In this document: positions 1-64,000 of the stretch, piece by piece
How positions within the stretch are numbered: position 1 is the first letter of the stretch
How the letters are laid out: the number at the start of each line of letters is the position of its first letter
Assembly (NCBI RefSeq): GCF_008974325.1
Contig: NZ_BKCG01000002.1
Coordinates: 248,001-312,000 of the forward strand
DNA length: 64,000 nt
Source of the DNA: Patiriisocius marinus
Lineage (GTDB): Bacteria > Bacteroidota > Bacteroidia > Flavobacteriales > Flavobacteriaceae
Direction of reading: 5' to 3'
Notes under the pieces: model-generated
Databases searched by the model: none
Seen by the model: the letters and a program-made list of their open reading frames with translations, nothing else
What the model was told of the DNA's origin: nothing
Translations under genes and position numbers: made by a program

Positions 1-1
1 T

Positions 2-1222
2 GATGTTTGGTACACTTTTACCGCTACAGAAACAACAAATTATACCTTTAAAAGTACGGTAACTGTTGGTACTAGCCTTGTTTATCTATCTGTATATTCT
101 GGTACTCCTGGAAACTTAACTCAGATTACAAACCAATGTGACACTTACTTACAAAATGTTGATTTAACTGCTAACGAAATGTATTATATATCATTATCAA
201 GCAGTACTGTTAATACGCACCTTTACTTTGATGTTTGTGTATACCAATCACCACCAGCACCAGCTAATGACGAATGTTCAGGTGCATTCACCTTAAACGT
301 TGGAGAAGATTTTGATACTAGTTTTATAGTAGGAAACAGCACCTCTTCAACAAGAAATACAAATGACCCAATTGTTATTTGTGAGATTTTAGAGTTTGAA
401 GAAAAAGGTAAAGATATATGGTTTAACGTAACTGTACCTGCGTCTGGAAACTTAACATTAGAAACGAGAAGTAATAGCGATCCTTATCTAGATGATATGG
501 GCTTACAAGCCTATTCTGGTACTTGTAATGCATTGACAACTATATTTTGTAGTAATGATCAAGGAGAAGGCTTCTTTAACTATATAGAACTTGAGGATTT
601 TGAACCAGGAACTACTATTTTAGTTAGAGCTTGGGGATATGCAGGTCGTTATGGATATTTTAAAATTGCAGCTTATGATAATACTCTTACATGTGAAATT
701 CCATTAAACGGTGAAGCAATTGATGTTACAGAAACTACAGCTGTTATCTCTTGGGATGAACCTGCAATTGAACCTGGAGGATATGAATATATTGTTCAAA
801 ATCAAGAAGCTGTATACCCAACTGGAGAATTAGGTACAGTACTTTTTGATACAGAAACAATTTTGAATGATTTAACTCCAGAAACAGATTATGCAGTATG
901 GGTAAGGTCTCTTTGTGATGAGAATGGTAGTGCTTGGCACGGACCAATCTTATTTACAACTGACGAAAAATTAGGAACAGATACTTTTAACAATAACTCG
1001 TTTACAGTTTACCCTAATCCTGCTAAAGATATTCTCACAATTGAATCAGATTATTTAATAGATACGATAATTGCTTATAATATGTTGGGTCAAAAAGTTC
1101 AAAAATACAATCTGAATACAACAAAAGGACAAATAAACATAGCGGAACTTTCCACAGGAATATACTTATTTGAAGTGAATTCTTCTTCTGAAAAAGTTAA
1201 TATAAAGGTTGTCATTAAATAA
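2..1222 (+). CDS. Secreted T9SS type A sorting-domain protein with fibronectin III domain (5' end outside window)
   Basis: The reading frame is open from base 2, so the gene enters from the left and its start and signal peptide are not visible. Two similar beta-sandwich segments are present: one begins DVWYTFTATETTNYTF at the very start, the other KDIWFNVTVPASGNLTLET about 140 residues on. Both resemble pre-peptidase C-terminal (PPC-like) domains. A fibronectin type III domain follows (EIPLNGEAIDVTETTAVISW and on). The last 80 residues carry the YPNPAKDIL motif and the beta pattern of a T9SS type A sorting domain, so the protein should cross the outer membrane by type IX secretion and be anchored or released. 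No catalytic domain lies in the visible part. The function is unknown; adhesin or protease C-terminal regions are both possible. Confidence 0.85.
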   Translation, partial: DVWYTFTATETTNYTFKSTVTVGTSLVYLSVYSGTPGNLTQITNQCDTYLQNVDLTANEMYYISLSSSTVNTHLYFDVCVYQSPPAPANDECSGAFTLNVGEDFDTSFIVGNSTSSTRNTNDPIVICEILEFEEKGKDIWFNVTVPASGNLTLETRSNSDPYLDDMGLQAYSGTCNALTTIFCSNDQGEGFFNYIELEDFEPGTTILVRAWGYAGRYGYFKIAAYDNTLTCEIPLNGEAIDVTETTAVISWDEPAIEPGGYEYIVQNQEAVYPTGELGTVLFDTETILNDLTPETDYAVWVRSLCDENGSAWHGPILFTTDEKLGTDTFNNNSFTVYPNPAKDILTIESDYLIDTIIAYNMLGQKVQKYNLNTTKGQINIAELSTGIYLFEVNSSSEKVNIKVVIK

Positions 1223-1250
1223 TTAGTTAGGTATAGTTATATAAATGTAG

Positions 1251-1279
1251 CCCGCAGTATATTTTCAACTGCGGGTTTT
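1251..1279 (+). terminator. Rho-independent terminator after the T9SS gene
   Basis: CCCGCAGT and ACTGCGGG form a perfect 8-bp stem followed by TTTT, 28 bp after the stop codon of the upstream gene. Confidence 0.8.
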
Positions 1280-1752
1280 CATTATAATAAAATTTCTTAG
1301 TGATTTTTCTATTCAACTATTTTTTAGCTTTTTTCATAGTGTTTTAGATAGATTTAAATCACGACTGAATTAATACAATTAAGGAAAAAAGAAATAGTAT
1401 TATGCATCTTAAGGTTAGCTCCTGTATTTTTTAAAATAACTACGGGATGCTTATTATTTCATAAGTGTATATAACTATGTGGATGCGAAAATTTTAGAAA
1501 ATGATTATTTAAATGTTATATCAAACTATTCACAGTAATTAAGCTATTAGAATTTATAGAAAATGGAGATGATAAATTTGATTAAATAAAAATTAATATT
1601 TTGATTATTGTAAATAATATGGACTGGATTTGCAAGATGTAATTTACATATGTTTATACAAATAGATAGGAATAATAAGATTGTTTAATCTAAATATAAA
1701 TGAACAAACATTATTAAAAGGTATTTAATTCAATTGATAGAATAAATATTTA
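1280..1752. other. Gene-free AT-rich stretch
   Basis: About 470 bp between the terminator of the first gene and the end of the next, opposite-strand gene. I see no coding frame, tRNA, repeat pair or convincing promoter here. Confidence 0.6.
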
Positions 1753-2319
1753 TTAATTATGGGATTTAATCTCATTTTCGCATAAATCGATTATTAAGGA
1801 AACTCTTTTTAAAACTGTAGGAGTAGTTTTAGCTGTTGCAAGCCATCTTAAATAGCTTTTTTGATATCCTGGAGCTAGAGAATTATAGAATTTAAAAGCT
1901 TTTTTGTTTGTATTAAATGCCTCTTGTAACTCAGGAGGAATAATTCCTTTATTTGGGCCATCCATTGTAGACCAAGTTCCCGTTTTTTTAGCGTGTTCAA
2001 TAATTTTAAAGCCAGGCTCTTGTATAAGTCCCTTTCTTTCTAGTTCTAAAACATATGTTTTATTCAAGGCACTCCAAGTACTTTTTGGATTTCTAGGGGT
2101 AAATAATTGTTTGCGTTTACCATTACCAAGGCTTTTAACAGTGCTATCAATCCACCCAAAACAGATGGCTGTTTTTACTGCTTCTTCCCATCGCATACTT
2201 AACTCTTCATTTTCAATTTTATAAAAAATGAGATAAATGCCCTTAGGATATTGGTTGTGGTTATTTAGAAACCAGTCATATAATTCAACATCACGCGGAA
2301 AGTATAATTCAGGTCTCAT
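1753..2319 (-). CDS. YdeI/OmpD-associated (OmdA-like) family protein
   Basis: A 188-residue soluble protein. The N-terminal part (RDVELYDWFLNNH, then WEEAVKTAICFGWIDS and RKQLFTPRNPKSTWSALNK) and the C-terminal helix (FYNSLAPGYQKSYLRWLATAKTTPT) match the pattern of the YdeI/OmpD-associated family, where YxxLAPGxxKxYxxWI is the usual C-terminal signature. Family members have been linked to bacteriocin protection and stress, but no biochemical activity is firmly known. It starts 9 bp downstream of the end of the M1 peptidase gene on the same strand, so the two are probably co-transcribed. The family call is good; the role is open. Confidence 0.8.
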   Translation of the reverse strand: MRPELYFPRDVELYDWFLNNHNQYPKGIYLIFYKIENEELSMRWEEAVKTAICFGWIDSTVKSLGNGKRKQLFTPRNPKSTWSALNKTYVLELERKGLIQEPGFKIIEHAKKTGTWSTMDGPNKGIIPPELQEAFNTNKKAFKFYNSLAPGYQKSYLRWLATAKTTPTVLKRVSLIIDLCENEIKSHN

Positions 2320-2328
2320 TGTATATTA

Positions 2329-3957
2329 TTATTCCACCATTTCCTTTTCAATATAGAAATCATCACGAATATAAAATTCTCTAATATCTCCTATATTTTC
2401 AGTTGTTTTCCATTCGAATGTAGGGTAAATCCATTTTGGCTTTCCATTAATAAGCACTTCTAAGGGCATATCAAATCCATCTACTACGTTTAGATACCTG
2501 TACGATAATTCATTACGAACATATTTGTATTCTAGCTTAGGTATCATGGTAGTACGTAAGTATTGCTCAAAAAACTGCGTTAAATCAATCCCAGATGCAT
2601 TACTTATATAGTTTTCCACTTGTTTAGACGATACAATTTGATGTTTAAAATCGGAGTTTAATCCTCTTAAAATATCTCTCCATTTTTTATCATCTTCAAT
2701 AAGTTGTCTAATAGTGTGCAACATATTAGCGCCTTTATAATACATATCGCTACTACCTTCATTTGCAAAGCCGTATTCACCAATTAAAGGACGATCGTTT
2801 TGGATTCTTTCTCTAGTACCAACAACGTATTCACTAGATGCTTCTTTGCTGAAATGATAATCAAGAAATAAATTTTCAGAATAAGCCGTAAAACCTTCAT
2901 GAATCCACATATCTGCAACGTCACTGTTAGTGATATTATTAGCAAACCATTCGTGACCAGACTCGTGAATAATAATAAAATCGAAACGTAGTCCCCAACC
3001 TGAACCAGATAGATCATTTCCTAAATAACCATTTTGGTATTTGTTTCCGTACGTAACACTACTTTGATGTTCCATCCCCAAATAAGGAACTTCCACAAGC
3101 TTATAACTATCCTCGTAAAATGGATATGGACCAAACCAATATTCAAATGCATTTAACATTAACGGTACTTGCTCAAACTGTGTTTTTGCTTTTTCAAGAT
3201 TATAAGATAATACGTAATAGTCTACATCAAGCATACCAGCAACACCCTCGTGTTTATAATCAAAATGAACATAATCACCCACATTAATATTTACACCGTA
3301 ATTGTTAATTGGGTTGATAACTTTCCAATTCCAAGTTTTAGTTTTTCCGTTATCTACTTCGGAAATAAGACGACCATTACCCACACCCATTAAATTAGAA
3401 GGAGTAGTAATAGCTAAATCTATTCCATTATCTGGCTCATCTGAAGGGTGATCTTTACAAGGCCACCAAACGCTCGCGCCTATACCTTGGTTAGAAGTCG
3501 CAACAAAATCGTTACCATTATCATCTTTTTTCCAACTTAATCCACCATCCCACGGTGCATTTTTTGCGACAATAGGTTTTCCTGAAAAAGTGATGGTAAT
3601 TTTGTTTTCATCACCAACCGATTGTTTCTTTTTTAGCTTTATAAAGTAATGTGATTTTTCTTTTACTTTATATTTTAATTTTTTTCCGTCCTGTGTAATT
3701 TTATCAATTTCCATAGGCGATTGCAAGTCAATTTGCATCACCTTTTCAGAATCTAAAACAGTATAGGTAATTACATTAGTACCCTCTAGCATTTGCTTTT
3801 TTGGGTTTACATCTACAGATAAGTCGTAGTGTTGTACATCAAACCATACTCGCTCATCAGTCAAGGCTCCTTTAAGTTCATCTGCTTTAGTGAAGTCTTG
3901 AGCAAATAGTACAATACTTGAAAGTATTGAAAGAAAGGATAATAAGTATTTTTTCAT
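2329..3957 (-). CDS. M1 family zinc aminopeptidase, exported
   Basis: 542 residues with a signal peptide (MKKYLLSFLSILSSIVLFAQ). The M1 hallmarks are present: an exopeptidase motif of the GxMEN type written here as LGMEHQ near residue 292, the zinc motif HESGH near residue 330, and the third zinc ligand in WIHEGFTAYSE about 20 residues later. The N-terminal beta domain (YDLSVDVNPKKQMLEGTN) fits the aminopeptidase N fold. The enzyme should remove N-terminal residues from peptides in the periplasm or at the cell surface. It lacks the long C-terminal helical domain of E. coli PepN, as many short Bacteroidota M1 enzymes do. The downstream YdeI-like gene follows after 9 bp. Confidence 0.93.
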   Translation of the reverse strand: MKKYLLSFLSILSSIVLFAQDFTKADELKGALTDERVWFDVQHYDLSVDVNPKKQMLEGTNVITYTVLDSEKVMQIDLQSPMEIDKITQDGKKLKYKVKEKSHYFIKLKKKQSVGDENKITITFSGKPIVAKNAPWDGGLSWKKDDNGNDFVATSNQGIGASVWWPCKDHPSDEPDNGIDLAITTPSNLMGVGNGRLISEVDNGKTKTWNWKVINPINNYGVNINVGDYVHFDYKHEGVAGMLDVDYYVLSYNLEKAKTQFEQVPLMLNAFEYWFGPYPFYEDSYKLVEVPYLGMEHQSSVTYGNKYQNGYLGNDLSGSGWGLRFDFIIIHESGHEWFANNITNSDVADMWIHEGFTAYSENLFLDYHFSKEASSEYVVGTRERIQNDRPLIGEYGFANEGSSDMYYKGANMLHTIRQLIEDDKKWRDILRGLNSDFKHQIVSSKQVENYISNASGIDLTQFFEQYLRTTMIPKLEYKYVRNELSYRYLNVVDGFDMPLEVLINGKPKWIYPTFEWKTTENIGDIREFYIRDDFYIEKEMVE

Positions 3958-4064
3958 CTAGTAATTGTTCTTTTTTATCAAACCACAATATAAGTATTCT
4001 ATGATATTATTTTATTGAGATTTTAATGTTTTTGTAGAAGAGTCGTTGTCCCTTTTATCTTGTT

Positions 4065-4760
4065 TTAGTCACCTAATAATAAGGGTAATGCAAATAATCC
4101 ATTATTGAGTACATGCAAACATATAGCAAGCAATATTCCAGATTTTAAACGGGCATAACTAAAAACGAAACCCGCTAACAGATGTGGGAGCATTAATAAT
4201 GGTAGATAAATTAAAATTGCGTTATCTAGTTTGAAATTAGTAATGTGTAAAAACGTAAAACTGAAAAGCAAAAAATAGAATAATAATAGCCTATTTTTTT
4301 TCCAAAAGTCTTTTAGTTTTTGCAGTAGCTTATTTTTTAATACTAAACTGAAAAGTAAAGTAATTACAGCAACCATTATTAAGCATATATACCATTCTAA
4401 TTGAATAATAATTTTTAGAAAAATATATGTTATCCCAGCAATAAAAAAGAGCACGTTAGTTTTAGAAAATTTTAATCCAAGCCTAAAAGTAAGCTCTTCT
4501 AAAATAGGAGCGATGAGTGCAACTAAAGTAAATTTCAACAAACCATTATAGTTGTCAAATTCAAGGTCATTAGCGACTTTAGGTATAGTTACTGAAGCAG
4601 ATAATTCAATTCCAAGAACTAATGCTAAATAAAGAATTTTAAATAAAATTAAAATAATAAATAACTTTATTAATAGGCTAAATGATTTGCTAAAATCACT
4701 TTTTCCTTGTTCAACATTTCCAGTTTTAGCTAAAAGCCAAAGGTTGTTTAATATGTTCAA
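4065..4760 (-). CDS. CPBP family intramembrane glutamic protease
   Basis: 231 residues and strongly hydrophobic, with about seven membrane segments. The conserved family motifs are visible: EELTFRLGL (EExxxR), followed by the paired later motifs around FLHITNF and LMLPHLLAGFVFSYARLKSG. These mark the CPBP (CAAX protease and bacteriocin-processing) family, related to Rce1. In bacteria, members process peptides or act in immunity to self-made peptides; the substrate here is unknown. It stands alone, with no adjacent bacteriocin or peptide gene that I can see. Confidence 0.88.
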   Translation of the reverse strand: MNILNNLWLLAKTGNVEQGKSDFSKSFSLLIKLFIILILFKILYLALVLGIELSASVTIPKVANDLEFDNYNGLLKFTLVALIAPILEELTFRLGLKFSKTNVLFFIAGITYIFLKIIIQLEWYICLIMVAVITLLFSLVLKNKLLQKLKDFWKKNRLLLFYFLLFSFTFLHITNFKLDNAILIYLPLLMLPHLLAGFVFSYARLKSGILLAICLHVLNNGLFALPLLLGD

Positions 4761-4830
4761 AGTTGTAATTTAAATTTATAGACTTGCACCTTTTAAATAA
4801 GGACTACGTTCAGTTATTACAATACACTTA

Positions 4831-5214
4831 TCAAGTAGCATCATTTACTTCAATCCAATAGCCATTGGGATCTTGAAAATATACCTGTCTAATTCCATCT
4901 TTTCTAATATAGTTTTTTTCAGAAGTGTCACGCCAATCTGAATAGGGGATTTCCAATTCATTTAAAAGTGTTACAAAGGAATTAAATTTAGTAGTCGATA
5001 AAGCAAAATGAACAGCTTTATTTGTTATTATTTTAGCATTTGGACGAGGAATAAGATGAAGTTGTTTTCCATCGCTAATAGATAGCCATTTAGTTGCTGA
5101 GCTAGAAGCTGTATTCTCAATTTCTTTAAACTGAAATACCTTTTGATAAAACTTTAGAGAAGTTTCAACGTCCTTTACCGAAAGCGCAATATGATTAAAT
5201 AGAAAAGTAGTCAT
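4831..5214 (-). CDS. VOC (glyoxalase/bleomycin-resistance fold) family protein
   Basis: 127 residues forming two beta-alpha-beta-beta-beta modules typical of the vicinal oxygen chelate superfamily: HIALSVKDVETSLKFYQKVF at the start and VYFQDPNGYWIEVND at the end. The candidate metal ligands are the first His (residue 8), a second His in AVHFALS and the Glu in WIEVND. The substrate cannot be told from sequence; lactoylglutathione lyase-like or other isomerase or dioxygenase roles are possible. It is a single gene on the minus strand. Confidence 0.88.
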   Translation of the reverse strand: MTTFLFNHIALSVKDVETSLKFYQKVFQFKEIENTASSSATKWLSISDGKQLHLIPRPNAKIITNKAVHFALSTTKFNSFVTLLNELEIPYSDWRDTSEKNYIRKDGIRQVYFQDPNGYWIEVNDAT

Positions 5215-5310
5215 TAGTTACAATTAAAATTAGAAATTTAGTAATGGTGTTTAGTGACTATAAATTGTATGTGTATTTGGTTTTATACTGTATTAGGCAC
5301 TGGCAATTTT

Positions 5311-5889
5311 TTAGTTCAAATTTTCTAAAAAGTCAATTAATGGTAAAATTCTTTTATTATTTTCTTTTTTTCTATTTTCTATAGAATAATACATCACGCA
5401 AATCATTAAAACTGTGAAAATAATGTGAATAAATATCCTAACAGTTATTGATACATAGAATTTTTGTAAAACATCAATGTAGCCTATATTTATTCCTAAA
5501 ACTAATAGAAATGTATAGAACCACATATATCTTGATGTAGTTAACATTCGTTGTTTTAGTTTATGAATAAGGTTTTTTATATACTTATGATTATTTAATT
5601 CAGCATCATTGCTTATTAAACGATACTTACTTTTATAAGATTGGATTAGTATCATCATCATACCAAAACTAACTATGACGATAGTAATTAAATAATATAT
5701 ATTTGAGAGTATAGGAAGTAATAATGCTAAAACAATTATCGTAACTGGTACAGCAACGAGTAAAATGATTCTTTCTAATTTTCCTTTCTTTTCAATTTTG
5801 TTTAAATGAATAATCAACTTACTTACATCTAAAGGTGTCGACTTTTCTTCTTTCCAAAGGTTTTGCCAATTTGTAATATCTTTCTCCAT
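5311..5889 (-). CDS. Four-helix membrane protein downstream of ECF sigma factor
   Basis: 192 residues with two hydrophobic pairs: ILLVAVPVTIIVLALLLPIL and YLITIVIVSFGMMMILI around residues 42-85, then YMWFYTFLLVLGINIGYI and ITVRIFIHIIFTVLMICVMY around 120-170. The N-terminus is cytoplasmic-looking (WQNLWKEEKSTPLDVSKLI). It begins 2 bp after the stop of the ECF sigma gene, so it is translated from the same message. By position it could be the sigma factor's membrane regulator, but it has neither the zinc-binding anti-sigma motif nor a FecR-like domain. I recognise no named family. Confidence 0.7.
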   Translation of the reverse strand: MEKDITNWQNLWKEEKSTPLDVSKLIIHLNKIEKKGKLERIILLVAVPVTIIVLALLLPILSNIYYLITIVIVSFGMMMILIQSYKSKYRLISNDAELNNHKYIKNLIHKLKQRMLTTSRYMWFYTFLLVLGINIGYIDVLQKFYVSITVRIFIHIIFTVLMICVMYYSIENRKKENNKRILPLIDFLENLN

Positions 5890-5891
5890 AA

Positions 5892-6386
5892 TTATTTGAG
5901 TTTTTTACTCAATGTTTTTTTAATTCTATTTATTCTAACTCCAACATTCGAAGTTTTTAATCCTGTTATATTAGAAATGTCGTCATAACTACAATTCTCT
6001 AATAATAATCCTATAATTATTCTATCTATTTCTTTAAGCGAAGAAATGGCATTATAGAGTTTTTTTATTTCTTGTTCTTTATCAGTTGAGTTCAAATTCT
6101 CACTTTCGTAATGAGGAATATTGGGTTGATAATCTATCTCTTTTTTGTTTAATTTGGTTTTTCGATTTAGAGTTAAGAGTGCTGTGTTTGTTGTGATTCG
6201 GTAAATCCAAGTATCTATATTACTCTCATTTCTAAACGTGTCTAAATTATTCCAAACTTTTATAAGAACTTCTTGAAACAAATCATCAGCATCTGTTTTA
6301 TTTCCCATAAATCCCAAACAAAGTCGATAGACTTTATCCTTTGATTGCTCATAGACTTTTTTAAATTTTTGCTCTTTATTCTTCAT
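5892..6386 (-). CDS. ECF-type RNA polymerase sigma factor
   Basis: 164 residues. Sigma region 2 is clear (YRLCLGFMGNKTDADDLFQEVLIKVW, then TWIYRITTNTAL). Region 4 follows after a short linker (LKEIDRIIIGLLLENCSYDDISNITG, then KTSNVGVRINRIKKTLSKKL), giving the helix-turn-helix that reads the -35 type element. Its start overlaps the end of the upstream hydrolase gene by 11 bp, and a membrane-protein gene follows 2 bp after its stop, so the three form one operon. No classical anti-sigma factor is encoded. It may control its own operon and an unknown envelope or stress regulon. Confidence 0.92.
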   Translation of the reverse strand: MKNKEQKFKKVYEQSKDKVYRLCLGFMGNKTDADDLFQEVLIKVWNNLDTFRNESNIDTWIYRITTNTALLTLNRKTKLNKKEIDYQPNIPHYESENLNSTDKEQEIKKLYNAISSLKEIDRIIIGLLLENCSYDDISNITGLKTSNVGVRINRIKKTLSKKLK

Positions 6387-7251
6387 AATTTATAAATGCC
6401 TCAACTGAATTAATAAACCACTTAGGTTCGTCCCACATAATAAAGTGCTTTGCTGTTTCTGCAACTTTGATTTGACAATTATCTGCTTTCAAGAATTGAT
6501 TTTGATAGTTTGCTAGAACTGTTTCTTTTGTTATTCCGTAATCTTTTGCACCATACCAACTTCCAAATACAAGGATAGGTATTTTTACTTTTTCAATATC
6601 ATTTCTTAAGTCCGTTGTCATAAGTTCATAAATTGCTTGTGCCATGGTATTTCTATCTGATTGTATAGACCATTTAGTCGCTAACTGAATATTTGAGGAA
6701 CCAGTTATCATAGTTGGCATTGTCATTTTTTGTTGTTGAATAAATAGACTATCAGAAGTTGATAGCATCATTTCTTTCATCATTTTTGCTTGTGGAAGAA
6801 CACTCTCTACTGTTGCTTTTGGGTTATAAGCCAAAGACATAAATGGATATGAATCTACAATTATTATCTTTTCCAGTAATTTAGGTTGAGAACTTGCTAT
6901 AGAAAGTGATAAAAAACCACCCAAACTATGTCCAATTAATATTGGTTTTTCATCAAATTCATCCTGTATATACTTGATGATTTCGTTTTCTATAATTGGC
7001 AAGTAACCTTTTTCGATTGAAATTGCATTTTGATTAGCAAAACCTGCTAAAGTTAATATATGACATTCAAAATTCTTCTCTAATATATCTGTTGTCTCTT
7101 CCCATACTTTGCCAGAAGATCCCAATCCAGGAATTAGAATTATTGGTTTCCCTTTTCCTTTAATTTCAATATTGAAAGAATATTTTTCAGATTGAGAGTA
7201 AGTTATTGTTTGATAAAAAAAGATGACTAACAGAATTACTAATTTTTTCAT
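6376..7251 (-). CDS. Exported alpha/beta hydrolase (lipase/esterase-like)
   Basis: 291 residues with a signal peptide (MKKLVILLVIFFYQTITYSQ). The oxyanion loop (PIILIPGLGSSGKVWEE) and the nucleophile elbow GHSLGGF near residue 108 are present. The acid is probably in VPILVFGSWYGAKDYG-like context and the catalytic His in AETAKHFIMWDEP near residue 272. It should hydrolyse an ester or amide in the periplasm; the substrate is unknown. It is the first gene of an operon with an ECF sigma factor (11-bp overlap) and a membrane protein. A secreted hydrolase translationally coupled to a sigma factor is not a standard arrangement. Confidence 0.9.
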   Translation of the reverse strand: MKKLVILLVIFFYQTITYSQSEKYSFNIEIKGKGKPIILIPGLGSSGKVWEETTDILEKNFECHILTLAGFANQNAISIEKGYLPIIENEIIKYIQDEFDEKPILIGHSLGGFLSLSIASSQPKLLEKIIIVDSYPFMSLAYNPKATVESVLPQAKMMKEMMLSTSDSLFIQQQKMTMPTMITGSSNIQLATKWSIQSDRNTMAQAIYELMTTDLRNDIEKVKIPILVFGSWYGAKDYGITKETVLANYQNQFLKADNCQIKVAETAKHFIMWDEPKWFINSVEAFINYEE

Positions 7252-7358
7252 TGTAAATGTTTTTATGATTTACTCTTTAGATTAGCAAAAGGTAATTTTA
7301 TTACAATTTTTCAAACATTTTTTTAGTGATGTCGATTTTTAGGGTTTCGTGAGTGGTT

Positions 7359-7494
7359 GTTCCTAACGGTTGGTATATGAAAAGTAGCGAATAGATATAC
7401 ACCAGTTTTTCAGAAAGCTAAATGTAAATAAAAAAGCACAAACCTTTCGGATTGTGCTTTTTCAGCTATTTTTTATATACTTTGATGTGTGTAG
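7359..7494. repeat. Imperfect palindromic element R1
   Basis: The left arm contains GTATATGAAAAGTAGC (7373-7388). The right arm (7465-7494) read on the other strand gives GTATATAAAAAATAGC, a 14/16 match whose two differences are both of the G.U wobble type. The right end CTTTGATGTGTGTAG nearly equals that of element R2 (CTTTGTTGTGTGTAG). A terminator hairpin lies between the arms. The element separates the hydrolase/sigma operon from the lone gene at 7582-7917. Confidence 0.65.
7431..7462 (-). terminator. Bidirectional hairpin terminator inside R1
   Basis: AAAAAGCACAA and TTGTGCTTTTT form a perfect 11-bp stem with T runs on both strands. It lies about 120 bp downstream of the minus-strand gene ending at 7582 and would also shield the hydrolase operon. 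Confidence 0.75.
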
Positions 7495-7581
7495 GCTTCT
7501 AATTCAACTATATTTTTCTTCTGTAACAGATTTTTTCAATTTGTATATATTGATTTAAGACTTTTCCTTTTAATTGTGAAT

Positions 7582-7917
7582 TTAAAATAGGCTAAAAATA
7601 TAAGATAATATGAAAATCGAATAACCTATAATCGAAGTGAAATATTTATAGTCTTTATTTTCATTTTTTCTGATGCTTAAAATCGTAAATATAATACCAG
7701 ATATCAAAAGAATACTTGTCAGAATTTGTAGAATTAATAATAGTATTGAATCATAGTTATTAGTGTCGGTATATTTTTCATAACCTTCAATTTCAGATTC
7801 AACAATTAAATATGCACTATTTGCAACAATATATGCAACCAAAATAATTAGTAAAATAAGATATATTAGAAATCGAAAAGACCAAGTCCTATAGTTTGTT
7901 ATTTTATTAGTTTCCAT
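7582..7917 (-). CDS. Small three-helix membrane protein, unknown
   Basis: 111 residues with three predicted membrane helices: FLIYLILLIILVAYIVAN, LLLILQILTSILLISGIIFTI and YFTSIIGYSIFILSYIFSLF. A polar loop (ESEIEGYEKYTDTNNYDS) lies between the first two. I recognise no family. The gene is very AT-rich and stands alone, bounded by palindromic element R1 on its 3' side and R2 on its 5' side, like a cassette. The start is the only good ATG ahead of the first helix. Confidence 0.6.
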   Translation of the reverse strand: METNKITNYRTWSFRFLIYLILLIILVAYIVANSAYLIVESEIEGYEKYTDTNNYDSILLLILQILTSILLISGIIFTILSIRKNENKDYKYFTSIIGYSIFILSYIFSLF

Positions 7918-7998
7918 TAAATTATTTCAATTTATATAACATTACGTATTATATTCAATTATATAGAATAAATTTTAATCTATTCCTTTTTTTTGCTT

Positions 7999-8198
7999 GC
8001 ACACAACGTCTCGGCTATGATTAGTACGGGAATTAAAAGTTATTAATTTCCGATTAAGCACTTAGTCAAAACTTTTTATTTTGTTTTATCTTTTTCTTAA
8101 TAAAGCTAAATCAAAAGATTTGGCGGACTTGGTTAAAAGCTCTAAACTTTGGGTTAAGCACCAAAACCCGTATTGATTATAGCCTTTGTTGTGTGTAG
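7999..8198. repeat. Imperfect palindromic element R2
   Basis: About 200 bp. The left arm has CACACAAC, then GGCTATGATTAGTACGGG (8013-8030). The right arm (8167-8196) read on the opposite strand has CACACAAC, then GGCTATAATCAATACGGG: 15/18 identical, with all three differences of the G.U wobble kind. The octamer TTAAGCAC occurs twice inside, at 8054 and 8154, exactly 100 bp apart. The right end abuts the stop codon of the gene at 8203-8718. I recall similar ends scattered between genes in other Flavobacteriaceae but cannot verify that here. Confidence 0.7.
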
Positions 8199-8202
8199 TT
8201 TT

Positions 8203-8718
8203 TTAATTCAATTTATTATTTTCCCAAGTTTCAGAAATTGTCTCATATAGTTCTTCAATACTACAGTCTATTAATGCACTTGAGATTATTATACTTTCTT
8301 TATAATTCCAATTATGCATAAAAGCAAAAAACTTTTCGAGCAAATTCATTTTTCTTTTTTGAAGAACAGATTTAATTATATCCAATTCAATACTTTTCTT
8401 CTTAAGTCTTTTAATATTTGAAATACTCTTCCATTCTATACTTCCTATTGATTCAAATTTTGAATTATCAATTAAAAATTCATCTGTAATTAGAATTGCG
8501 TATTTTCTTTTAATAATTTTCAAAAAGGAAAATATAAGGAGCGGAAAATACACAAACCCTATTGTTCCTATTATTAGAATATGTTCTTCTTTCATAAACA
8601 CATTTCTGATAAATATTTTGGGATTAAGTAAAAAAGAAATTGATATGCAAAACATCAAACAAAAAAAAAGTATTCCTAAATAAATCCGAAGTTTTTTAAA
8701 TTTTATTTCTCTGTTCAT
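8203..8718 (-). CDS. Two-helix membrane protein with PH-like tail (STM3941-like)
   Basis: 171 residues. Two membrane helices (IYLGILFFCLMFCISISFLL and HILIIGTIGFVYFPLLIFSF) are followed by a cytoplasmic beta-rich part (KYAILITDEFLIDNSK, then GSIEWKSISNIKRLK). That arrangement resembles the STM3941-type proteins of unknown function. The stop codon sits 5-7 bp from the right end of palindrome R2, and a related half-site (R3) lies about 35 bp upstream of the start. The gene therefore looks like a unit inserted between repeats. The role is unknown and the family call is tentative. Confidence 0.6.
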   Translation of the reverse strand: MNREIKFKKLRIYLGILFFCLMFCISISFLLNPKIFIRNVFMKEEHILIIGTIGFVYFPLLIFSFLKIIKRKYAILITDEFLIDNSKFESIGSIEWKSISNIKRLKKKSIELDIIKSVLQKRKMNLLEKFFAFMHNWNYKESIIISSALIDCSIEELYETISETWENNKLN

Positions 8719-8751
8719 TCAATTTTGTTCTGTAAGTTTTGAGTGTCCAAA

Positions 8752-8783
8752 TTACACACAACACCGGATTTAAATAATAGCCC
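8752..8783. repeat. Half-site R3 related to R1/R2 arms
   Basis: CACACAAC followed by CGG and, after an AT-rich stretch, TAATAGC combines the outer motif of R2 (CACACAAC..CGG) with the inner motif of R1 (AGTAGC/AATAGC). I found no matching right arm before the M28 remnant starting at 8808, so this may be a truncated copy. Confidence 0.45.
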
Positions 8784-8807
8784 TAATGTTTATTGATTTT
8801 CAGTTGT

Positions 8808-8981
8808 TTATCTAAAAACTGCATTAGGGAAAACAACAACACTCTCGTGTCCATCTTTACCCACGGCTGCAATTCCGAAGAAAAAATTATCTATCACAAT
8901 ACCATCTAATGTAAACTCATTTACATCACCCACATAACGACTGTGATTCCAAGTAGGGCTTGTAGTGTCTCTCCAGTAAAT
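8808..8981 (-). pseudogene. Cut-off C-terminal tail of the M28 peptidase gene
   Basis: Directly beyond the TAA at 8982-8984 the same frame stays open for 57 codons and ends in TAA at 8808-8810. Its product would continue IYWRDTTSPTWNHSRYVG, then NEFTLDGIVIDNFFFGIAAVG and SVVVFPNAVFR: the second half of a fibronectin III-like domain whose first half (KFKWSKSKNAVGY) is the end of the shortened protein. A single AAA-to-TAA change explains the break. It is either a real nonsense mutation or a sequencing error. Confidence 0.8.
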
Positions 8982-10139
8982 TTAATAACCAACAGCGTTT
9001 TTACTTTTACTCCATTTAAACTTTGCAGAAGGTGCTACTATTCCGCCAATTGATACGTCGGCTGGTGGGGCAGGAGCCCAAGCTAAACTTGCCATTGTAA
9101 TGGCATTTACTGCTGTTAGTTTTTTTGCATACTCAAAATCTACAAACTTAAGTAGGTCACCATATTCAATACCATCTTCCGTGCGTATGTCTTGGTGTTG
9201 TTGTGTGTAGTTTTCGTGAGCTTCCATTATTCTAATACCAGCAAATCCTAAATCATTAAATGGACGGTGATGCCCACCACGGCCAAAACGATCTAGACGG
9301 TAAATCATCATCGGGTTCATTTCTGGCATATACGTTTTAGTTGTTTTATGAATATAACGTGCCAATTGGCGAGAGATTCCATCCACTTCACCACCATAGA
9401 AACGGCGTGCCTTTCTTGCTTTTTCTGTTTCATTCGCTGGAGTTGGTTCACTAAAAATTCTGAAATCTACATTGCTAATAACTCCGTCAACTCCTTTAAT
9501 GTTACCTATCATATCGTTGTTTAAAACGCCTATAATATCCCAACCTTTATCTTTAGCATATTGCGCAAATCCTGCACCACCAAAGAGTCCTTGTTCTTCA
9601 CCACTTAATCCAAGGTAAACGATATTAGCATCAAAATTATATTTAGAAAGCACACGAGCTGCTTCTATTGTTCCAGCCATTCCGCTGGCATTGTCGTTTG
9701 CTCCAGGGGCATCTTTTGTGTAATTACTTCCGTCGCTATTTCTTGAATCTATATCACCACTCATAATAATATAGCGATTAGATTCTGTTTTGGATTTTTG
9801 AATTGCTACCACATTTACTACCCAGGTATCCTTTGGTACACGTCTGTTGCCTTCAGCGAGTACTAAATCTTTTTGATAGAAAACATTTAAACAATTATTA
9901 CAATTTCGGCTTATGCCATCAAATTCATTTTTAATCCATCGCCTAGCAGCACCTATTCCGCGGGTATTGCTAATGGTGTCACTAAAAGTATTACGAGTTC
10001 CAAAATTAGCTAACGTAGTAATATCATTCTCTAACCTTTCAGCAGAAACATTACTGATGATATCGTAAATTTTTGGGGTTGTTTGAGATGTAGCAGTAAT
10101 TGAAAAGATTGCAAAAAATAGAATATAATAACATTTCAT
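8982..10139 (-). CDS. M28 family zinc metallopeptidase, exported, truncated by nonsense codon
   Basis: I place the start at 10139, where MKCYYILFFAIFSITATSQ is a good signal peptide; an in-frame ATG at 10169 would add ten charged residues ahead of it. The M28 metal-binding pattern is present in order: SGDIDSR, GANDNASG, LSGEEQGLFGG (general base plus ligand), NNDMIGN and a late His in GRGGHHRPFND. The first ligand position has Asp where most M28 enzymes have His. The protein should be an aminopeptidase-like exported enzyme. The catalytic domain is whole, but the C-terminal fibronectin III domain is cut by an in-frame TAA (see 8808-8981). The protein may still be active. Confidence 0.9.
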   Translation of the reverse strand: MKCYYILFFAIFSITATSQTTPKIYDIISNVSAERLENDITTLANFGTRNTFSDTISNTRGIGAARRWIKNEFDGISRNCNNCLNVFYQKDLVLAEGNRRVPKDTWVVNVVAIQKSKTESNRYIIMSGDIDSRNSDGSNYTKDAPGANDNASGMAGTIEAARVLSKYNFDANIVYLGLSGEEQGLFGGAGFAQYAKDKGWDIIGVLNNDMIGNIKGVDGVISNVDFRIFSEPTPANETEKARKARRFYGGEVDGISRQLARYIHKTTKTYMPEMNPMMIYRLDRFGRGGHHRPFNDLGFAGIRIMEAHENYTQQHQDIRTEDGIEYGDLLKFVDFEYAKKLTAVNAITMASLAWAPAPPADVSIGGIVAPSAKFKWSKSKNAVGY

Positions 10140-10205
10140 AGAAAATTTCTTTTCAATAAAAATAGGCAAAAGATTATTCTTCTTAAATGCTAAACTTTAA
10201 AAATA

Positions 10206-10886
10206 CTAATAAGGTTCAGCAGTATATGATCTTCCAGAATTTAAACTTCTTGGGTTTGAAGCGGTATTTTTAAAATTATAAGGAATAGAGGTATATGGAT
10301 ATGGCCAACTATCCTGTGTTACAACAAAATGTAAATGTGGATATCCAGCAAGGCCAGTTGCACCACTATAGCCTATACTATCTCCTTTTGCTACAAAACT
10401 ATCAGGAGTTACAAGTGCTCCATTTTTAGTTAAGTGCATATATTGTGCATAGGTTCCATCACCGTGCTTTACAACCACAATATTGTTGGGGAACATATAA
10501 TCTGTTCCACTTTCTTGAACGTAAACTACAGTACCTTCTCTAGCGGCTGTAATTAATGTGCCTATATTCATCCTAAAATCTATAGCATATTGATCTGGTT
10601 GCCCAGGACTGTGGTACGAACCAGAGCAATGACTTAATGCTACTTGATAAGTTTTGCCAACAGGATAGGGAAGTACGTAGGGTGAAGTGAGCCATTCGGG
10701 ATAATCACCTGCACATCCATTAGAACTATTATTGCTATCGTTTCCATTGTTGTCTCCATTGCCATAAATACCATTATTTATATCGTCTGATGCGGTAGCT
10801 GTGGTTGTCGTAAACTTAGATGTATCATCATCATTAGTACAAGAAATAATAGTTAAAAAGAGTAAAAGTAGAATTGAGTAACGCAT
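10206..10886 (-). CDS. M23 family (LytM-type) metallopeptidase lipoprotein
   Basis: 226 residues. The N-terminus MRYSILLLLFLTIISC is a lipoprotein signal with Cys16 as the lipidation site, followed by an Asn/Asp/Gly/Ser-rich linker. The M23 domain shows YHSPGQPDQYAIDFRM (zinc-ligand region, with the HxxxxxxxD spacing), HGDGTYAQYMHL and GYPHLHFVV. The HLH motif supplies the last zinc ligand. Such enzymes cut peptide cross-links in peptidoglycan or act as periplasmic endopeptidases. The gene lies upstream of and on the same strand as the M28 peptidase (66 bp to the start at 10139), so the two exported peptidases may be co-transcribed. Confidence 0.9.
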   Translation of the reverse strand: MRYSILLLLFLTIISCTNDDDTSKFTTTTATASDDINNGIYGNGDNNGNDSNNSSNGCAGDYPEWLTSPYVLPYPVGKTYQVALSHCSGSYHSPGQPDQYAIDFRMNIGTLITAAREGTVVYVQESGTDYMFPNNIVVVKHGDGTYAQYMHLTKNGALVTPDSFVAKGDSIGYSGATGLAGYPHLHFVVTQDSWPYPYTSIPYNFKNTASNPRSLNSGRSYTAEPY

Positions 10887-11005
10887 ATCTGTTTTCTTGT
10901 AAAACTAATGATAGATACCTGTTTACGGCACTAATTTGAGACTTAACGGCTTAATAATAATTATTATTAACTGTTTTTAGATGCAACAATATGTATTTTT
11001 AACCA

Positions 11006-12061
11006 ATGGAGGTTTTAAGATATTTTATTGGTCTATATTGTTTTATAGGCGTTTTTATTGCTGGAGGACTATTCTTTAAAAATAGGAGAGGAGCTAACCT
11101 AACTATTTCTGCGTTTATTTTATTCTTCACTTTAGAGCTTATTGATTTTTTATACACAACCTCTAATGTTGTACTTATTTACCCAGAATATTTTCTGTTT
11201 ATTTATCCTATTTGCTTTTTGTTTGGTCCAGCTTTATGGTTACATTTTCAGTTTGTAATAAATCCAGCACGGAAATGGAAATTATTGGATTTACTACATC
11301 TCATTCCATTTGTACTTTTTGTAGTATTTGCGATGTTGCCATTATATTCACTTACGGGTGATGAACGACTTGCTTTTACAAGAGAAAATTTTATGAACCA
11401 TATGATGCCTTTAAACTATTTACGTACAAGTCATGTGGCATTTTATGGGTTAGCAATGATATATATACTTGTACGTAAAAAACTTTTTTTCGAAAATAAA
11501 AGCGGAATTTACCTTACTGTAATTGCAATTATTTATTTGTTAACGGCTGTCTTACAATCGTATTTAACAGCTTTTGCAGATAGTTTTAGACAGTTTTCAC
11601 TCTACTTTTTTCTTGCATCAACAATCACTTTAATTGCTGGTATTGTACTATATCGTTACCCTGAAATACTACAGAAATTACAACAAAAATATTTTAATAG
11701 TTCATTAAAACCTGTAGATGTTAAACGGATATCAACAAAAATAAATGAGGCATTTAAAAATGAAATGATAGTGAGAGACAATCAATTAAATCTCACCAAA
11801 TTTTGTGATATAATTGAAGAAAAACCTCATCACGTATCTCAAACTTTTTCTGAAATTTTTAGAACTTCATTTTCTAGCTATCTTAATAAAAATAGAATTA
11901 AACTAGCTAAAATATTATTAGAGAATCCAGAAAAAGATAATTTGAAAATTTTAGCGATTGCCTTTGAATGCGGTTTTAATAACAATGTAAGTTTTAATAA
12001 AGCATTTGTAAAATATGCAGGAATTACACCAGGAAAATACAGAAAGGAACGAAAAATCTAA
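11006..12061 (+). CDS. AraC-family regulator with seven-helix membrane N-terminus
   Basis: 351 residues. The first 220 hold about seven membrane helices (LRYFIGLYCFIGVFIAGGLF through FSLYFFLASTITLIAGIVLY). The last 110 hold an AraC/XylS DNA-binding domain with two helix-turn-helices (LNLTKFCDIIEEKPHHVSQ and ILAIAFECGFNNNVSFNKAF) and the usual ending GITPGKYRKER. A membrane-embedded one-component regulator of this type probably senses an envelope or small-molecule signal and binds DNA directly. Its stop overlaps by 4 bp the stop of the convergent beta-propeller gene. It is divergent from the M23 peptidase gene across a 119-bp gap, so that gene is a possible target. Confidence 0.92.
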   Translation: MEVLRYFIGLYCFIGVFIAGGLFFKNRRGANLTISAFILFFTLELIDFLYTTSNVVLIYPEYFLFIYPICFLFGPALWLHFQFVINPARKWKLLDLLHLIPFVLFVVFAMLPLYSLTGDERLAFTRENFMNHMMPLNYLRTSHVAFYGLAMIYILVRKKLFFENKSGIYLTVIAIIYLLTAVLQSYLTAFADSFRQFSLYFFLASTITLIAGIVLYRYPEILQKLQQKYFNSSLKPVDVKRISTKINEAFKNEMIVRDNQLNLTKFCDIIEEKPHHVSQTFSEIFRTSFSSYLNKNRIKLAKILLENPEKDNLKILAIAFECGFNNNVSFNKAFVKYAGITPGKYRKERKI

Positions 12062-12936
12062 TTGTTTATATTGGCAACTAGTGCAATGTTTTTACCATTT
12101 GGACTTACTGTAATTCGGCTTATTTCTGAAATATTATAATTTGACAAATTAGCTACTTCAACCCATTCCTGCTTTCCGTAAAAATCGTATTTATATAATC
12201 TAGCACCACTCCCTAAAAGCAATATACTTTCGTTTAACCAACAGTGATCTTCAATTCCTATGGGTAGTTGACAAACAAAATAGCTCTCCTTGTCGTCATC
12301 GATATCAACTATAAAAACATCGTTATTTCCGTCTTCATTTACAGCAGTATAACTCACCGAAGTACTATTAGGAATATTGTGGATTGAACGTCCAGAGTTT
12401 TCTAAATAAGGCATAACCTCTCCAGTCTTTAAATTTGCGATTACTAGATTAAGTTGATTTCCGCCTAGTACAGAAGCAATAATGCGATTGTTATCGTGAA
12501 ATGCATAATAAGCAACTTCAAGATTATTTAACAATATACGCGAAGTACCTTGTTCTATTGTGGAATTTTTATAAGCGTATAAACGCTGTAGGCCGGTTGT
12601 GTCTAGTCTTACGGCAGCAATTTCATTATTGTTAGGAAATTTTTGAGGAGAATATTCTCCACCTGAAGTTGGTTTGTTAATTCTAAGTGTGGTGTTATTT
12701 TTTAAATAATAACTCATTATTTCGGTTTGTCCATTTTCAGTTCCAGCGAATAGCAGCGTATTGTTATCACTAAATGATGGTTGGCTATCATAACCTTCAT
12801 TATTAGTAATATTTCTGAAATTTGATATTTTAAATTCCCCTAAGTCATTTGAAACCTCCATTAAAAATATTTCTGGATTAGTTTGCCCAAATACTGCTGA
12901 AGAAACGGCCAAAAGGCCTAAAAATAATAGTCTCAT
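12058..12936 (-). CDS. Exported TolB/PD40-like beta-propeller protein
   Basis: 292 residues with a signal peptide (MRLLFLGLLAVSSAVFGQ). Repeated blades carry the PD40 pattern (YDSQPSFSDNNTLLFAGTE, GGEYSPQKFPNNNEIAAVRL, ISRITVSPNGKNIALVAN), as in TolB and WD40-like propellers. It is too short and lacks the N-terminal domain of true TolB, so it is probably a periplasmic binding or scaffold protein. It is divergent from the secreted nuclease gene at 13002 across 65 bp and convergent with the AraC regulator. Confidence 0.8.
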   Translation of the reverse strand: MRLLFLGLLAVSSAVFGQTNPEIFLMEVSNDLGEFKISNFRNITNNEGYDSQPSFSDNNTLLFAGTENGQTEIMSYYLKNNTTLRINKPTSGGEYSPQKFPNNNEIAAVRLDTTGLQRLYAYKNSTIEQGTSRILLNNLEVAYYAFHDNNRIIASVLGGNQLNLVIANLKTGEVMPYLENSGRSIHNIPNSTSVSYTAVNEDGNNDVFIVDIDDDKESYFVCQLPIGIEDHCWLNESILLLGSGARLYKYDFYGKQEWVEVANLSNYNISEISRITVSPNGKNIALVANINN

Positions 12937-12964
12937 AAAAAATGTTTGTTGTGATTTAAAGATA

Positions 12965-12994
12965 TTGAATTTTCTTGTTTTAGTCGTACTTTTG
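12965..12994 (+). promoter_or_regulatory. Bacteroidota-type promoter for the nuclease gene
   Basis: TTG at 12965-12967 and TACTTTTG (TAnnTTTG) at 12987-12994, 19 bp apart. The start codon at 13002 lies only 7 bp beyond the -7 box, so the transcript should have almost no leader. Confidence 0.65.
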
Positions 12995-13001
12995 CGCAGC
13001 T

Positions 13002-14156
13002 ATGAAAAAAATTCTTTTCTTCTTAACACTCCTCCCTTCATTTCTTTTTGGACAGACCATAGGTGATATAGATTTTGGAACCCCAGAAACGTTTGATGTA
13101 GTTACTTGGAATATTGAGTTTTTCCCTAAAAACGGACAAGCTACAATTCAATATGTTGCGAGTATAGTTGAAGCGATGGATGCAGATATTATTGCCATTC
13201 AGGAAGTTGACGACTATTTTGCGTGGAACGATTTAGTTGCAATTTTAGGAGATTATAGTGGTTTTAAAACCTCTATCAATAATAGAGGACTGGCGTATTT
13301 GTACAAAACAGATCTTGTACAAATTAATAGTGGTTTTGAAATTTATACTCAGGATCCGGAAGATGATAATTTCCCTAGATACCCAATGGTGTTAGACATT
13401 ATGTTTGCAGGAGAACGCTATGTGTTGATTAACAATCATTACAAATGTTGTGGGAATGGTGACCTCGAAATTGATGATCCTTTTGATGAAGAAACTCGCC
13501 GTTTTAACGCTAGCAATTTATTGAAAGATTATATAGATACAAATCTAGATAACGTTTCAGTAATATTATTAGGAGATTTAAATGATGTTTTAACTGATGC
13601 GGAAGAAGATAATGTATTTATTGGATTTTTAAATGATACGGATAATTACCAATTTGTAGATTTAGATATAGCAACAGGAAGCTCAAGTGATTGGTCTTTT
13701 CCTAATTGGCCATCACATTTAGACCATATATTAATTACAAACGAATTGTTTGACGAGTTTGCTGAAGAGGGAAGTAGTATTGAAACTATTAAAGTAGAGG
13801 ATTATCTTGTAAATGGTTTTGATGAATATGATGAAAATGTTAGTGATCATCGCCCAGTTGGTATGAAATTATCAGTCGATATAACATTAGATATTGATGA
13901 TACTTCGGAAATTTTAAAGGTTTTTAATTTGCCAAATCCAGTAACAACAACTACAAGATTTTTGCTAGCCGAAGCTTCTATCAATACTAAAATAGTACTC
14001 TATAATATGCAAGGTCAACAACTTAGGATTGCGGAATTTACCAATGGTCAAAAAGAATTAACTGTAGATTTAAGCAGCTTTGCAGAAGGTGTGTATATTG
14101 CACATTTAGAAAAAGAAGGTGCTATAATAGATACCATAAGAATATTAAAAAAATAA
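13002..14156 (+). CDS. Secreted endonuclease/exonuclease/phosphatase-fold enzyme with T9SS sorting domain
   Basis: 384 residues with a signal peptide (MKKILFFLTLLPSFLFGQ). The DNase I-like fold residues appear in order: VVTWNIEFFP (Asn), IIAIQEVDD (metal-binding Glu), LINNHYKCCG (His), LLGDLNDVL (Asp and Asn) and VSDHRPVGMKL (final Asp-His pair). The last 80 residues (FNLPNPVTTTTRFLLAEASI and on) form a type A T9SS sorting domain, so it is exported across the outer membrane. It is probably a nuclease or phosphodiesterase for scavenging; the substrate is not fixed by sequence. A 137-residue gene follows after 1 bp. Confidence 0.92.
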   Translation: MKKILFFLTLLPSFLFGQTIGDIDFGTPETFDVVTWNIEFFPKNGQATIQYVASIVEAMDADIIAIQEVDDYFAWNDLVAILGDYSGFKTSINNRGLAYLYKTDLVQINSGFEIYTQDPEDDNFPRYPMVLDIMFAGERYVLINNHYKCCGNGDLEIDDPFDEETRRFNASNLLKDYIDTNLDNVSVILLGDLNDVLTDAEEDNVFIGFLNDTDNYQFVDLDIATGSSSDWSFPNWPSHLDHILITNELFDEFAEEGSSIETIKVEDYLVNGFDEYDENVSDHRPVGMKLSVDITLDIDDTSEILKVFNLPNPVTTTTRFLLAEASINTKIVLYNMQGQQLRIAEFTNGQKELTVDLSSFAEGVYIAHLEKEGAIIDTIRILKK

Positions 14157-14157
14157 T

Positions 14158-14571
14158 ATGTTTAAAAAATTATTCAGTTCAAATAAGAGTGTGTTAAGTA
14201 ATGCAGAAGTAGAAGCAGCAATGACTACTGTTGATGGCGTAAAACTAGGAGAGTCTGACGATATGCTTTTATATGGAGGTTTTCAAGAACTAAATGATTA
14301 TCTTTTCTTCGAAGCTTTATTTGTCAGTAAGAAAAGTTTCAAAACGATGGATGGGGCTACAATTATATTTAAAAGTAGTAAAGGCGATTTAACACTTCCA
14401 TCATCAATTCAAGAATTTGAATGTGAATATGCGAAACCATTACAACGCCACGTAGCACAAGTAAGCTTTGATATTGATAAAAGTGGTATTAAAAAAATTC
14501 AAGCAAAATCATATGATTCAGTTGAATTTAAAGTAAAGAAAAAGGTCTTTAATTTATTGAATGTAAAATAA
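14158..14571 (+). CDS. Conserved-looking cytosolic protein of unknown function
   Basis: 137 residues with no signal peptide or membrane segment. The start ATG lies 1 bp after the stop codon of the secreted nuclease gene, so it is translationally linked to it. The sequence is beta-rich with many Lys and Phe (FLFFEALFVSKKSFKTMDG, VEFKVKKKVFNLL). I recognise no family. A terminator follows at 14593. Its link to a secreted nuclease suggests no clear role. Confidence 0.75.
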   Translation: MFKKLFSSNKSVLSNAEVEAAMTTVDGVKLGESDDMLLYGGFQELNDYLFFEALFVSKKSFKTMDGATIIFKSSKGDLTLPSSIQEFECEYAKPLQRHVAQVSFDIDKSGIKKIQAKSYDSVEFKVKKKVFNLLNVK

Positions 14572-14592
14572 GAAGCAATTTCTATTTCATAT

Positions 14593-14628
14593 AAAAAGCT
14601 GAATGTTTTTCGAAACATTCAGCTTTTT
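14593..14628 (+). terminator. Rho-independent terminator
   Basis: AAAAAGCTGAATGTTT pairs fully with AAACATTCAGCTTTTT around a 4-nt loop, 21 bp after the stop of the 137-residue gene. It ends the nuclease transcription unit. Confidence 0.9.
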
Positions 14629-14660
14629 ATTTTTTGATTAGGTTGTTACTAGGTATTTGC

Positions 14661-14925
14661 TTAATTCGCATTGATACTTAATTTTTTCTGTAGTTTGTGG
14701 TCGAAGGGAGTCATAACTGTTGCGTGAATTTTTGTCCCTACCCACTGTCTAATTCTAATGTTTCTTTGTTTTTTCATCGCAGTATTTTTTGGTTATTGAA
14801 TTTGTGACCTAATTAGTTTCGGTATCTTCTTTTTGAATTCCAAGCATAGCTTTTAGAAGTTGATAATCTCTCTGTCAATTGGTTTGAATCTAAAGTTCTC
14901 ATAATAGTTGTTTTTAAAGGTTATA
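14661..14925 (-). pseudogene. Possible decayed gene fragment(s)
   Basis: In an otherwise empty 570-bp gap, the minus strand carries a run that reads FRFKPIDREIINF and then, after a 1-nt frame shift, LKAMLGIQKEDTETN before a stop at 14809-14811. A separate 38-codon frame (14777 down to 14661, beginning MKKQRNIRIRQWVGTKIH) follows. The joined first peptide looks protein-like, which suggests a broken gene. I cannot name a parent family. Confidence 0.3.
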
Positions 14926-15076
14926 CTAAATAGACTACTAACTACATAGTTTGTTACAGTACTTTGTATTACATAGTAGTAATTTAACATTTTTTTAACA
15001 AATTATGGGTTGATTCTTGGATTACAAACTTCTTATTATGTAAAAGGAGATTATTGTTGATTTCTATTACTAATAG

Positions 15077-15104
15077 AAAAAGCCACTCAATTTGAGTGGC
15101 TTTT
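15077..15104 (-). terminator. Terminator of the fadNAE operon
   Basis: AAAAGCCACTCAA and TTGAGTGGCTTTT form a perfect stem about 40 bp beyond the stop of the acyl-CoA dehydrogenase gene, with T runs on both strands. Confidence 0.9.
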
Positions 15105-15144
15105 AACTTAAATACTAAATTTTATTAATACTTAAAATTTTGTT

Positions 15145-16953
15145 TTAGAAAGGGTATTTCCCTTCTGAAGAAACTTTTTCAGCAATTACTTTACGCAAAG
15201 TACCTATATTAGGCATATTTTGATATTTAGTAAAACGTTTAAGTCCCATTAACATCATACGCTGTTCATCACCTTCAGCAAATGAAATAATAGATTCTTT
15301 TGCTTTTACTGAGATAATATCAACCGCATGGTATAAGTATAATTTCGACATAGCAATTTGAACTTCTTGTTCTGCTTCGCTTGTACGCTTCGCATTCTTT
15401 TCAGTTCTAAGAATTGTACTTTCTGCCATATAAATTTCGATAAGGATATCTGCAGCAGCCATTAAGGTCTGTTGGTGTTGCTCTAATTTATCTCCATATT
15501 TTTGGGCTGCACTTCCAGCTACCATTAAGAAAACTTTTTTCAGTTTCTTAATCATGTCTTTTTCTTCAGCAAACAATACACTAAAGTCTGGTGTTTCAAA
15601 AGATGGGATAGAGGTAAGCTCTGTTGCAACTGCTTGAGCAGGACCTAAAAGATCTACGTGACCTTTCATCGCTTTTTTAACAAGCATTCCTACTGCTAGC
15701 ATACGGTTAATTTCGTTTGTACCTTCATAGATACGAGCAATACGTGCATCTCTCCAGGCAGCTTCCATAGGAGTATCTTCACTAAAGCCCATTCCTCCAA
15801 AAATTTGGATTCCTTCATCAGCACAATTTTGTATGTCTTCAGAAACAGCTACTTTCAATATTGAACATTCGATAGCATATTCTTCAACACCTTTTAATTC
15901 TGCTTCTTGGTGCGAATTACCAGCAGCTATACGCATATTAATACGATCCTCAATGTTTTTAGCAGCTCTATAGGTAGCACTTTCTCCTGCATATGCAGAA
16001 GTAGCCATTTCAGCTAATTTTAATTTGATAGCACCAAAACTCGCAATAGGAGTTTTAAACTGAATGCGTTCATTAGCATATTTTGTAGCTTCAGATAGTA
16101 CTCGACGTTGTGAATCTAAACAAGCTGCTGCTAGTTTAATACGACCTACGTTTAATGCATTCATTGCAATTTTAAAACCTTCACCACGTCCAGCTAGCAT
16201 ATTGTCAACAGACACTTTAGTATCATTAAAAAATACTTGGCGAGTAGAAGAAGCTCTAATTCCTAATTTGTGTTCTTCCTCTCCCATAGAGATTCCGTTA
16301 CTTGCATCGTTTTCAACAATAAAACCAGTAATATTTTTATCATCACCAATACGAGCAAATACAATCATTACATCGCAAAAACCTGCATTTGAGATCCACA
16401 TTTTTTGACCATTGATCAAGTAATGTTTTCCATCTTCAGTAAGTACCGCTTTAGTTTTACCACTATTTGCATCACTACCAGCACCTGGCTCAGTTAAACA
16501 GTAAGCACCAAACCATTCACCACTTGCTAATTTAGGAACGTATTTTTGTTTTTGTTCTTCGTTTCCGTATAAGGTAATTGGCATAGTACCAATTCCTGTA
16601 TGTGCTCCAAAAGCAGTAGAGAAAGATCCTGTTCCACTTGATATGTAATCACAGGTTAATACTGTAGATACAAATCCCATTCCTAATCCACCCAATTCTT
16701 CAGGTACGGCAACACTTAAAAATCCAAGTTCACCAGCTTTACGCATTACTTCTTCAGTAAGTGCATAATCTTTAGCTTCAAAGCGATCTCTATGTGCTAC
16801 AATTTCGCGGTCATTAAATTCCATAACCGCATCTTTCATCATGCGTTGTTCTTCAGTAAAGTCTTCTGGTGTAAATACATCTTCAGAAGCTGTTTCTTTT
16901 ACTAAAAATTGACCTCCTCTAAGGATATCTTTTTGTTCTGTTTCTTGTGCCAT
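15145..16953 (-). CDS. fadE: Acyl-CoA dehydrogenase (beta-oxidation step 1)
   Basis: 602 residues, the long FadE type with an extra C-terminal helical domain of about 180 residues after the standard core. The core shows the FAD/substrate motifs CLTEPGAGSDANS and MWISNAGFCDV, the QIFGGMGFSEDTPMEAAWRD segment, and ARIYEGTNEINR, whose Glu near residue 404 is the expected catalytic base. It oxidises acyl-CoA to trans-2-enoyl-CoA. It is the last gene of an operon ordered fadN, fadA, fadE, as in the Bacillus subtilis fadNAE operon, with 50 bp separating it from the thiolase gene. A strong terminator follows. Confidence 0.94.
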   Translation of the reverse strand: MAQETEQKDILRGGQFLVKETASEDVFTPEDFTEEQRMMKDAVMEFNDREIVAHRDRFEAKDYALTEEVMRKAGELGFLSVAVPEELGGLGMGFVSTVLTCDYISSGTGSFSTAFGAHTGIGTMPITLYGNEEQKQKYVPKLASGEWFGAYCLTEPGAGSDANSGKTKAVLTEDGKHYLINGQKMWISNAGFCDVMIVFARIGDDKNITGFIVENDASNGISMGEEEHKLGIRASSTRQVFFNDTKVSVDNMLAGRGEGFKIAMNALNVGRIKLAAACLDSQRRVLSEATKYANERIQFKTPIASFGAIKLKLAEMATSAYAGESATYRAAKNIEDRINMRIAAGNSHQEAELKGVEEYAIECSILKVAVSEDIQNCADEGIQIFGGMGFSEDTPMEAAWRDARIARIYEGTNEINRMLAVGMLVKKAMKGHVDLLGPAQAVATELTSIPSFETPDFSVLFAEEKDMIKKLKKVFLMVAGSAAQKYGDKLEQHQQTLMAAADILIEIYMAESTILRTEKNAKRTSEAEQEVQIAMSKLYLYHAVDIISVKAKESIISFAEGDEQRMMLMGLKRFTKYQNMPNIGTLRKVIAEKVSSEGKYPF

Positions 16954-17003
16954 TTTATTGTTTTTATAATGTCCGCATGACCAGACAAGTTTACATTGTT
17001 ATT

Positions 17004-18194
17004 TTATTTCAAGAATTCAAAAACTCCTGCTGCTCCTTGACCTGTACCAACACACATAGTTACTAAACCGTGTTGTCCTTGCATATTGCGTTTTCTCATT
17101 TCATCAAATAATTGGACCGATAATTTAGCTCCTGTACATCCTAGTGGGTGACCAAGTGCAATTGCTCCACCATTTGGGTTGATGATATCTGGATTCAAAT
17201 TTAACTCTCTAATTACCGCAACGGACTGTGAAGCAAAAGCCTCATTAAGTTCAATAAGTTTAATATCATTTAAAGTTAAACCTCCTTGCTTTAATGCTTT
17301 TGGCACTGCAGCAACTGGTCCAATTCCCATAATACGTGGCTCAACTCCCATAGCTGCATAACTCACCATTCTAGCAATAGGTTCAAGATTTAATTCCTTC
17401 ACCATATCTTCACTCATTACCATTACAAATGCAGCACCATCACTTGTTTGTGATGAGTTACCAGCAGTTACACTCCCGTTTGCAGCAAATACTGGGCGTA
17501 ATCTTGCTAAAGCATCAACAGACGTACCTCTACGTGGTCCTTCGTCTTTTGTTACGGTATATTTTCTAGTTTCTTTTTTTCCTGCTCCATTTAAAAAAGT
17601 TTCTTCAACTTCGATAGGAACAATCTGGTCTTGAAAACGATCGCTATCAATTGCAGCTAATGCTTTCATATGTGAATTATAAGCAAACTCATCCTGATCT
17701 TTACGAGATACGTTGAATTGGTCTGCAACTGCTTCAGCTGTATTTCCCATTCCCCAGTAGTAATCTTCGTGACCTGCTTTTACTACATCGTAGTTCAATT
17801 CTGGTTTAAAACCTGTCATAGGTACGCTACTCATAGATTCTGCTCCACCAGCAATAATACATTCAGCCATTCCGCTTTGTATTTTTGCTACTGCCATACT
17901 AATTGTTTCTAATCCTGAAGAACAAAAACGGTTAACAGTTACACCAGGAACATCAACAATTTCTAATCCCATTAATGAGATAATACGTGCTACGTTTAGT
18001 CCTTGTGAACCTTCTGGCATTGCATTACCTACCATTACATCATCAATCCTTTTAGGATCTAGATTAGGAAGTTCCTTCATTAAATATTGGATTGTTTCCG
18101 CAGCAAGTTCATCTGCTCTTTTAAAACGGAAGACTCCTTTTCCCGCTTTACCTACAGCGGTTCTGTATGCTTTTACTATATATGCTGTTTTCAT
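17004..18194 (-). CDS. fadA: Acetyl-CoA C-acyltransferase (3-ketoacyl-CoA thiolase)
   Basis: 396 residues, full length for a thiolase. The nucleophile Cys is in VNRFCSSGLETISMA near residue 91. The catalytic His is in NPNGGAIALGHPLGCTGAK, and the second Cys is in TMCVGTGQGAAGVFEF near the end. It cleaves 3-ketoacyl-CoA with CoA to give acetyl-CoA and a shortened acyl-CoA, the last step of the beta-oxidation cycle. It lies between fadN and fadE in one operon. The 101-bp gap upstream of it holds a degenerate 7-bp repeat (18201-18290). Confidence 0.95.
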   Translation of the reverse strand: MKTAYIVKAYRTAVGKAGKGVFRFKRADELAAETIQYLMKELPNLDPKRIDDVMVGNAMPEGSQGLNVARIISLMGLEIVDVPGVTVNRFCSSGLETISMAVAKIQSGMAECIIAGGAESMSSVPMTGFKPELNYDVVKAGHEDYYWGMGNTAEAVADQFNVSRKDQDEFAYNSHMKALAAIDSDRFQDQIVPIEVEETFLNGAGKKETRKYTVTKDEGPRRGTSVDALARLRPVFAANGSVTAGNSSQTSDGAAFVMVMSEDMVKELNLEPIARMVSYAAMGVEPRIMGIGPVAAVPKALKQGGLTLNDIKLIELNEAFASQSVAVIRELNLNPDIINPNGGAIALGHPLGCTGAKLSVQLFDEMRKRNMQGQHGLVTMCVGTGQGAAGVFEFLK

Positions 18195-18200
18195 TTTTTT

Positions 18201-18290
18201 TGCTTTTAGCTATCGGCTTTTGGCTTCTAGCGTATTAAATTATTAATTACAATCAGGCCAATAACTATATGCTAATGGCTAAAGGCTCCG
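18201..18290. repeat. Degenerate heptamer repeat between fadN and fadA
   Basis: Read on the minus strand, the gap shows 7-bp units such as GAGCCTT, TAGCCAT, TAGCATA, TAGTTAT and, after a spacer, AAGCCAA, AAGCCGA, TAGCTAA, AAGCAAA. The common core is AGCC/AGCT at 7-bp spacing. It occupies almost the whole space between the fadN stop and the fadA start. Confidence 0.6.
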
Positions 18291-18295
18291 TAATT

Positions 18296-20701
18296 TTAAT
18301 TACGCAAAGGTTTCCCTTTTTGAATCATGTGTTGTAAACGTTCTAGTGTTTTTCGTTCTCCAGTTAAACTTAAGAATGCTTCGCGCTCTAAGTCTAATAG
18401 ATATTGTTCGCTCACAAATTGAGGTTCACTTAAATCTCCACCTGCCATAACATATGCAAGTTTGTTTGCGATTTTTTGATCGTGTTCACTAATATATTTA
18501 CTAGCATTCATTGAGTCAGTTCCTACTAAAAACATACCTAATGCTTGCTTTCCTAATACTTTTACATCGTTACGAGGTGCTGGCTTCGTGTAACCCATAT
18601 CTGCCATTTGTCTTGCTACCGCTTTAGCAGTTGCAATCTGGCGAGCCGTATTAACTACAACAATATCTTTACCTGGCTTTAAAATATCAAGATCAAATGC
18701 TTCTTGAGCTGATGTTGAAACTTTCGCCATACCAATAGTTAAAAAGTGCTCTTGTAATACGTTTAATTCTACATCACCTTTCTGGAACATATCGCTAGCA
18801 CGTAGGGCCATTTCTTTAGAACCACCACCACCAGGGATAACTCCTACACCAAATTCAACTAAACCAATATAACTTTCTGCAGCTGCAACAACGCGATCTG
18901 CATGTAACGTTAATTCACATCCACCACCTAATGTCATACCGTGAGGTGCAACTACCGTTGGTATAGATGAATAGCGTAAGCGCATTACTGTGTCTTGGAA
19001 ATATTTAATCGCAGCATTTAGCTCATCATATTCTTGTTCTGCTGCCATCATAAAGATCATCCCAATATTTGCTCCAACTGAGAAATTAGCTCCTTGATTA
19101 CCGATAACTAAACCATCATAGCTTGTTTCGGCTAGATCAATTGCTTTGTTAATACCGGCAAGCACATCACCTCCTATAGAATTCATTTTACTTTGGAATT
19201 CAACATTCAATATACCATCACCAAGATCTTGAACTGATACTCCACTGTTTTTAAATACTTCAGTAGTTTTTCTAATATTATCAAGAATGATAAATGAATC
19301 TTGTCCAGGTACTTTAACATGTTTCTTTTGTGGAATATCATAAAAATATGTCGCTCCATCTTTTACAGTATAAAAAGATTCTACTCCTGCAGCTTTCATT
19401 TCGGTAACCCAGCTTGCAGCAGTTTTACCTGCAGCTTCTAGTAATTCAATTCCTTTGTCAAGTCCTACTGCATCCCAAATTTCAAAAGGTCCGTGTTGCC
19501 ATCCAAAACCAGCTTTCATTGCATCATCAATTTTGTAAAGCTCATCAGAAATTTCAGGAATACGTTTAGAAACATAAGCGAACATTGCACCAAAGTTTCT
19601 TCGGTAGAATTCACCTGCTTTATCTTTTCCTTTGATAAGGATAGGGAATCGGTCTGCTACATTGTCAACTGTTTTAGTCAATTCTAATGTGGCAAATTTT
19701 GCTTTTTTACCTAACCTATATTCTAACGTGTTTAGGTCAAGACCTAATATTTCGGTTTTACCTTCAGCGTTTTTAGATTTTTTATAGAAACCTTGTCCAC
19801 TTTTACTTCCTAACCATTTTTGATCCATTAGGTGGTTAACATAGTCCGGAAGTTTAAATAAATCGTGCTCCTCGTCATTAGGTACATTATCGTAAATACC
19901 ATTTGCAACGTGAACAAGTGTATCAAGACCTACTACATCTACCGTACGGAATGTTGCAGATTTAGGACGACCAATTACGGGGCCTGTTAATTTATCAACT
20001 TCTTCTACAGTAAGATCCATATCCTTTACAAGGTGAAACATTGCTTGTATACCAAAAATACCAATACGATTACCAATAAAGGCAGGAGTATCTTTTGCAA
20101 TTACGGTTGTTTTACCAAGAAATTTTTCTCCATAGCTATTGAAAAATTCTAATACTTCTGGATTTGTTTTTGGTCCAGGAATTATTTCGAATAACTTTAA
20201 GTAGCGTGGTGGGTTAAAGAAGTGTGTTCCACAAAAATGCTTTTGGAAATCTTCACTTCGTCCTTCACTCATAAAACTAATAGGGATTCCAGAGGTGTTA
20301 GAAGTAATTAACGTACCTGGAGTTCTATACTTTTCTAGGTTTTCAAATACCTGCTTTTTTATATCTAGTCGTTCAACTACGACCTCAATAATCCAGTCTA
20401 CATCTTTAACTTTAGCAATATCATCTTCTAAGTTACCAGTAGTAATACGCTTAGCAAAATCTAAATGATATAGCGGTGCAGGTTTAGATTTTATAGAAGC
20501 TGTAAGTGCATCATTAACCATACGGTTACGTACAACTTTGTCTTCAAGTGTAAGGCCTTTTGCCTTTTCTTTATCAGTTAATTCGCGTGGTACAATGTCT
20601 AATAATAGAACTTCCACACCAATGTTTGCGAAGTGACAAGCGATACCGCTTCCCATAATTCCGCTACCTATTACGGCTACTTTATTAATTCTTCTTTTCA
20701 T
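18296..20701 (-). CDS. fadN: 3-hydroxyacyl-CoA dehydrogenase / enoyl-CoA hydratase fusion
   Basis: 801 residues. The N-terminal half is an NAD-binding 3-hydroxyacyl-CoA dehydrogenase: Rossmann motif VAVIGSGIMGSGIACHFANI at residues 8-27 and CGTHFFNPPRYLKLFEIIP around the catalytic His. A second dehydrogenase-type C domain follows. The last third is a crotonase-fold enoyl-CoA hydratase (GANFSVGANIGMIF, HGMTLGGGCELTLHADRV, GVGVIPGGGGSKEMALRA). The dehydrogenase-first order is that of B. subtilis FadN, not E. coli FadB or FadJ. It carries out hydration and NAD-linked oxidation in beta-oxidation. It is the first enzyme gene after the marR gene on the same strand. Confidence 0.94.
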   Translation of the reverse strand: MKRRINKVAVIGSGIMGSGIACHFANIGVEVLLLDIVPRELTDKEKAKGLTLEDKVVRNRMVNDALTASIKSKPAPLYHLDFAKRITTGNLEDDIAKVKDVDWIIEVVVERLDIKKQVFENLEKYRTPGTLITSNTSGIPISFMSEGRSEDFQKHFCGTHFFNPPRYLKLFEIIPGPKTNPEVLEFFNSYGEKFLGKTTVIAKDTPAFIGNRIGIFGIQAMFHLVKDMDLTVEEVDKLTGPVIGRPKSATFRTVDVVGLDTLVHVANGIYDNVPNDEEHDLFKLPDYVNHLMDQKWLGSKSGQGFYKKSKNAEGKTEILGLDLNTLEYRLGKKAKFATLELTKTVDNVADRFPILIKGKDKAGEFYRRNFGAMFAYVSKRIPEISDELYKIDDAMKAGFGWQHGPFEIWDAVGLDKGIELLEAAGKTAASWVTEMKAAGVESFYTVKDGATYFYDIPQKKHVKVPGQDSFIILDNIRKTTEVFKNSGVSVQDLGDGILNVEFQSKMNSIGGDVLAGINKAIDLAETSYDGLVIGNQGANFSVGANIGMIFMMAAEQEYDELNAAIKYFQDTVMRLRYSSIPTVVAPHGMTLGGGCELTLHADRVVAAAESYIGLVEFGVGVIPGGGGSKEMALRASDMFQKGDVELNVLQEHFLTIGMAKVSTSAQEAFDLDILKPGKDIVVVNTARQIATAKAVARQMADMGYTKPAPRNDVKVLGKQALGMFLVGTDSMNASKYISEHDQKIANKLAYVMAGGDLSEPQFVSEQYLLDLEREAFLSLTGERKTLERLQHMIQKGKPLRN

Positions 20702-20815
20702 TACTAACTATGAATTATGAATTAAAAGTCATTCAACTTTTATATTCTAAATTATTATTATGTTTATTATGCTTCCGAAATTTTCTTTGTTAAAGAATAT
20801 TTCAGAATAAAAAAT

Positions 20816-21274
20816 CTAACCCTGAATATTTAATTCAGAATTAGTGTAAATTTTCTTGTTGTTGATAAGCTCCATCATAGTGAAAGCTACTTTTTTAAAT
20901 GTATTGATGTCTTCTTCAGAAATATTTTCTTTAACCGCTTGGTCAAAACGAAAAACAACACTTTTAGAGAAATCACGCATTTCTTTGCCAAAAGGAGTAA
21001 GTTGTATGATAACTCCTCTTCCGTCTTCTGGATTAGGATGGCGTTCAATTAATTTTTGCTCTTCCATTTTTTTAAGGGTACGAGATAGGGAAGTGGCTTC
21101 CATCCCCATTTTAGGACCTAACGCTGTAGATGGAGAACCTTTTTCAGGATCAATACTAATTAGTGCAAATCCTGTAGCCATTGTGCTGCCTTTTGTTCCT
21201 GCCTCCTCATTGTACATTTTCTGTACAGACATCCACGTGCTTCTTAAAATATAATCTATTGTTTTTTCTTTCAT
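20816..21274 (-). CDS. MarR-family transcriptional regulator of the fad operon
   Basis: 152 residues with the winged helix of the MarR family: GMEATSLSRTLKKMEEQKLI is the recognition region and ERHPNPEDGRGVIIQLTPFG the wing. It is encoded 114 bp upstream of fadN on the same strand, so it probably heads the fad transcript. A perfect 22-bp palindrome lies 53 bp upstream of its start codon and is the likely autoregulatory operator. By analogy with fatty-acid-responsive regulators, acyl-CoA may be the ligand, but that is inference. Confidence 0.9.
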   Translation of the reverse strand: MKEKTIDYILRSTWMSVQKMYNEEAGTKGSTMATGFALISIDPEKGSPSTALGPKMGMEATSLSRTLKKMEEQKLIERHPNPEDGRGVIIQLTPFGKEMRDFSKSVVFRFDQAVKENISEEDINTFKKVAFTMMELINNKKIYTNSELNIQG

Positions 21275-21327
21275 ACTTGTGCTCCGCTCAGAATACGGAT
21301 TTATATCAAAACCAAAGATACAATAAA

Positions 21328-21349
21328 TTTACTATGCACGCATAGTAAA
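21328..21349. promoter_or_regulatory. 22-bp perfect palindrome, candidate MarR operator
   Basis: TTTACTATGC, the spacer AC, then GCATAGTAAA: both arms match in all 10 positions. It sits between the divergent marR and tetR-like genes, closer to marR (53 bp), where a MarR dimer would block the promoter of marR-fadNAE. Confidence 0.75.
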
Positions 21350-21483
21350 TCGTAAAATGTTTCATTTTGAATAAGTAGGAGTGAAGCGTACTTTATTGTT
21401 TAATTTTTAATCAATATATAAATGTACTTATATATAAGGTAGTAAAGTAGCATATAATTTGTTTAAAAGTTTATATTTTTCAT

Positions 21484-22047
21484 GTGAAAATTTCTGAAAC
21501 TAAAAATAGAATTATTGAAACTGCTTCGTTCTTATTTTACAAGAACGGCTATAATGCTACAGGCATTAACGAAATTATAGCAGAAGCAGGTATTGCTAAA
21601 GCTACACTTTATAATCATTTTAAATCTAAAGAAGCTCTATGCTTAGCCTACCTTCAGTTTAAAAATACCACTTTTATAAAAGATATTGAAGTTTATACTA
21701 GGTCTAAACCAAAAGGAAAAGATCAAATACTTGCTATCTTCGATTTTCTTGGAATTTTTTTTCAGAATAAAGATTTTAATGGATGTTGGTGTATTAAAAC
21801 AGTTTCGGAAATTCCTAAGGATAATGAAGTTATTAGAAGTGAAATTCAGCTTCAGAAAAACAATTTTATTGATTTAATATCGAAGTTGATTATGGATAAT
21901 TTAGATCATTTTTCTGAAAAAGAAGTTACCTCACTAGCTCGACAAATATACTTGCTTTATGAAAGTGCAGTAGGTGAGAGTCATCTACATCAGGCAGATT
22001 GGCCAATAAAAGAGACTAAAAATTTATGCTCGCAAATCCTTAATTAA
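21484..22047 (+). CDS. TetR/AcrR-family transcriptional regulator
   Basis: 187 residues. The N-terminal helix-turn-helix is classical ([20 protein letters not shown], then [18 protein letters not shown]). The C-terminal ligand domain is helical and not distinctive. The start used is GTG at 21484; no better ATG in frame precedes the conserved helix. The next gene, an SDR oxidoreductase, follows on the same strand. The 58-bp gap between them holds a perfect palindrome (22067-22084), so the regulator probably represses the SDR gene directly. Confidence 0.9.
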
Positions 22048-22066
22048 AAAAAAATTGTACCAACAA

Positions 22067-22084
22067 AGACAGACTTGTCTGTCT
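22067..22084. promoter_or_regulatory. Palindrome AGACAGAC-TT-GTCTGTCT, candidate TetR operator
   Basis: Perfect 8-bp arms with a 2-bp spacer. Sites built from repeated GTCT/AGAC are common for TetR-family regulators. Its place 22 bp upstream of the SDR start codon fits repression of that gene. Confidence 0.75.
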
Positions 22085-22105
22085 GTTTGTAAATTAAATA
22101 AAAAT

Positions 22106-22855
22106 ATGATGAATGAATTTGAAAGTAAAGTAGTCTTAGTAATAGGTGGAACAAGTGGAATAGGTAATGCAACAACTAATGCATTATTAGAAGGAGGCGC
22201 AACGGTACATATTGTAGGAAGAAATACCGATAAAGTAGCAGATGCTCCTAACTTAGTAAAACACACGGTTGACATTTCTAATCAAGAACAAGTTGATACA
22301 TTGATTTCAACAATTACTTCTTTAGATAACTTAGATTACTTGGTAAATGCTTCAGGTATTTTTGGACCAAAACCATTTTTGGATCATACGTTAGAGGATT
22401 ATAACTCGTATTTAGATTTAAATAGAGGGTTCTTTTTTATCACACAAGGTGTTGCTAGAAAAATGAAATCGACTAATGGTGGTTCTATCGATAATGTAGG
22501 TTCTATGTGGGCGCAACAAGCTATTAAAGCAACGCCTTCTTCTGCTTATTCTATGCAAAAAGCTGGATTACATTCTTTAACGAAGCATTTAGCAATGGAA
22601 TTAGCAAGTGATAACATAAGAGTAAATGCGGTATCTCCTGCTTTTGTAAACACACCAGTTTATCACGGTGTTTTTGGTGGTCAAGAAGCTGCTGAAAAAG
22701 CCTTAGTTGGTTTTAATGAATTTCATCCTCTTGGAAGATTTGGTGAATCAAATGATATAGCAAATAGTATTTTATTTTTACTTTCATATAAATCATCTTG
22801 GGTTACTGGTGCTATTTGGGATACCGATGGTGGAGTAATGGCTGGAAGAAATTAA
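22106..22855 (+). CDS. Short-chain dehydrogenase/reductase (classical SDR)
   Basis: I start it at the ATG at 22106 (a second ATG follows at once). A longer frame from 22055 would run through the operator palindrome. 249 residues is the usual SDR size. The cofactor loop is [29 protein letters not shown] replaces the usual NNAG. The catalytic Ser-Tyr-Lys are in GSMWAQ and [13 protein letters not shown], and the C-terminus ends [11 protein letters not shown]. It oxidises or reduces an unknown alcohol or carbonyl with NAD(P)(H). It is probably controlled by the TetR regulator encoded just upstream. Confidence 0.92.
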
Positions 22856-22884
22856 TTTCTAATAACTCACCCCATAAATTTATA

Positions 22885-22916
22885 AGCGGTTTGATTAATA
22901 ATCAAACCGCTGTTTT
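22885..22916 (+). terminator. Rho-independent terminator after the SDR gene
   Basis: AGCGGTTTGATT and AATCAAACCGCT form a perfect 12-bp stem followed by GTTTTA, 30 bp after the stop codon. Confidence 0.85.
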
Positions 22917-23072
22917 ACTTTAAAATTAATATTAAAATTTTACACTAAAATATGAATTCTAATATAGTCTAACTGGTGCAGATGCTGTAATTAATAAACA
23001 GTATTTATTTGATATTGACACATCAAACTATCATACACAAAGCCCATAGGCTTGGGTGCACGCTTTGGTTTT

Positions 23073-23389
23073 TTTGAAGTTGAAAATGACTGGAAAATAC
23101 AAGTTCAGCTTTTTCAAGACTATAATACCAATTTATTGAGCTATCCAAAATAGCAAAATATGTTGGCTAAATTGCAACCAAAACACCAAGTGCTTGGGGA
23201 AAAAAGGATTTGAAATGTAACTTTAATGGGGCTAACCCCTATTTAAGAGATATACCAAAAGCGGAATTACATCTACTTGATGCGGGGCATTTTGCAGCTG
23301 AAGAAAAAACGAGAGCTATAGCGCAATTAATTTTAACGTTTCTTAGTAAAAAGGAAATAAATAAAGTTCCTATTAAACGCTCATTTTAG
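23073..23389 (+). pseudogene. Decayed alpha/beta hydrolase fragment
   Basis: Two pieces of one protein are readable. FEVENDWKIQVQLFQDYNTN and on, followed by an in-frame TAG at 23151-23153, comes first. After a frame shift comes NPYLRDIPKAELHLLDAGHF, then AAEEKTRAIAQLILTFL (23231-23389). These match the end of haloalkane dehalogenase-like alpha/beta hydrolases, including the catalytic His in DAGHFA. The N-terminal half is missing. The surrounding gap (22917-23472) holds nothing else I can identify. Confidence 0.7.
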
Positions 23390-23472
23390 TGTAAGTGGAT
23401 AGGTGGCGCGTTAAATGGTTATATTTATAAAATAATACTATAAAACGTTCTCTCAACAACTATTTCTGCTTA

Positions 23473-24660
23473 ATGAAAAAACAAATTGCTATAATAGGTG
23501 GTGGGCCATCTTCTTTTTTATTAGCCTCATTTTTAGACACTGAAAAATTTGATGTGACCATTTATGAAAAAAATAAAACAGCTGGGCGTAAGTTTTTAGT
23601 GGCAGGAAAAGGTGGATTTAATTTAACACATTCTGAATCTATTAAACCATTTCTAGGTCGATATACTTCTAATCATTTTTTAGACAACGCTTTACAGCAT
23701 TTCAATAATACTGAATTTAGAACTTGGCTACAAAGTATAGGTATTTCAACATACGTGGGAAGTAGTAAAAGAGTTTTTCCAACGGATGGCATAAAGCCTA
23801 TTGAGGTGCTAAATGCTGTTTTAGCTCATTTAAAGGAGAAATGTGTGTCAATTAAATACGAACACGTTTTTACAGGTTGGGATGCAGAAAACTTCCCAAT
23901 TGTTAATAATAATGTACTACAAACTGATTATACCGTTTTCTCTTTAGGCGGCGCTAGCTGGAAAGTAACTGGTTCCTCTGGAAGTTGGATCGATACGTTT
24001 TCAAAAAAAGGGATAACTACTAAACCTTTTAAGGCATCAAATTGTAGTTATGAAGTTGCTTGGGGTTCTCATTTCATTAAAATTCACGAAGGAACTCCGC
24101 TTAAAAATATAGCTATTTCCTGCAATGATGTTTTACAAAAAGGGGAGGCGGTGATTACAACCTTTGGGTTAGAAGGAAACGCTATTTATGGTTTAAGTCC
24201 ACAAATACGGAAACAATTGGCTACAAATAAAAAGGCAACAATATATATTGATTTCAAACCTACATTAACTTTAGAATTGGTTTATTCTAAATTAACAAAT
24301 TCATCATTTAAAAATACAACTCAGATTTTAAAAAAGGAGTTAAAATTGAGTCTTCCACAAGTTGACTTGCTGAAATGTTATTTATCTAAAGATTCTTATT
24401 TAAATAAGAGAGAGTTGGCTAATACTATTAAAAAATTTCCTTTAGAAGTAATAGGTACTGCAACTATAGATGAAGCTATATCTACGGTAGGAGGTATTGA
24501 TTTAAAAGCAGTTTCTGAAAATTTTGAACTTTTAAATTTGCCAAATCAATTTTGTATTGGTGAAATGCTCGATTGGGATGCACCTACAGGTGGTTATTTA
24601 CTACAGGGATGTGTTAGTACAGGAGTTTTTCTAGCCACATATTTAAATAGTAGTAGCTAA
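23473..24660 (+). CDS. NAD(P)/FAD-dependent flavoprotein, TIGR03862 / HI0933-like
   Basis: 395 residues. The FAD-binding Rossmann motif IAIIGGGPSSFLLASFL is at residues 5-21. Then come the family patterns GRKFLVAGKGGFNLTHSE and SSKRVFPTDGIKP, FSLGGASWKVTGSSGSWID in the middle, and IGEMLDWDAPTGGYLLQGC at the end. This matches the PP_4765-type branch of the HI0933 flavoprotein family, whose members are probable reductases of unknown substrate. It is monocistronic, with an SDR-like gene 110 bp downstream on the same strand. Confidence 0.9.
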   Translation: MKKQIAIIGGGPSSFLLASFLDTEKFDVTIYEKNKTAGRKFLVAGKGGFNLTHSESIKPFLGRYTSNHFLDNALQHFNNTEFRTWLQSIGISTYVGSSKRVFPTDGIKPIEVLNAVLAHLKEKCVSIKYEHVFTGWDAENFPIVNNNVLQTDYTVFSLGGASWKVTGSSGSWIDTFSKKGITTKPFKASNCSYEVAWGSHFIKIHEGTPLKNIAISCNDVLQKGEAVITTFGLEGNAIYGLSPQIRKQLATNKKATIYIDFKPTLTLELVYSKLTNSSFKNTTQILKKELKLSLPQVDLLKCYLSKDSYLNKRELANTIKKFPLEVIGTATIDEAISTVGGIDLKAVSENFELLNLPNQFCIGEMLDWDAPTGGYLLQGCVSTGVFLATYLNSSS

Positions 24661-24770
24661 CTAGTATGAAAATCTACTATTTGTTAAAGCTATTTTAAAT
24701 CTTTCCATTTTCAACGTTAAAGAACGTTAAGAGATTATTTTTAGCCTTATTCTATAATTACTTTTAAGCT

Positions 24771-25400
24771 ATGGAAAAAGTATTAGTAGCAGGTGCAACA
24801 GGCACCACCGGAAAAAAAGTAGTTCAATTATTAAATGAATCTAGTAAGTACGAACCCGTAGCAATGGTTAGAAAGGAAAATCAGAAAGCTCAATTTGAGT
24901 CGGCTGGAATTAAAACTGTTATGGGAGACTTAGCGAACGATGTTTCTAACACAACTAAAGGAATCCATAAAGTAATTTTCGCAGCAGGATCTGGAGGAAA
25001 AGATGTAGTAAATATTGATCAAGAAGGAGCAAAGCGTTTAATAGATGCCTCAAAAAAAGAGAGGGTCAATAAATTTGTAATGCTAAGTTCTATGGGAGCT
25101 GATAATCCGCAAGGAGAGCTAAAAGAGTATTTACAAGCAAAGCAAAATGCAGACCAATATTTAGATATTAGTGGTGTGACATTTAGTATTGTTAGACCTG
25201 GTTCATTAACTAATAATGAAGGGATTGGTAAGATCAAACTACAACATAAATTAAACGAACAAGGAGAAATTTCTCGTTGGGATGTTGCAAGAACACTAGT
25301 AAACAGTCTTGAGGATGATGTCGCAAAAAATCAAGCTTTCGAAATTATTAGTGGAGAAACAAATATTGAAAAAGCAGTAAATGATTTTCAAGTTATGTAA
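24771..25400 (+). CDS. Atypical SDR / NAD(P)-binding protein (YwnB-like)
   Basis: 209 residues. The NAD(P) loop is VLVAGATGTTGKKVVQLL at residues 4-21, and the middle has KFVMLSSMGADNP and ITF/VTFSIVRPGSLTNNEGIG as in atypical SDRs of the NmrA/YwnB type. These often bind NADPH without clear catalysis or reduce small carbonyls. The gene stands alone and is followed by a good terminator at 25418. No partner gene shows its role. Confidence 0.9.
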   Translation: MEKVLVAGATGTTGKKVVQLLNESSKYEPVAMVRKENQKAQFESAGIKTVMGDLANDVSNTTKGIHKVIFAAGSGGKDVVNIDQEGAKRLIDASKKERVNKFVMLSSMGADNPQGELKEYLQAKQNADQYLDISGVTFSIVRPGSLTNNEGIGKIKLQHKLNEQGEISRWDVARTLVNSLEDDVAKNQAFEIISGETNIEKAVNDFQVM

Positions 25401-25417
25401 TGTCAGTCTATTGTTTT

Positions 25418-25450
25418 AAAAAAGGAGCTACGAATTGTAGCTCCTTTTTT
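25418..25450 (+). terminator. Rho-independent terminator
   Basis: AAAAGGAGCTAC and GTAGCTCCTTTT form a perfect stem with a 5-nt loop and T run, 17 bp after the YwnB-like gene. Confidence 0.9.
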
Positions 25451-25486
25451 ATTCAATCATATTACGATTAAGATTTCGATAATAAT

Positions 25487-25519
25487 AAGGAGAATACGCT
25501 TTATGTGTATTCTCCTTTT
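25487..25519 (-). terminator. Hairpin terminator downstream of the acyl-CoA ligase gene
   Basis: AAGGAGAATAC and GTATTCTCCTT pair perfectly, 19 bp beyond the stop of the minus-strand ligase gene. The T run on that strand is weak. Confidence 0.6.
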
Positions 25520-25537
25520 ATGGTTTTCATAAATAAA

Positions 25538-27319
25538 TTAAGATCTTCCGTAAAGCCCTTCGTATAGCGTTTTGTACATTTCCTTAATTACTTTTCTTTT
25601 AGGTTTCATAGTAGGAGTAAGGTGTCCACCTTCAATGCTCCAAACATCTGGAGTTAATGCGAAAGTTTTAATTTTTTCCCATTTCCCAAATTTTTCGTTG
25701 TACTGGTCTATTTCAGATTGAATCTTGTCTAAAAGTATTTGATCATTGCAAGCTTTATTAGCATCAGATGAAATATCATAACCTTTAACTTTTTTCCATT
25801 CATCAATATATTCCCAATTAGGTTGGATTAATGCTGCTGGCATTTTTTCTCCTTCACCAACAACAAGAATTTGTTCAATAAACAGAGATTGTTTCATTGC
25901 ATTCTCTAACAACTGTGGAGCTACGTATTTACCACCACTAGTCTTAAACATAGATTTTTTACGATCTGTAATTTTTAAGAAACCATCAGCATCAACAATT
26001 CCTATATCTCCTGTGTGGAAATATCCATTTTTTAATACTTCTTCAGTTTGAACAGGGTCTTTGTAATAACCTTGCATTACTTGTGGGCCTTTAATTAAAA
26101 TTTCGCCGTCTCCTGCAATTTTAACTTCAGTATCAGGTAAAGGTTTACCAACTGTTCCAATTTTAAATCCTTTATTACGCATATCATTAACACTCACTAC
26201 TGGAGATGTTTCAGTTAAACCGTATCCTTCCATAACAGGACAACCTGCTGCGTTAAATATTCTAGCTAGCCTAGGTTGCAATGCGGCAGAACCAGATGCA
26301 ATGGCTTTCAAATTTCCGCCAAGGGCTTCTTGCCACTTGCTAAAAATTAAATTTCTTGCAACACCTAATTTTGTCTCATACCACCAGCCATTTTTACCGT
26401 ATGGTTCCCATTGTAGACCTAAATCAACTGCCCAGAAAAATAACTTTCTCTTTACGCCAGTTAACGCATTTCCTTTTGCTATAATTTTATCATAAACTTT
26501 TTCTAAAAGTCTAGGTACTGCGCTCATTACATCAGGGTGAATTTCCTGAAGGTTTTCGCTAATGGTTTCTAGGCTTTCAGCATAATAAATACTTGTACCA
26601 CAATATTGATACATGTATAAAAGCATACGCTCGTAAATATGGCAAACGGGTAAAAAACTTAAAGCTTTAGAATCACCAAATGTTATAGGAAGTCTTCCTT
26701 CACTGTGCATTGCATTTGATGATATATTTTTATGAGAAAGCATTACACCTTTAGGTTTTCCCGTTGTACCAGAAGTATAAATAAGCGTCGCTAAATCATC
26801 TTCATTGACTGCTGCCATTCTCTTCTCTAATTCTTCTTGAAGATCTTTATTATCATTTCCAAGTGCAATTAATTCACTGTAGTTTTCTGTTCCGTTGAGA
26901 TCGTCAAAACAATAAATACCTAAAAGAGAAGGTACATTGGCTTTACATTTTTCAACTTTGTCGCGTACTTCTTTACAAGAAACGAATACATATTTTGCTT
27001 CAGAGTGATTTAAAACGTATTCATATTCTTCACTGCTAATTGTAGGATAAATAGGTACATCTTGAGCTCCTGTTTGAAGTATTCCTATATCACAAATGTT
27101 CCATTCAGTTCTATTTGTCATAGAAATGATTGCAACTTTATCATTAGGTTGAACGCCTAGTTTTATTAAACCACGGCTTAAAGCACAAGCTTTGTCTATA
27201 TATTCTTGAGTTGACGTTTTTGTCCAAGATCCATTAACCTTTGTTACAAGGGAATCTGCTAGGGGAAATTTTTCTAATTGATGATATGGGAAGTCAAAGA
27301 GTCTTTTTATCTCGGTCAT
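25538..27319 (-). CDS. Long-chain fatty acid-CoA ligase (AMP-forming)
   Basis: 593 residues of the ANL superfamily. The AMP/phosphate loop YTSGTTGKPKGVMLSHKN is near residue 182 and VMEGYGLTETSPVVS near residue 365. GYFHTGDIG and FLKITDRKKSMFKTSGGKYV form the hinge and C-terminal lid. Its architecture follows the long-chain (FadD15/FAA-like) branch common in Bacteroidota. It activates fatty acids to acyl-CoA, which feeds the fadNAE enzymes encoded about 4 kb upstream on the same strand. It has its own terminator and is not part of that operon. Confidence 0.93.
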   Translation of the reverse strand: MTEIKRLFDFPYHQLEKFPLADSLVTKVNGSWTKTSTQEYIDKACALSRGLIKLGVQPNDKVAIISMTNRTEWNICDIGILQTGAQDVPIYPTISSEEYEYVLNHSEAKYVFVSCKEVRDKVEKCKANVPSLLGIYCFDDLNGTENYSELIALGNDNKDLQEELEKRMAAVNEDDLATLIYTSGTTGKPKGVMLSHKNISSNAMHSEGRLPITFGDSKALSFLPVCHIYERMLLYMYQYCGTSIYYAESLETISENLQEIHPDVMSAVPRLLEKVYDKIIAKGNALTGVKRKLFFWAVDLGLQWEPYGKNGWWYETKLGVARNLIFSKWQEALGGNLKAIASGSAALQPRLARIFNAAGCPVMEGYGLTETSPVVSVNDMRNKGFKIGTVGKPLPDTEVKIAGDGEILIKGPQVMQGYYKDPVQTEEVLKNGYFHTGDIGIVDADGFLKITDRKKSMFKTSGGKYVAPQLLENAMKQSLFIEQILVVGEGEKMPAALIQPNWEYIDEWKKVKGYDISSDANKACNDQILLDKIQSEIDQYNEKFGKWEKIKTFALTPDVWSIEGGHLTPTMKPKRKVIKEMYKTLYEGLYGRS

Positions 27320-27384
27320 GTTCTATGTATTGTTTGCGTCATGCAAAATAAGGAAAATTCTTAAATTTTTATTAAACTTCTTAA

Positions 27385-27416
27385 AAACAAAAAAAGTCGC
27401 GATTTATTCGCGACTT
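27385..27416 (-). terminator. Terminator of the carboxypeptidase gene
   Basis: AAAGTCGCG and CGCGACTTT form the stem. On the minus strand it is followed by TTTTTTTG, about 20 bp past the stop at 27438. Confidence 0.85.
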
Positions 27417-27437
27417 TGATTATAAATAGTCCTTTTT

Positions 27438-29840
27438 TTACTGTTTTATAACTTTAATTGTTTCAGTTGTATCTCCTGACGTAAGTTGTAATATATATAA
27501 GCCCGATGCTACATTACTATAATCAAATTGCTGTGTAGCATTTAAGTTTGCTTTAGTTTCAATTAACTGACCTTGAATTGTATATAATGAAGCGTTATAA
27601 TTTGTAAGCGTTGTTTTGATATTTAAAATTTCAGCAACTGGATTTGGGTAAATAGTAAATTGTGACACCTCAGTGTCATCTATATTTAAGATTGTATCTC
27701 CAGATATATTGAACGAAATATCATCAAAATAAAATCCATCTTGACGTAATCCATTGTCACTTCTAAATACAAAACGGGCTTTTATGGTTTCACCAAGATA
27801 GTCACTTAGATCAATTTCTTCTAAAACCCAATCAAATTGTGCGCCTTCATAAAGTGGCTCTCCTTCTGGTTGAATGCTGTTAGAACTTCCTGCAACAGTA
27901 TAATTTCCACATTGCGCAATCCAGTTATTACCGTTATCTATTGAAATTTGGAATTGTGCATAATCAAAACCTGCTTCAATTTCCCATTTTGCATAAAAAG
28001 ATACAATTGCACCAGAAGCATTTGTTAAGTCAATTTCATCATTTATTTCAATTGACTTATTAGCATTGTTTTGATAATTTCCGTTAGGAGAGTCTGTAAT
28101 TGATGTTGATGGTGATACAAATGTTGTGTTAGTTGTGTCAAAACCGTTATTATCGTAATTAGCAAGACTATCGCCGTTATCTTCAAAAACTGGAGTTAAT
28201 GTCCCAAAATATTTAGTAATTCGGTGTTTTGTTTCGAAAATACCATTGTTAACTACTAAATCATAAATAATAGTTTCACCTTCTGTTGTTCCACCCGCTA
28301 AAATATATGGTATTGACCCAGATTGAGTTTCTAATAAATCTAATCCATTAAAAGTTTGTGATCCATTTACTACAGCAATATTAGCTGAAAGAGGTTCTAA
28401 ACTTACTGTAAAGTTTCCGTTTCCAGAGATACCTAAACGTTTGATGTCAAATTCAGCATTTACACTTGCATTATTTCCTACATATAAACTTCCCGAGTCT
28501 GAAACTATAGCAAAGTTATTAATCATTTTAGCAGACGTAAGGTTGAAATGCATCATCCCTTTAGAGATGTTTATTATTTCGTTTGACGATGGCCAAAATT
28601 CTGGGCCTATTTCAGGAGTGTAGGCATAAATAGCGTCGTGTGTACCTATTGTTCCGTACATAAAATCGTCACTATCTCCTGCAGCGGCATATAATTCAGA
28701 TGACAGGATATTGTTGAATCCATTTTCAGAAACTAATTCTTCGCCTAAAATTCTGAATAAGTCTTCATCCACAGATGGAGTATTTAATGCATATCCAAAA
28801 GGGCGTAACAATAAATCACCATAACTATGGTTATTAAATGCCATTACAAAATCGTGATTTTCAACAAACCATTTTAAAGCTTGGTTTTCAACCTCAGAGA
28901 ATGGTGCAGTTCCACGGTAGGTATCGTTATTTGGGTTACCAGAACTTCCTTCACCTCCCCACATTCCGTTAGAAGCGTCTCCGTCAATAAAGTATTCGTA
29001 GTTACGATTGTTATCCACACCAAATGAGTTTCCACCATTTTCTTTTCTATTTTTTCTCCAGAATCCTCCACCGTTAGGGTCAGTTAATTCGTTATATAAA
29101 TATCCGTCAGGATTAACAACAGGAACAAAGTATAGTTCACTATTATCTACTATTGCCTGTACTTCTGGGTCAGAATCATAATTTTCTAATAAATACCACA
29201 TATAGAAAATTAGTTGAGATAATGATTGTGGCTCACGAGCGTGATGTATTGCTGTATATAAAATTTGAGGTTCAGCCTCTTCCGTATTTGGATTGTCACT
29301 TATGCGTACCCATTGTATTCCATTTCCACCTATTGATGGTGAAACTCCGTTGTCTGGAGATCCTTCAGTTAAAAAGGTGCTTATATTTTCTTTAGCCGAA
29401 ATAAGATTAGGATATAATGCGCGCATTTGATCAAGCTCGTCAAGCATTTCTTGGTAGGTTAAAAAACCACCCATAGAGCCTAAGTTGAAATTAGTTGGTG
29501 TTTCATAATTAACACCGCTTTCAGCACAAGTTAAATTTCTAGAGGGTAATCGTTGTGCATTTCTTTCTAAGAAAAATTGTTTAGTGTCATCAATTAAAAT
29601 GTCTACTTGAAAACCATTTTCTCTTGCAATTTCTAATTCATTTTCTGAAAAATCTGATATAACATAATAGCCAAGTTTGTGTTTCCCGTGATCAACAGGT
29701 AATCCTAAATTTTCCAGTCTCGAAAGATCTGAAGGTTCTGAGTACAAAATTTTTGCACGTTGAAATTTTTCTTGCTGAAGTTGAGCAAATGTTGAAATGG
29801 TAATGAGCAGCAAACTCATTAATAGTAAGGTCTTTTTCAT
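27438..29840 (-). CDS. Secreted M14 zinc carboxypeptidase with T9SS sorting domain
   Basis: 800 residues with a signal peptide (MKKTLLLMSLLLITISTFAQ) and a propeptide-like region. The M14 core shows the zinc motif HAREPQSLSQ (HxxE, near residue 198) and VVNPDGYLYN. It continues with WRKNRKENGG, DNNRNYEYFI and FNNHSYGDLLLRPFG (third ligand), and ends with the catalytic Glu in YTPEIGPEFWPS near residue 411. Beta-sandwich domains follow, then a type A T9SS sorting domain (YPNPVAEILNIKTTLTNYNA). It should digest extracellular peptides from the C-terminus at the cell surface. A strong terminator follows. Confidence 0.95.
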   Translation of the reverse strand: MKKTLLLMSLLLITISTFAQLQQEKFQRAKILYSEPSDLSRLENLGLPVDHGKHKLGYYVISDFSENELEIARENGFQVDILIDDTKQFFLERNAQRLPSRNLTCAESGVNYETPTNFNLGSMGGFLTYQEMLDELDQMRALYPNLISAKENISTFLTEGSPDNGVSPSIGGNGIQWVRISDNPNTEEAEPQILYTAIHHAREPQSLSQLIFYMWYLLENYDSDPEVQAIVDNSELYFVPVVNPDGYLYNELTDPNGGGFWRKNRKENGGNSFGVDNNRNYEYFIDGDASNGMWGGEGSSGNPNNDTYRGTAPFSEVENQALKWFVENHDFVMAFNNHSYGDLLLRPFGYALNTPSVDEDLFRILGEELVSENGFNNILSSELYAAAGDSDDFMYGTIGTHDAIYAYTPEIGPEFWPSSNEIINISKGMMHFNLTSAKMINNFAIVSDSGSLYVGNNASVNAEFDIKRLGISGNGNFTVSLEPLSANIAVVNGSQTFNGLDLLETQSGSIPYILAGGTTEGETIIYDLVVNNGIFETKHRITKYFGTLTPVFEDNGDSLANYDNNGFDTTNTTFVSPSTSITDSPNGNYQNNANKSIEINDEIDLTNASGAIVSFYAKWEIEAGFDYAQFQISIDNGNNWIAQCGNYTVAGSSNSIQPEGEPLYEGAQFDWVLEEIDLSDYLGETIKARFVFRSDNGLRQDGFYFDDISFNISGDTILNIDDTEVSQFTIYPNPVAEILNIKTTLTNYNASLYTIQGQLIETKANLNATQQFDYSNVASGLYILQLTSGDTTETIKVIKQ

Positions 29841-29877
29841 AAAGTGATAATACTTTTAACAGAAGTGTTAAACGAAA

Positions 29878-29920
29878 TTAGTCCATAAAATTACGTATTT
29901 CTTACGCTCTTATGGACTAA
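29878..29920. repeat. Inverted repeat between purL and the carboxypeptidase gene
   Basis: TTAGTCCATAA and TTATGGACTAA are perfect 11-bp arms with a 21-bp spacer that itself contains TACGTA-like bases. There is no T run, so it is not a typical terminator. It lies 22 bp past the purL stop and 38 bp upstream of the carboxypeptidase start, and could serve either. Confidence 0.6.
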
Positions 29921-29941
29921 TTGTGGGTTAATTATGAGAAA

Positions 29942-32900
29942 TTACTTCTTATTTTCTAACCATTTTCTTGCATTAACAAAGCCTTCAAGCCAAGGTGAAA
30001 CTTCATCTTGACGATCGCTAGGGTAGTGACCCCAGTTCCAAGGGAATGTAGATCTTTCTAAATGTGGCATCATTACTAAATGACGTCCAGTAACATCTGT
30101 CATCATAGCTGTATTGAAATCACTTCCGTTAGGGTTAGAAGGAAAACCTTCATAACCATATTTACCTACAATATTGTAATGCTCTTCATTATTTGGGAAA
30201 GAGAATTTTCCTTCACCGTGAGCAGCCCAAATACCTAAGGTACTTCCAGCTAAGCTTGAAAGCATTACTGAATTGTTCTCTTGTATTTTTACTGATGTGA
30301 ATGAACATTCAAACTTTCCGCTATCATTATGTAGCATTTTTGGCTTTTCAGTATCTTCTTCATTAAGTAATCCTAATTCAACAAATAATTGGCAACCATT
30401 ACATACTCCTAATGATAAAGTATTGTCTTTAGCAAAGAAGTTTTTCAATGCTGTGTTTGCTTTGTCATTATATAAAAATGCGCCAGCCCATCCTTTAGCA
30501 GATCCTAAAACATCACTATTTGAAAATCCTCCTACGGCAGCTATAAATTTGATATCTTCAAGGGTTTCTCGACCGCTAATTAAATCTGTCATATGGACAT
30601 CTTTAACATCAAATCCAGCTAAATACATCGCATTAGCCATTTCGCGCTCACTATTACTTCCTTTTTCTCTAATGATAGCAGCTTTTATGCGTTCTCCTTT
30701 TGGTATTTGTGGTAAAGCTCCTGTAAAGTCCTTCGGAAATGTGAATTGTAAAGGTTGCTTCTTATAATTTTTAAATCTTGCATCTGCTTGATTTCCGCTC
30801 TGTTTTTTGTCTAAATGATATGAAGTGTTATACCAAGTATCGCGCATTTCAGCTATATCAAAATCTAAAGGATCACCGTTTGTTGAAATGCTCAGTGTAT
30901 TTGAAGCTATCACATTTCCGAGGATATTAAAATCGATATTATGGTCATTTAATAAACTTTCAAAAGCTTCATTATTATTTGTTTGAACTACTATAGCACA
31001 GTTTTCGGCAAATAATACTTTTACAGTATCTTCTCCTAATGCCGAAATATCTAGCGTGGCACCTATGTTAGTGTCAGCAAAAAATAATTCTAACAATGTA
31101 GTGATAAGTCCACCAGAAGCAACATCGTGACCTGCTACAACTAAGTCATTTTTAATTGCATGTTGGATAGTATTAAAAACTGTTTTTACATATGCTGCAC
31201 TCTTAACTGTTGGAGCTTCGTTACCAACAGTACTTAACATTTGACCAAAAGAAGAACCCCCTAATTTGTGAGTGTCTTGCGAAATATTAATATAATACAA
31301 GCTTCCTTGTTCGAATTGAGCAACTGGCTCGACAACCTTTTTAATATCACTACAATGAGCTCCTGCAGAAATAATTACAGTTCCCGGAGAAATAACTTCT
31401 TCGTTTTTGTATTTCTGTTTCATTGAAAGGGAATCTTTACCAGTAGGAACATTAATTCCAAGATCGATGCTAAATTCGCTAATTGCTTCAACAGCTTTGT
31501 ACAAACGAGCATCTTCTCCTTCATTATTACAAGGCCACATCCAGTTAGCTGAAAGTGATACGCTTTTAAGTCCGTTTTCAAGTGGTGCCCAAACAATGTT
31601 AGTTAATGCTTCAGTAATTGAGTTTCTAGAACCAGCAACAGGATCAATTAATCCTGAAATAGGGGAGTGACCAACACTTGTAGCTACACCATTAACACCG
31701 TTATAATCTAAGGCCATTACACCACAATTATTAAGTGGTAATTGTAAAGGGCCAGCACATTGTTGTTTAGCTACTTTACCGGTGACACAGCGGTCAACTT
31801 TATTAGTTAACCAGTCTTTACAAGCTACTGCTTCTAATTGTAAAACGTGGCTTACGTATGATGTAATATCTGAAACGTTATAAACTGGATTTTTATAATC
31901 ACGCTCAACCGTTTTATCTGTCATTATTGTTTTTGGTGAGCTACCAAACATATCTTCTAAAGCAAAATCCATAGGTTTCAAACCAGTAGTTTTACTTTGA
32001 AATGTAAATTGATGGTCACCAGTTACATCACCCACTTCATACATAGGAGAGCGTTCTCTATCTGCAACACGTTTTAATGTGTCAATATCTTTTTCACCAA
32101 TTACAAGACCCATTCGCTCTTGTGATTCGTTACCTATAATTTCTTTAGCAGAAAGCGTTGGGTCACCAATTGGTAATTTATCTAAATCAATTAATCCACC
32201 TGTGTCTTCTACTAATTCGCTTAGACAATTAAGGTGTCCACCTGCACCGTGATCGTGAATAGAAACAATAGGATTAATGTCACTTTCTACCATACCTCTT
32301 ACGGCATTGGCTGCACGTTTTTGCATTTCAGGATTAGAACGTTGTATGGCGTTAAGTTCAATTCCGCTAGAGAATTCACCTGTGTCAGCACTTGAAACTG
32401 CAGCACCACCCATACCTATTCTATAGTTTTCACCACCAAGAATCACAATTTTATCTCCAGTTTTTGGTGTGTCTTTTAAGGCTTGTTCTGCTTTACCATA
32501 GCCAATTCCTCCAGCCATCATAATCACTTTGTCAAAACCTAATTTACGTGCGTGTTCTTCGTGTTCAAAAGTTAAAACAGAACCTGTAATTAAGGGTTGC
32601 CCAAATTTGTTTCCAAAGTCTGACGCTCCATTACTTGCTTTAATCAAGATGTCTAAAGGTGTTTGGTATAACCAATCACGTTGTTCCATAGTTTTTTCCC
32701 AAGGTTTTGAATCATTTAGTCTTGAGTACGATGTCATATAAACAGCGGTACCAGCTAATGGTAATGAACCTTTTCCTCCCGCTAATCTATCTCTAATTTC
32801 TCCACCACTTCCTGTCGCAGCACCATTAAATGGCTCTACCGTTGTAGGGAAGTTGTGAGTTTCAGCTTTAAGCGAAATTACACTATCAAATTCTTTATTT

Positions 32901-33601
32901 TCGTAAAAATCAGGTTTGTCAGGACTTGCAGGAGCAAACTGAGTTGCTTTAGGTCCTTTCACAAATGCAACATTATCCTTATAAGCAGAAATAATATCGT
33001 TATGATTTTCACTACTTGTTTTCTTAATTAACTTAAATAGTGAAGATGGCATTTCCTCACCATCAATAACAAATGTTCCATTAAATATTTTGTGTCTACA
33101 GTGTTCACTGTTTGCTTGGCTAAAACCAAAAACTTCAGAGTCAGTAAGTGGACGTCCTAGTTTAGTAGCTAGGTTATCTAGATATGTTACTTCTTCATCG
33201 TTTAAAGCAAGACCTTCAGCTTTATTAAATGCTGAAATATTATCAATATTCTTAATAGGCTCTGGAGCGATATTAATGGTGAACATCTCTTGGTTTAGTT
33301 CACTATATTTTTGAGTAAGCATAGGATCGAAATCCTGGCTTATTTCCGAAGTATTGAAAAATTCTTCAATACGTATAATTCCTTCCACACCCATATTTTG
33401 AGTAATTTCTACTGCATTAGTACTCCAAGGAGTCACCATTGCGGCACGAGGACCTATATAGGATTCTTTTAAAACGGTTTCATTAACCTTAGCTTGGTTA
33501 CCAAATAGCCAACTTAATTTAGTGACATTTTCGGTTGATAAATCTTGAGTTGATTGGACTGCAAAAATGGTCTTTTTTACGTTTCCAAAGAAGTGAATCA
33601 T
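29942..33601 (-). CDS. purL: Phosphoribosylformylglycinamidine synthase, single-chain
   Basis: 1219 residues, the large PurL form. The synthase part has FSQANSEHCRHKIFNGTF, FKAETHNFPTTVEPFNGAATG-type motifs (here LKAETHNFPTTVEPFNGAAT) and IHDHGAGGHLNCLSELVED. The C-terminal class I glutaminase has the nucleophile Cys in LSLGVCNGCQLFVELG and the His-Glu pair in the WAAHGEGKF region and final helix. It converts FGAR, ATP and glutamine to FGAM in purine synthesis. It is alone on its strand, and a TAnnTTTG-like box (reverse CAAATGTA, 33622-33629) lies just upstream of the start. No riboswitch is visible upstream. Confidence 0.97.
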   Translation of the reverse strand: MIHFFGNVKKTIFAVQSTQDLSTENVTKLSWLFGNQAKVNETVLKESYIGPRAAMVTPWSTNAVEITQNMGVEGIIRIEEFFNTSEISQDFDPMLTQKYSELNQEMFTINIAPEPIKNIDNISAFNKAEGLALNDEEVTYLDNLATKLGRPLTDSEVFGFSQANSEHCRHKIFNGTFVIDGEEMPSSLFKLIKKTSSENHNDIISAYKDNVAFVKGPKATQFAPASPDKPDFYENKEFDSVISLKAETHNFPTTVEPFNGAATGSGGEIRDRLAGGKGSLPLAGTAVYMTSYSRLNDSKPWEKTMEQRDWLYQTPLDILIKASNGASDFGNKFGQPLITGSVLTFEHEEHARKLGFDKVIMMAGGIGYGKAEQALKDTPKTGDKIVILGGENYRIGMGGAAVSSADTGEFSSGIELNAIQRSNPEMQKRAANAVRGMVESDINPIVSIHDHGAGGHLNCLSELVEDTGGLIDLDKLPIGDPTLSAKEIIGNESQERMGLVIGEKDIDTLKRVADRERSPMYEVGDVTGDHQFTFQSKTTGLKPMDFALEDMFGSSPKTIMTDKTVERDYKNPVYNVSDITSYVSHVLQLEAVACKDWLTNKVDRCVTGKVAKQQCAGPLQLPLNNCGVMALDYNGVNGVATSVGHSPISGLIDPVAGSRNSITEALTNIVWAPLENGLKSVSLSANWMWPCNNEGEDARLYKAVEAISEFSIDLGINVPTGKDSLSMKQKYKNEEVISPGTVIISAGAHCSDIKKVVEPVAQFEQGSLYYINISQDTHKLGGSSFGQMLSTVGNEAPTVKSAAYVKTVFNTIQHAIKNDLVVAGHDVASGGLITTLLELFFADTNIGATLDISALGEDTVKVLFAENCAIVVQTNNNEAFESLLNDHNIDFNILGNVIASNTLSISTNGDPLDFDIAEMRDTWYNTSYHLDKKQSGNQADARFKNYKKQPLQFTFPKDFTGALPQIPKGERIKAAIIREKGSNSEREMANAMYLAGFDVKDVHMTDLISGRETLEDIKFIAAVGGFSNSDVLGSAKGWAGAFLYNDKANTALKNFFAKDNTLSLGVCNGCQLFVELGLLNEEDTEKPKMLHNDSGKFECSFTSVKIQENNSVMLSSLAGSTLGIWAAHGEGKFSFPNNEEHYNIVGKYGYEGFPSNPNGSDFNTAMMTDVTGRHLVMMPHLERSTFPWNWGHYPSDRQDEVSPWLEGFVNARKWLENKK

Positions 33602-33851
33602 TTGTTCGGGTTTTAGAGCAACAAATGTAGTTATTTTACCCTAAAATTTTTCTAATAAAAGTATCACATGAGGAAGTTTTGCCCCATTGTTTTCAACAAT
33701 TAGGTGTAAATTGCAAACAACTAATTAATTTGTAAGGTATTCATCATTTTTCTGACCTCTTTTTTATTGAAATAATACAATAATTTTTTTGGGTTTTTAA
33801 AATCTTCAAAATCATTACAAAAACAAATTATTAATTTTTAAAAAAAATACT

Positions 33852-36032
33852 ATGAAATTAAGTACTCTTGTTATTGCAGTAACTGCATTAACATCTTTTT
33901 CAGCGATGGCTCAGGATACTGTAGGCCCACAAGTTGTATCGACTGGAGAATTCTTAGGGAAAACAATTCCTTTACGTGATATGCCAGACATATATGAAAT
34001 GCAAGAAGCTGGTTATGAAAATATAAGAGAGATTAAACAGCGTTTTGACCCAACTCAAGCAGATGCAGTTATAAATCCAAATGCACTTCCATTAAATGGA
34101 GATGATTTAGTGAGACAAAGTGAGCAAGGTACTCGACAAGTAATGACTACCATGCAAAATTTTGAAGGTGCTTCATTAGCAGAAGGTCAAGCAGTACCAC
34201 CAGATCCTTCAGGAGCTGTAGGACCTAACCATTATGTTCATGCTGTAAATTTAGTTGTGAAAATATTTGACAAAACAGGAACTTTATTATCTGGACCTAC
34301 GTTTTTAGGAACGTTTTTAGGTTCTGGAAACAACAATGGAGATCCTATTGTAATGTATGATCAATTAGCAGATCGCTTTTTTGTAAGTCAGTTTAGAACT
34401 TCAGATAATGCATTAATTATAGGTGTTTCTGAAACTCCAGATCCAACGGGATCATATAACTTATACTCTTATTCATTAGATGCTTTCCCTGATTACCCAC
34501 ATTACAGTATTTGGCCTGATGCTTATTTTTTAACAGCGAATAAATTTAACGGTAATACTACCTATGCAATTGATAGACAAGGTATGATTAATGGTGATGC
34601 TAATCCTGCAATTATTGGTTTTAATCTTCCCCAAGTAGTTAGAAATCCAGCAACGGTTTTTAGCCCAGAACCTGCTAACTTAGTAGGAACTGATTTTGAT
34701 GCAGGAACACCTGGATATATCGTTTATTTACAAGATGACCAATGGGGTGGAGTAAGTTTCGACCATTTAAAAGTTTGGGAAATTGATGTTGATTTTGATA
34801 CACCAGCAAATTCTACAATTTCAGCAAACCCATTAGAGATTCCTACAGCTCCTTTTGATTCTTTTATTAGACCATTTGGACAAGGAGATATTGAACAACC
34901 TAATACTACTAGACGTGTTGATGCACAAAGTGGTATTATTAGCTATGCGGCAAATTACCGTAAATTTCCAACTCATAACTCTTGGGTAATTACAATGAAT
35001 ACAGATTTAGGAAACTTTACTCCTGGAATTCGCTGGATAGAACTACGTAATGATGCAACAAATGATTGGTCAATTTTTCAAGAAGGAACATTTGCTCCTG
35101 CTGATGGTGAAAAGCGTTTTATGAGTAGTGCAGCAATGGATATTGATGGAAATATTGGTATGGCTTACAATTTAGGAAGTGAAAATACACCAGTAGCTAT
35201 TAAATTTACAGGGCGTTTTGATGGAGACCCTCTTGGTGAAATGACCTTCCCTGAAAGTACAATTTGGAATGGAACTGGATGGCAAGCTAATACAAATAGA
35301 TTTGGTGATTATGCACATATGACTATGGACCCTGATGGACTTACATTTTGGCATACTACTGAATATTTTCAAGGTGTAAACAACTGGAGAACTCGTATTG
35401 CCTCTTTTAGATTAAATACAGGTTTATTGGCTGATGTAGGTGTATCTAGTTTTGTAACTCCTACTACTGGAGATCTAGGTAATGCTGAAACTGTAACTGT
35501 AAACGTATACAATTTTGGTAACGACCCACAATCTAACTTTGATGTTCAATTAAGTGTTGATGGAACTATTGTAGCTACTGAAACCTTTTCAGGAACATTA
35601 GCTCCATTTACTGGAGATACGTACACATTTACTCAAACAGTTGATTTATCTTCACCTCAAACAACCTATGATATTGAAGCAAGAACTTTATTAACAGGAG
35701 ATCAAAATGCTCCTAATGACCCTTTTTCAATTGAGGTAAATAATACATTACTTTCAACTAATGATGTTGAATTTAATAGTGGTGAATTTAATATTCTACC
35801 AATAGGATCTAAGCAATATGATTTAGATTTTAATACGCCTAGAGATTTTGGAGATATTAACTATACTGTTTATAATACTATAGGACAAAAAGTAACTGCT
35901 GGTAACCTTGAAAATAGAGGTAATGAGTATGTTGCAAGAATGGATATGTCAGCTGCAGTTGCAGGGGTGTATTTTGTTGTAGTATCAAACGGAGAGTTTC
36001 AAGCTACTAAAAGAGTTATTGTAAATAAATAA
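33852..36032 (+). CDS. Large secreted T9SS protein with CARDB-like domain, function unknown
   Basis: 726 residues with a signal peptide (MKLSTLVIAVTALTSFSAMAQ). The centre (residues 110-520) looks like a beta-propeller or sialidase-like region: GAVGPNHYVHAVNLVVKIFD, DRFFVSQFRTSDNALIIGVS, RTRIASFRLNTG. A CARDB-like domain (ADVGVSSFVTPTTGDLGNAE, then VNVYNFGNDPQSNFDVQLSV) follows at about 530-630. The C-terminus is a type A T9SS sorting domain (YTVYNTIGQKVTAGNLENR, AGVYFVVVS). It has no active-site motif I can point to. It is expected outside the cell, perhaps for binding. A strong terminator follows at 36051. Confidence 0.85.
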   Translation: MKLSTLVIAVTALTSFSAMAQDTVGPQVVSTGEFLGKTIPLRDMPDIYEMQEAGYENIREIKQRFDPTQADAVINPNALPLNGDDLVRQSEQGTRQVMTTMQNFEGASLAEGQAVPPDPSGAVGPNHYVHAVNLVVKIFDKTGTLLSGPTFLGTFLGSGNNNGDPIVMYDQLADRFFVSQFRTSDNALIIGVSETPDPTGSYNLYSYSLDAFPDYPHYSIWPDAYFLTANKFNGNTTYAIDRQGMINGDANPAIIGFNLPQVVRNPATVFSPEPANLVGTDFDAGTPGYIVYLQDDQWGGVSFDHLKVWEIDVDFDTPANSTISANPLEIPTAPFDSFIRPFGQGDIEQPNTTRRVDAQSGIISYAANYRKFPTHNSWVITMNTDLGNFTPGIRWIELRNDATNDWSIFQEGTFAPADGEKRFMSSAAMDIDGNIGMAYNLGSENTPVAIKFTGRFDGDPLGEMTFPESTIWNGTGWQANTNRFGDYAHMTMDPDGLTFWHTTEYFQGVNNWRTRIASFRLNTGLLADVGVSSFVTPTTGDLGNAETVTVNVYNFGNDPQSNFDVQLSVDGTIVATETFSGTLAPFTGDTYTFTQTVDLSSPQTTYDIEARTLLTGDQNAPNDPFSIEVNNTLLSTNDVEFNSGEFNILPIGSKQYDLDFNTPRDFGDINYTVYNTIGQKVTAGNLENRGNEYVARMDMSAAVAGVYFVVVSNGEFQATKRVIVNK

Positions 36033-36050
36033 TAACACTAGTTTATATTA

Positions 36051-36084
36051 AAAAGCGTCTTGATGAAAATCAAGACGCTTTTAT
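36051..36084 (+). terminator. Rho-independent terminator
   Basis: AAAAGCGTCTTGAT and ATCAAGACGCTTTT form a perfect 14-bp stem with loop GAAA, 18 bp after the stop. It can act on both strands. Confidence 0.92.
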
Positions 36085-36100
36085 TGTTTATAGTAATTGA

Positions 36101-37234
36101 TTAAAGGTTATCCCACCAATTAATAGAGGTATTTATAGCATCTTTTACTCTAATTTCTTCACCTATTGTTGGTGTAATAACTTCAATGTTTAACTGGGCT
36201 GCTTCAACTTTAACTCTAACAACAGGATCTGTCCATTCGTGTAATGCTAATTTGAATCCACCCCAATGGATAGGCATAATTTTTTTAGCTTTTAAATCGA
36301 CCCCAGCTTGTGCTGTTTCTTCGGGCATCATATGTATATCTGCCCACATTTCATTGTATTGCCCACATTCCATAAGCGCTAAATCAAATGGGCCGTATTT
36401 GTTTCCTATTTCAGTAAAATGTGATGCATAACCACTATCTCCACTAAAGTAAATGTTCTCTTCATTAGATTGAATTACCCAAGAACTCCACAATGTACTT
36501 TGCCCATTATTTAATTTTCTTCCAGAAAAATGTTGAGCAGGAGTACACACTAGTTTTAAAGAATCTAATTGTGTTTCTTGCCACCAATCAAGTTCGGTTA
36601 TTTTGCTTTCTGAAACATTCCAAGCTTTTAAATGTTCGCCCACACCAAGTGGAACATAGAAATGATTTGTTTTATCTTTTATTTTTAAAACAGATTGATA
36701 ATCTAGATGATCGTAATGATCGTGAGAAAAAATCACTGCATCAACTTGCGGTAATTTTTCTATTGCTAAAGGAAACTCTTGATTAAAACGATTTCCGCCA
36801 AGAAGTGGGTGAGGTGCAGCTACTTTACCAAACATAGGGTCTAAAAGTATGTTTTTTCCTTGAATTTGTAATAAAAATGAAGAATGACCAAACCAAATCA
36901 TTCTTGCTTCACCTTTATAGTTAGCTACATTTGTAGAGTCAATTTTGGTTACTTTTAAGTCTTTTTTTGGTCTGCCGTTTGGAACTTTGGTTGTGAAAAA
37001 TGTGTAAGCTAATTTTGTAGTTTCTGAAAAGCTTAACTCCTTTGGGACGGGGTTAATATTAGTAAACTTTCCGTCTTTAAATTGTTTAGAATCTTTATAT
37101 ATTAGTTGTTGTTGTTTAGAAACATCACCACCAAAACTTGGGTAAAAGTTAGTAAAAGCGAAATAAGCTAATATTAATACTCCGATTATTGTTATTGCTA
37201 TTATCATTATTCTCTTTAATATTTTTTTGATCAT
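36101..37234 (-). CDS. MBL-fold metal-dependent hydrolase, membrane-anchored (NAPE-PLD/UlaG-like)
   Basis: 377 residues. An N-terminal membrane helix (IMIIAITIIGVLILAYFAF) serves as an uncleaved anchor or signal. The metallo-beta-lactamase fold follows: ARMIWFGHSSFLLQI, the metal motif FSHDHYDHLDYQ (HxHxDH) near residue 172, YFSGDSGYASHF and MPIHWGGFKLALHEW. This is the NAPE-hydrolysing phospholipase D/UlaG-like branch. In Bacteroidota the substrate is unknown; a lipid phosphodiester is a reasonable guess. It is a single gene with its own terminator region. Confidence 0.92.
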   Translation of the reverse strand: MIKKILKRIMIIAITIIGVLILAYFAFTNFYPSFGGDVSKQQQLIYKDSKQFKDGKFTNINPVPKELSFSETTKLAYTFFTTKVPNGRPKKDLKVTKIDSTNVANYKGEARMIWFGHSSFLLQIQGKNILLDPMFGKVAAPHPLLGGNRFNQEFPLAIEKLPQVDAVIFSHDHYDHLDYQSVLKIKDKTNHFYVPLGVGEHLKAWNVSESKITELDWWQETQLDSLKLVCTPAQHFSGRKLNNGQSTLWSSWVIQSNEENIYFSGDSGYASHFTEIGNKYGPFDLALMECGQYNEMWADIHMMPEETAQAGVDLKAKKIMPIHWGGFKLALHEWTDPVVRVKVEAAQLNIEVITPTIGEEIRVKDAINTSINWWDNL

Positions 37235-37303
37235 TATGTTAATATTGAATCATTATTGAAGCTTAGTTAACAGCTATCTATACGTTTGGATAAATTGTAG
37301 ATA

Positions 37304-37332
37304 TAAAAAAAGCGCTCTTTTTAAGGAGCGCT
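37304..37332 (-). terminator. Terminator of the endonuclease I gene
   Basis: AGCGCTC and GAGCGCT form the stem. On the minus strand it is followed by TTTTTTTAT, 23 bp past the stop at 37355. Confidence 0.85.
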
Positions 37333-37354
37333 AAATTTATAGATAATAACTAGA

Positions 37355-38398
37355 TTATTTTACAATAACTTGTCTTGTAATTTTTTTACCATTATTATTA
37401 ACTTGTAATAAATAAATACCAGAGTTTAATGAGGAAATATCTAAAGTTGTAGTAATAGTACTAAGTTTAAAAGTCATTACTTCAGTGCCGGTTACTGTGT
37501 AGATTACACCTTCAGCATCATTTAAAGCTGTAGTAGTTGTTAGTGATAATTGAGTATTTGCTGGATTAGGATAAACTATGAACGCATTAGTAGAGTGCTC
37601 ATTTACTGAGAATAAATTCCATCTGTCTTCTGCTGGTTCACCTCCCCAAATAACAGTTGCTAAATATGGATTGTCAATAAAAGGATTTCGGTTCCCGTAC
37701 GCATTTTCTAAGTATGCATTACGTTGATCTTCAAAAGGAGTAACTGGATCTTCAATGTTCCATTCTAAGTAAAGTTGCAACATATCATTTCCGCTTTGCG
37801 TAGCGCCTATACCATTTAACGATGGCAAACATCTATCTCCATAACGTGTGTACATATACATCATTATTCTTGCAACATCTCCTTTCCATTCGTCTCCAGG
37901 GTACCAATTTCCACTTCCTACATTCCCAGCATTTCCAGAACCATCATCAAATTTTTTGTTACCACGATTTCCGTTCATTTGTTGATCGCTTGGACGTAAG
38001 TTATGAGGGTCTGCAGTAATTCCTGTTGAACTGTTACTTGCTGATCCCATTTCAGGATTAGCATTACTTCGTGCAAATGTATGCTCACGATTGTATTCGC
38101 AACTAGTTCCTCCAAAATCATCTTTATCTCTACTGCGTTGCGTTAAGCAACTGCTATTATCGTATCCATAAATTAATAATACATTGTTTGAATTTGAAGG
38201 ATCTTCATCTGTAAATTTTACAGTATCACGAACATCTCCATAGGTAAATGTATTGTTGTTAATGTCAATTTTGTTTTGAAGTTCTACATATAATGCTTGA
38301 CCAGTTAAAGAAAGATCAACATCATTGTAATATGGTTGTTGAGCAACTGCATTAAAGGATAATAAAACTGCTAATAAAGCAAATAGATTATTTTTCAT
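37355..38398 (-). CDS. Secreted endonuclease I family nuclease with T9SS sorting domain
   Basis: 347 residues with a signal peptide (MKNNLFALLAVLLSFNAVAQ). The EndA/NucM (endonuclease I) family motifs are present: CEYNREHTFARSNANPEMGS with the catalytic His, and TADPHNLRPSDQQMNGNRGN, which binds the metal. The last 80 residues are a type A T9SS sorting domain (YPNPANTQLSLTTTTALNDA). It should degrade extracellular DNA or RNA. Its start overlaps by 11 bp the end of the upstream rRNA methyltransferase gene, so a secreted nuclease is translationally coupled to a housekeeping gene. Confidence 0.94.
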   Translation of the reverse strand: MKNNLFALLAVLLSFNAVAQQPYYNDVDLSLTGQALYVELQNKIDINNNTFTYGDVRDTVKFTDEDPSNSNNVLLIYGYDNSSCLTQRSRDKDDFGGTSCEYNREHTFARSNANPEMGSASNSSTGITADPHNLRPSDQQMNGNRGNKKFDDGSGNAGNVGSGNWYPGDEWKGDVARIMMYMYTRYGDRCLPSLNGIGATQSGNDMLQLYLEWNIEDPVTPFEDQRNAYLENAYGNRNPFIDNPYLATVIWGGEPAEDRWNLFSVNEHSTNAFIVYPNPANTQLSLTTTTALNDAEGVIYTVTGTEVMTFKLSTITTTLDISSLNSGIYLLQVNNNGKKITRQVIVK

Positions 38399-39614
38399 CT
38401 GTAGATGGGTTTTTCTTTAATAATGCCATATAAAAACCATCAAATCCTGATGCAGATGGTAATATGATTTCTTCTTTTACGAACGTAAAGTTTTTTCCTT
38501 CCTCACGAGCCAAAAACTTTTTAACTTGTTTTTGGTTTTCACTAGGTAAAATAGAGCACGTAGCGTATACTAAATCTCCTTCTGGTTTCACCATGCGAGA
38601 ATACGAGTCTAATAATTCGGCTTGTTTTTGTATTATAGTTTCTAGGAAATCTGGATTCATTTTCCATTTGCTATCTGGATTACGTTTTAAGACACCTAGA
38701 CCTGTACAAGGAGAATCGATTAATACCTTATCAGCTTTTTCAATTAATTTTTTAATAACCTTAGTTGAATCTATTAAACGTGTTTCAATATTATGAATAC
38801 CATTTCGACGTGCACGGCGTTTAAGCTCTGTTAATTTATTATTGTAAATATCCATTGCAATAACATTCCCTTTATTCCCCATCAATGAGGCAATATGTAA
38901 TGTTTTACCACCAGCACCAGCACAAGCATCAATTACACGCATTCCTGGTTTAGGATCTAATAAAGCTGCTACTTTTTGAGAAGAGGCATCTTGTACTTCA
39001 AACCAACCATTTTTAAAAGCATCAGACGTGAAAACATTAGCTCGTTCTCTTAAAACTAGTGCATAAGGATACCCTTTAATTGGGTCGGTTCCTATTTCTA
39101 AATCCGAAAGTTCATTTTTAACTTGCTCAACAGTAGCTTTTAATGGGTTAACTCTTAAAACAACATCAGCTTGTTGATTAAGTGCTGCAATTTCTTTGTC
39201 CCATTTTTTTCCTAATTCCTTAACTCCTAATTCATCTAACCAATCAGGAATAGATTCACGCATAACACGAACTTTGGAAAGTTCGTCAAACCGTCCTTTA
39301 ATTCTACGTGTAGGTGTGTTTTCAAATTGTGGCCATTCTGGTATTTTGATACCTTTTAATGTTGCCCAAACGGTAAACATTCTAAATAGGTTTGGTCTAG
39401 AAAAAGGTTCTTTAACCTCTGCTATTTCAGCGTATAAACGTTTCCATCGTACCATATCATATGTAGTTTCAGCTACAAATCCACGGTCACGTGATCCCCA
39501 TCGCTTGTCGCGTTTAAGGGTGTTTTTTAATACTTTATCTGCTTGCTTATCTTCATTGAATATTTCGTGAAGAGAATCTATAGTTGCAAAAACTAAATTA
39601 CGGTGTAATCTCAT
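38388..39614 (-). CDS. RsmB/NOP family SAM-dependent rRNA methyltransferase
   Basis: 408 residues. An N-terminal NusB-like helical part (HRNLVFATIDSLHEIFNEDK) is followed by the methyltransferase domain. It has the SAM-binding motif GMRVIDACAGAGGKTLHIAS and the two catalytic Cys motifs of m5C methylases: IDSPCTGLGVLKRNPDSKW and VYATCSILPSENQKQV. It probably methylates a cytosine of 16S rRNA (as RsmB does at C967), but the exact site is not proven. A box CAAAGGTA at 39649-39656 (reverse of TAnnTTTG) fits its promoter. The secreted endonuclease gene overlaps its end. Confidence 0.92.
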   Translation of the reverse strand: MRLHRNLVFATIDSLHEIFNEDKQADKVLKNTLKRDKRWGSRDRGFVAETTYDMVRWKRLYAEIAEVKEPFSRPNLFRMFTVWATLKGIKIPEWPQFENTPTRRIKGRFDELSKVRVMRESIPDWLDELGVKELGKKWDKEIAALNQQADVVLRVNPLKATVEQVKNELSDLEIGTDPIKGYPYALVLRERANVFTSDAFKNGWFEVQDASSQKVAALLDPKPGMRVIDACAGAGGKTLHIASLMGNKGNVIAMDIYNNKLTELKRRARRNGIHNIETRLIDSTKVIKKLIEKADKVLIDSPCTGLGVLKRNPDSKWKMNPDFLETIIQKQAELLDSYSRMVKPEGDLVYATCSILPSENQKQVKKFLAREEGKNFTFVKEEIILPSASGFDGFYMALLKKNPSTDEK

Positions 39615-39776
39615 AATGGGTATTTAGCCTATTAAAATTAGGCGGCTACAAAGGTATCATTTTAAGCCCAAAACCTTTTGTTTACTTTTGCTAAAATTAT
39701 ATATCTAATTGAGTATTATATTTTGTGATAAAACGGGCTATAAGGAACAAACAAATTAAAAATTAAGAATTTCAGA

Positions 39777-40820
39777 ATGAAAAAATATTTTCTTACACTT
39801 TTTGCCGCATTATTATTGATATCCTGCGGAAATGATACAACATCTACATTTACTTCGGTTGAAATAACACCTATTTTTTCTGATAGTTTAAGCGTTCGTG
39901 CAATAGCGCCACAAGATGCTACTAAAGTATGGTTTGCTGCAAATAAAGGTATTGTAGGTTTAATTGATGGTAAGACCCCTAAAGTTGCAACTATCAAATA
40001 TGGGGACAGTATTCTCAATTTTAGAGCAATAGCTAAATCTGGGAATAATGTATTTGTTTTGAGTATAGAAAACCCTGCTGTTTTGTATAAAATTAAGTCT
40101 AATGGAATAGAAGCTGAAAGTATGGAGGAGGTTTATACGGAAGAGGGTGAAGGTGTTTTTTATGATGCAATTACTTTTTGGAATGAAAAAGAAGGTATTG
40201 CGATGGGTGACCCAATTAATGGATGTCTATCAATAATTATAACACGTGACGGTGGGAATACGTGGAATAAAATTTCTTGTGAAAATTTACCGCCAGTCTT
40301 TAAGGGTGAAGCAGCATTTGCAGCTAGTAACACTAATATTGCGGTGAAAGGAGATAAAGCTTGGATTGCAACAGGAGGGAAGCGTGCTAGAATTTTTTAT
40401 ACGGCTGATAAAGGTGAAAATTGGGAGGTTTTTAATACACCAATAATTCAAGGTGATGTTATGACGGGAATTTATAGTGTTGATTTTTATAATGAGGAGA
40501 TAGGAGTTATTGTAGGAGGAAATTGGGAAAAACAAGATTTTAATGAGGGTAATAAAGCAATAACACGTGATGGTGGTAAAACTTGGCAATTATTAAGTAA
40601 TGGCAGTGGACCAGGCTATCGTTCTTGCATTAAGTTTATTCCTGGAACTAAAGGTAAGGGATTAATTGCTGTGGGTTCACCAGGAATATCATATAGTAAT
40701 GATCAAGGTAACACGTGGACAGAACTCTCTACTGATGGGTTTTACACAGTATCGTTTGTGAATGATTCACTTGCTTTTGCTAGTGGGAGATATAAGATTT
40801 CAAAGCTCTTGTTTCGTTAA
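39777..40820 (+). CDS. Ycf48-like beta-propeller lipoprotein
   Basis: 347 residues with a lipoprotein signal (MKKYFLTLFAALLLISCG, Cys17). Blades carry BNR/Asp-box motifs: ITRDGGNTWNKIS, YTADKGENWEVFN, ITRDGGKTWQLLS, YSNDQGNTWTELS. These are shared by Ycf48/HCF136-type and sialidase-like propellers. Such proteins are often annotated as oxidoreductases without proof. A + strand -7 box (TACTTTTG, 39683-39690) lies about 85 bp upstream, facing away from the methylase promoter. Its role in the envelope is unknown. Confidence 0.85.
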   Translation: MKKYFLTLFAALLLISCGNDTTSTFTSVEITPIFSDSLSVRAIAPQDATKVWFAANKGIVGLIDGKTPKVATIKYGDSILNFRAIAKSGNNVFVLSIENPAVLYKIKSNGIEAESMEEVYTEEGEGVFYDAITFWNEKEGIAMGDPINGCLSIIITRDGGNTWNKISCENLPPVFKGEAAFAASNTNIAVKGDKAWIATGGKRARIFYTADKGENWEVFNTPIIQGDVMTGIYSVDFYNEEIGVIVGGNWEKQDFNEGNKAITRDGGKTWQLLSNGSGPGYRSCIKFIPGTKGKGLIAVGSPGISYSNDQGNTWTELSTDGFYTVSFVNDSLAFASGRYKISKLLFR

Positions 40821-40864
40821 TTAATAGATTAAGCGTTATTTAATACGATTAAATGTAAGATTTG

Positions 40865-40895
40865 TTTGTTTGTAGGAATTTTCTTTATATATTTG
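40865..40895 (+). promoter_or_regulatory. Promoter of small RNA 1
   Basis: TTTG at 40865-40868, 19 bp, then TATATTTG at 40888-40895: an excellent match to the Bacteroidota TTTG/TAnnTTTG consensus. No protein gene lies downstream on this strand before the terminator at 40952. Confidence 0.75.
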
Positions 40896-40900
40896 CTTCA

Positions 40901-40990
40901 GGTTAATTCTTGAACTTTTATATATGCCTCAAACATTTTAAAAGATTCAGTAATGACGGGACTAAGCGGGGGCTATCCCGTCATTTTTTT
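40901..40990 (+). ncRNA. Predicted small RNA 1 (about 90 nt)
   Basis: Between a consensus promoter and a strong terminator the transcript would hold a first hairpin (40915-40944, CUUUUA with UAAAAG as closing stem) with UGCCUCAA in its loop. A GC-rich 3' hairpin follows (AATGACGGGA with TCCCGTCATT, 40952-40985), then eight T. The frame MPQTF-stop is too short to be a gene. It resembles unit 2 in layout. It lies in the 419-bp gap between two convergent genes. Confidence 0.6.
40952..40990 (+). terminator. Terminator hairpin of small RNA 1
   Basis: AATGACGGGA and TCCCGTCATT form a perfect 10-bp stem around ACTAAGCGGGGGCTA-like loop bases, followed by TTTTTTT. Confidence 0.88.
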
Positions 40991-41095
40991 TGTTTTAATA
41001 AGTCAGATTATTTGTAAGAAAAAAAATACATTTTAGCTATTGTTTAACTGATATTGTCGATTAAAAGTAGTAATTAAAGTTTAAAAGCATTTTTA

Positions 41096-41127
41096 TTTGC
41101 TTGTTTTGATATTTGCTGCTATATTTG
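41096..41127 (+). promoter_or_regulatory. Promoter of small RNA 2
   Basis: TTTG at 41096-41099, a 20-bp spacer, then TATATTTG at 41120-41127: the same -7 octamer as unit 1. Confidence 0.75.
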
Positions 41128-41132
41128 ATATA

Positions 41133-41217
41133 GACATAAAGTATATAATGTTATAAATGCCCTAAGTTTATAGCATTAAACCAAAAAAGAACGGAGTCCC
41201 AACCGTTCTTTTTTTTG
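41133..41217 (+). ncRNA. Predicted small RNA 2 (about 85 nt)
   Basis: AATGTTATAAA and TTTATAGCATT (41147-41177) form an 11-bp stem with one G.U pair and the 9-nt loop UGCCCUAAG. A terminator hairpin follows at 41185-41217. Its ATGCC lies 29 bp after the -7 box, against 28 bp in unit 1. The two loops, UGCCUCAA and UGCCCUAA, are almost the same although the stems differ in sequence. Confidence 0.6.
41185..41217 (+). terminator. Terminator hairpin of small RNA 2
   Basis: AAAAAGAACGG and CCGTTCTTTTT form the stem, with eight T following. It can also end the convergent ABC transporter transcript from the minus strand, whose stop is at 41240. Confidence 0.9.
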
Positions 41218-41239
41218 TATAATATTTTCTGATAAAATT

Positions 41240-43063
41240 TTACGCTAAACTCTGCATTTCTACAAGATTGTAGTAAGATCCTTTTTTATCAATAAGTTCT
41301 GCATGTGTACCTTGCTCAATAATTTGTCCTTTACTTAAAACAATAATACTATCTGCGGACTGTATTGTGGAAAGGCGGTGTGCTATGACAATAGAAGTTC
41401 TATTTTTCATCATATTTTCTAAAGCATCTTGAACTAAGCGTTCGCTTTCAGTATCTAAGGCAGAAGTAGCTTCGTCTAAAATCATTAAAGGTGGATTTTT
41501 CAATACAGCTCTTGCAATACTTAAACGTTGTTTTTGTCCACCACTCAATTTATTTCCACTATCACCTATATTTGTTTCAATTCCTTTAGGTAAATCTTTC
41601 ACAAATTCCCAAGCATTAGCGATTTTCAATGCATCGATCATTTCGGCTTCGCTTGCATCTATTTTTCCTATTTTAAGGTTTTCCTTAATAGTGTCATTAA
41701 ATAGAATAGAATCTTGTGTTACTAAGCCCATTAAGCCACGCAGTGATTTCTGTGTCATATTTTTAATGTCTATTCCGTCAATACTTATTGTTCCTTTATT
41801 TACGTCATAAAAACGCGTTACAAGGTTAGCAATAGTACTTTTTCCACTTCCGCTTTGTCCCACAAGTGCTACGGTAGAACCTTTAGGAACTTGTAAGTTA
41901 AAATCTTTTAATACCCATTCATCTTCATATTTAAACGAAATATTATTGATGAACATTTCTTCTTTAAAATCAGATTTAGTGATGGCATCCGGTGCATCTT
42001 TAATTGCAGATTCAGTTTCTAATATTTCAAGAACACGTTCCGCAGCTGCGTTTCCTCTTTTAATACTAGAATTTGCTTTACTTATTGCTTTAGCAGGAGT
42101 CAAAATCTGGTAGGCGAGTGCCATATATACCAAAAAGGCTTCAGGTTCTAGCGATTTTTCAACGAGCACCATTTGGCCACCGTACCATAGTAATGTAGCA
42201 ATTGTAACAATTCCTAAAAACTCACTGGCTGGTGAGGCTAAGTTTTGTCTATTTAATAGAATATTAGCAGATTTAAATAAGCGCCCCGTAGACTCTCTAA
42301 ATTTTCCGCTAAATATTTTTTCAGCATTAAAACCTTTGATAATTTTTAATCCTCCTAAGGTTTCTTCTAAAATAGAAAGAAATACACCTTGTTCTTGTTG
42401 AACTTTATCACTGTGCTTTTTTAAACTTTTACTTATAACTGAAATTATTATTCCAGAAACTGGAATAAAAATAAATACAAACAAAGTAAGCTTGGCACTA
42501 ATAAGTAACATTGCGCCAATGGCAAACAATATCATTAATGGCTCACGTACAATTAGTTCTAAAATAGATAAAAATGAATGTTGAATTTCTTGTACATCAT
42601 TTGTTATTCTAGCAATAGTATCACCTTTTCTCTTTTCAGAATAAAATGAAACAGGTAGGTCTATTGTCTTGTCATAAAGGTCATTGCGTAAATCCTTTAA
42701 CACCCCATTTCTTAGGAAGGTGATGAAAAACATAGCTAAATAACCAAAAAGGTTTTTAAGTAAAAAAGTAGCAACTACAAGTATTACCATAAAAATAAGT
42801 ACATCATCAACACCTTCAATTTCTTTTTGTGTCACAAAGTAATTTAAATATTGTTCAGCATAATCTTTAGCATTTGTAATTCCGGTCCATTTTGGTTCTA
42901 CAAAAAGTTTTTCAGTATCGCCAAATAGTACTGAGAGCATTGGGAATAGCGATACCATCGCTAAAGTCCCAAAAAGAGCGTAAAATATATTTGATACTAC
43001 GTTTAGCCAAGCATATGTTTTGTAAGGTGCTGCGTATCGTAGTATTTTTCTAAATGATGTCAT
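41240..43063 (-). CDS. ABC transporter, fused permease/ATPase (MsbA-like exporter)
   Basis: 607 residues, the size of a half-transporter. The N-terminal six-helix membrane domain (residues 15-330) contains the NDVQEIQHSFLSILE coupling region. The ATPase domain has Walker A VALVGQSGSGKSTIAN, Q-loop MGLVTQDSILF, signature LSGGQKQRLSIARAVL, Walker B LMILDEATSALD and the H-loop VIAHRLSTIQ. It would work as a homodimer in the inner membrane. The closest role is MsbA-type flipping of lipid A core or other lipids, but drug export cannot be excluded. It lies downstream of and on the same strand as the phosphohexomutase gene. Confidence 0.92.
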   Translation of the reverse strand: MTSFRKILRYAAPYKTYAWLNVVSNIFYALFGTLAMVSLFPMLSVLFGDTEKLFVEPKWTGITNAKDYAEQYLNYFVTQKEIEGVDDVLIFMVILVVATFLLKNLFGYLAMFFITFLRNGVLKDLRNDLYDKTIDLPVSFYSEKRKGDTIARITNDVQEIQHSFLSILELIVREPLMILFAIGAMLLISAKLTLFVFIFIPVSGIIISVISKSLKKHSDKVQQEQGVFLSILEETLGGLKIIKGFNAEKIFSGKFRESTGRLFKSANILLNRQNLASPASEFLGIVTIATLLWYGGQMVLVEKSLEPEAFLVYMALAYQILTPAKAISKANSSIKRGNAAAERVLEILETESAIKDAPDAITKSDFKEEMFINNISFKYEDEWVLKDFNLQVPKGSTVALVGQSGSGKSTIANLVTRFYDVNKGTISIDGIDIKNMTQKSLRGLMGLVTQDSILFNDTIKENLKIGKIDASEAEMIDALKIANAWEFVKDLPKGIETNIGDSGNKLSGGQKQRLSIARAVLKNPPLMILDEATSALDTESERLVQDALENMMKNRTSIVIAHRLSTIQSADSIIVLSKGQIIEQGTHAELIDKKGSYYNLVEMQSLA

Positions 43064-43170
43064 TTCTTTTTATATTTAATTCTATTAGAAACACTGTTCT
43101 AGTAGAATTCGGAATTTTATTTTTGAGATGTTAATACCTCAATAATATACTTAAAGTAGATGTATAGGTG

Positions 43171-44883
43171 TTATCCTAGTTGCAAATCTGCTTTTAATCC
43201 AGCAATTTTATGTTGCATTTGTAGTTCCGAAATTTTCTGGGTTCCAGAAATACTGATGTAAAATTTTATTTTTGGTTCAGTCCCACTCGGTCTTGCTGCA
43301 ATTTTACTTCCGTCTTCTGTATAATAAATTAGCACATTGCTTTTTGGAACTCTTAACGTTTCAGTAGTGTTATTTACGGTATTAATAGCAGTGCTGTTTG
43401 CGTAATCTTCAATTCGCGTAACGTTGCTTCCAGCAATAGTTTTCAATGGTTTATTTCGTAATGTATCCATTACTTGCTGTATTTCTTCAGCTCCTTTTTT
43501 ACCTTTCTTGACTATTGAGATAAGGTGTTCTAAATAATAGCCTACTTGCTTATAAATGCCGTCTAGGTAATTAAAAAGTGTTTTGTTTTCAGCTTTCTGT
43601 TGTGCTGCAATTTCGCAAGTGAGTAGGGTAGCAGTAACTGCATCTTTATCTCTTACAAAATCGCCAACCATAAATCCAAAACTTTCTTCTCCACCTCCTA
43701 TAAATTCTTGCTCAGGGAAGTCTTTTACCATTTTAGCAATCCATTTGAAGCCTGTTAAACCTTCTTTATAATCAACATTAAAATGTGATGCGATTTTGGC
43801 AATCATAGGAGTAGAAACAATTGTAGAAGCTACAAATTGATTTCCATTGAGTTTTCCTTGCTTTTTCCATTGCTCTAAAAGAAAGTACGTTTTTATAGCC
43901 ATTGCTTGATTTCCATTGATTATGGTCATCTTGTTAGCGGTGTTTTTTACTGCAATACCTAATCTATCACTATCAGGATCTGTACCTATAACGATATCTG
44001 CATCTAGTTTTTCAGCCAACTCAATAGCCATTTTTAATGCTTCTGGCTCTTCTGGGTTTGGTGATTTAACTGTTGGGAAATCTCCGTCAGGTTTAGCTTG
44101 TTCTTCTACAATATGTACATTCGTGTATCCAGCTTCTTTTAAAACACGAGGAATCATTGTAATTGATGTTCCGTGTAGCGAGGTGAAGACTATTTTTAAA
44201 TTTTCTTTAGCAAATGTTGACGTATTAAAATTTCCGTTGAAAACTGAGGCAACCTCAAAAGCTTTATCTACCTCCTCGTCAATTAAACTTATTAATGAAG
44301 GGTTAGATTTAAAGTTAATCTCTTCGTATTTAAGGTTGTTAATAATTGCAATAATTTCACCATCTTGTGGTGGAACTAATTGTCCGCCGTCTTTCCAATA
44401 TACTTTATAACCGTTGTATTCTGGTGGATTGTGCGATGCTGTAAGTACAATTCCGCATTGACAATCTAAGTGCTTTACAGCAAAACTTAATTCTGGAGTT
44501 GGTCTTAAATCTGAAAAGAGAAAAACCTCAATATCGTTAGCCGAAAATACATTTGCAACTACTTGTGCAAGTTCTTTACTGTTATGGCGGCAATCAAAAG
44601 CAATTGCAACTTTTAGTTTTTCATTTGGGAATGATTTTTTAAGGTAATTGCTTATTCCTTGTGTGTTTTTACCAAGTGTGTATTTATTAATTCGATTATC
44701 TCCAACACCCATTACACCTCTCATTCCACCAGTTCCAAATGCTAGATTTTTATAAAAACTATCTTCTAATCCTTCAGGATCATTTGCTATCATTTCTTTA
44801 ATCTTAGCTTGAGTTTCTGAGTCGAAAGTAGGGGTTAACCAGTTGTTAACTTTTTCTAAAGTGTTGGGGTCTATGTGAATCAT
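43171..44883 (-). CDS. Phospho-sugar mutase (phosphoglucomutase/phosphomannomutase)
   Basis: I start at the ATG at 44883 (MIHIDPNTLEKVNNWL). A longer frame from 44943 would cross the likely -7 box (reverse CAAAAATA at 44902-44909). 570 residues is usual for the Bacteroidota/Firmicute PgcA-like type. Motifs: AFGTGGMRGVMGVGDNRIN, the phosphoserine loop VLTASHNPPEYNGYKVYWKD near residue 150, the metal loop IGTDPDSDRLGIAV, the sugar loop GGGEESFGFMVGD and the phosphate-binding RPSGTEPKIKFYI. It interconverts hexose 1- and 6-phosphates for polysaccharide synthesis. The GT2 and exporter genes on either side suit envelope sugar metabolism. Confidence 0.93.
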   Translation of the reverse strand: MIHIDPNTLEKVNNWLTPTFDSETQAKIKEMIANDPEGLEDSFYKNLAFGTGGMRGVMGVGDNRINKYTLGKNTQGISNYLKKSFPNEKLKVAIAFDCRHNSKELAQVVANVFSANDIEVFLFSDLRPTPELSFAVKHLDCQCGIVLTASHNPPEYNGYKVYWKDGGQLVPPQDGEIIAIINNLKYEEINFKSNPSLISLIDEEVDKAFEVASVFNGNFNTSTFAKENLKIVFTSLHGTSITMIPRVLKEAGYTNVHIVEEQAKPDGDFPTVKSPNPEEPEALKMAIELAEKLDADIVIGTDPDSDRLGIAVKNTANKMTIINGNQAMAIKTYFLLEQWKKQGKLNGNQFVASTIVSTPMIAKIASHFNVDYKEGLTGFKWIAKMVKDFPEQEFIGGGEESFGFMVGDFVRDKDAVTATLLTCEIAAQQKAENKTLFNYLDGIYKQVGYYLEHLISIVKKGKKGAEEIQQVMDTLRNKPLKTIAGSNVTRIEDYANSTAINTVNNTTETLRVPKSNVLIYYTEDGSKIAARPSGTEPKIKFYISISGTQKISELQMQHKIAGLKADLQLG

Positions 44884-44990
44884 AATGTTGTTTAATGTTT
44901 GCAAAAATACTACGTTGAAATCAAATTTTATATCGAAATCCAATTTGATACCGTTTATGGGTACAAATGTGTATTTAGAATTGCTGCTTT

Positions 44991-45935
44991 TTACTTGATA
45001 ATTTCAGCTATGCTGTAATCTTTTCGGTCTTTTTTTGAACGTAGAAATAGTTCGCCTAAAAAGCCAGCTAAAAAAAGTTGCGTACCTAATATCATGGAAG
45101 TTAGGGCAATATAGAATTGTGGCCTATCAGTAATTAATCGTCCTGTTTTGTGTATAAACAATTTATCTACTCCTAAATATATAGAGAAGAAAATACCTAT
45201 AAAAAACATAATTGCTCCCCAAGCTCCAAATAGGTGCATAGGGCGTTTTCCAAACCCTGAAAGAAACCAAATAGTTATTAAGTCTAAAAAACCGCGAATA
45301 AATCGCTCAGCACCAAATTTAGTTGTACCGTATTTACGTGCTTGATGTTGTACTACTTTCTCGCCAATTTTAGAAAAACCAGCATTTTTAGCTAACACAG
45401 GAATATATCGATGCATTTCGCCAGTAACTTCTACTGTCTTAATTACCTTTTTATTGTAGGCTTTAAGTCCGCAATTAAAATCGTTTAATTGTACTCCACT
45501 TGTTTTTCTTGCTGCGTAGTTAAATAACTTTGAAGGAATGTTTTTTGCGATTTTAGAGTCGTAACGTACTTTTTTCCAACCTGAAACTAGGTCGAAACCA
45601 TCTTCGGTTACCATTTTATACAAGTCTGGAATTTCATCAGGATTGTCTTGTAAATCTGCATCCATTGTAATAACAACGTTTCCTTGAGCCATTTCAAAGC
45701 CAGCATGTAATGCTTGAGATTTCCCAAAGTTATGCTGAAATTTTATCCCTTTTACATTTGTATCTTCCTTAGAAAGCGTTGTTATTATATTCCAAGAGGT
45801 ATCTGTACTACCATCATCTATAAAAATAATTTCATATAAAAAACCATTGGATTGCATAACTTTTGCAATCCAATGGTATAATTCATTTAATGATTCCTCT
45901 TCGTTAAGAAGGGGTATGACAACAGATATGTCCAT
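44991..45935 (-). CDS. Family 2 glycosyltransferase, DPM1/GtrB-like with two membrane helices
   Basis: 314 residues. The GT-A domain shows ISVVIPLLNEEESLNELYHW, EIIFIDDGSTDTSW and the metal-binding VITMDADLQDNPDEIPDLY. The C-terminus has two membrane helices (LFGAWGAIMFFIGIFFSIYL and YIALTSMILGTQLFLAGFLG). This matches the polyprenyl-phosphate sugar transferases (DPM1/ArnC/GtrB type), which charge undecaprenyl phosphate with a sugar for export. It begins 3 bp downstream of the DUF4199 gene's stop, so the two form an operon. Confidence 0.93.
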   Translation of the reverse strand: MDISVVIPLLNEEESLNELYHWIAKVMQSNGFLYEIIFIDDGSTDTSWNIITTLSKEDTNVKGIKFQHNFGKSQALHAGFEMAQGNVVITMDADLQDNPDEIPDLYKMVTEDGFDLVSGWKKVRYDSKIAKNIPSKLFNYAARKTSGVQLNDFNCGLKAYNKKVIKTVEVTGEMHRYIPVLAKNAGFSKIGEKVVQHQARKYGTTKFGAERFIRGFLDLITIWFLSGFGKRPMHLFGAWGAIMFFIGIFFSIYLGVDKLFIHKTGRLITDRPQFYIALTSMILGTQLFLAGFLGELFLRSKKDRKDYSIAEIIK

Positions 45936-45938
45936 ATA

Positions 45939-46481
45939 TTATTCTATCGCGTTAGGGTCTTTTCTTTTGAAAATTAAAGCAATTAGTAACCCAATTACAG
46001 CTTGGAAAATAACTCCAAAAGCATAAGACTTTAATTGATTAGCTACAGAAAAGTTATTTACTCCTTCAAGATCAGCAAGTGCTTTTTCCATTTCAGCTTC
46101 TGGAGTTCCAAATCGTTCCATAAACTCTCTTGACATTTCAATTGTTTTCTCATTTAAGTAAGTAGCTAGATCTGGATCAACTACTGTAAAAATTAAAATT
46201 CCAACTACAGTGCTAATTGCTAATCCAACTGCAATAGTAATAAAATATGCACTGAAAGCTTGTTTAAATGACATATAACCACCTAAAAGCGATTTAGCTT
46301 TAGCAGTTGAAATGATACCCACAGCAATTACAATTACAAGTGTCAAAATCCCTATCCACCATTGCGTAAATAACTCTGTATTAATAACGTACATTAATAC
46401 TGTGATTAATGATAAAATTCCTCCTAAAACTAATCCGTATTGTATTGATGTTTGTTTTGTTGAAACAGTTGAAGTTTCCAT
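45939..46481 (-). CDS. DUF4199 domain membrane protein
   Basis: 180 residues with four membrane helices: YGLVLGGILSLITVLMYVI, WIGILTLVIVIAVGIISTA, FSAYFITIAVGLAISTVVGI and SYAFGVIFQAVIGLLIALIF. A short polar loop rich in Met and Glu lies between helices 3 and 4. This is the DUF4199 pattern common in Bacteroidota, function unknown. It is followed after 3 bp by the GT2 gene. In many Bacteroidota it sits next to such glycosyltransferases, which suggests a linked role in lipid-sugar transfer (inference). A reverse TAnnTTTG box (CAAATGTA, 46516-46523) fits its promoter. Confidence 0.88.
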   Translation of the reverse strand: METSTVSTKQTSIQYGLVLGGILSLITVLMYVINTELFTQWWIGILTLVIVIAVGIISTAKAKSLLGGYMSFKQAFSAYFITIAVGLAISTVVGILIFTVVDPDLATYLNEKTIEMSREFMERFGTPEAEMEKALADLEGVNNFSVANQLKSYAFGVIFQAVIGLLIALIFKRKDPNAIE

Positions 46482-46614
46482 ATTTTATATGATTTTGGTT
46501 CGCTTTGTTAGTAAACAAATGTAACAAAATGTTACAAATTAATTGATAGATTTGTCAACGGTGCAATTGAATAGTATTTCAGAAATAAAAGACTGAAAAA
46601 AAAAATAGAATAGT

Positions 46615-46645
46615 ATTGTCATTTTATGAAATATAGTTATTTTTG
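46615..46645 (+). promoter_or_regulatory. Promoter of rpmE2
   Basis: TTG at 46616-46618, a 19-bp spacer, then TATTTTTG at 46638-46645. The start codon follows 50 bp later. Confidence 0.7.
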
Positions 46646-46695
46646 CAAACGCATTTCTGAAAGGTCAGTTCTGCTATTTTAAAAAAGTAAAAAAG

Positions 46696-46977
46696 ATGAA
46701 AAAAGGTATCCACCCTGAGAATTATAGATTAGTTGCTTTTAAAGACATGTCTAACGACGATGTATTTTTAACAAAGTCAACTGCAAACACGAAAGAGACA
46801 ATTGAAGTTGATGGTGTTGAGTATCCAGTTGTAAAAATGGAAATCTCAAGAACTTCTCATCCATTCTACACAGGGAAATCTAAACTTATTGATACGGCTG
46901 GTCGTATTGACAAGTTCAAAAACAAATATGCTAAATTTAAGAAGCCTGCTGCAGCACCTGCTGAAGATAAGGAATAA
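46696..46977 (+). CDS. rpmE2: 50S ribosomal protein L31, type B
   Basis: 93 residues: [20 protein letters not shown], then [20 protein letters not shown] and [11 protein letters not shown], the standard L31 pattern. It has no CxxC zinc pairs, so it is the zinc-independent type B form; the Ala/Pro/Glu-rich tail is a usual Bacteroidota extension. It has its own consensus promoter and a terminator at 47017, and is a monocistronic ribosomal gene. Confidence 0.97.
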
Positions 46978-47016
46978 ACTTCTTGAGTTCGCTTTTAAAG
47001 CGGCATCACATATATT

Positions 47017-47047
47017 AGAGCCTTCGATTTTTAATCGAGGGCTTTAT
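47017..47047 (+). terminator. Terminator of rpmE2
   Basis: AGCCTTCGATT and AATCGAGGGCT form an 11-bp stem with one G.T pair, followed by TTATTTG, about 40 bp past the stop. Confidence 0.8.
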
Positions 47048-47154
47048 TTGTTTAGTATAACCATAAATTCAAAGTGATTGATAAATAACAATTTAGTAAG
47101 TTTTTTAATCACGATACATTTCTTTGTAACTTTGAATCTGAAATACCACATGCT

Positions 47155-48336
47155 ATGAATTACATCCTTTTTGACGGCGCTGTTCGTGACCAATTACTAC
47201 CTTTTACATTTACAAGACCAGTAGCAGATTTACGTATTGGTATTATGACCATTCGCGAAAAATGGGAATTTCTATTAGGTTTTTCAACAACAACAGTAAC
47301 AGAAGATTATTTAGCAGATAAATACCCTTTAGTCGAATTAGAGTCTAATATCTTTATTAACGCTTCTTTTTGTCCTTCTGAAAATTTAGCAGGATTGATA
47401 AGAGGACTTCAGGAAAATCAAGCTGTTTTTTATAATGACGAACCCCTTGCTTTTTTTACAACTGAAGGTCAAGAGGTTGATTTTGATTCTTTTGAAGTAA
47501 TTCAATACTCGTATGATGATGTTTTAAGAATTGAAAACTCTTGGGATATTTTTGCTAAAAATGCTGAAGCAATTCAAAGAGATTTCGATTTATTAACGGA
47601 AGATCGAGTTTCAGAGTCAATTCCAAAGCATACAGTTGCTTTCAATGAGAAAGATATATTTATAGAAGAAGGAGCAAAGCTTCCTCTATGCTCTTTAAAT
47701 GCAACAGATGGTCCTATATATATAGGTAAAAATGCTGAGATAATGGAAGGTGCAATGATTCGTGGGCCTTTTGCATTATGCGATAATGCTACAATTAAAA
47801 TGGGAGCAAAAATATATGGTGGTACAACCGTTGGTCCACATTGTAAAGTAGGAGGAGAAGTTGGTAATAGTGTGTTATTTGGTTATTCAAATAAAGGTCA
47901 CGATGGATATTTAGGGAATGCAGTATTAGGTGAATGGTGTAATCTAGGAGCAGATACTAATAATTCAAACCTTAAAAATAACTATGTAGAAGTAAAATTA
48001 TGGAGTTACGAAACACAACGATTTGCTAAAACAGGATTACAATTTTGTGGCTTAATGATGGGTGATCACAGTAAATCTGCAATTAATACAATGTTTAATA
48101 CAGGAACCGTGGTTGGAGTTTGTGCTAATATATTTGGTTCAGGGTTTCCACGTAATTTTGTTCCTAGTTTTAGTTGGGGAGGTGCATCAAATATTGAAAC
48201 TTACAGAACTAATAAAGCTTTTGAAGTGGCTAAAGTTGTAATGGCAAGACGAGATATCGAATTTACAGAACAAGATGCAGCAATTTTAGAGCACGTTTTC
48301 GAAAATACAAAAGAGTTTAGGCGTTGGGATTTGTAA
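47155..48336 (+). CDS. GlmU-family sugar nucleotidyltransferase-like protein
   Basis: 393 residues. The N-terminal part (NYILFDGAVRDQLLPFTFTR, DLRIGIMTIREKWE) is a degenerate nucleotidyltransferase domain. The C-terminal part is a left-handed beta-helix of hexapeptide repeats (PIYIGKNAEIMEGAMIRGPF, then NATIKMGAKIYGGTTVGPHC), with LGEWCNLGADTNNSNLKNNY near residue 265. The family is found across Bacteroidota and resembles GlmU, but the N-terminal active site is not classical, so UDP-GlcNAc synthesis is unproven. A -7 box TAACTTTG lies at 47127-47134, 20 bp before the start. Confidence 0.88.
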   Translation: MNYILFDGAVRDQLLPFTFTRPVADLRIGIMTIREKWEFLLGFSTTTVTEDYLADKYPLVELESNIFINASFCPSENLAGLIRGLQENQAVFYNDEPLAFFTTEGQEVDFDSFEVIQYSYDDVLRIENSWDIFAKNAEAIQRDFDLLTEDRVSESIPKHTVAFNEKDIFIEEGAKLPLCSLNATDGPIYIGKNAEIMEGAMIRGPFALCDNATIKMGAKIYGGTTVGPHCKVGGEVGNSVLFGYSNKGHDGYLGNAVLGEWCNLGADTNNSNLKNNYVEVKLWSYETQRFAKTGLQFCGLMMGDHSKSAINTMFNTGTVVGVCANIFGSGFPRNFVPSFSWGGASNIETYRTNKAFEVAKVVMARRDIEFTEQDAAILEHVFENTKEFRRWDL

Positions 48337-48345
48337 TTATTTAGT

Positions 48346-48642
48346 TTAATAATTTACATTTCCGTAGTTTCCAAACCAATTATATAGTAAACCTCCAAGG
48401 ATTAAAAATATAAATGAAGCTGCTATAGAAACGGTAAGCAGAATATAAAATGTTCTTTTACGTTTTCTAATCTGCTTAAATTGTTCTTTTTGAAACGCGG
48501 CATATTCCCAAGTTTTCATCTTTTTATGATCAGTAAATTCCTGAAATGAACCAGATGGTATTGCTTGCTTATCAAATGCTGTTGTCTTTTCTCTAATAAA
48601 TAATTTATGTCCTGCTTTAACACCTACGTTTCTGTATTTCAT
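48346..48642 (-). CDS. Small single-helix membrane protein, unknown
   Basis: 98 residues. The N-terminal 65 are polar and basic (YRNVGVKAGHKLFIREKTTA, FQKEQFKQIRKRKRTF). Then one membrane helix (YILLTVSIAASFIFLILGGL) and a short outer tail. The basic run before the helix keeps the long N-terminus inside. I recognise no family. It is convergent with the GlmU-like gene across 9 bp. Confidence 0.65.
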   Translation of the reverse strand: MKYRNVGVKAGHKLFIREKTTAFDKQAIPSGSFQEFTDHKKMKTWEYAAFQKEQFKQIRKRKRTFYILLTVSIAASFIFLILGGLLYNWFGNYGNVNY

Positions 48643-48752
48643 ACGGTTCCCTTTTATATTTGTACGTAAATATTCGATTTATTGTTACAGTACCTGTCAA
48701 TTATATTATAATTAAACCCAATCATGTCAAGGATGTACAAGGGCTTGGATCC

Positions 48753-50399
48753 TTATTTCACCTTCTTTACCCGTTTTAAAAAGAGAAAATTTTGAGGGTT
48801 TATTCCTAAACCACTAACTTTTTTAGAAACAAAACGAACAGCCATATCATAATACAAAGGAACCAATGGTGCGTCTGCAATTACAATACTGTCCATTGTA
48901 GTATATAGCGCTTTTCGTATTTCTATATCTGAAATATTCTGGGCATTCAAATATAGGCTGTCAAATAGTTCATTTTTATAATGCGTATAATTTGGACCGT
49001 TTGGTGTGAAATTCGGACTATAAAATAAGGATAGGTAATTTTCTGCATCAGGATAATCTGCAACCCAACTAGCTCTAAATATTGGTAATTCTCCACCACT
49101 TTTCATTTGGCGTAAGGTTGAAGCTGGCATTACATCAATGATAATGTTGATTCCAAGTTTTTCAAGTTCACGTTGTATGTATTCGCAAACATCTAAATAT
49201 TGTGCATTTGTACCAATGGTAACTTTAGGAGCGCTATTGCCATTAAGCTCTTGATATTGTGCTATTAGAGACCTTGCTTTATCTGGATTATAGTTATAGC
49301 CTTCAATGTTGTTAAAGCCTGCTAACCCCTTAGGAATAAAACCATTTATGGCAGGAATCCCCATTCCGTTGCGAAGGTAAGTGACCATCTTTTGTCTGTC
49401 AAAGCCATAATTAATAGCTTGTCTAATTAAATGAGATTGAATTTCTTCATTTTCAGAATCCATATAAAATCCTAAATATTCTGTGTTTAGGTATGGTGTC
49501 GTTATAAGGTTTACGTTTTTTTTGTATTTAGGTTGTAACTGACCAGTTGTGGTAATTATTTCATCTTTATATGAATTATCTAAACCTGACATAAAATCAA
49601 TTTTACCTTGTGCGAATTGTAAAAACTCACTTTGCTTATCTGGTAAAAATGTAATCGCAACCGCTTCTAAGTAGGGAAGTTTTGTGCCTTGATTGTCAGT
49701 TTCAAAATATATAGGATTTTTTCGGAATATCAGTTTTACATTTTCTTCCCACATTTTAAACTGAAATGGTCCTGTGCCAACGGGGTTTCGTCTAAATTCT
49801 GATCCATAAAAGTCAATTGCTTCCTTTGGAACAACCGAGCAATAACGCATAGACAACAACCCTAAAAAAGCTGGAAATGGTTTTTTTAATTGAATTTCTA
49901 ATATGGTGTCGTTTATGGCTTTGTAGGATGCTACCGTTTTTAATACCCAACTTCCTGGCGATGCAAGTGCTTCAGAAGTTATTCTGTCAAAGCTATAAAC
50001 AAAATCAGATGCCACAGCTTTCCGTGTGCTATCATTTCCGAAGACTTTGTTTTTATGGAAATACACATCGTCTCTAAGTGTAAAAGTGTAGGTTGATGTG
50101 CTATCATTAATAGTCCACGATTTGGCAATATCTGGTTGGATATTTAAGGAGTCGTCTAATTGAACTAAACCATTAAATAATTGATTTGTAGGCCATATTG
50201 TTTGAGGATTCCTTGAAAATGCAGGATCTAAGGAAGCTATATTGCTATGCTCGTTATATCTAAAAACTAAATGATCTTTACTATCATTCTTATTATTATC
50301 GCTACAATTTGAGAATAGTAAAATAACTGAAAGCAAACAAAAAAAATGAATGATGAATATAATTGATTTGTTCGATTTGTTTTTAAATAGCTTGTTCAA
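48753..50399 (-). CDS. Peptide-type ABC transporter substrate-binding lipoprotein (SBP family 5)
   Basis: 548 residues with a long N-terminal signal ending LLFSNCSDNN (Cys32 as probable lipid site). The family 5 pattern is clear: SLDPAFSRNPQTIWPTNQLF, YTFTLRDDVYFHKNKVFGND, LRQAINYGFDRQ-type segment (LIRQAINYGFDRQKMVTYLR) and the late ASWVADYPDAENYLSLFYSP. It should bind oligopeptides in the periplasm. No permease or ATPase genes are next to it, so the transporter partner is encoded elsewhere. The gene is divergent from mtaB across 124 bp; a reverse -7 box (CAAAGTTA, 50420-50427) lies upstream. Confidence 0.92.
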   Translation of the reverse strand: MNKLFKNKSNKSIIFIIHFFCLLSVILLFSNCSDNNKNDSKDHLVFRYNEHSNIASLDPAFSRNPQTIWPTNQLFNGLVQLDDSLNIQPDIAKSWTINDSTSTYTFTLRDDVYFHKNKVFGNDSTRKAVASDFVYSFDRITSEALASPGSWVLKTVASYKAINDTILEIQLKKPFPAFLGLLSMRYCSVVPKEAIDFYGSEFRRNPVGTGPFQFKMWEENVKLIFRKNPIYFETDNQGTKLPYLEAVAITFLPDKQSEFLQFAQGKIDFMSGLDNSYKDEIITTTGQLQPKYKKNVNLITTPYLNTEYLGFYMDSENEEIQSHLIRQAINYGFDRQKMVTYLRNGMGIPAINGFIPKGLAGFNNIEGYNYNPDKARSLIAQYQELNGNSAPKVTIGTNAQYLDVCEYIQRELEKLGINIIIDVMPASTLRQMKSGGELPIFRASWVADYPDAENYLSLFYSPNFTPNGPNYTHYKNELFDSLYLNAQNISDIEIRKALYTTMDSIVIADAPLVPLYYDMAVRFVSKKVSGLGINPQNFLFLKRVKKVK

Positions 50400-50477
50400 G
50401 ATGTTGTATTTATTAAAGACAAAGTTAGGAAAATAATTGTCCTATTATTTTCAATAAAAGTATGAATTAAGTGAAAG

Positions 50478-50505
50478 TTGCACTTTACTAAAATTAGTAT
50501 CTTTG
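50478..50505 (+). promoter_or_regulatory. Promoter of mtaB
   Basis: TTG at 50478-50480, then TATCTTTG at 50498-50505 with a 17-bp spacer. The start codon is 18 bp downstream of the -7 box. Confidence 0.6.
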
Positions 50506-50523
50506 CCATTCTAAAAATAACAC

Positions 50524-51879
50524 ATGACATCTGCAAAAAAAGTAGCATTTTACACATTAGGGTGTAAGCTTAATTTTAGCGAAACTTCTACCATAGCTAG
50601 AGATTTTTCTTCGGAAGGTTTTGAGCGCGTCGATTTTTCTGAAAAAGCTGATATTTATGTTATTAATACTTGCTCCGTAACAGAAAATGCAGATAAGCGA
50701 TTTAAAAGTATTGTAAAGCAAGCTCAAAAGATTAATGAAGATGCCTTTGTAGCTGCAATAGGTTGTTATGCTCAATTAAAACCTGAAGAACTTGCTGATG
50801 TTGATGGAGTGGATTTGGTATTAGGAGCTACTGAAAAATTTAATATTACATCATATATAAATGATTTATTGGACAATCCTGAGCAGCGCTCAAGGGATGG
50901 TGCTCAAATACATTCATGCGAAATTGAAGATGCAGATTTTTATGTAGGATCTTACTCAATAGGTGATAGAACTAGAGCGTTTTTAAAAGTACAAGATGGG
51001 TGTGATTATAAATGTACTTATTGTACAATCCCTTTAGCACGAGGGATTTCTAGAAGTGATACTTTAGAAAATGTGCTTTATAACGCAGCTGAAATATCTA
51101 AAAAAGAGATTAAAGAGATTGTATTAACTGGAGTCAATATTGGTGATTACGGAAAAGGGGAGTTTGGGAATAAAAAACACGAACACACTTTTTTTGAACT
51201 TTGTCAAGCACTTGATACGGTTGAGGGAATTGAGCGTTTAAGAATTTCATCTATAGAGCCTAATCTACTTAAAAACGAAACGATAGACTTTGTTGCGCAA
51301 TCTAATAGTTTTGTTCCACATTTTCATATACCATTGCAAAGTGGTAGTGATACTTTGTTAAAGTTGATGAAACGTCGGTACATGAGTGGTCTTTATGTTG
51401 ATCGTGTATCGAGAATTAAGACAGTGATGCCTAATGCGTGTATTGGTGTTGATGTTATTGTAGGTTTTCCAGGAGAAACGGAAGAGTTGTTTTTAGAAAC
51501 ATATAACTTTTTAAATGAATTAGATATTTCATATTTACACGTGTTTACCTATTCTGAAAGAGAAAACACAGAGGCAGCTTCTATGGAAGGTGTTGTTCCT
51601 AAGAAAACACGTGCTAAAAGAAGTAAAATGTTGCGTGGCCTTTCAGCTAAAAAGAGACGTGCATATTATGAAAGTCAATTAGGAAATTCATTAACAGTGC
51701 TCTTTGAAGGAGAAAATAAAGAAGGATATATTCACGGTTTTACAGAAAATTATGTGAAAGTGAAAACTCCTTGGAATCCTGAATTAGTCAATACATTACA
51801 TAATATAATTTTGACTAAAATTGATGACGACGGGATGGTTAGGTTTGAGTTTGTTACTACCGAAGTAGTAAATTCTTAA
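50524..51879 (+). CDS. mtaB: tRNA t6A37 methylthiotransferase MtaB
   Basis: 451 residues. The N-terminal MTTase domain (VAFYTLGCKLNFSETSTIAR, with Cys residues in GCK, NTCSVTE and AIGCYAQ) binds one iron-sulfur cluster. The radical SAM domain has the CxxxCxxC motif in VQDGCDYKCTYCTIPLARG near residue 160. GVDVIVGFPGETEELF and a TRAM-like C-terminal domain follow. It adds a methylthio group to t6A37 in tRNAs reading ANN codons, giving ms2t6A. Its stop overlaps by 4 bp that of the convergent GNAT-like gene. Confidence 0.96.
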   Translation: MTSAKKVAFYTLGCKLNFSETSTIARDFSSEGFERVDFSEKADIYVINTCSVTENADKRFKSIVKQAQKINEDAFVAAIGCYAQLKPEELADVDGVDLVLGATEKFNITSYINDLLDNPEQRSRDGAQIHSCEIEDADFYVGSYSIGDRTRAFLKVQDGCDYKCTYCTIPLARGISRSDTLENVLYNAAEISKKEIKEIVLTGVNIGDYGKGEFGNKKHEHTFFELCQALDTVEGIERLRISSIEPNLLKNETIDFVAQSNSFVPHFHIPLQSGSDTLLKLMKRRYMSGLYVDRVSRIKTVMPNACIGVDVIVGFPGETEELFLETYNFLNELDISYLHVFTYSERENTEAASMEGVVPKKTRAKRSKMLRGLSAKKRRAYYESQLGNSLTVLFEGENKEGYIHGFTENYVKVKTPWNPELVNTLHNIILTKIDDDGMVRFEFVTTEVVNS

Positions 51880-52175
51880 ATATTGATTCCTACAGGAAGT
51901 AGGTCTCTGTATTTTCGTCTGTTTTTTCTTAAAAATCCTACAATCTCAGGACTAGTAGGCATTACGCTAATACCTCGTTCTCTAACTTCGTCAAATACTG
52001 CTTTAATAAAAATGTCTCTAAACCCTTGTTCTTCAAGCTCTTCAGGCATTTCATATTTCGTTAAAAATATTTTGCGATCTTGCAGTGCATATTCAATGCG
52101 CGCCATATTATCACCTATCTCTAATTCAAATTGTCTTAGAAACTCATTATCTGTAATCTCTACATCTTCAATCAT
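51876..52175 (-). CDS. Small GNAT-fold N-acetyltransferase-like protein (YjdJ type)
   Basis: 99 residues. It matches the short GCN5-related family without the full acetyltransferase core: ARIEYALQDRKIFLTKYEMP, EELEEQGFRDIFIKAVFDEV, RERGISVMPTSPEIVGFLRK. The loop EEQGFRDIFIKA stands where the acetyl-CoA loop (RGxGxG/A) is normally found, and here it is weakly conserved, so CoA binding is uncertain. Role unknown. It is convergent with mtaB, with a 4-bp overlap. Confidence 0.8.
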   Translation of the reverse strand: MIEDVEITDNEFLRQFELEIGDNMARIEYALQDRKIFLTKYEMPEELEEQGFRDIFIKAVFDEVRERGISVMPTSPEIVGFLRKNRRKYRDLLPVGINI

Positions 52176-52407
52176 AACTATATTATTTGGGTGTTAAGTA
52201 TAGGTTGTTTAGTGATAGTTAATTCTACTTATTACACTATTATAACTTCATTTTATTCTTTAGAAATTTTCAGAAGTTAACTGTGCAACAAGTCGGAATA
52301 TGTAAATTTACAAAAAAAAGCTACCGTTTACTGCTATTTTAGGCATTCACACGATTGTAATGTTCATATTTTTTTAATGAAGCATTTTACTATTCATTTA
52401 TATTACT

Positions 52408-53073
52408 ATGATTAAAGAAAAAATTCCTGTTTATTTTGTTCCTGGTCTTGCAGCGAGTAAGGAGATATTCCGAAATATTAAATTGCCTGAAGATCGTTAT
52501 AAAACAACCATTATTGACTGGTTAATACCAGAGGAAAAAGAACCGATTTCAGATTATGCAAAACGAATGGCATCTTTTGTAAAAGAAGAGAATGCTGTGT
52601 TGATAGGTGTTTCGTTTGGAGGTGTAATGGTTCAGGAAATGAGTTTGCATCTTATATTGCGAAAACTAATAATTATATCTAGTGTAAAATCCAAAAGTGA
52701 ATTGCCTAAGCGATTGCGTATTATAAGAAAACTTCGAGCTTATAAACTAGCACCAACAAGTCTAATTGTTTCATCTAAAGATTTGACTAAATATGCTGTT
52801 GGACCAAAATCAAAAAAACGATTGAAAATTTATGACGAATATCTTCACGTTCGTGATAAACGTTACTTGCCTTGGGCAATAGAAAATATGGTTTGTTGGG
52901 ATAGGGAAGAGGTTGATTTAGCGGTTCATCATATACATGGAAATGCAGATATGGTTTTTCCAATTAAATATATTAATTCTTCTGAAATAATAGAAGGAGG
53001 AACCCATATCATGTTGTTAAATAAAGCAACTGCTGTTACTAAAAAAATTGTTGACATAATTGAAGATAATTAA
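52408..53073 (+). CDS. Cytosolic alpha/beta hydrolase
   Basis: 221 residues without a signal peptide. The oxyanion region is PVYFVPGLAASKEIF and the nucleophile elbow is AVLIGVSFGGVMVQEM near residue 70. The acid is probably in HHIHGNADMVFPIKY and the final His in EGGTHIMLLNKA. It is a small esterase-like enzyme with unknown substrate. The lytic transglycosylase gene follows after 59 bp on the same strand. Confidence 0.88.
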   Translation: MIKEKIPVYFVPGLAASKEIFRNIKLPEDRYKTTIIDWLIPEEKEPISDYAKRMASFVKEENAVLIGVSFGGVMVQEMSLHLILRKLIIISSVKSKSELPKRLRIIRKLRAYKLAPTSLIVSSKDLTKYAVGPKSKKRLKIYDEYLHVRDKRYLPWAIENMVCWDREEVDLAVHHIHGNADMVFPIKYINSSEIIEGGTHIMLLNKATAVTKKIVDIIEDN

Positions 53074-53132
53074 TTATTGCGTCAGGTAATAACGGTTTGA
53101 TTATTGATTATATTTATAAAAAATTTGAGGAT

Positions 53133-54086
53133 ATGAATGTACTTTCTAAAATAGGATTGGGGGCAATCGCCATAACTATTTGTGGCTTATTTATTTTTGC
53201 AGCACAAGACCCAACCAAGCAAATTTCAGAAACTAAAACAAACACCACTACACAAACTAGTAATTTTAATGATGGAATGATGAAGGTTAGGTCTATAGCT
53301 TTGCCTAAGTCTATGTCATTTGCAGGTGAGAGAGTGCCACTTGAAGATACAGATGTTAGAGAGCGATTAGATCGTGAAATTCACGTTAATACTTATTGGC
53401 AATCTAATATGTTGTTAATGATTAAGAAGGCGAATCGATTCTTTCCTGAAATAGAACCTTTATTAGCTGAGTTTGGTTTACCGGATGATTTTAAATATTT
53501 AGCAGTTGCAGAAAGTGGATTAGATAATGTAAGATCTCCTGCAGGTGCTGCTGGTTTTTGGCAATTTATGAAAGGTACTGGAAAAGAGTACGGTTTAGAA
53601 ATTAATGATTACGTAGATGAACGTTACAACCTTGAGTTAGCGACAAAAGTAGCTGCGGAATATTTAATTAAATCTAAAGCTCGTTTTGGGAGCTGGACAA
53701 CTGCAGCAGGTGCTTATAATGCAGGTAATGCAGGTATTAATAAGCAACTAGAACGACAAGATGCTAAAGGGTATTACGCGTTACTATTGAATAGTGAGAC
53801 TAGTAGATATATGTTCAGGATTCTAGCGTTTAAAGAAATTTTAAGCAACCCTGAAAAGTATGGTTTTTATATTGATGCGCAGGATAAATACCAACCAATA
53901 CCTACAAGAACTGTTGTAATTACAACTCCTGTTGATGACTTTGCTAAATTTGCTAAGGATAATGGTATTAATTACAAAATATTAAAAATTCATAATCCTT
54001 GGTTGCGAGATACTTATTTAAAAAACGCGTCTGGAAAAGAATACAGAATTAAAATACCTGAAGCAGGATACTACGTTACAGAATAA
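53133..54086 (+). CDS. Membrane-anchored lytic transglycosylase (GH23, MltD-like)
   Basis: I use the ATG at 53133 (MNVLSKIGLGAIAITICGLF), which puts a membrane anchor at residues 5-25; a TTG at 53097 would only add a charged leader. 317 residues. The catalytic Glu is in FKYLAVAESGLDNVRSPAGA, followed by AGFWQFMKGTGKEYGL and WTTAAGAYNAGNAGINKQLE, the standard SLT-domain motifs. It cuts peptidoglycan to anhydro-muropeptides. The C-terminal part may bind the wall but shows no clear LysM repeat. Confidence 0.94.
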   Translation: MNVLSKIGLGAIAITICGLFIFAAQDPTKQISETKTNTTTQTSNFNDGMMKVRSIALPKSMSFAGERVPLEDTDVRERLDREIHVNTYWQSNMLLMIKKANRFFPEIEPLLAEFGLPDDFKYLAVAESGLDNVRSPAGAAGFWQFMKGTGKEYGLEINDYVDERYNLELATKVAAEYLIKSKARFGSWTTAAGAYNAGNAGINKQLERQDAKGYYALLLNSETSRYMFRILAFKEILSNPEKYGFYIDAQDKYQPIPTRTVVITTPVDDFAKFAKDNGINYKILKIHNPWLRDTYLKNASGKEYRIKIPEAGYYVTE

Positions 54087-54142
54087 TTTTTTGATAATAC
54101 TTATTTAAAATATTTCATAAATTGAATTTTAATAAAAGACCT

Positions 54143-54526
54143 ATGAATTTGACTATCATTCTATCACTTATTTTAATAGGATTATTAGCAGGAATATTAA
54201 GTGGTTTTATGGGAGTAGGAGGAGGAGTGGTAATGGTTCCTCTTACTATTTTGCTTTTAGGATATAGTCAGCATCAAGCACAAGGGTTGAGTCTAGCTGT
54301 TTTAGCAGTTCCTGTAACTTTTTTAGCAGCTTATACCTATTACGTCAATCCTGTGGGAGGGGAGGCTGCCTTTAATTGGAAATACGGTCTTGTGATTGCA
54401 GCATTCTTTGTAGTGGGTGGATTTATAGGCTCTAAGTTTGCAACTGCATTACCAGCAAATATTTTGAAAAAGAGTTTTGCTGTTATTCTTTTTATAGCGG
54501 CAATAAAAATGTTTTTCTCGAAGTAA
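54143..54526 (+). CDS. Half-size TauE/SafE-type membrane exporter
   Basis: I start at the ATG at 54143 (MNLTIILSLILIGLLAGILS). 127 residues with four helices and one TSUP signature (GILSGFMGVGGGVVMVPLTI, then GYSQHQAQGLSLAVLAVPVT). Full TauE/SafE proteins have two such halves of about 250 residues; this is a single half that could dimerise. Members export sulfite or organosulfonates, but the substrate here is unknown. It follows the transglycosylase by 56 bp on the same strand. Confidence 0.9.
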   Translation: MNLTIILSLILIGLLAGILSGFMGVGGGVVMVPLTILLLGYSQHQAQGLSLAVLAVPVTFLAAYTYYVNPVGGEAAFNWKYGLVIAAFFVVGGFIGSKFATALPANILKKSFAVILFIAAIKMFFSK

Positions 54527-54575
54527 TTTGATGCTTCTGAAAATATTAAATTAATATTAATTCTTCAAGTTGCTA

Positions 54576-55274
54576 CTAGGGATGGTCTATTACTAATCCC
54601 TCAGCGTTTCTAGGTAATGTTTTTAATAAGGAAATACCATTTAAAAAAGAAGTGTAATTAAGTTCGTAAGATACCTCGTAGGCCTCGTTATAATGATGTA
54701 GCGCTCCACGACGAACATCAAGTATTTTCTTATCTGCATCTATAAAAAATGAGGTAGGGAATCCAAGGCTATGTTTCATAGTTTGAATTGTATGGCAATG
54801 ATTGTTTTCTAACTCATCCACATACACAACATTAATTTTACTGTTGTATTCTCCAGCAATTTTTTTAACACGCTTTTTTGTGTCCCAAAAAAGTATTACA
54901 AAATCAATGTCTTTATGATACTTACTAGCAATTTCGTTTAATGCGGGGATTTCACCCACACCTGGAGTACACCAAGAGGCATAAGTCATTAAGAATACTG
55001 GTTTTTCAAAGTCGTGAAGTTTGATTTTTCTTCCTGAAATTTTACGAACTTGAAAATTGTCAAGCGTACTTCCATTAACCACATACTTTATTAAAGAGTC
55101 GTAGAGTTTTTCTGCTAAATCAAAATTTTGATCTGCATATGCGCGCTGAGATTTTGCTTTATAAGATTTAATATTCCTTCCTATTGCATCAGAGAATAGA
55201 GTAGTGGGCTCAAGGTCTTGAGCTTGAGCTGAAATAAATCCAATAAGTAAAATGAAAAGTAGTTTTCTTCCCAT
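54576..55274 (-). CDS. Exported thioredoxin/TlpA-like protein lacking the second Cys
   Basis: 232 residues with a signal peptide (MGRKLLFILLIGFISAQAQ). The thioredoxin-fold core reads KPVFLMTYASWCTPGVGEIP at residues 91-110. The usual WCxxC has Cys102 but Gly105 in place of the second Cys. The cis-Pro region is present (SLGFPTSFFIDADKKILDVR). Without a resolving Cys it cannot form the normal disulfide; it may act as a monothiol, use Cys in NNHCHTIQ, or bind haem or metal. It is a single gene on the minus strand with no cytochrome c biogenesis genes nearby. Confidence 0.85.
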   Translation of the reverse strand: MGRKLLFILLIGFISAQAQDLEPTTLFSDAIGRNIKSYKAKSQRAYADQNFDLAEKLYDSLIKYVVNGSTLDNFQVRKISGRKIKLHDFEKPVFLMTYASWCTPGVGEIPALNEIASKYHKDIDFVILFWDTKKRVKKIAGEYNSKINVVYVDELENNHCHTIQTMKHSLGFPTSFFIDADKKILDVRRGALHHYNEAYEVSYELNYTSFLNGISLLKTLPRNAEGLVIDHP

Positions 55275-55356
55275 ACTTCATAAGTTAGTTACTTAAATAT
55301 AGGGAATGTTTTTCGTAAAACCTTGAAATATAGACGAATGGATACTATTTGACGAT

Positions 55357-55402
55357 AAAAAAGCATTTAGGCCTATCAATTAAGTAGGATTAAATGCTTT
55401 TC
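55357..55402 (-). terminator. Terminator after the TPR-like gene
   Basis: AAAAGCATTTA and TAAATGCTTTT form an 11-bp stem with T runs on both strands, 45 bp past the stop at 55447. Confidence 0.75.
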
Positions 55403-55446
55403 TGTAAGTAATAAGTCTAAAATATTGGAAAAGAGGTGTAGGTGTT

Positions 55447-56016
55447 TTAGCGTCTTGCTCCTCTTGATTGTCTTCCGCCACCAAATTGTTGTTTAGGTTG
55501 CCCCATACGCTTCATTTGTTGCTTCATTTGTTTTATTTGCTCACCCATCATATTATGCTTATCAAGTTTTTTTGCTTCACTTAATAAAACTTCTGCTTCA
55601 CGCTTTCTGTTTTTAGTCATTGCAATTCCTGCTAAGTTTAATTTAGCCATTGCAATATCTGTGTCCATACTAAGCCCTAATGAAATAGCTTTTTTGAAGA
55701 ACTTTTCAGCTTCATTCATATTAGTTTGCGAAACCATTAAGCCATTTAGATAGTTATAATACCCTTGTTGTTTCTTAACGAGTGAACCTTCTGGGTTTTT
55801 AATTTTATCAAGCCAACTCTTAGCTCCTGGAAAATCTTGTTTTCTAAGTCTTAAGAAGGCTAGAAGAATAATTTCATTTTTAAAATATAGAAAGATGAAT
55901 ATTGCTGAAAGTAATATAAGCATTATTCCGTTTCCTATTTCAGAATCAGTAAATTGCCATACTGCAGTACCAATAAGGAGTGCAGCTATAATTAGTTTAA
56001 TATTTTTATGAAACAT
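55447..56016 (-). CDS. Membrane-anchored tetratricopeptide-like protein
   Basis: 189 residues. Two short membrane helices at residues 7-48 (LIIAALLIGTAVWQF, IMLILLSAIFIFLYF) are followed by helical repeats of TPR type (GYYNYLNGLMVSQTNMNEAE, then AMAKLNLAGIAMTKNRKREA, EVLLSEAKKLDKHNM). The tail is basic and rich in Gln/Gly/Arg (KQQFGGGRQSRGARR). Role unknown; perhaps a scaffold at the inner membrane. It lies upstream of and divergent from rpmH. Confidence 0.75.
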   Translation of the reverse strand: MFHKNIKLIIAALLIGTAVWQFTDSEIGNGIMLILLSAIFIFLYFKNEIILLAFLRLRKQDFPGAKSWLDKIKNPEGSLVKKQQGYYNYLNGLMVSQTNMNEAEKFFKKAISLGLSMDTDIAMAKLNLAGIAMTKNRKREAEVLLSEAKKLDKHNMMGEQIKQMKQQMKRMGQPKQQFGGGRQSRGARR

Positions 56017-56081
56017 AGTCCGTGTTTTTTTGCAGGCTTCAAAGGTAATGAAAACAATTAAAAATATTTCCTAATTGGGTA

Positions 56082-56111
56082 TTGGGTGTATAAAAAAGTA
56101 TTGTATATTTG
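56082..56111 (+). promoter_or_regulatory. Promoter of rpmH
   Basis: TTGG at 56082-56085 and TATATTTG at 56104-56111, with a 19-bp gap after TTG. The expected transcript has a leader of about 100 nt before rpmH. Confidence 0.7.
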
Positions 56112-56213
56112 CAGCCGCGATTACAACATTATATTAGTGTGTTGTTTAGCAACCCGGTTATCACTGGAAAAAAGAGATTTTAAAAGAATATTTGACGATA
56201 AAAGTAACCTAAA

Positions 56214-56375
56214 ATGAGCAAAAGAACATTTCAGCCATCGAAAAGAAAAAGAAGAAACAAACACGGTTTTAGAGAGCGTATGGCTTCTGTAAACGGAAGA
56301 AAAGTACTTGCTGCTCGTAGAGCAAAAGGTAGAAAGAAGATCTCTGTATCTTCTGAAACTCGTCACAAAAAATAA
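56214..56375 (+). CDS. rpmH: 50S ribosomal protein L34
   Basis: 53 residues: [20 protein letters not shown], then [20 protein letters not shown] and a Lys/Ser-rich end. This is the standard L34 sequence with the usual short Bacteroidota tail. The gene has a consensus promoter and a leader of about 100 nt containing a CAACCCGGTT-like segment, and ends at a strong terminator. In this window it is not next to rnpA, dnaA or the origin, unlike the classical order. Confidence 0.98.
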
Positions 56376-56394
56376 ATGTTGATAAGTCAATAAT

Positions 56395-56431
56395 AAAAGG
56401 TGTTGTTTTTTATAAGCAACACCTTTTTTTT
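56395..56431 (+). terminator. Terminator of rpmH
   Basis: AAAAGGTGTTG and CAACACCTTTT form a perfect 11-bp stem with a long T run, 20 bp past the stop. Confidence 0.92.
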
Positions 56432-56481
56432 ATACCCTATCGAGTCGTAATTTTGTTATGCCAAAAAAATAAACTTCTATT

Positions 56482-59334
56482 ATGCCTAAAAACACAGCAC
56501 TTAAATCTATTCTAATTATTGGCTCAGGCCCTATTGTTATTGGTCAAGCCTGTGAGTTTGATTACTCCGGATCACAAGCCTTACGTTCACTTCGTGAGGA
56601 TGGAATTGAAACAGTTTTAATCAATTCTAACCCTGCAACTATTATGACTGACCCTTCTATGGCAGATCATATTTATCTATTGCCTTTAACCACAAAATCG
56701 ATTGTACAAATACTAAAAGAACATCCACAAATTGATGCTGTTTTACCAACTATGGGGGGACAGACAGCTTTGAATCTTGCTATAGAAGCTGATGAAAAAG
56801 GAATTTGGAAAGACTTTGGTGTAGAACTAATTGGAGTTGATATTGATGCTATCAATGTTACTGAAGATAGAGAAAAATTTAGATTATTAATGGATGAAAT
56901 AGGTGTCGCAATGGCGCCTCAAGCTACCGCTACGTCATATCTAGAAGGAAAAGAAATAGCACAGGAGTATGGGTTTCCTTTAGTAATTAGATCATCATAC
57001 ACTCTTGGTGGTGCAGGTGCTGCAATAGTTTATAAAGAAGAAGATTTTGATGAATTACTACGTCACGGACTTGAAGTTTCGCCTATACATGAGGTAATGA
57101 TTGACAAGGCGATGATGGGGTGGAAAGAATATGAGCTAGAATTGTTACGTGACCGAAATGATAACGTAGTTATTATTTGTGCTATTGAAAATATGGATCC
57201 AATGGGGATTCATACTGGAGATTCTATTACTGTAGCTCCAGCAATGACATTAAGCGATCGTACATATCAACGTATGCGTGATATGGCTATTCATATGATG
57301 CGAAGTATAGGAGATTTTGCTGGAGGTTGTAATGTACAGTTTGCAGTAAGTCCAGATGAAAAAGAAGATATTATTGCAATTGAAATTAACCCTCGTGTTT
57401 CTAGATCTTCTGCATTAGCCTCTAAAGCAACTGGATATCCTATCGCTAAAATAGCTAGTAAACTAGCTATTGGTTATCACTTAGATGAATTAGAAAACCA
57501 AATTACAAAATCAACTTCAGCTTTATTTGAGCCTACATTAGATTATGTAATTGTAAAAATTCCACGTTGGAATTTCGATAAATTTGAAGGAAGTGACCGC
57601 ACATTAGGGTTACAAATGAAGAGTGTAGGAGAGGTAATGGGAATTGGACGTAGTTTCCAAGAAGCATTGCATAAAGCCACCCAGTCTCTAGAAATTAAAA
57701 GAAATGGGCTAGGAGCAGATGGTAAAAGTTATACAGATTATGAGCAAATTCTAGACAAGCTTAAAAATGCAAGTTGGGATCGTGTATTTGTAATTTATGA
57801 TGCTATACAAATGGGAATTCCTTTAAGTCGTATCCACGAGATTACAAAAATTGATATGTGGTTTTTACGTCAATACGAAGAGTTGTATGCTCTTGAAAAA
57901 GAGATTTCAAGTTTTACGTTAGATACGCTACCTAGAGAATTGTTATTAGAAGCAAAGCAGAAAGGTTACGGAGATAGACAAATAGCTCATATGCTAAAAT
58001 GTCTTGAAAGCCAAGTGTATAAAAAAAGAGAAGAGCTAAACATTCAAAGAGTTTATAAACTTGTTGATACTTGTGCTGCAGAATTTGCTGCTCAAACACC
58101 TTATTATTATTCAACATTTGAGAATAATATGGAATTAGCAGATGGAGCAAGCTATGCTGAAAATGATAGTGTGGTAACCGATAAAAAGAAAATAATAGTA
58201 TTAGGTTCAGGACCAAACCGAATTGGGCAAGGAATAGAATTTGATTACTGTTGTGTACACGGAGTACTTGCTGCTTCTGAAGTAGGTTACGAAACTATAA
58301 TGATAAACTGTAATCCAGAAACAGTATCAACTGATTTTGATGTAGCGGACAAATTATACTTCGAGCCAGTATTTTGGGAACATATTTACGATATTATTCG
58401 TCACGAAAAACCAGAAGGTGTAATTGTTCAATTAGGTGGTCAAACTGCTTTAAAGTTAGCTGAAAAATTAGAACGTTACGGAGTTAAAATATTAGGAACA
58501 AGTTTTGAAGCACTAGATTTAGCTGAAGACAGAGGAAGTTTTTCTACAATCTTAAAAGAGTTAAATATTCCTTATCCTGAATTTGGTGTAGCTGAAACAA
58601 CTGAAGAAGCACTAGCTTTAGCAGATACCTTAGACTTTCCATTATTGATTAGACCTAGTTATGTATTAGGTGGTCAAGGAATGAAAATTGTAATTAATAA
58701 AAAAGAATTAGAGGAACACGTTGTAGACTTGTTGCGTAAAATTCCTAATAATAAATTACTATTAGATCACTATCTTGATGGTGCTATTGAAGCAGAAGCA
58801 GATGCTATTTGTGATGGTGAGGATGTATATATTATAGGTATAATGGAACATATTGAACCTTGTGGAATTCATTCTGGAGACTCAAATGCAACATTACCTC
58901 CTTTTAATTTAGGTGAGTTTGTGATGCAACAAATTAAAGACCACACAAAGAAAATTGCACTAGCGCTTAATACAGTAGGATTAATCAATATCCAATTTGC
59001 TATTAAAGATGATAAAGTTTATATCATCGAAGCAAACCCAAGAGCATCTAGAACTGTTCCTTTTATTGCAAAAGCATACGGTGAGCCGTATGTAAATTAT
59101 GCAACTAAAGTGATGTTGGGTCATAGTAAAGTTAAAGACTTTGACTTTAAACCACATTTAGATGGATATGCAATTAAACAACCAGTTTTCAGTTTTAATA
59201 AATTTCCTAATGTAAACAAACAATTAGGACCAGAAATGAAAAGTACAGGAGAAAGTATTTTGTTTATTGATAGTTTGAAAGACGATCAATTTTACGATTT
59301 ATATTCACGTAGAAAAATGTATTTAAGTAAATAA
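56482..59334 (+). CDS. carB: Carbamoyl-phosphate synthase large subunit, short form
   Basis: 950 residues. Both ATP-grasp halves are present: the first begins SILIIGSGPIVIGQACEFDY and holds VIRSSYTLGGAGAAIVY. The second begins IIVLGSGPNRIGQGIEFDYC and holds LIRPSYVLGGQGMKIVINKK. Each has the expected EANPR/EINPRVSRSSALASKATGY-type motif. It makes carbamoyl phosphate from bicarbonate, ATP and ammonia for pyrimidines and arginine, with CarA encoded elsewhere. The protein ends soon after the second ATP-grasp domain, so the usual C-terminal allosteric MGS-like domain of about 120 residues is absent. A weak TAATTTTG box lies at 56448-56455. Confidence 0.96.
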   Translation: MPKNTALKSILIIGSGPIVIGQACEFDYSGSQALRSLREDGIETVLINSNPATIMTDPSMADHIYLLPLTTKSIVQILKEHPQIDAVLPTMGGQTALNLAIEADEKGIWKDFGVELIGVDIDAINVTEDREKFRLLMDEIGVAMAPQATATSYLEGKEIAQEYGFPLVIRSSYTLGGAGAAIVYKEEDFDELLRHGLEVSPIHEVMIDKAMMGWKEYELELLRDRNDNVVIICAIENMDPMGIHTGDSITVAPAMTLSDRTYQRMRDMAIHMMRSIGDFAGGCNVQFAVSPDEKEDIIAIEINPRVSRSSALASKATGYPIAKIASKLAIGYHLDELENQITKSTSALFEPTLDYVIVKIPRWNFDKFEGSDRTLGLQMKSVGEVMGIGRSFQEALHKATQSLEIKRNGLGADGKSYTDYEQILDKLKNASWDRVFVIYDAIQMGIPLSRIHEITKIDMWFLRQYEELYALEKEISSFTLDTLPRELLLEAKQKGYGDRQIAHMLKCLESQVYKKREELNIQRVYKLVDTCAAEFAAQTPYYYSTFENNMELADGASYAENDSVVTDKKKIIVLGSGPNRIGQGIEFDYCCVHGVLAASEVGYETIMINCNPETVSTDFDVADKLYFEPVFWEHIYDIIRHEKPEGVIVQLGGQTALKLAEKLERYGVKILGTSFEALDLAEDRGSFSTILKELNIPYPEFGVAETTEEALALADTLDFPLLIRPSYVLGGQGMKIVINKKELEEHVVDLLRKIPNNKLLLDHYLDGAIEAEADAICDGEDVYIIGIMEHIEPCGIHSGDSNATLPPFNLGEFVMQQIKDHTKKIALALNTVGLINIQFAIKDDKVYIIEANPRASRTVPFIAKAYGEPYVNYATKVMLGHSKVKDFDFKPHLDGYAIKQPVFSFNKFPNVNKQLGPEMKSTGESILFIDSLKDDQFYDLYSRRKMYLSK

Positions 59335-59422
59335 TTAAATTATAAGTACTAGTTAGATTTGCCCTTAATTAATCTCAATTAGGTTAATTGTCGTATATTG
59401 AGGGAGTTAAAATCCAACTATT

Positions 59423-60010
59423 ATGAAAAATATTACTTTATTTATAATGCTTTTTGCATTTACAATTGCATCAGCTCAACAAACATTCGAACTTAATTGG
59501 CAACAAGGAGTCAATGGTGCAAGCGCAAGTTTTACAATTGAAGAAGGTGATACTATTGAGTGGACCTGGAGTAATACTTCGCCACATGATGTAGTTCCTA
59601 CACCAGAAGAAACAGATGCTCCAGCAGATTTTGGTAGTGCTGTTCTCCAAGGAGTTGGACAAAGTTATTCGTATACATTTACAGAAGCTGCTGTTATTGA
59701 TTATTTGTGCTCAGTGCATCCTAGTAGTATGTTTGGTACAATTACAGTTGAAGAGATTTTATCAGTTCAAGAGAAATTTGAAATCAATGTTATATTTTAT
59801 CCTAATCCTGTTAGTGACGAAATGACGATAGCTTCATTGTTTCGAATTGATACTTATGAAATCTATGATGTTTTTGGAAAGAAAGTAGGACAAGGAATTG
59901 GAGAAGGAACCTACACAAATCTAAATACTGCTTATTTAAATACAGGTGTATATTTTGTAAAGGTCAATGCGGGAGATCTACAAACTATAGTTCGATTAAT
60001 GAAAAACTAA
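59423..60010 (+). CDS. Secreted cupredoxin (plastocyanin/azurin-like) with T9SS sorting domain
   Basis: 195 residues with a signal peptide (MKNITLFIMLFAFTIASAQ). The blue-copper fold spans residues 20-110. The expected type 1 copper ligands are His55 (NTSPHDVVP) and Cys96, His99 and Met103 (YLCSVHPSSMFGTITV). The last 75 residues are a type A T9SS sorting domain (FYPNPVSDEMTIASLFRIDT and on). It should be a small copper protein sent across the outer membrane, where it could carry electrons or hold copper. It is monocistronic with its own terminator. Confidence 0.92.
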   Translation: MKNITLFIMLFAFTIASAQQTFELNWQQGVNGASASFTIEEGDTIEWTWSNTSPHDVVPTPEETDAPADFGSAVLQGVGQSYSYTFTEAAVIDYLCSVHPSSMFGTITVEEILSVQEKFEINVIFYPNPVSDEMTIASLFRIDTYEIYDVFGKKVGQGIGEGTYTNLNTAYLNTGVYFVKVNAGDLQTIVRLMKN

Positions 60011-60056
60011 AAAATAATAGAGTCAATATTAATAGACCTAAAGTTATTATAAATTT

Positions 60057-60092
60057 AAAAGCCCAAAGAAATTCACTTCTTTGGGCTTTTTG
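60057..60092 (+). terminator. Rho-independent terminator
   Basis: AAAAGCCCAAAGAA and TTCTTTGGGCTTTT (with a small loop) form a strong stem and T run, about 50 bp after the cupredoxin stop. Confidence 0.9.
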
Positions 60093-60169
60093 TTTTTCAT
60101 TGATTAGTGATTTATTATACTACTAAATAGTTTTTGGAATTGTATTTTTATCGCTTTAAATACAATTAT

Positions 60170-61651
60170 ATGAAAAGTATATTTACTTTATTTTTAGTGT
60201 TTTTATTCACTATTTCTATAAATGCTCAAGATTTATCCACTGGATATATTGCAAATGATTTAGATCAGCACCCTATGCAGTCGATGGATAAACCAGCATA
60301 TTTAGCTGCTGCTGAAGATCAATCATTTCCCGGAACTTTAATTCGTAGAATTTCAGAAGCAAATACTGATGGTTTTGTTGCACCTATGTATAGTACAATT
60401 CAAGCTTGGAATGCTGATGAAACAAGATTGATATTATATTCAAACGGAAATCACCAACTATTAAATGGCGTAGATTATTCCTTTATTAGAACAATGGATG
60501 ATATTAATCCAGAAGACTTAGAAGCTGTATTCTGGCACTTTAGTAACCCAGATATATTATTTTATATAGATAATAACAATGGTAATTTAATAGAATATAA
60601 TGTTTCAACACAAGCAATAAATGTATTAGCAGATCTGGTTGATTTATCAGATTGTCAAGAAAGTATTACAGGAGGAAACGATGTGCAAATGATGTCTTGG
60701 GATAGTGATGTGATAAGTTTTAGATGCGGTAACACAAGCGCATTTTATTATCGTATTTCGACACAAACACTTGTTGAGTTTGATATTAATAGCTTAGATT
60801 TTAATGCTCCTATGCCATTTCCTAGCGGAAATCTTTTTTATCACAGAGGCAATGTGTACAATTCTTCAGGAATATTAGAGCGTTCATTAAATTTAGATGT
60901 AGTAAACGAGCATTCTTGTTTAGGAAGATTAAGCAATGGAGATGATGCTTATTTTGCAATAGCTTTTGAAGAAGGTCCAGATAGCAATTGTCAAGGAACA
61001 TTAGTTGCTCACAACGCTACAAATGCTAACTGCTTTTCTGTTACACCAACAGGTGATTATGGTTATCCACAATCTGGAACTCATATTTCTTCATTAGCAC
61101 ATTCAAATACTGAAGGTGGATGGATTGCTGTATCTTGTGTAGGCTATGATCAAAACGGAGTAGACCTTTTAGATCAAGAATTATTTATAGCTAAAGTAAA
61201 TGAAAATGATGCAGATGTATATAGAGTTGCTCACCACCGTAGCGATAGAGATCAATTAGGATATTGGGGAGAGCCCCACGTAATTATTAGTCCTTCAGGT
61301 ACACGATTGCTTTTTGGGAGTGATTGGAGTGGAAGCGAAGATGGAATATCAGTAGATAGTTATGTAGCTGAATTACCTGCAAATACCTTGGGGAACTCTA
61401 TACAAGTAGAAGCAAGTGTTGGTTTTGATATACTTCAAAACCCTGTAAACGATGTATTGAAATTACAAATTAACGCAGCAGACGAAACTAACGGGGAGTT
61501 TGCTATCTATGATGTTAATGGTAGATTAGTAAAGAATGAATTTTTAGATACGAATCAAAATACCATTGATGTTTCTCAATTACAATCAGGATTATTCTTT
61601 ATAAGAAATTCTAATGATAAGACTACTACTTTAAAGTTTATAAAAATATAG
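60170..61651 (+). CDS. Secreted beta-propeller-like protein with T9SS sorting domain
   Basis: I start at the ATG at 60170 (MKSIFTLFLVFLFTISINAQ, signal peptide); an upstream ATG at 60134 adds a non-signal leader. 493 residues. Repeated blades resemble PD40/oligogalacturonate lyase-like propellers (STIQAWNADETRLILYSNGN, then GYWGEPHVIISPSGTRLLFG). The last 75 residues are a type A T9SS sorting domain (FDILQNPVNDVLKLQINAAD). I see no active-site motif. It could bind or modify a glycan outside the cell; the function is unproven. Confidence 0.85.
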   Translation: MKSIFTLFLVFLFTISINAQDLSTGYIANDLDQHPMQSMDKPAYLAAAEDQSFPGTLIRRISEANTDGFVAPMYSTIQAWNADETRLILYSNGNHQLLNGVDYSFIRTMDDINPEDLEAVFWHFSNPDILFYIDNNNGNLIEYNVSTQAINVLADLVDLSDCQESITGGNDVQMMSWDSDVISFRCGNTSAFYYRISTQTLVEFDINSLDFNAPMPFPSGNLFYHRGNVYNSSGILERSLNLDVVNEHSCLGRLSNGDDAYFAIAFEEGPDSNCQGTLVAHNATNANCFSVTPTGDYGYPQSGTHISSLAHSNTEGGWIAVSCVGYDQNGVDLLDQELFIAKVNENDADVYRVAHHRSDRDQLGYWGEPHVIISPSGTRLLFGSDWSGSEDGISVDSYVAELPANTLGNSIQVEASVGFDILQNPVNDVLKLQINAADETNGEFAIYDVNGRLVKNEFLDTNQNTIDVSQLQSGLFFIRNSNDKTTTLKFIKI

Positions 61652-61680
61652 TGATTAACATTTCAGTAAAATCAAAAAAT

Positions 61681-61716
61681 AAATTAGCCCATATAAAGTA
61701 TTATATGGGCTAATTT
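61681..61716. terminator. Bidirectional terminator
   Basis: AAATTAGCCCATATAA and TTATATGGGCTAATTT form a perfect 16-bp stem between the propeller gene and the convergent small-gene operon. It has T-rich flanks on both strands. Confidence 0.85.
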
Positions 61717-61733
61717 ATTTTAACTCTTTAATA

Positions 61734-62102
61734 TTAATTTCTGTTGAAATGTGGTGAACTCTCTAATGAAACATCATTAATAAAATAAGTAGAATCTCCC
61801 CACCAAAAAAACGTTCCAAACCTTTCAACATAAGTAAGCTTAACATACTGACCTTGATACTCTTTAAGTTTAGCAATAGTTTCTTTTTCTTGATCTAATA
61901 CAGAAAATGAAAATATTTGTGCGCCGCTAATACCTTGGCTAATTTCGCCTTCCCAAGTTTTAACTACGACGCCTTTACTACTAAATTTAATTAGTTCGCC
62001 TGCGCGAGTACCTTCACTATATGGTACAAAATATATGAATGCAATATATGCCATATAAATAGCTAACAATCCGAAAAGGATAAAAAAGAGTATTTTTTTC
62101 AT
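61734..62102 (-). CDS. Small exported or membrane-anchored protein, unknown
   Basis: 122 residues with one N-terminal membrane helix (KILFFILFGLLAIYMAYIAFIYF broken at the Pro), then a beta-rich part (RAGELIKFSSKGVVVKTWEG, KLTYVERFGTFFWWGDSTYF). Similar short proteins in Bacteroidota are sometimes wrongly labelled 6-phosphogluconate dehydrogenase; there is no support for that here. It is the last gene of the probable rmuC operon, 18 bp after the 86-residue gene. Confidence 0.7.
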   Translation of the reverse strand: MKKILFFILFGLLAIYMAYIAFIYFVPYSEGTRAGELIKFSSKGVVVKTWEGEISQGISGAQIFSFSVLDQEKETIAKLKEYQGQYVKLTYVERFGTFFWWGDSTYFINDVSLESSPHFNRN

Positions 62103-62120
62103 AATGTATTTAATGTATTT

Positions 62121-62381
62121 TTAGTCACTTTTTGAGTTTTGATATTCACGGTATATTTCTACGGCTTTAACAAAACAAGCCCAAGCTACTAAAATTCCAA
62201 TGAGTAAAGATACTATACCCATACTTAGATACATAGTTGCTAAGTAATCTTTTCTGAAATATTCTGTTTGTGAGTAATAGATAGCGTAAATACCACCAAT
62301 AACTGGGATAAGACCATATGCGGTATATAGCGTTAGTTGTGTCGCTACCCAAATCTTTTCTAAAAATTTAACCCAATCCAT
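62121..62381 (-). CDS. Small two- or three-helix membrane protein, unknown
   Basis: 86 residues. Helices: LTLYTAYGLIPVIGGIYAIY and YLATMYLSMGIVSLLIGILV, then AWACFVKAVEIYREY. I recognise no family. It lies 22 bp downstream of the 77-residue gene and 18 bp upstream of the 122-residue gene on the same strand, as part of a chain of small membrane genes after rmuC. Confidence 0.65.
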   Translation of the reverse strand: MDWVKFLEKIWVATQLTLYTAYGLIPVIGGIYAIYYSQTEYFRKDYLATMYLSMGIVSLLIGILVAWACFVKAVEIYREYQNSKSD

Positions 62382-62403
62382 AAAACGTATAAATAATAAA
62401 AAT

Positions 62404-62637
62404 TTAGGTTACTTTTCTAAGTCTGTCGTACGCTAGATATGTAGTAGCTATTCCTAAAATTAATATAAATGTTCCTACATACAGGTTTAAGTCTTCTAAA
62501 TGAGTTCCAATTGTACTTTGGTTTTCTTCTAAAAAAAACATACTAATTCCTCCTACAATCATTAAAATTCCAAAAACAATTAGTACAATGGAATCAAGGC
62601 GTAATAAATTGCGTGGTACCTTATTCTGCTTCATCAT
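62404..62637 (-). CDS. Small two-helix membrane protein, unknown
   Basis: 77 residues with two helices (SIVLIVFGILMIVGGISMFF and LYVGTFILILGIATTYLAY). Its start lies inside the end of rmuC with a 17-bp overlap, so it is translated from the same message. No family recognised. Confidence 0.65.
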   Translation of the reverse strand: MMKQNKVPRNLLRLDSIVLIVFGILMIVGGISMFFLEENQSTIGTHLEDLNLYVGTFILILGIATTYLAYDRLRKVT

Positions 62638-63946
62638 TGAGTGCTTTATTTAACAATTTATCATTAATATGTTTTCGTTGTTTTATACCTAGTTTTTTAA
62701 TGCTTTCAACTTTCTTAATTAAGTTGCCTTGGCCTGTTAGCTTTTTCATAGTTCCATCATAACTACCTTTTACAGTGTTTAGTTGGTTTCCTACTTTAAT
62801 TAAATCTTCAGTTAGGTTGACAAATTGATCATATAATCTACCAGCTTGCGTTGCTATCTCTAAGGCATTCTGTTGCTGTTTTTCATTGTTCCACATAGTA
62901 TCAATGGTTCTCAATGTAGCAAGTAATGTAGAGGGAGTTACTATAACAATATTCTTTTCAAATGCCCAAGCATATAGGTTTTCATCGTGATTAACAGCTA
63001 CTGCAAAAGCAGGTTCTATAGGCACAAATAATAAAACAAAGTCTGGACTCTCAATTTTATAAAGTTCGTGATAATTTTTACTACTTAATTGTTCAATGTG
63101 CTTTTTAAGTGATCTAACATGTTCTGCAAGAAATCCCGAACGAATTAACTCATCATCTTCATTTACAAATCGTTCATAAGCAATTAGAGATACCTTAGAG
63201 TCAATAATCATTTTATTAGAATCTGGCAGATGAATTACAACATCCGGTAATACCCTTTTACCATCATCTGTCACAAAACTTTGCTGAACAAAATACTCTC
63301 TTTCTTTTTCTAATCCGCTTTTTTCTAAAACACGTTCTAAAACCAATTCACCCCAATTACCTTGTATTTTATTATCTCCCTTTAAGGCTTTGGTTAGATT
63401 GGTAGCCTCTTTACTCATTTGCTCGTTTAACTCTTTTAAACCAAGTATTTGCTGGCGTAACGAAGCTTGACTTGTTAAACTTTCTTTGTGAGTATCATCA
63501 ACACGTTTTTCAAATTTGTCTATTTTATCCTGTAGTGGTTTTAATATAGTATCAATATTTTCTTTGTTCTGTTTCGTAAATTTTTCAGATTTATTATCAA
63601 GTATCTTGTTTGCTAAATTTTCAAATTCTATTGTAAATTTTTCATTTATTTTTTCAAGTTCATTTGATTGTTCCCTAAGTTTAGTTTCAAGGTTTTCAAC
63701 GATGGTATTTCGTTTAGTTAATTCCATATTGAGGAAATCCTTTTCTTTTCTAATATTTTCTCTTTGTTGTAAAGCACTATCAAATCGTTCTTCAAGTTTT
63801 TCACTTTGTGATTTAGATTGAAGTAACCTTTCTTCAAGCGTTCCTATTTCGGTTTTAGATTTTAAACGCGAGAATAGATTCCCTAAAAAGGCTCCAGCTA
63901 AAAGACAAATAAGTCCTATGATGCTAAAAATGATGATTTCGTTCAT
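62621..63946 (-). CDS. rmuC: DNA recombination protein RmuC
   Basis: 441 residues. An N-terminal membrane helix (IIIFSIIGLICLLAGAFLG) is followed by a long coiled coil (about residues 25-170, rich in Glu, Lys, Leu, Gln). The conserved RmuC domain comes next: QGNWGELVLERVLEKSGLEK, VIHLPDSNKMIIDSKVSLIA, DFVLLFVPIEPAFAVAVNHD, IVTPSTLLATLRTIDTMWNN. The domain is nuclease-like (PD-(D/E)XK) and limits rearrangements at repeats. It is the first gene of a chain with three small membrane-protein genes. Confidence 0.95.
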   Translation of the reverse strand: MNEIIIFSIIGLICLLAGAFLGNLFSRLKSKTEIGTLEERLLQSKSQSEKLEERFDSALQQRENIRKEKDFLNMELTKRNTIVENLETKLREQSNELEKINEKFTIEFENLANKILDNKSEKFTKQNKENIDTILKPLQDKIDKFEKRVDDTHKESLTSQASLRQQILGLKELNEQMSKEATNLTKALKGDNKIQGNWGELVLERVLEKSGLEKEREYFVQQSFVTDDGKRVLPDVVIHLPDSNKMIIDSKVSLIAYERFVNEDDELIRSGFLAEHVRSLKKHIEQLSSKNYHELYKIESPDFVLLFVPIEPAFAVAVNHDENLYAWAFEKNIVIVTPSTLLATLRTIDTMWNNEKQQQNALEIATQAGRLYDQFVNLTEDLIKVGNQLNTVKGSYDGTMKKLTGQGNLIKKVESIKKLGIKQRKHINDKLLNKALNDEAE

Positions 63947-63964
63947 TGGGTAATAAAGCTAAGA

Positions 63965-64000
63965 TTATTTAATAGTAAAACGTCCAGTCATTTTATCAAA
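63965..64000 (-). CDS. C-terminal end of a gene entering from the right
   Basis: The minus strand reads FDKMTGRFTIK and a TAA at 63965-63967, 18 bp upstream of rmuC. Only 11 residues are in the window, too few to name it. The tight spacing suggests one operon with rmuC. Confidence 0.45.
   Translation of the reverse strand, partial: FDKMTGRFTIK

Follow-up and report, generated by a model that had tools for sequence, protein, structure and literature searches.

Tandem C-rich small RNA units of Patiriisocius marinus as putative decoys for two conserved small RNA families of Flavobacteriaceae

The mRNAs of Bacteroidota mostly lack Shine-Dalgarno sequences, and post-transcriptional control in this phylum is little mapped beyond Bacteroides. 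In another phylum, the small RNA (sRNA) LhrC of Listeria has UCCC seeds and pairs with mRNAs. As summarized in its publication, LhrC is multicopy and is induced by cell envelope stress (PMC4132741). Bacterial RNA sponges, or anti-sRNAs, are the subject of a review (PMC8383071), and the summary of a more specific report describes a sponge from Caulobacter (PMC12559287). In Bacteroides, FopS and GibS are paralogous sRNAs of ~65–70 nt that act on the mRNAs of outer-membrane genes near the start codon; an antagonist, the protein RbpB, relieves this effect, and genomes of Bacteroidaceae have 12–15 copies of such sRNAs (PMC11697453). The nearest published flavobacterial sRNA that we found, Rfp18 of Flavobacterium psychrophilum, has metalloprotease and adhesin mRNAs as its predicted targets and its third stem-loop as the pairing region (PMC9723704). 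Also, a study of F. columnare lists candidate sRNAs without Rfam matches (PMC5395568). In the titles and openings of abstracts that we surveyed, we found neither an RNA pair like the one reported here nor a sponge RNA from Bacteroidetes.

Here we describe two tandem sRNA units in "the window," which is the whole stretch of P. marinus DNA that was analyzed (64,000 nucleotides). From sequence comparisons, we propose that these units are probably a duplicated member of a Flavobacteriaceae family, which we will call C-RNAs, and that this family acts as a decoy (an RNA sponge or anti-sRNA) for two other sRNA families, which we will call G-RNA1 and G-RNA2. As in the sponges that have been summarized, a complementary segment of one small RNA would cover the seed of a second one. 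The proposed decoy would differ from those sponges in being a stand-alone duplicated gene that shares a DNA box with the G-RNA targets, comes from Bacteroidota, and faces a pair of sRNA families whose seeds are alike. LhrC, going by its summarized description and not by its sequence, resembles the C-RNAs in its repeated C-rich single-stranded motifs and in having more than one copy. But LhrC pairs with mRNAs, while the C-RNA loops look like the sites in mRNAs and have their complements in sRNAs. FopS and GibS are functional analogs of the G-RNAs and not of the C-RNA units, and the window genome has two adjacent copies of the unit instead of 12–15 paralogous copies. The likeness to Rfp18 lies in its predicted targets, in that a metalloprotease and PKD-type secreted proteins are also found behind the box here. 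Overall, we obtained three RNA families without Rfam matches, with explicit seeds and with a decoy that is predicted from sequence; one of the three is found in four fifths of the sampled species of Flavobacteriaceae. As candidates for regulating the surface and secreted proteins of common marine bacteria, these RNAs make sRNA control and decoying open to experiment in Bacteroidota.

A sequence-only reading of the window had noticed two tandem sRNA units in a gap between genes. We confirmed the two RNA units in 40820–41240, and a separate promoter and terminator are predicted for each:

39777–40820, + strand: flanking gene for a BNR/Ycf48-like repeat protein
40827–40856, + strand: direct-repeat DNA box 5' of unit 1, GATTAAGCG ... 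CGATTAAATGT, with a period of ~20 bp
40865–40895, + strand: unit 1 promoter, with TTTG at 40865–40868, conserved TTTGTAGG at 40869–40876, and the −7 box TATATTTG at 40888–40895
40902–40991, + strand: unit 1 small RNA (predicted; ends are approximate)
40926–40932, + strand: unit 1 loop GCCUCAA (GCCTCAA in DNA)
40952–40991, + strand: unit 1 terminator with eight T; loop AGCGGGGGCU at 40965–40974
41058–41088, + strand: direct-repeat DNA box 5' of unit 2, CGATTAAAAG ... GTTTAAAAGC
41096–41127, + strand: unit 2 promoter, with TTTG at 41096–41099 and the −7 box TATATTTG at 41120–41127
41130–41216, + strand: unit 2 small RNA (predicted; ends are approximate)
41147–41177, + strand: unit 2 hairpin, with arms 41147–41158 and 41166–41177 and loop GCCCUAA (GCCCTAA in DNA) at 41159–41165
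41183–41216, + strand: unit 2 terminator with eight T; C-rich loop AGUCCCAA at 41195–41202
41240–43063, − strand: flanking, convergent gene for an MsbA-like ABC transporter, a constant neighbor in relatives

When we recomputed the coordinates, the TTTG and −7 elements, the spacers between them (19 bp for unit 1 and 20 bp for unit 2), and the starts of ATGCC at 28 nt (unit 1) and 29 nt (unit 2) past the −7 box were all as claimed. The strong terminators and the location between convergent genes (a gap of 40821–41239) are also as had been described. No protein leader was found at the locus, which agrees with the view that these are independent sRNAs. For the ABC gene's homolog from Altibacter lentus, MsbA is the best match, although it is under the model's cut-off (490.9 of 602 bits). 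Besides what had been listed, we noticed the direct repeats that precede both promoters and the C-rich loop in the terminator of unit 2, which in many relatives is AGCCCCAA. Judging by its sequence, this terminator could also be used by the convergent ABC gene. (A GTAGGAA element in the unit 1 promoter, at 40869–40879, is also seen in relatives; in many species it recurs, with no clear −7 box, in the spacer 5' of unit 2.) Relative to shuffled sequences, the folding of unit 1 has z = −3.24 and that of unit 2 has z = −7.19; the hairpin of unit 1 on its own is weak in the window species (z = −1.87, with 13 of 200 shuffles equally good).

We found no support for membership in Flavo-1 or another Rfam family: the window had no Rfam matches at the gathering threshold, to Flavo-1 or otherwise. 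It had 19 sub-threshold matches, of which the best by E-value was ctRNA_pT181 (31.6 of 56 bits), and 15 loci from relatives had a single sub-threshold match (MicX in L033). By eye, we rejected a small peptide starting from ATGCCTCAA, as unit 2 would give MP-stop and relatives lack the ATG.

Comparison of eight genomes from the same genus supports the idea of a constant loop on changing stems. The 7-nt loop is unchanged across these genomes, while the stems covary: in unit 1, nine pairs changed on both sides (versus 2.5 in shuffles) and 95.8% of cells are paired (versus 41–54% when the alignment is slid), and in unit 2, 12 pairs changed on both sides (versus 2.8) and 95.6% of cells are paired (versus 31–56%). 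Because the covariation persists in a joint alignment of both units, we consider units 1 and 2 to be one RNA family. BLASTN detected unit 1 in another six genomes of the genus (E ≤ 1.5e-22, 76–81% identity) and in G008 (E = 1.3e-9, 70% identity). Within the window genome (G000), BLASTN found the locus itself only, with other matches no better than E = 0.06, and our first covariance model (R1, below) found two adjacent copies. Unit 2 is ~225–235 nt downstream of unit 1 in seven of the eight genomes; in G003, it is 122 nt behind unit 1 and has no visible −7 box. In G005 (L088 and L016), we found a unit-1-like terminator alone, with a AGCGGGGGCT loop, and neither a C-rich loop nor unit 2; this is a probable remnant. 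There was no convincing match to the units in G006 (100% complete) or G009 (59% complete). As to whether close relatives keep the loop and the promoters, then, seven same-genus genomes retain the pair, and G005, G006, and G003 depart.

Model R1 was built from the 16 units of the eight same-genus genomes and run on 299 genomes of the family. (Among these 299 genomes, which we also searched with the R2 and R3 models described below, are some that supplied training sequences for the models.) We read 30 R1 loci, taken from the stronger matches; 22 of them, including the window, carry the pair's motif at the match, and all 22 adjoin the same ABC gene. We took the other eight (L049–L051 and L053–L057) to be chance matches, with no ABC gene and no motif at the match. 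G022 adds one more tandem locus, so besides the window there are 22 further genomes with tandem units in the 299-genome sample. Five of the 22 tandem genomes found with R1 have lost the loop motif of unit 1, and none has lost that of unit 2. We also looked for the terminator of unit 1 in named genomes, which gave 35 records, all selected by the terminator's loop: one was a chance match within a coding stretch (L073), one was the remnant at L088, and at least 32 of the 33 others adjoin the ABC and/or the BNR gene. Carriers include Ulvibacter, Altibacter, Aureisphaera, Marinirhabdus, Cochleicola, Halomarinibacterium, and Luteirhabdus.

In a typical relative, the pair begins with two CGATAAARTGC-like repeats that are 20–21 bp apart, followed by the promoter. 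Unit 1 then has CATACTTCTTATGTA at its 5' end, the hairpin loop AGCCCCAA, and the terminator loop AAGCGGGGGCTG; unit 2, behind its own repeats and promoter, has CATACTTATGTA, the hairpin loop GCCCCAAAU, and the terminator loop AGCCCCAA. Most of the relatives that we examined add a 5' block, (AACC)UACUUAUG(UU), which is missing from the window's units. The window's copy may be decaying, because it lacks this block, because 5 of 22 tandem genomes have lost the loop of unit 1, and because G005 and G006 lack the pair.

In other genera, the corresponding gap holds just one unit, with the loop TCCCCAAAU or similar (L095, L097, L098, L102–L104, L107, L108, and L113), or a degenerate single unit (L110 and L111). 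In L096, L100, L101, L109, L114, and L119, there is no unit despite adjacent sigma and ABC genes. (All of these single-unit and unit-less loci were found through a nearby ECF sigma factor gene.) We saw unit 1 in the tandem clade only, and so far as sequence can tell, unit 2 is apparently the ancestral unit, retained singly in the other genera. Another C-RNA model (R3) had matches in 113 of the 299 genomes, of which we inspected a minority. This model does find unit 2 of the window (E = 1.6e-4); the window's sequence was not part of the model, although a unit 2 from the same genus was.

The ECF sigma gene is accompanied by genes for an uncharacterized protein of 160–170 amino acids and for an LTXXQ-like periplasmic protein, on the far side of the locus in L070, L087, L015, and the loci found through the sigma gene. 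In L087, this cluster (4290–5803, with a protein of 168 amino acids) is divergent from the sRNAs. We considered it as a required controller of the units, but at E ≤ 1e-20, the cluster is absent from the window genome and from G001, G003–G006, G009, and G010. Since G000, G001, G003, G004, and G010 retain the pair without the cluster, we rejected this idea.

The direct repeats are not limited to sRNA genes. Of 120 family genomes, 48 have a strict version of the box, and none has a reversed control pattern; the window's own copies of the repeat follow the strict pattern more loosely, and these matches do not include them. We listed 81 places with the box and read 70 of them. Setting aside 15 that bear sRNAs (L157 by hand) left 55 other sites. 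Among 7-mers with at least three G or C downstream of these 55 boxes, the commonest is CCCAAAT. It occurs 3' of 14 of them, whereas the other strand gave 0, the region upstream on the divergent side gave 4, and shuffles gave 0.5. Only a minority of the box-controlled genes have the motif in their leaders. A half-box followed 50–80 nt later by CCCCAAAT was found in 49 of 299 genomes, versus 6 for the reversed control. The 30 half-box loci that we read include single units, leaders, and some that seem to be unrelated.

Some box-controlled genes carry CCC(C)AAAU in their leaders, including those for a CAP-domain lipoprotein, for a 7TM protein in the window genome, and for a PKD-domain protein (leader with CCCCAAAT). 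The CAP-domain lipoprotein is the commonest (11 of the 30 half-box loci, with similar protein starts), with GCATCATGCCCCAAATTTGATGCCCCC..ATG; its CAP domain was checked against Pfam in G110 only. Several of these CAP mRNAs also have AACCUACUU behind the start codon, in an order that is fit for one antiparallel duplex with a G-RNA. (In L205 of G110 and similar loci, the CAP leader has a C-rich hairpin and GCCCCC(C)G(C) ahead of the start codon; the latter is complementary over ~7 nt to the terminator loop of unit 1.) Also behind the box, a gene for an M43-type metalloprotease has a leader with GCCCAAAAC. The sole strict box of the window genome (G000:C2:355699) precedes a gene for a 7TMR-DISM membrane protein (L355 863–2050, minus strand; near G000:C2:354462–355649), whose leader has GGTCCCAAATTGATTTTAACC. 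This protein has a sub-threshold match to a LuxR-type HTH (GerE, 22.9 of 23.5 bits), and it could belong to a sensing circuit.

Following the loop motif led us outside the window, to the two families of G-RNAs, whose seeds are CAUAAGUAGGUU and AUUUGGGGC. A search for CCCCAAAT near start codons exposed a string, repeated across genera, on the strand antisense to an sRNA-like gene, G-RNA1. (What looked like a conserved start of an open reading frame, CCCCAAATCTACCATGAA, is actually the antisense strand of G-RNA1.) G-RNA1 consists of a promoter, a hairpin (ACCAU:AUGGU) with the loop AACAUAAGUAGGUUAAGUUC, the linker AGAUUUGGGGC, and a terminator whose stem covaries. The window genome has one copy (L267, ~1479–1555; near G000:C1:767749). 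With model R2 at E ≤ 1e-4, G-RNA1 has 1–7 matches in each of 238 of the 299 family genomes. It is present in 7 of 8 further genomes of the same genus and absent from G009. In 23 genomes from other families of the order, no match was convincing (the best had E = 0.005), and phages, plasmids, and viral contigs had no match.

A search for CCCCAAAT followed by AACCTACT found 72 of 299 genomes, compared to 24 of 299 for a reversed control, and exposed G-RNA2. It consists of ACAUAAGUAGGUU, a hairpin, AAAUUUGGGGC, and a terminator, and in the window genome it is at L349 1024–1108 (near G000:C1:510728). G-RNA2 has the same two seeds as G-RNA1, on either side of a covarying hairpin. The fold is present in all 12 of the loci that we read, which had been chosen by their two seeds; across 10 sequences, eight pairs changed on both sides (versus 3.6 in shuffles), and 97.4% of cells are paired (versus 30–49% when slid). 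Rfam matches to the G-RNA1 loci were below threshold only (for example, STnc430 with 36.3 of 47 bits and STnc40 with 36.0 of 45 bits). G-RNA2 had no Rfam match at threshold, and a sub-threshold match to GA-cis in L354 falls outside G-RNA2.

The 5' block of the C-RNAs, (AACC)UACUUAUG(UU), and their loops are complementary to the G-RNA seeds CAUAAGUAGGUU and AUUUGGGGC; in particular, AUUUGGGGC is exactly complementary to the C-RNA loop GCCCCAAAU. In several of the genera with single units, the 5' end of the unit (AACCUACUUAUGUU) is an exact complement of part of the loop of G-RNA1. To quantify this, we used 46 C-RNAs, which a script picked from 51 loci with a CCCC(T/A)AA-like loop required, and paired them with a consensus G-RNA1 rather than with each genome's own. 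The perfect complement between the 5' region and the G-RNA1 loop has a median length of 9 nt, versus 5.2 in shuffles. For the 5' block, 36 of 46 C-RNAs had p ≤ 0.05, a slightly selected result in that a C-RNA-like 5' string was preferred at loci with several candidates. For the loop, 34 of 46 passed, but this test is biased by the loop-based selection. Energies for the whole duplexes of the 46 C-RNAs were mixed.

The window's loops have changed, yet they pair with the window genome's own G-RNA1 if G.U pairs are allowed. The loop of unit 1, together with its neighbors, pairs with the linker at 9 contiguous positions (one of them G.U), and the hairpin of unit 2 forms 11 contiguous pairs (including G.U), or 14 in an unconstrained duplex. 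Of 14-mers from the window with equal G+C, 2.5% (unit 1) and 0.2% (unit 2) pair as well. At the terminator loop of unit 2, 7 positions pair, which 6% of such 14-mers match. When whole units were paired with the window genome's two G-RNAs, the duplex energies of unit 1 were not significant (as low in 81 and 84 of 300 shuffles), and those of unit 2 were borderline (20 and 27 of 300). The leader of the 7TM protein gave significant energies (2 and 0 of 300).

G-RNA1 is present in 111 of the 113 genomes with a C-RNA match, as compared to 127 of the 186 without one (Fisher's exact test, P = 7e-12, with kinship ignored); the two exceptions are 76–84% complete. Thus, like an RNA sponge, the C-RNAs co-occur with the sRNA that they would antagonize, and they appear to have conserved complementarity, beyond that expected by chance, to its seed. 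The sequence-only reading had described the loop as an exposed seed and had suggested a search for targets near start codons. It was right about the kind of element, but the best-matching partners are the two conserved sRNA families with AUUUGGGGC and not the start regions of mRNAs, so its interpretation is partly supported.

The loop is similar to the leader sites of mRNAs and not to their complement, so the units look like decoys that mimic targets. Our broader proposal, a family-wide circuit in three parts, is one that we somewhat favor. In this proposal, G-RNAs would act at the start codons of box-controlled mRNAs for envelope and secreted proteins, by pairing with CCC(C)AAAU leaders and, in some mRNAs, with AACCUACUU across the start codon. 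One transcription factor would read the CGATAAARTGC direct repeat and turn on the target mRNAs and the C-RNAs together; it is possibly a LytTR-type regulator, as the 20–21 bp period of the repeats may suggest. Each unit would offer a C-rich loop (GCCCCAAAU or wobble variants), and unit 2 would offer a second in its terminator. These loops, along with the 5' block of the relatives, would bind the G-RNA seeds AUUUGGGGC and CAUAAGUAGGUU, so that the co-induced C-RNAs titrate the G-RNAs and release or cancel their control, be it repression or activation. One clade would have doubled the decoy, with unit 1 gaining a G-rich counter-loop. The units, their covarying stems and distribution, the complementarity, the shared box, and the leader motif are seen in the sequences themselves; from these, we infer transcription, binding in the cell, titration, and the identity of the factor. 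The circuit seems to act on surface-protein genes across the Flavobacteriaceae. Because the blocks are in the same order in the C-RNAs and the G-RNAs, they cannot form a single continuous duplex; the two contacts would require two molecules or loop-loop contacts. The blocks are in the opposite order in the CAP mRNAs, as expected if the C-RNA is a trap for two seeds or molecules and not a target.

We also considered that the roles might be reversed, with the C-RNAs as regulators whose C-rich loops pair with UUUGGGG in mRNAs, like the LhrC seed, and the G-RNAs as decoys. The complementarity reads equally well in both directions, other phyla offer classical examples of C-rich loops as seeds, and the C-rich motif is in both the C-RNA unit and its terminator. 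However, we think that this is unlikely: G-RNA1 is more widespread than C-RNA (238 versus 113 of 299 genomes) and is present in 127 genomes that lack a C-RNA match, and in the leaders of co-controlled genes, as searched with the box and the C-rich motif, we see that motif and not its complement. Under the decoy model, the wider distribution of G-RNA1 implies that it should have other partners.

Another possibility is that the CCCCAAAU hairpins bind an RNA-binding protein that the units titrate, much as CsrB titrates CsrA. This would fit with the presence of the same hairpin loop in the units and in the leader of the CAP lipoprotein and with the two to three sites per tandem locus. We now view it as quite unlikely, as the exact complement of the hairpin motif is found in two conserved sRNA families, whose discovery displaced this reading, and a protein would not explain the second complementary block, which lies outside of the loop. 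We give even less credence to the idea that unit 1 acts via its G-rich terminator loop AGCGGGGGCU, on GCCCC of unit 2 and GCCCCC(C)G(C) of the CAP gene, with unit 2 as its decoy. The core of this loop, GCGGGGGC, is near-invariant across the tandem clade, and by eye, the leaders of several genomes have 6–7 bp of complement to it; but it is altered in G003 and G295, and the C-rich loops, the box, and the leaders are all more widespread than unit 1. (Such an action could coexist with our decoy model.) Finally, it is very improbable that the gap is untranscribed and that its promoters and terminators serve only as insulation for the ABC gene: transcription of the units is a prediction and the terminator of unit 2 can serve both strands by sequence, but an insulator should not have covarying hairpins with conserved loops, conserved promoters and boxes, and complementarity to sRNAs.

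We noticed that G-RNA1 is itself in tandem in several genera, with copies ~210 bp apart. Beside the G-RNA1 copies of G110 (L257, ~3900–4500) are tandem repeats of ~105 bp that contain AGATTTGGGGC, a poly-A stretch, and GGTAAAC; this array is possibly derived from G-RNA1.
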